A program made the position numbers and the translations under genes. The notes under the pieces are model-generated. The model saw only the letters and a program-made list of their open reading frames with translations, was not told the origin of the DNA and searched no databases. Of a stretch of DNA of 10,889 nucleotides, positions 1 through 10,889 are shown in pieces (within the stretch, counting starts at the first letter, position 1; every line of letters starts with the position of its first letter). Source of the stretch: Bacteroidaceae bacterium (GTDB lineage: Bacteria; Bacteroidota; Bacteroidia; Bacteroidales; Bacteroidaceae); NCBI GenBank assembly GCA_017557475.1, contig JAFYYO010000190.1:1-10889 (forward strand). Direction: 5' to 3'.

Positions 1-3000
1 CCGCCACTTGTCATGGGATTGATGGCGAAACTGGTGCCGAGAGGAGTGATTCCGATTTGCTCGGGCTCTTCCTCCTCGTCATCTGCATCGAAGTATTCAC
101 GGTCGCCAACTACGAGGAGGACAGGTTGACCGGCTTCTGCCTGCTCAATCTTGTTAAAGGTATAATGTGCTGTGCTGTCGGTTTCGCTGATGGCACCTTG
201 ATAAGCATAAATCTCAGCATCGGTTACAGAGAAAGCAGTGGGGTAGCACATGAAGATGATGCTGTTGGGTTTAGCATTCATTAGAGCGCTTTCGGCCACT
301 TCCTCTCCTTCGTCGAAATCTCTTTCGTCAATGGGCTCAATGTAGAGTGCACTGTTGCTGCTTACTACATCATTGTTCCATGTGACGAGGCTATGTCCTG
401 CGTTCTGTGCATGAAGATAGACGGGTTCGGTGTAGTAACCTTGTCCCTTGAGGTTGCGTGCCTCGATGACGACTTTGCCATAACCGACGGCTCGCACATT
501 GAAGAGAGCAGGAGTGAAACCGAGTGTCAGGTTCGTACTGCGGGAAGCACCGCCCAGGTAGAGTCCGCTCTTATGTTGGATGACGTAAGCCGTGTCGCCT
601 TGTGCCACGAAGCGGAAGGCAACCTGATCCATCTCTGGAATCTCCTCTTCATTGATAAAGCGTACTGCTTGCCCGTATATTACCTCCTCGAGAGACTCGA
701 AGCCTACAAGCGCACCTTCTTCCACATTGGCAGGAGCAGCATAGTTGTTGTAGAGGTCACCAAGGTCGTTGTTGATGGCGGGAGTCTTGCTCCACTGGTG
801 TGCCTCGTAGTTCTCCTCACTATCGAACTTGAGAGCGTACCACTTGCCAGGATCGACGGGATTGGCAAGAGCCATGAGATCACTAACTCCACTTGTAATG
901 GCTTCGACATAAGCATCAATCTGAGCTTGTGTATAAGCGCCTCCCTTGAGGTAGGCAGTTGCTTCCTGCAGGGTCGTAGTCAGTGTGCTGACGTCGCTAT
1001 TGGGGCTCCAGAAGCCAGGATTGTCGCCGATGGCAACCAGATTGATGATGTCCTTGTTTGCTTCAATAGCAGTAGCAAGAGCGGTCGGGTCAACAAGGAG
1101 AGCCTTGAAAGCATCGAGAGCATCCTTCAGAGCATTGTAGTCTTCCATCTCCACTTCGTCCAAGTCTACCTCCTTTGCAGTATTGAGCGCAGCCTCGACA
1201 GCAGTTGCGACATCGCCCATCTGACTCCATTGCGTGTTGCCATCGTAGGTAAGTCGATAGAGTTGGAAGGTCGCGAAGTGACCATAGCCACGCCCTGTCG
1301 TTGTCCCGTCAATGTAGAAACGGAGGTACTGATAGCCTTCTCCATAGTCAAGACCATTGGAATAGACGGTCAAGCTTGCTGATGCGTTCTGCGACAAGTC
1401 GTAGGTGCCGAGTTCGTTCCACCCGTCTTCGCTTGTATTTTCGAGAGCATTAGCGTTGTTTGAGCCAAAGACACCAAGCTTTGTGATGTGGTCGTTGGCG
1501 GCATTACGACGGCGCATGAAACTCTGGATGATTCCTCCGAGGGGTTCGTTGAAGGTTACTTGGAAGTAGTGTGTATGGTTCGAAACGTTGCCATTGCTCC
1601 AGTTGCTGTGCCAGAAAGTGTCGGCGTTGTCATTGAGGACATTGCCAAAGCTGCCCTCCGTGGGCTCTGTCCAGGGACTGCTGAACTGCAGGGTGTCGGT
1701 GATGAGCCCTGTGCTGCGTTCGGTTATATATGAGATGTCCTGTGCCTGAGCGATGGCTGCTTCTGTTTCAGAGATAAGGTCTTGGAACATTGAGACGAGG
1801 AGTTCGTGGTCTTTAATCGGGGCGTATGCATTGACGAGTTTTGCTACTTCTTCGTCGCTGACAGGCTCGAGAATCCATTGACTTGCTCCTGCACCGGCTT
1901 CCCAACCTACGATGTTACTTCCTGTGCCTGAGCCACCGCCGTGATTGTTGCAGTGTAGGAAACCGTAATTACCGCGTTGGCTGGGTTTCATGGCTACGAC
2001 AATCTTTTCGTTTCTGCGCTCGATGAACTCGAACTTCATTTCCGTCTGGCTGTTTGTGGTCAAGGTAGCTTGAGTGCTTTGCGAGCAGTCGTTCAGGATG
2101 CCGTCAGTCGCGATGTTCATCATTTGGAGGAGTCCCGTCTCGGCATTGTTGGTCAGCTTCCAGAGGTAGCGGCAGTCGGTGCTGTCGATATTAGCCCACA
2201 TAGCCTTGCCTTCGAGGGTGGCATACATGGCTTTGGTGGGATGGATGGTGGTCTCCTGATAGATGGGTTGGCCATTCTCGTCGAGTTCTCCGGTATTGAT
2301 GCGTGCTGTGTTTGTCCACTCCAAAGCGCTGACGATTCGATAGTTGCCGTCGGCTATGGTAAGTGTTACAAGCGAGGCCATGATAGCGGCATAGCCTTCT
2401 TCTATATTTTGGATGATGGCATCGATTGCTTCCACTGTGAAGTCTTCTATGTCAACTTCTTCGAAGAGTATATCATGCGCTAACTGCAAGTTCGTGATGA
2501 AGAGGTCGTAGTCTTCGTCGCTACAGTTGTATTGCCCGATTTCCGTGCCACGGTCGATTGTTAGGTTGCCGAAGTTGGGCACATAGTCTTCGTATTTGCT
2601 GTAACATGAGTTGAGTCGTGCAAGTGCTGCGGTTAGGTCTGCCACTTCTTCAACTGTGGCGGTGTAGATGGTTAGACGGCGTGAGCCAGCCACTCCGCCA
2701 CTCCATGTAACTGGTTTAATGCCGCTGTAGCTCATGTCGATGTATTGGCCAGAAGCATTCTTGAAGCCGACTTCGTCTCCGTTTATTTCAATTGTGAAGT
2801 AGGCGGGACTGTCTTGCATCTTGACATTACCGCCATTGCTGGTGCCTTCGATGCAGATGTAGCGCCCTGTCATGTAGTTCTTGGCTGCATAACCATTGTC
2901 GCTAATCTCGAAGGTCCAGACATACTTCATGTTTTCTATACCAGTGGGAATCTCGGATCCTTCTGTAGCAGCGAGGGCTCCGTTGTTGTCATAGAGCCAG

Positions 3001-3170
3001 GAGATAATGTTGTCGTGCTGAGCATTTCCTTGAATAACGTAAAGTTTGTCCGCTTGTGGAGCGGTCACCACGTCGCCGTATCCTGTCAGACTCAGTTCGT
3101 CAGCCAGCATGGGGACGGCTGTCAGGCACATGAGAATCACGGTGATAAGAGAGGTAATTTTCTTTTTCAT
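1..3170 (-). CDS. Large secreted multidomain protein with lectin-like and discoidin-like modules (C-terminal end outside window)
   Basis: An uninterrupted minus-strand frame runs from the ATG at 3170 to the left edge (1056 codons, no stop), so the gene is partial. The N-terminus MKKKITSLITVILMCLTA is a clear signal peptide, with cleavage likely after residue 23 (VPMLA/DE); that fixes the start. By eye, residues ~25-165 and ~270-437 look like beta-trefoil/ricin-like modules (runs such as NYMTGRYICIEG and GLLQMMNIATDG). Residues ~490-638 resemble an F5/8 type C (discoidin) domain: a loop around DNADTFWHSNWS, then FMRRRNAANDHITKLGVFGS, then YQYLRFYI. Residues ~771-951 form another lectin-like beta module (HKSGLYLGGASRSTNLTLGF). 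Helical linkers separate the modules. An acidic DADDEEEEPEQ stretch lies near the left edge. The likely role is surface or extracellular binding of glycans or proteins; no catalytic domain is visible. Several long plus-strand frames here are antisense shadows. The frame is certain, the domain names only moderately so. Confidence 0.9.
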   Translation of the reverse strand, partial: MKKKITSLITVILMCLTAVPMLADELSLTGYGDVVTAPQADKLYVIQGNAQHDNIISWLYDNNGALAATEGSEIPTGIENMKYVWTFEISDNGYAAKNYMTGRYICIEGTSNGGNVKMQDSPAYFTIEINGDEVGFKNASGQYIDMSYSGIKPVTWSGGVAGSRRLTIYTATVEEVADLTAALARLNSCYSKYEDYVPNFGNLTIDRGTEIGQYNCSDEDYDLFITNLQLAHDILFEEVDIEDFTVEAIDAIIQNIEEGYAAIMASLVTLTIADGNYRIVSALEWTNTARINTGELDENGQPIYQETTIHPTKAMYATLEGKAMWANIDSTDCRYLWKLTNNAETGLLQMMNIATDGILNDCSQSTQATLTTNSQTEMKFEFIERRNEKIVVAMKPSQRGNYGFLHCNNHGGGSGTGSNIVGWEAGAGASQWILEPVSDEEVAKLVNAYAPIKDHELLVSMFQDLISETEAAIAQAQDISYITERSTGLITDTLQFSSPWTEPTEGSFGNVLNDNADTFWHSNWSNGNVSNHTHYFQVTFNEPLGGIIQSFMRRRNAANDHITKLGVFGSNNANALENTSEDGWNELGTYDLSQNASASLTVYSNGLDYGEGYQYLRFYIDGTTTGRGYGHFATFQLYRLTYDGNTQWSQMGDVATAVEAALNTAKEVDLDEVEMEDYNALKDALDAFKALLVDPTALATAIEANKDIINLVAIGDNPGFWSPNSDVSTLTTTLQEATAYLKGGAYTQAQIDAYVEAITSGVSDLMALANPVDPGKWYALKFDSEENYEAHQWSKTPAINNDLGDLYNNYAAPANVEEGALVGFESLEEVIYGQAVRFINEEEIPEMDQVAFRFVAQGDTAYVIQHKSGLYLGGASRSTNLTLGFTPALFNVRAVGYGKVVIEARNLKGQGYYTEPVYLHAQNAGHSLVTWNNDVVSSNSALYIEPIDERDFDEGEEVAESALMNAKPNSIIFMCYPTAFSVTDAEIYAYQGAISETDSTAHYTFNKIEQAEAGQPVLLVVGDREYFDADDEEEEPEQIGITPLGTSFAINPMTSG

Positions 3171-3240
3171 GTGGGTGTCGTGTTTTGTTTAGAATTATGC
3201 TTTGTTATGTATTGTCGTTTGTCTCAGGCTACAATATGCT

Positions 3241-3255
3241 GCGCTAAGTTAGCGC
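3241..3255. promoter_or_regulatory. Perfect 15-bp palindrome upstream of the minus-strand secreted gene
   Basis: GCGCTAA and TTAGCGC are exact inverted copies around a single central G, ending 70 bp before the ATG at 3170. The one-base centre suits a dimeric DNA-binding protein better than an RNA hairpin, so an operator is the natural guess. The sequence shows only the symmetry. No good Bacteroidetes -7 element (TAnnTTTG) is visible on the minus strand between 3171 and 3326; the nearest is a weak TACCTTCT at 3269-3276 without a suitably placed TTG. The promoter of this gene is therefore not located. Confidence 0.4.
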
Positions 3256-3326
3256 TTTCTTCTTATATAGAAGGTATAATTATGCAAGAGCGACGGGTAA
3301 TTTAATATATTTTAACAGGCTGCGGC

Positions 3327-3366
3327 AAAAAGAAAGGCGTGCTCCTGTAAAAAAGGGAACACGCCT
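3327..3366 (-). terminator. Intrinsic terminator of the COG0523 GTPase gene
   Basis: Read on the minus strand, AGGCGTG TTCC is followed by a ten-base loop and then GGAG CACGCCT. This gives an 11-bp stem with one G-U pair. The U-rich tract TTCTTTTTG follows directly. On the plus strand there is no T tract after the stem, so it works only in the minus direction. It lies 128 bp past the GTPase stop codon. Its 5' arm is the start of the next 22-bp repeat copy (CGTG) plus the last bases of the final full repeat unit, so array and terminator overlap. Confidence 0.85.
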
Positions 3367-3451
3367 AGTTCGTCAACTAGCCACGCCTAATTCGTCAACT
3401 AGCCACGCCTAATTCGTCAACTAGCCACGTCTAGTTTGGCAACTAGCCACG
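3364..3451 (-). repeat. Array 1: four contiguous 22-bp repeats in the 3' region of the GTPase gene
   Basis: Four head-to-tail units occupy 3430-3451, 3408-3429, 3386-3407 and 3364-3385 (minus-strand order), with no spacers. Each begins CGTGGCTAGTT and ends in AACTAGA, AATTAGG or AACTAGG. Units 2 and 3 are identical, unit 4 differs from them at one base, and unit 1 differs in the middle (GCCA in place of GACG). The inner CTAGTT/AACTAG halves are inverted copies around four bases, so each unit can form a small hairpin. A partial fifth copy (CGTG) becomes the 5' arm of the terminator. The same unit recurs at 8097-8184. Confidence 0.92.
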
Positions 3452-3477
3452 CTGTGTTTTCTGATGCTTTGTGCTGG

Positions 3478-3490
3478 CCTGATTATCAGG
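3478..3490. repeat. 13-bp perfect palindrome just after the GTPase stop codon
   Basis: CCTGAT and ATCAGG are inverted copies around one T, beginning 4 bp beyond the TAA (3494-3496) of the minus-strand GTPase gene. There is no T tract after it, so it is not a terminator by itself. It may be chance, or part of a structured 3' UTR that continues into array 1. Confidence 0.5.
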
Positions 3491-3493
3491 GCG

Positions 3494-4726
3494 TTATTCG
3501 ACGAGGCAAGCGTCGAGTAGGGTAGTGATAGCTTCCTTGTCGAGATGCTGACCAATAAACACCAACTTCTGCATCCTATCACCGTAAGTCTCGTCCCAAT
3601 CACGGCGAAGGTTGGGATCGCGCTGTTTCATCATCTCCAACTCGGCTGCAGGCATTGTGGCATACCATTGCCCGACATTTTGTAACTTCACCTGTTTTCC
3701 GGCCTGCTCGAACAGGTAGCAGACGTCCTCTTCGCCCTTGAAGTAGCAGATTCCCTTTGCTCGGATGATGCCTTTCGGCCAGAGTCGAGCCACGAACTGA
3801 TCAAACTCGCTGAGGCGCATAGGCTTCCGTCGATAGTAGACAAATGTGCCGATGCCGTACTCCTCGGCTTCTCCTTCGTCGTGGTCGTGGTGGTGATGAT
3901 GGTGTTCATGCTCATGATGATGGTGTTCGTGCTCGTGCTCGTGATGATGTTCATGCTCGTGTTCGTCGTCATCATCATCGTCGTCTTCGTCGTGATGGTC
4001 TTCCAGCTCTGCAATCCATGTTGCGCTGGTTGCCACCTTCTCATAGTCGAAGAGGTTGGTGTTCAGTAGTTTGTCGAGTTCCACGTCGCCGTAATTACAG
4101 TCGATAATCTGTGCCTTCTTCTGTATTCCTCTTACGATTTGTCGGATGCGCTCCAGTTCGTGTGGCTCCACGTCGGCAGCCTTGTTGAGCAGGACGATGT
4201 TGCAGAACTCAATCTGCTGGATGACGAGATTCTCGATGTCCTCCTCGTCGATGTCCTTCTTGGTGAGGTCGGAGCCGCAATCGAACTCGTCCTTCAGCCT
4301 CAAGGCATCAACGACGGTGACGATGCAATCGACGTATGGCAGGCCGTTTTGCGTGACTTCGGGAGCCATCTGCGCCATCGAGCAAATCGTCTGCGCAATA
4401 GGTTCAGGTTCGCAGATGCCGCTTGCCTCGATGACGATGTAGTCGAACTTCTTGAGCGCGATGATGTCGTAGAGTTGTTGCACCAAGTCCATCTTGAGCG
4501 TGCAACAGATGCAACCGTTCTGCAGAGCGACTAAACTGTCGTCCTGACCCCCGACGATCCCGCCTTTCTGAATCAGGTCGGCATCGATGTTGACCTCTCC
4601 TATGTCGTTGACAATCACAGCGAAGCGGATGCCTTGACGGTTCGAGAGAATGCGGTTCAGGAGTGTAGTCTTGCCGCTTCCCAGGTAACCTGTGAGCAGC
4701 AGAACAGGGATATCGTATTTCGTCAT
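3494..4726 (-). CDS. COG0523 (CobW/HypB/UreG-type) metal-handling GTPase with a long His-rich linker
   Basis: A 410-residue cytoplasmic G3E-family P-loop GTPase. Visible motifs are the Walker A GYLGSGKTT at 13-21, the metal-binding CxCC motif GCICC at 71-75, the conserved ASGICEPEP at 101-109, and a guanine-specificity region LLNKAADV at 179-186. The last departs from the usual NKxD because an extra-looking Ala occupies the Asp position. A linker at ~244-283 carries 21 His in 40 residues plus a run of seven Asp. The C-terminal CobW_C-like domain follows (~294-408: GTFVYYRRKPMRLSEF ... LVFIGQHLDKEAI). The family moves or inserts metals, commonly zinc, into client proteins using GTP. I chose the start MTKYDIPVLLL because it directly precedes the P-loop strand; an in-frame ATG 63 bp upstream would place the promoter -7 box inside the gene. 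It is transcribed alone and divergently from the exported glutaminase-like gene. The metal and client protein are unknown. Confidence 0.95.
   Translation of the reverse strand: MTKYDIPVLLLTGYLGSGKTTLLNRILSNRQGIRFAVIVNDIGEVNIDADLIQKGGIVGGQDDSLVALQNGCICCTLKMDLVQQLYDIIALKKFDYIVIEASGICEPEPIAQTICSMAQMAPEVTQNGLPYVDCIVTVVDALRLKDEFDCGSDLTKKDIDEEDIENLVIQQIEFCNIVLLNKAADVEPHELERIRQIVRGIQKKAQIIDCNYGDVELDKLLNTNLFDYEKVATSATWIAELEDHHDEDDDDDDDEHEHEHHHEHEHEHHHHEHEHHHHHHDHDEGEAEEYGIGTFVYYRRKPMRLSEFDQFVARLWPKGIIRAKGICYFKGEEDVCYLFEQAGKQVKLQNVGQWYATMPAAELEMMKQRDPNLRRDWDETYGDRMQKLVFIGQHLDKEAITTLLDACLVE
3878..3997 (-). repeat. Low-complexity His/Asp/Glu codon tract within the GTPase
   Basis: The DNA here is a GTG/ATG/CTC-rich quasi-repeat (plus-strand view) encoding alternating His and Glu with a preceding Asp run. 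It encodes residues 244-283 of the GTPase, between the G domain and the C-terminal domain. Histidine-rich insertions at this place are a known feature of many COG0523 proteins and bind divalent metal. Such tracts slip easily in replication, so the length probably varies between strains. Confidence 0.9.
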
Positions 4727-4755
4727 AGCGTTTGTGTGTTTGAGTTTAACGCCTG

Positions 4756-4790
4756 CAAAGTTACGAAAAAAGCGCAACATAAGATACAAA
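4756..4790 (-). promoter_or_regulatory. Promoter of the COG0523 GTPase gene
   Basis: On the minus strand the -7 element TAACTTTG lies at 4756-4763, matching the Bacteroidetes TAnnTTTG consensus. A candidate -33 TTTG lies at 4787-4790, with 23 bp between TTG and the -7 box, slightly longer than the usual ~19-21. Transcription would begin near 4749, leaving a leader of about 23 nt before the ATG at 4726. This supports the shorter start for the GTPase. The leader has no Shine-Dalgarno site, as is normal for the group. Confidence 0.7.
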
Positions 4791-4825
4791 TAATATAATA
4801 ATGTATGTTTTTCCTTGTCTTAACG

Positions 4826-4855
4826 TTGCGGATTGCAAAGAAAGTGTTAACTTTG
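4826..4855 (+). promoter_or_regulatory. Promoter of the glutaminase-like gene
   Basis: TTG at 4826-4828, a spacer of exactly 19 bp, then TAACTTTG at 4848-4855: a near-ideal Bacteroidetes sigma-ABfr promoter. The -7 octamer is identical to that of the divergent GTPase promoter. The start would be near 4862, giving an A-rich leader of about 34 nt to the ATG at 4896. GCAAAG at 4835-4840 and CTTTGC at 4851-4856 are inverted copies spanning the -7 box; this may be an operator or a by-product of the consensus. Confidence 0.8.
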
Positions 4856-4895
4856 CACGCACTTAGCAATAAATCACAAAACACATAAAAACGAA

Positions 4896-7800
4896 ATGCG
4901 CAAGACTTTACTCCTGCTCGCTGCCTTCCTCGCAGCCACTTTCATGCAGGCTCAGACGCCTGATTACTTTGTTCCTTACAAGCAGACATCGCTTCGTCTG
5001 CCCAGCGTTCCCTTGCTTGTCAACGACCCGTACTTTTCCTTCTGGTCGCCTTACAACAAGCTTACCGATGGAACCACCAAGCATTGGGACGACCAGCAGA
5101 AAGCAATGGACGGCCTGCTTCGTGTGGATGGGAAGGTCTATCGCTTCATGGGAGCACAGCGCAAGACGAAGCTCCTTGCCATCGCACCTATGGGTAACAA
5201 GGGCGGATATACTGCCAAAGTGCGTACCAGTCTGACTTCCGCTATGACGGACACCTGGATGAATCTCGGCATCTCGGAAAGCTCATGGCAGACACAAACG
5301 GGTCCTTGGGGTACGCAGAACGAGTATCCTTACATCCAGACCCCTTGGGGAGGCGACAATACAGACCGTTATATCCGCCGTCATGTCACGCTTACTGCGG
5401 ATGACCTGAAGGGCGACTTGTGGATTATCTACTCCCACGATGACAAATGCGAAGTGTATGTCAATGGCGTGCAAATCGTTGCAACCGAAGTCACATGGAA
5501 GCAAAATGTCAGGGTTCACCTGACTGGAGCAGCCAAAGCATCACTTGTAGAGGGCGACAACGTCATTGCTTTCCACGTCCATAACACAAATGGAGGCGCT
5601 CAGGCAGACATCGGTCTCTACAAGAACGACTTGGGATTCCATCCCGGATATCGTGCCATCAACGGTGCCGCAATGGCAGACGAAGGCGCTTGGGAAGCAA
5701 AGGTCAAGATGACAACCACAAGTGGAACGACCTGGACGACAGAATCCTTTAACGACGACTCCTGGCAGACTCAGCAAGGAGCCTTCGGTTCAGCTGGCGA
5801 ATATCCCAATGTCAATACCTCTTGGACCGCGACTGGCAGCGACATATACATTCGCAGATACATCACTCTGACTGCCGAAGACTTGCAGAAGAACTTGACT
5901 TTGATCTATTCGCATGATGATGTCTGTCAGGCTTATATCAATGGACGCAAGGTGGTTGAAACAGGAAACACGTGGGTGCAGAACGTCATCTATAATCTCA
6001 CCGAAGCCGACAAGGCCGTTCTTCACGAAGGTCAGAACGTGATTGCCTATCATGTCCATAACACTACAGGCGGTGCCTTGGCCGACATCGGCCTTTATAC
6101 AAGCATAACTGGCGAGACTCTGGCAACGCAGAAGAAATGCTATGTCCTGCCCACCAGCACTTACTATTTCTTCACTTGTGGTGGAGTTGATCTCGATTTG
6201 GTGTTTACTGCGCCCTTCCTTATGGATGACATCGAGTTGATGTCGACGCCCATCAACTACATCTCATATCAGGTGAAAGCCAATGACGGGCAGGAGCACG
6301 ACGTCCAGTTCTACTTCGGAACAACCCCGGAACTGACGGTCGATAACAACAGTCAGCCAACTGTGACGACAATCGAGACAAGTGGTGGACGCCAGTACAT
6401 CAAGAGTGGCAGCCGAGATCAGAAGGTTCTGGGCAAGGCTGGAGACTTGATTACCATCGACTGGGGCTACCTCTATCTGCCCGACATAAATGGCTCGGTG
6501 GCTGTCGCAGACCAGGATCTCACAGCTACGACCTTTGCAAGTACGGGCCAACTGCCGGCAAGCACAACTCCTTTCACCAGTACCGAAGAAGGAGAAATGC
6601 CGCAGCTCTCGTTCGTGCACGACTTCGGCACCGTCAGTCAGGCCAGCAGCTACATGATGTTTGGCTATGATGAAATCTACGACATGCGCTACATGAGTAC
6701 CAACTACAAAGGCTATTGGGCTCGCAACGGCAAGACCATTCAGCAGGCTTTTGCTGAGTTTCAGGAGAACTATGACGACATCATGACTCGATGCAAAGTG
6801 CAGGATCAGATTATCTACGATGACGGCTTTGCTTCCGGAAATGCCAAGTATGCCGAACTTCTCTGCGCATCTTATCGTCACTGCATCGCCGCACATAAGA
6901 TCTTCGAAGACAACAAGGGCAATCTTCTCTTCTTCTCGAAGGAGAACAACTCAAACGGATGCGTCAACACAGTTGACCTCACCTATCCTTCAGCCCCGCT
7001 CTTCCTACTCTACAACACAGAGCTGATGAAGGGTATGTGCACTTCCATCCTCGATTATTGCGAGAGCAGCAAATGGGGATTCGACTTCGCTGCCCACGAC
7101 TTGGGTACTTATCCACATGCCAACGGGCAGGTCTATGCCATCACAAAGCCTGATGCCAACGGCGGCTTTGGCGGCAACATGCCTATCGAAGAGAGTGCCA
7201 ACATCGTCATCCTGGCTGCCGCTATCTCCAACATAGACGGCAATACCAACTGGGCAAACCGCTACTGGGGGACGCTCACGAAGTGGGCCAACTATCTCGT
7301 AGAGAACGGACAAGACCCGGAGAACCAGCTCTGCACGGACGACTTCGCAGGTCATCTGGCTCATAATGCCAACCTTGCCGTCAAGGCCATCATGGGTGTG
7401 GCAGGCTATGCTATGCTCTGTTTCCAGCGAGGCGAACGGGACAATTATGAGACTTACCTGGCTAAGGCAAAGGAAATGGCTACCAATTGGGTGACGCTCG
7501 CCAAGGACGGCAATCACTACAAGCTGGCTTATGACAAGCCCGACACTTGGAGCCAGAAGTACAACATGGTGTGGGATAAGGCTTGGAAAACAGGTCTCTT
7601 CTCCGATCAGGTCAAGAATCAGGAGTACAGCTACTATATGGGCAAACTCAATACATACGGTCTGCCTCTCGATAGTCGTGCCGGTTACACCAAGAGCGAC
7701 TGGGAGATGTGGACGGCGGCTCTGGCCAGTACCAACGCTCGCTTCCGGAGTATTTCCGATCTTGTCTGGAAGTATGTCAATCAGACGGGTTCCAGAGTGC

Positions 7801-8072
7801 CTCTCTCAGACTGGTACGACACGAATGGCGGCGGCATGTGTGCCTTTCGTGCCCGCAGTGTCGTGGGCGGACACTGGATGAAAGTCTATGTGGATAAGAA
7901 ACTCTCAGGCGAGATAGGCACAGCCATTACTCCCATCCGGGCTCAGGAAGAGACTCATGACCAATGGGCAACGTTCAGTGGCCAGTGGTTTAATCTCAGT
8001 GGTCAAAAGGTGGATGCTCCTGCTCAGAAAGGCATCTACATCAAGGACGGAAAGAAGCAAGTCGTACGATAA
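4896..8072 (+). CDS. Exported glutaminase A-like protein (DUF4964-DUF5127-DUF4965-DUF1793) with a duplicated beta-sandwich module
   Basis: 1058 residues. MRKTLLLLAAFLAATFMQAQ is a signal peptide (cleavage after residue ~20), and the promoter 40 bp upstream agrees with this start. Residues ~22-95 match the DUF4964 type (SLRLPSVPLLVNDPYFSFWS ... DGTTKHW ... VYRFMG). Two tandem beta-sandwich modules follow (~97-243 and ~258-402). Then come a DUF5127/GtaA N-terminal-like region (~410-605, TYYFFTCGGVDLDLVFTAPF), a DUF4965-like part (~615-775, ILDYCESSKWGFDFAAHDLG, GNMPIEESANIVIL) and a DUF1793-like alpha-helical part (~785-995, DDFAGHLAHNANLAVKAI). The founding relative is Aspergillus GtaA, a secreted glutaminase. 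The Bacteroidetes members are mostly uncharacterised, so glutamine hydrolysis is a family label, not a shown activity; the helical-barrel fold would also suit a glycan-active enzyme. The last ~28 residues (WFNLSGQKV ... GIYIKDGKK) resemble the short C-terminal tail of exported Prevotella proteins. It is monocistronic, ending in a repeat array and terminator. Confidence 0.93.
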   Translation: MRKTLLLLAAFLAATFMQAQTPDYFVPYKQTSLRLPSVPLLVNDPYFSFWSPYNKLTDGTTKHWDDQQKAMDGLLRVDGKVYRFMGAQRKTKLLAIAPMGNKGGYTAKVRTSLTSAMTDTWMNLGISESSWQTQTGPWGTQNEYPYIQTPWGGDNTDRYIRRHVTLTADDLKGDLWIIYSHDDKCEVYVNGVQIVATEVTWKQNVRVHLTGAAKASLVEGDNVIAFHVHNTNGGAQADIGLYKNDLGFHPGYRAINGAAMADEGAWEAKVKMTTTSGTTWTTESFNDDSWQTQQGAFGSAGEYPNVNTSWTATGSDIYIRRYITLTAEDLQKNLTLIYSHDDVCQAYINGRKVVETGNTWVQNVIYNLTEADKAVLHEGQNVIAYHVHNTTGGALADIGLYTSITGETLATQKKCYVLPTSTYYFFTCGGVDLDLVFTAPFLMDDIELMSTPINYISYQVKANDGQEHDVQFYFGTTPELTVDNNSQPTVTTIETSGGRQYIKSGSRDQKVLGKAGDLITIDWGYLYLPDINGSVAVADQDLTATTFASTGQLPASTTPFTSTEEGEMPQLSFVHDFGTVSQASSYMMFGYDEIYDMRYMSTNYKGYWARNGKTIQQAFAEFQENYDDIMTRCKVQDQIIYDDGFASGNAKYAELLCASYRHCIAAHKIFEDNKGNLLFFSKENNSNGCVNTVDLTYPSAPLFLLYNTELMKGMCTSILDYCESSKWGFDFAAHDLGTYPHANGQVYAITKPDANGGFGGNMPIEESANIVILAAAISNIDGNTNWANRYWGTLTKWANYLVENGQDPENQLCTDDFAGHLAHNANLAVKAIMGVAGYAMLCFQRGERDNYETYLAKAKEMATNWVTLAKDGNHYKLAYDKPDTWSQKYNMVWDKAWKTGLFSDQVKNQEYSYYMGKLNTYGLPLDSRAGYTKSDWEMWTAALASTNARFRSISDLVWKYVNQTGSRVPLSDWYDTNGGGMCAFRARSVVGGHWMKVYVDKKLSGEIGTAITPIRAQEETHDQWATFSGQWFNLSGQKVDAPAQKGIYIKDGKKQVVR
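5184..6101 (+). repeat. In-gene tandem duplication of a beta-sandwich (jelly-roll-like) module
   Basis: Residues ~97-243 and ~258-402 of the glutaminase-like protein are homologous. Both open with a similar stretch (APMGNKGGYTAKV versus AAMADEGAWEAKV). Both contain SWQTQ.G..G...EYP and YIRR..TLTA.DL, then IYSHDD.C..Y.NG, and end NVIA.HVHNT.GGA.ADIGLY. By eye, about 54 of 85 aligned residues are identical in the second half, without gaps. The fold resembles the sugar-binding beta-sandwich seen in GH2-type enzymes. One copy at this position appears usual for the Bacteroidetes family members I recall; two is the odd part. Confidence 0.88.
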
Positions 8073-8096
8073 GAATAATCTGGTCTTTCAACTAGG

Positions 8097-8184
8097 CACG
8101 GCTAGTTGGCAAACTAGACGTGGCTAATCGGCAAACTAGACGTGCCTAATTGAGCAACTAGACGTGGCTAGTTTGCAAACTAAC
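8097..8184 (+). repeat. Array 2: four contiguous 22-bp repeats in the 3' region of the glutaminase-like gene
   Basis: Units lie at 8097-8118, 8119-8140, 8141-8162 and 8163-8184, preceded by a partial copy (CAACTAGG, 8089-8096). They follow the stop codon at 8072 by 24 bp and precede the terminator at 8196. The consensus, CGTGGCTAGTT then GGCA then AACTAGA, is that of array 1 read in the direction of its own upstream gene. The copies here are more diverged from each other than those of array 1. The last unit plus CCACG (8163-8189) makes an almost perfect 26-bp dyad with the core TAGTTTGCAAACTA. Confidence 0.92.
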
Positions 8185-8195
8185 CACGGAGTATC

Positions 8196-8228
8196 AGACA
8201 AGTCTCCTTTTCGAGGCTTGTCTTTTTT
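8196..8228 (+). terminator. Intrinsic terminator of the glutaminase-like gene
   Basis: AGACAAGTCTC pairs with GAGGCTTGTCT (11 bp, one G-U pair) around a CTTTTC loop, followed directly by a run of Ts (8223-8228). It lies 12 bp after the last unit of repeat array 2 and separates the glutaminase-like gene from the next promoter. On the minus strand no comparable T tract follows the stem, so I call it for the plus strand only. Confidence 0.92.
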
Positions 8229-8313
8229 ATAGTTTTAAGGTATTTCTTCACATAATCCGTCGGATTTTAACATCATTTAACGCACCTGGGGGCGCGTATA
8301 TAATAATAATGTG

Positions 8314-8321
8314 TATCTTTG
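8314..8321 (+). promoter_or_regulatory. Promoter (-7 element) of the discoidin-repeat gene
   Basis: TATCTTTG is an exact match to the Bacteroidetes TAnnTTTG -7 consensus. No TTG sits at the expected -33 distance; that region reads CCTGGGGGCGCG, so only the -7 box is supported. Transcription would start near 8328, giving a leader of about 80 nt rich in A and low in G before the ATG at 8408. No Shine-Dalgarno site is present. Confidence 0.7.
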
Positions 8322-8407
8322 TACCCGAATAGGTGTAAAATAACTAAAGAAACAACAACAAACAATTCTTATTAATAAACACTAAGTTTAACTTAAAACA
8401 AAACGAG

Positions 8408-10889
8408 ATGAAAAGAACAAAACTACTAACATTGCTTGCTGCAGCTATGATGCTGTTCGGCTTGCAGAGCGCCAATGCGTTCACGCTCACATGTCTGAGA
8501 GGTTCCGACTTTGGTGGTGATGAAGGTTGCGAGAAACTCTTCGATGGCACACAAGGCACCAAGTGGGGCTCATGGGAAGGATGGTATGGAGGTGGACGTC
8601 TTCCTTGGACCGTCTTCAAGGCAGCACTCCCCATCGCAGCTACTTCTTACGAACTGGTAATCGCTAACGACACCCCGGGTAGTCCTGGCCGTAACTGGAA
8701 GAAGTGGAAGATCTATGCCGGTAACTTCGAATCCGATGCCGCTGCTACCAAGGATGCTGCAGGATGGGTATTGATCGACCAGAAAGACGAGGTGATGGAC
8801 CCAGGTACGGAAAATAACTCGTTCAATGTGATTTCCTTTAATCTTTCAGATCCTCAAACCACGTATTATTCTTATTACAAGATTGTCGTTGAAGAACTTG
8901 TTGGAGGTTGGGGCGAATATTGTCAGATGGACGAGTTCCGCTTCAAGGACTATACGGTAGACACCTCAGGTGCTCAGCAATATGTTGACTTCGACTACAC
9001 CACAGGCGTGGATGCTGACCTTAAGGATGCTTATGCTAGTAAACTGGTTGCCCTTAATGCCGCAATAGCAACAAATGATCCTGACCAAATCGTTCCAGCT
9101 GTGGAAGACATCATGCCAATCTATACTGAGATTGTTACGCTTCGCGAAGGCAATTTCATCGCCCTTGATTGGACAGCTTGTTGGGGTGACGGTCCTGGCT
9201 CGAACCTCGTGGACAAGAATGACTACACTAAGTGGGGCGGTAACTTCCCAGAAGGAGAGGGCGTGGAGCACGTTCAGTATGTAGTATTCCGTACTCCTGC
9301 TCAGCAGCCATACTTCTATAAGCTTGTGACTGGCGGTGATACGCAAACTCAGAATAAACGTAACTGGAAGACTTGGAAGGTCTTCGGCGGTAACTTCGCT
9401 ACAGAAGCTGAGGCAACTCGCAGCGCAGAAGGCTGGGTAGTGCTCGATGATAGAGAAGACATCAGCACAGATTACCTGCCCAACAAGAATAACTACCCCG
9501 CTACTTTGAAGTTTACCAATGGCGTGTCAGAAGCTTACTCTTATTATAAGGTAGAGGTTTATGCTTCTGGAGGCAGCCAGCAGCAGATGTCCGAAATATA
9601 CCTCTGCACACAAGAAGAATTCGAGGCAATACGTCAGCCGCTGATTGACGGCTTGGCAGAGTTCGCCGCAGGCTTGGATGACCTGGTAGTTGAAGCTGAT
9701 AAGGCAGCCGACAAGGAAACCTTCGCAGCAAAGTATGAAACTTTGAAGACCACGACCGATGCTGATCAGTTGACAATCCTCTACAACGAGTTGGTAGCCT
9801 TGAAGGATGCTCTTGAGAAGTCTGCAGCCTTCGTCGCTGGTGACAATTGTGTTGCTCTTGATGGCTCTGCTTGTTGGGGCGATGGTCATTATTCACAGTT
9901 GGTTGACGGAAATGTCAATACCAAGTGGGGCGGTGGCATACCCGATGGTGGTGCATACGTTATCTTTAGGGCATACGAAGCCAAGTCGTTCAACCAGTAC
10001 ATGCTTGTAACAGGTAACGATACTGGCAATGGTGGCGGCGTTCGCAACTGGAAGACCTGGAAGATCTATGGCGTAGCTGGTAAGGTTACCGACGAAACTG
10101 CTACACGCGAAAATAGTTCATGGACGTTGCTCGACTCTAAGGAAAATATCGGTCAGGACCGTCTGCCTGCTGCAAACTTCGCTCCTGCATTCTTCAACTT
10201 CAGCGAGGAATGGACAAAGAGCTACAAGTACTTCAAGATTGAGGTAGAGGCCGCATACAACGGTAGTGCTATCCAGATGTCAGAGTACAAGATGCTCACC
10301 GACGACGAGTATGCAGCTTATCGTCAGGAATATGTTGACTCTCTGCAGAAGGTCGGCCAAGCTGTTCTTGCTGAGTTCGCAGGCGTAAGCATTCCTGAGG
10401 CATTGCAGGCCCAAATCGTAGCTACCGCAACAGCTAAGATTACTGCAGTGGCAGGTGCAACCGCAGACAATCTGCTTCCTCTGTTTAATGCAGCTCTGGC
10501 ATACATCACTCAGGAGGCTCCTGCTCTTGTAGCTGCTTCCCAAATCGAACAAGTAGATGGTGTATATCAGATTGCAAATGCTATGCAGCTGGCAAGCTTC
10601 GCTTCATTGGTTAATGCAGGCGAGAGCGATGCAGATGCAGTCGTTACTGCTGACCTCGACCTCTCTGAGGTAATCACCAATAATGCATGGACTTCTATTG
10701 GTTCGAAGGCTAAGCCCTACACGGGTACATTTGATGGCCAAGGCTTTACTATTAAGAATATCACTTACACAGCAACAGGTGAGTACAATGGTTTGTTCGG
10801 TAAGTTGTCTACTGGCGCAGTAGTTAAGAACTTCACTGCAGAAGGTACGATGACTGTTTCTACAGGCGTTCAAAACCGTGCAGTCGCTC
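8408..10889 (+). CDS. Large secreted protein with three tandem discoidin-like domains and a GLUG-type beta-helix (C-terminal end outside window)
   Basis: An open frame from the ATG at 8408 runs 827 codons to the right edge without a stop, so it is partial. MKRTKLLTLLAAAMMLFGLQSANA is a signal peptide cleaved near residue 24. Three F5/8 type C (discoidin/galactose-binding)-like domains follow at ~25-180, ~250-399 and ~481-630. Each has a loop of the form LFDG/LVDKN/LVDGN...TKWG, a RNWK(K/T)WK(I/V)(Y/F) strand (Arg95, Arg318, Arg546), a GW.(L/V)(L/I)D or SWTLLD turn, and a YYK(I/V).V/YFKIEV strand followed by (Q)QMSE or QMDE. Helical linkers join them. From ~718 a GLUG-type repeat begins (YQIANAMQLASFASLV ... 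GTFDGQGFTIKNI ... NGLFGKLSTGAVVKNFTAEG), a beta-helix seen in surface adhesins and some M26 peptidase-associated proteins. The likely role is extracellular binding, perhaps adhesion to glycans. A catalytic domain could lie beyond the edge. Confidence 0.92.
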   Translation, partial: MKRTKLLTLLAAAMMLFGLQSANAFTLTCLRGSDFGGDEGCEKLFDGTQGTKWGSWEGWYGGGRLPWTVFKAALPIAATSYELVIANDTPGSPGRNWKKWKIYAGNFESDAAATKDAAGWVLIDQKDEVMDPGTENNSFNVISFNLSDPQTTYYSYYKIVVEELVGGWGEYCQMDEFRFKDYTVDTSGAQQYVDFDYTTGVDADLKDAYASKLVALNAAIATNDPDQIVPAVEDIMPIYTEIVTLREGNFIALDWTACWGDGPGSNLVDKNDYTKWGGNFPEGEGVEHVQYVVFRTPAQQPYFYKLVTGGDTQTQNKRNWKTWKVFGGNFATEAEATRSAEGWVVLDDREDISTDYLPNKNNYPATLKFTNGVSEAYSYYKVEVYASGGSQQQMSEIYLCTQEEFEAIRQPLIDGLAEFAAGLDDLVVEADKAADKETFAAKYETLKTTTDADQLTILYNELVALKDALEKSAAFVAGDNCVALDGSACWGDGHYSQLVDGNVNTKWGGGIPDGGAYVIFRAYEAKSFNQYMLVTGNDTGNGGGVRNWKTWKIYGVAGKVTDETATRENSSWTLLDSKENIGQDRLPAANFAPAFFNFSEEWTKSYKYFKIEVEAAYNGSAIQMSEYKMLTDDEYAAYRQEYVDSLQKVGQAVLAEFAGVSIPEALQAQIVATATAKITAVAGATADNLLPLFNAALAYITQEAPALVAASQIEQVDGVYQIANAMQLASFASLVNAGESDADAVVTADLDLSEVITNNAWTSIGSKAKPYTGTFDGQGFTIKNITYTATGEYNGLFGKLSTGAVVKNFTAEGTMTVSTGVQNRAVA
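8480..10297 (+). repeat. Triplicated discoidin-like domain within the secreted protein
   Basis: Three copies of a ~150-residue domain spaced about 225 residues apart (Arg of the RNWK motif at 95, 318 and 546). The similarity shows in DNA too: each copy has CG(T/C)AACTGGAAGA followed by TGGAAG. Copies 2 and 3 are closest (ALD.(T/S)ACWGDG, TKWGG, RNWKTWK). Copy 1 is more divergent and lacks the ACWGDG start, having CLRGSDFGGDEG instead. Confidence 0.85.

Follow-up and report, generated by a model that had tools for sequence, protein, structure and literature searches.

RESULTS

Two 22-bp repeat arrays follow unrelated genes.

The window (the whole stretch of DNA that was analyzed, 10,889 nucleotides) carries a CobW/HypB/UreG GTPase gene on the minus strand (3494 to 4726) and a gene for a GtaA-type glutaminase-like protein on the plus strand (4896 to 8072). 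Each is followed by a short tandem array, array A 35 bp after the stop of the CobW gene and array B 17 bp after the stop of the GtaA-type gene. The CobW protein has a long His/Asp-rich stretch between its two domains (window 3894 to 3993) that is likely metal binding. Two long proteins with signal-peptide-like starts are encoded at 3 to 3170 on the minus strand and at 8408 to 10888 on the plus strand; neither had a Pfam match at an E value of 0.001.

An earlier note on this DNA had described two arrays of one 22-bp unit downstream of unrelated genes, and we confirmed them with Tandem Repeats Finder, which reported period 22 with 4.2 copies and 91% matches at 3360 to 3452 (array A) and period 22 with 3.8 copies at 8100 to 8182 (array B). 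The clearest unit of both arrays is an 18-bp imperfect palindrome, AAYTAG-NC[RY]GN-CTARTT, with a 4-bp spacer. The count of exactly four full copies was close; read as palindrome plus spacer, each array has five units, with degenerate ones at the outside. Array A (3353 to 3458, minus strand; GTGGCTAGTTGCCAAACTAGAC.. when read on that strand) has 18-bp palindromes at 3353 to 3370, 3375 to 3392, 3397 to 3414, 3419 to 3436, and 3441 to 3458, of which the inner three are well conserved and both outer ones are degenerate. Its 4-bp spacers in the minus-strand reading are GCCA, GACG, GACG, and GACG. Array B has the same layout on the plus strand (8090 to 8195), with palindromes at 8090 to 8107, 8112 to 8129, 8134 to 8151, 8156 to 8173, and 8178 to 8195 and spacers GGCA, GGCA, GAGC, and TGCA; only its last unit is degenerate. 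The spacers thus differ both within and between the arrays (cgtc, tgcc, ggca, gagc, and others).

A terminator had also been proposed after both arrays. For array B this was correct, as a consensus scan placed an intrinsic terminator directly after it (8196 to 8223, plus strand). The same scan found no terminator after array A, where the sequence and fold give a terminator-like hairpin followed by a T-rich stretch (3336 to 3366, minus strand) that overlaps the outermost unit. At the site of array B in two related genomes (G001 and G025), we found a different array followed, as judged by eye, by a terminator-like hairpin with a T run. The claim that both arrays have the same orientation holds as a statement about the majority of units: in the sense of the upstream gene, the center is CGTG in 5 of 5 units of array A and in 3 of 5 units of array B.

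We found that array A folds better on the sense strand than on the antisense strand (z, −2.7 versus −0.95). Array B folds into one long nested hairpin, and its minus strand is the more stable (z, −4.8 for the plus strand and −8.7 for the minus strand). An Rfam scan of the window gave two subthreshold matches, neither at the arrays. No array matched above the gathering score, in agreement with the earlier statement that no described family was recognized, and an Rfam-type structured RNA was set aside.

The AACTAG units are dispersed among Bacteroidales genomes.

We scanned a two-unit AACTAG pattern against a genome collection of 84,980 species and obtained 32 stretches, 31 of them in nine Bacteroidales metagenome-assembled genomes (G001 to G009), several of which have rumen, reticulum, or cecum isolate names. 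The remaining stretch comes from a Saprospiraceae record and seems to be a lone inverted repeat. Exact single units number from 2 to 54 per genome in these nine other genomes, and the suggestion that the element is dispersed was right. The unit pattern read backward gave no matches in the same nine genomes, which were reached because they bear the repeat. The genus of G002 is represented by 139 genomes, and 10 of them have the strict AACTAG pattern. In a set made up of the window and the loci retrieved to that point, there were 43 distinct arrays, with four units in 22, five in 12, three in 4, six in 3, two in 1, and one in 1. A phage or plasmid origin was rejected on the lack of matches to array A among phages or plasmids in a blastn search and of matches to four repeat patterns among viral contigs.

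The window arrays belong to a wider class of period-22 arrays.

The best match to the window CobW protein among the 139 genomes is in G003 (97% identity); the window GtaA-type gene is only about 79% identical to its G003 match. The region downstream of the CobW gene was readable at 28 loci: 7 (L051, L053, L055, L057, L071, L072, and L074) have a period-22 array of other sequence, and the remaining 21 have none at the threshold used. Because of these arrays of other sequence, we scanned by period rather than by sequence.

In a G003 sample of 392,302 bases (20 stretches, of which 18 are contig starts and two were placed over known loci), there were 47 places at period 22, 30 at the harmonic 44, and 0 to 3 at any other period from 12 to 43. 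Period 21 (2 × 10.5) had 1 place and was not enriched. With a lower threshold and periods from 5 to 119, period 22 gave 53 places and period 7 gave 26; many 7-bp tandem runs are present in this sample (L081 to L100). Of the 106 gaps that are 100 bp or longer, 35 contain arrays, and arrays make up 11% of the intergenic bases. We found no period-22 arrays in five replicates of dinucleotide-shuffled G003 sequence or in 150 kb of Escherichia coli K-12. The unit sequences differ (AACTAGGC.., AACTTAAC.., GC-rich units, TTAAAT..TCATGA.., and TTGCA..TACATGTA.., for example), and many unit families have the layout AA..C[RY]G..TT in common. Within 3.6 kb of one G003 stretch (L083, 12895 to 16463) lie seven period-22 arrays of different unit families.

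Samples of 30 to 80 kb from other genomes of the genus gave 4 period-22 arrays in G059, 7 in G040, 2 in G072, 7 in G056, 3 in G057, 3 in G106, and 4 in G002. In samples this small the excess of period 22 is not always clear (G040 has 7 places at 22 and 6 at 21; G106 has 3 at 22, 4 at 21, and 6 at 14). None was found in 30- to 52-kb samples of G007, G047, and G013; G007 has AACTAG units elsewhere in its genome, outside the array-free sample. Beyond the genus list, we sampled 400 kb from 11 other members of the family and found 16 period-22 arrays in 7 of these genomes; the next period besides the harmonic 44 was 33, with 5 places, all in G161. This genome has arrays with a direct period of 11 bp, exactly half of 22 (AAGGTACGGGG and AAGATAGTAGG; L334, 3777 to 4415 and from 17212). 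A further 120 kb from G193 and G227 gave 7 period-22 arrays. On one G193 contig (C1, 1,796,408 bases; L319, L320, L340, L341, and L343), several of the period-22 arrays have GCAC..GTGC units. The window arrays are one sequence family within a larger class of intergenic arrays in rumen Prevotella-like bacteria, and the AACTAG sequence is one of many interchangeable unit sequences, which is invisible from the window alone.

Arrays prefer gene ends without a fixed orientation.

We classified array positions after calling genes by a simple longest-ORF rule. The 43 AACTAG arrays lie mostly in tandem (22) or convergent (16) gaps, with 4 in divergent gaps and 1 at a contig edge, and the upstream stop is the nearer one in 16 of the 22 tandem cases. 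The expected preference for gene ends is thus present in this family. The G003 sample has 50 arrays (26 tandem, 8 convergent, 9 divergent, 4 in called ORFs, and 3 at edges) in sequence whose gaps of at least 100 bp are 57 tandem, 20 convergent, and 29 divergent; in this mostly array-blind sample, the 9 of 50 arrays between divergent genes are about what the gaps predict. Across all families we pooled 243 distinct arrays, which are not independent, were partly chosen by family, and count orthologous sites more than once: 118 are tandem, 54 convergent, and 36 divergent, with 20 in ORF calls and 15 at edges. The upstream stop is nearer in 91 of the 118 tandem arrays.

The earlier note had suggested a 3′-UTR element whose transcript hairpins affect RNA decay, termination, or protein binding. 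Such an element would explain why AACTAG arrays prefer gene ends and why tandem arrays lie closer to the upstream stop, yet 36 of the 208 gap-classified arrays are between divergent genes. It would also agree with the sense-strand folds of both window arrays and with the terminators behind array B and behind the arrays that occupy its site in G001 and G025. However, the antisense strand folds better in 72 of the 118 tandem arrays and the sense strand in 46, array B itself is more stable on its antisense strand, and G.U mismatches on the sense strand are no commoner than A.C mismatches (233 versus 272). Orientation to the upstream gene, which had been thought to be fixed, is one way in 11 of the 22 tandem AACTAG arrays, opposite in 8, and neutral in 3. 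Neither a fixed orientation nor sense-strand pairing as a rule was found, and we consider a 3′-UTR RNA element very unlikely. Our reading is that the constraint is at the DNA level and that insertion is tolerated at gene ends.

Geometry is common to all families.

The core length of the 243 distinct arrays has a median of 104 bp (quartiles, 96 to 117). Direct matches within the arrays peak at 22, 44, and 66 only, and palindrome axes are spaced mainly 11, 22, 33, 44, and 55 bp apart and seldom otherwise. An array is therefore an alternating string of inverted 11-bp half-sites. The mean palindromy of the G003 arrays is 0.62, compared with 0.51 for column-permuted arrays. Because only 22 of the 50 G003 arrays exceed all 40 permutations, palindromy is common, not universal. 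What all families have in common is the geometry, about five imperfect palindromes with dyad axes 11 bp apart; period and axis spacing are strict, and the unit sequence is not.

Strict spacing across unrelated sequences could mean that a dimeric protein, such as a nucleoid protein or gyrase, docks at the arrays and reads shape and helical phase, not bases. The 11-bp half-sites would then face the same side of underwound DNA, and the roughly 110 bp of an array would be the footprint. The narrow array length, mismatches without strand bias, the frequent position at gene ends, and the 11-bp direct arrays of G161 are all consistent with this. Several orthologous sites, however, have no array, as do the samples of G007, G047, and G013 described above, and the period of 21 that would correspond to 2 × 10.5 bp is not enriched in G003. 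A sequence-blind protein would also leave unexplained the identical cassettes at several places that we describe below. Docking sites of this kind seem rather unlikely to us.

Sister genomes carry different units, cassettes, and arrays at one site.

The window B site was readable in nine sister genomes (in G063, the matched stretch ends before the site). Six of them (G025, G059, G009, G001, G006, and G036) have arrays of other or mixed units, with best period-22 scores of 34 to 42 of 44. G003 and G005 have other palindromic sequence below threshold (scores of 27 and 20), and G093 has no array (score of 15). At a second site (L095), we found three TTAAAT units in G003, one TTGCA unit with a similar right-hand flank in G005, three units of a third family in G006, and a GC-rich array in G025; 5 of the 8 other genomes compared with G003 have no array there. 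At a third (L091, array 1), the G003 array is kept in G005 and G036, G006 has another family, G025 and G059 have no array, and G063 was not recovered. In array 3 of the same locus, G005 is one unit short of G003, a difference that also fits ordinary unequal exchange. A single site can thus differ from one sister genome to the next in its units, in its three-unit cassettes, or in its whole array.

Many places have cassettes of three inner units, and outer units flank either 1 or 3 inner 22-bp units. Of the 38 distinct three-unit cassettes, 4 are found in identical form at more than one place of a genome; G003 and G036 have two such cassettes each. One of these is at four G036 places, two of which have similar flanks, and a fifth cassette is common to G003 and G005, at what looks like one site. 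Identical cassettes stand in different surroundings. The families are unevenly distributed: two-unit TTAAAT matches number 36 in G003, 2 in G005, and 0 in 8 other genomes, and two-unit TTGCA matches number 156 in G036 and 0 to 45 in nine other genomes.

Roughly half of the junctions of cassettes lie at the midpoint of a 4-bp spacer between outer units, so that the 22-bp register is kept. Fewer than half of the cassettes (21 of 44) obey a flank rule, (G/A)TTnn-cassette-nnAA(C/T). The junctions of cassettes showed no target-site duplication of the kind that flanks a MITE insertion, and the flanking dinucleotides usually differ between left and right (CG..TC, for example). G005 has an extra stretch of 4.9 kb beside one array site that we read as a possible carrier element; no recombinase was recognized among its ORFs by eye. 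Also in G005, three tandem paralogues with a common N-terminal domain (L250, 11687 to 13682) lie beside an array site in a stretch that is absent from G003.

Units are imperfect, and the TTGCA family shows nested pairing.

The earlier note had read the retained inverted halves of the unit as a sign of selection for RNA or DNA structure. We found that complementarity within a unit is avoided, not favored, at the variable TTGCA dinucleotides and at the AACTAG center. In 38 distinct TTGCA cassettes, a set taken from retrieved loci and the G005 listing and not from every TTGCA match, the two variable dinucleotides are complementary within the unit in 0 of 114 units. Between units 1 and 3, L1-R3 is complementary in 17 of 38 cassettes and R1-L3 in 24 of 38, compared with about 7.9 and 6.4 expected from shuffling with random orientation. 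When the set was thinned to 22 dissimilar cassettes, the counts were 8 and 12 (null, 3.6 and 3.0), with 0 of 66 within units; thinning to 11 mutually dissimilar cassettes left significance for R1-L3 alone. None of 74 distinct AACTAG units is a perfect palindrome, each having 1 to 4 mismatched pairs of 9. Their center is self-complementary in 5, versus 36.5 expected, and the other two variable symmetric positions show a weak trend only.

For the TTAAAT family, we used 13 triplets, three of which have an off-core-pattern unit, and excluded two-unit places. The middle unit agrees with the other families (self-complementary in 0, versus 5.1 expected). The first and third units allow self-complementarity (4 of 13 each), and there is no pairing between units 1 and 3 (L1-R3 in 1 of 13, versus 5.2 expected). 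Selection for a nested hairpin is thus supported in the TTGCA family and not in the TTAAAT family. For the 122 of the 243 arrays that passed our filters, we compared the fold of the native unit order with the folds of permuted orders. The native order was better than the mean of the permutations in 79 arrays, with a median z of −0.46, and at or below all 20 permutations in 21; the effect of unit order on folding is modest. The 5′ arm pairs better with its own 3′ arm in 173 cases and with the arm across the spacer in 153, with 74 ties (127 of 216 arrays). Own-arm and across-spacer pairing are equally good, and therefore neither local hairpin is preferred.

These data bear on whether the arrays are neutral satellite-like repeats, in which an ancestral 22-bp array spread and diverged and was homogenized by slippage, unequal exchange, and gene conversion. 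The one-unit difference between close genomes, the many arrays with homogeneous inner and degenerate outer units, and the layout AA..C[RY]G..TT common to many families are in line with such a history. Neutral repeats would not, however, be expected to have a narrow array length, to avoid perfect palindromes, to show nested complementarity between units 1 and 3 in the TTGCA family, or to be present as three-unit cassettes at many sites. We judge a neutral satellite unlikely.

DISCUSSION

The earlier interpretation of the window arrays is only in part borne out. We think it about an even chance that they are modular dispersed DNA elements of which an enzyme moves whole units. Each is about 110 bp long and is composed of some five imperfect 22-bp palindromes, themselves pairs of inverted 11-bp half-sites. 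The substrate of the putative enzyme would be the paired half-sites, probably in the form of an imperfect hairpin that is extruded or single stranded, and the enzyme would insert or swap whole 22-bp units there. Selection would keep the units imperfect, such that the long nested hairpin beats local ones. Because insertions are presumably not tolerated in promoters or coding sequence, those that persist would lie mainly downstream of genes. In favor of a modular element are the strict period and axis spacing, the turnover at single sites, the lineage-specific abundance of unit families, the identical cassettes at separate places, the nested pairing of TTGCA cassettes, and the modest folding advantage of native unit order. 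Counting against a modular element, no enzyme for the movement of arrays was found, and cassettes could also be spread by gene conversion from one array to another. The lack of target-site duplications, the limited reach of the flank rule, the TTAAAT triplets, and the incomplete palindromy of the G003 arrays weigh against it as well.

More tentatively, and with some doubt, the arrays may constitute a genome-wide class of intergenic DNA that is defined by geometry, in which sequence is swapped as cassettes and symmetry, spacing, unit number, and imperfection are kept. Dispersed repeat families are usually found and named by sequence, and the sequence pattern used here sees only fragments of what is present (10 of 139 genomes); the period search finds arrays in one-third of the longer G003 gaps. 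If geometry is the conserved feature, these bacteria of the gut and rumen contain something that gauges a length of 11 or 22 bp independently of the bases. If a class defined by geometry does exist, it would imply machinery for recombination or binding, as yet undescribed, that responds to shape and phase and extends through the GTDB family to which these genomes belong. Because sister species vary naturally, the mechanism can be tested directly.

Several known systems resemble the arrays in part. Plasmid origins carry iteron arrays, which consist of a small number of helically phased repeats of about 22 bp. Unlike these, the arrays described here are chromosomal, palindromic, and present in many copies, and neither gene upstream of the window arrays is a replication gene. 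Integron attC sites are imperfect inverted repeats that are recognized by structure, with sequence free to vary; compared by description, the present arrays differ in their 22-bp tandem architecture and in having no gene cassettes between units. CRISPR arrays have repeats with unique spacers of about 20 to 40 bp, and the spacers here are 4 bp, so this candidate was rejected.

In the parts of the open literature available to us, including PMC4060949, we recognized no description of period-22 arrays, although absence there is not absence from print. According to the accessible part of its description, BOX of Streptococcus pneumoniae is a short interspersed composite repeat of outer modules and a variable number of tandem inner modules that is predicted to fold, and BOX repeats have been proposed to be parasitic mobile elements (PMC3049150). 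On that account, the period-22 arrays are like BOX in having outer units around a variable number of tandem inner units. They differ from it, as far as the two can be compared by description, in that the module is 22 bp (with 11-bp half-sites), modules from separate arrays have no sequence in common, and the cassettes at a single site vary in sequence from species to species (PMC3049150).

The REP/BIME repeats of the GTAG and CGTC superfamilies are, in the accessible part of their description, short intergenic palindromes with many copies and a bias to positions downstream of genes (PMC3733652). The period-22 arrays are likewise short, intergenic, imperfectly palindromic, and present in many copies per genome. 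As judged from the same text, they differ in lacking a constant GTAG or CGTC tag at one end, in having spacers that vary, and in forming strict 22-bp tandem arrays instead of inverted pairs (PMC3733652). We found a Y1_Tnp (PF01797) match in 4 of 10 array-bearing genomes and none in 6 of 10, which are metagenome assemblies, where absence is not proof. We examined the flanks of 4 of the 14 Y1_Tnp-matched places: one has an array about 700 bp from the Y1 gene (G036, L206), and the other three have no array by the period scan. Near the Y1 gene of G002, one of these three, there is an exact AACTAG unit at a distance of about 270 bp. A RAYT-driven REP was set aside, given the 6 of 10 array-bearing metagenome assemblies with no Y1 match. 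The best reading of these comparisons is that the element may work in the way that BOX or REP/BIME repeats do, as a matter of likeness and not of demonstrated membership.
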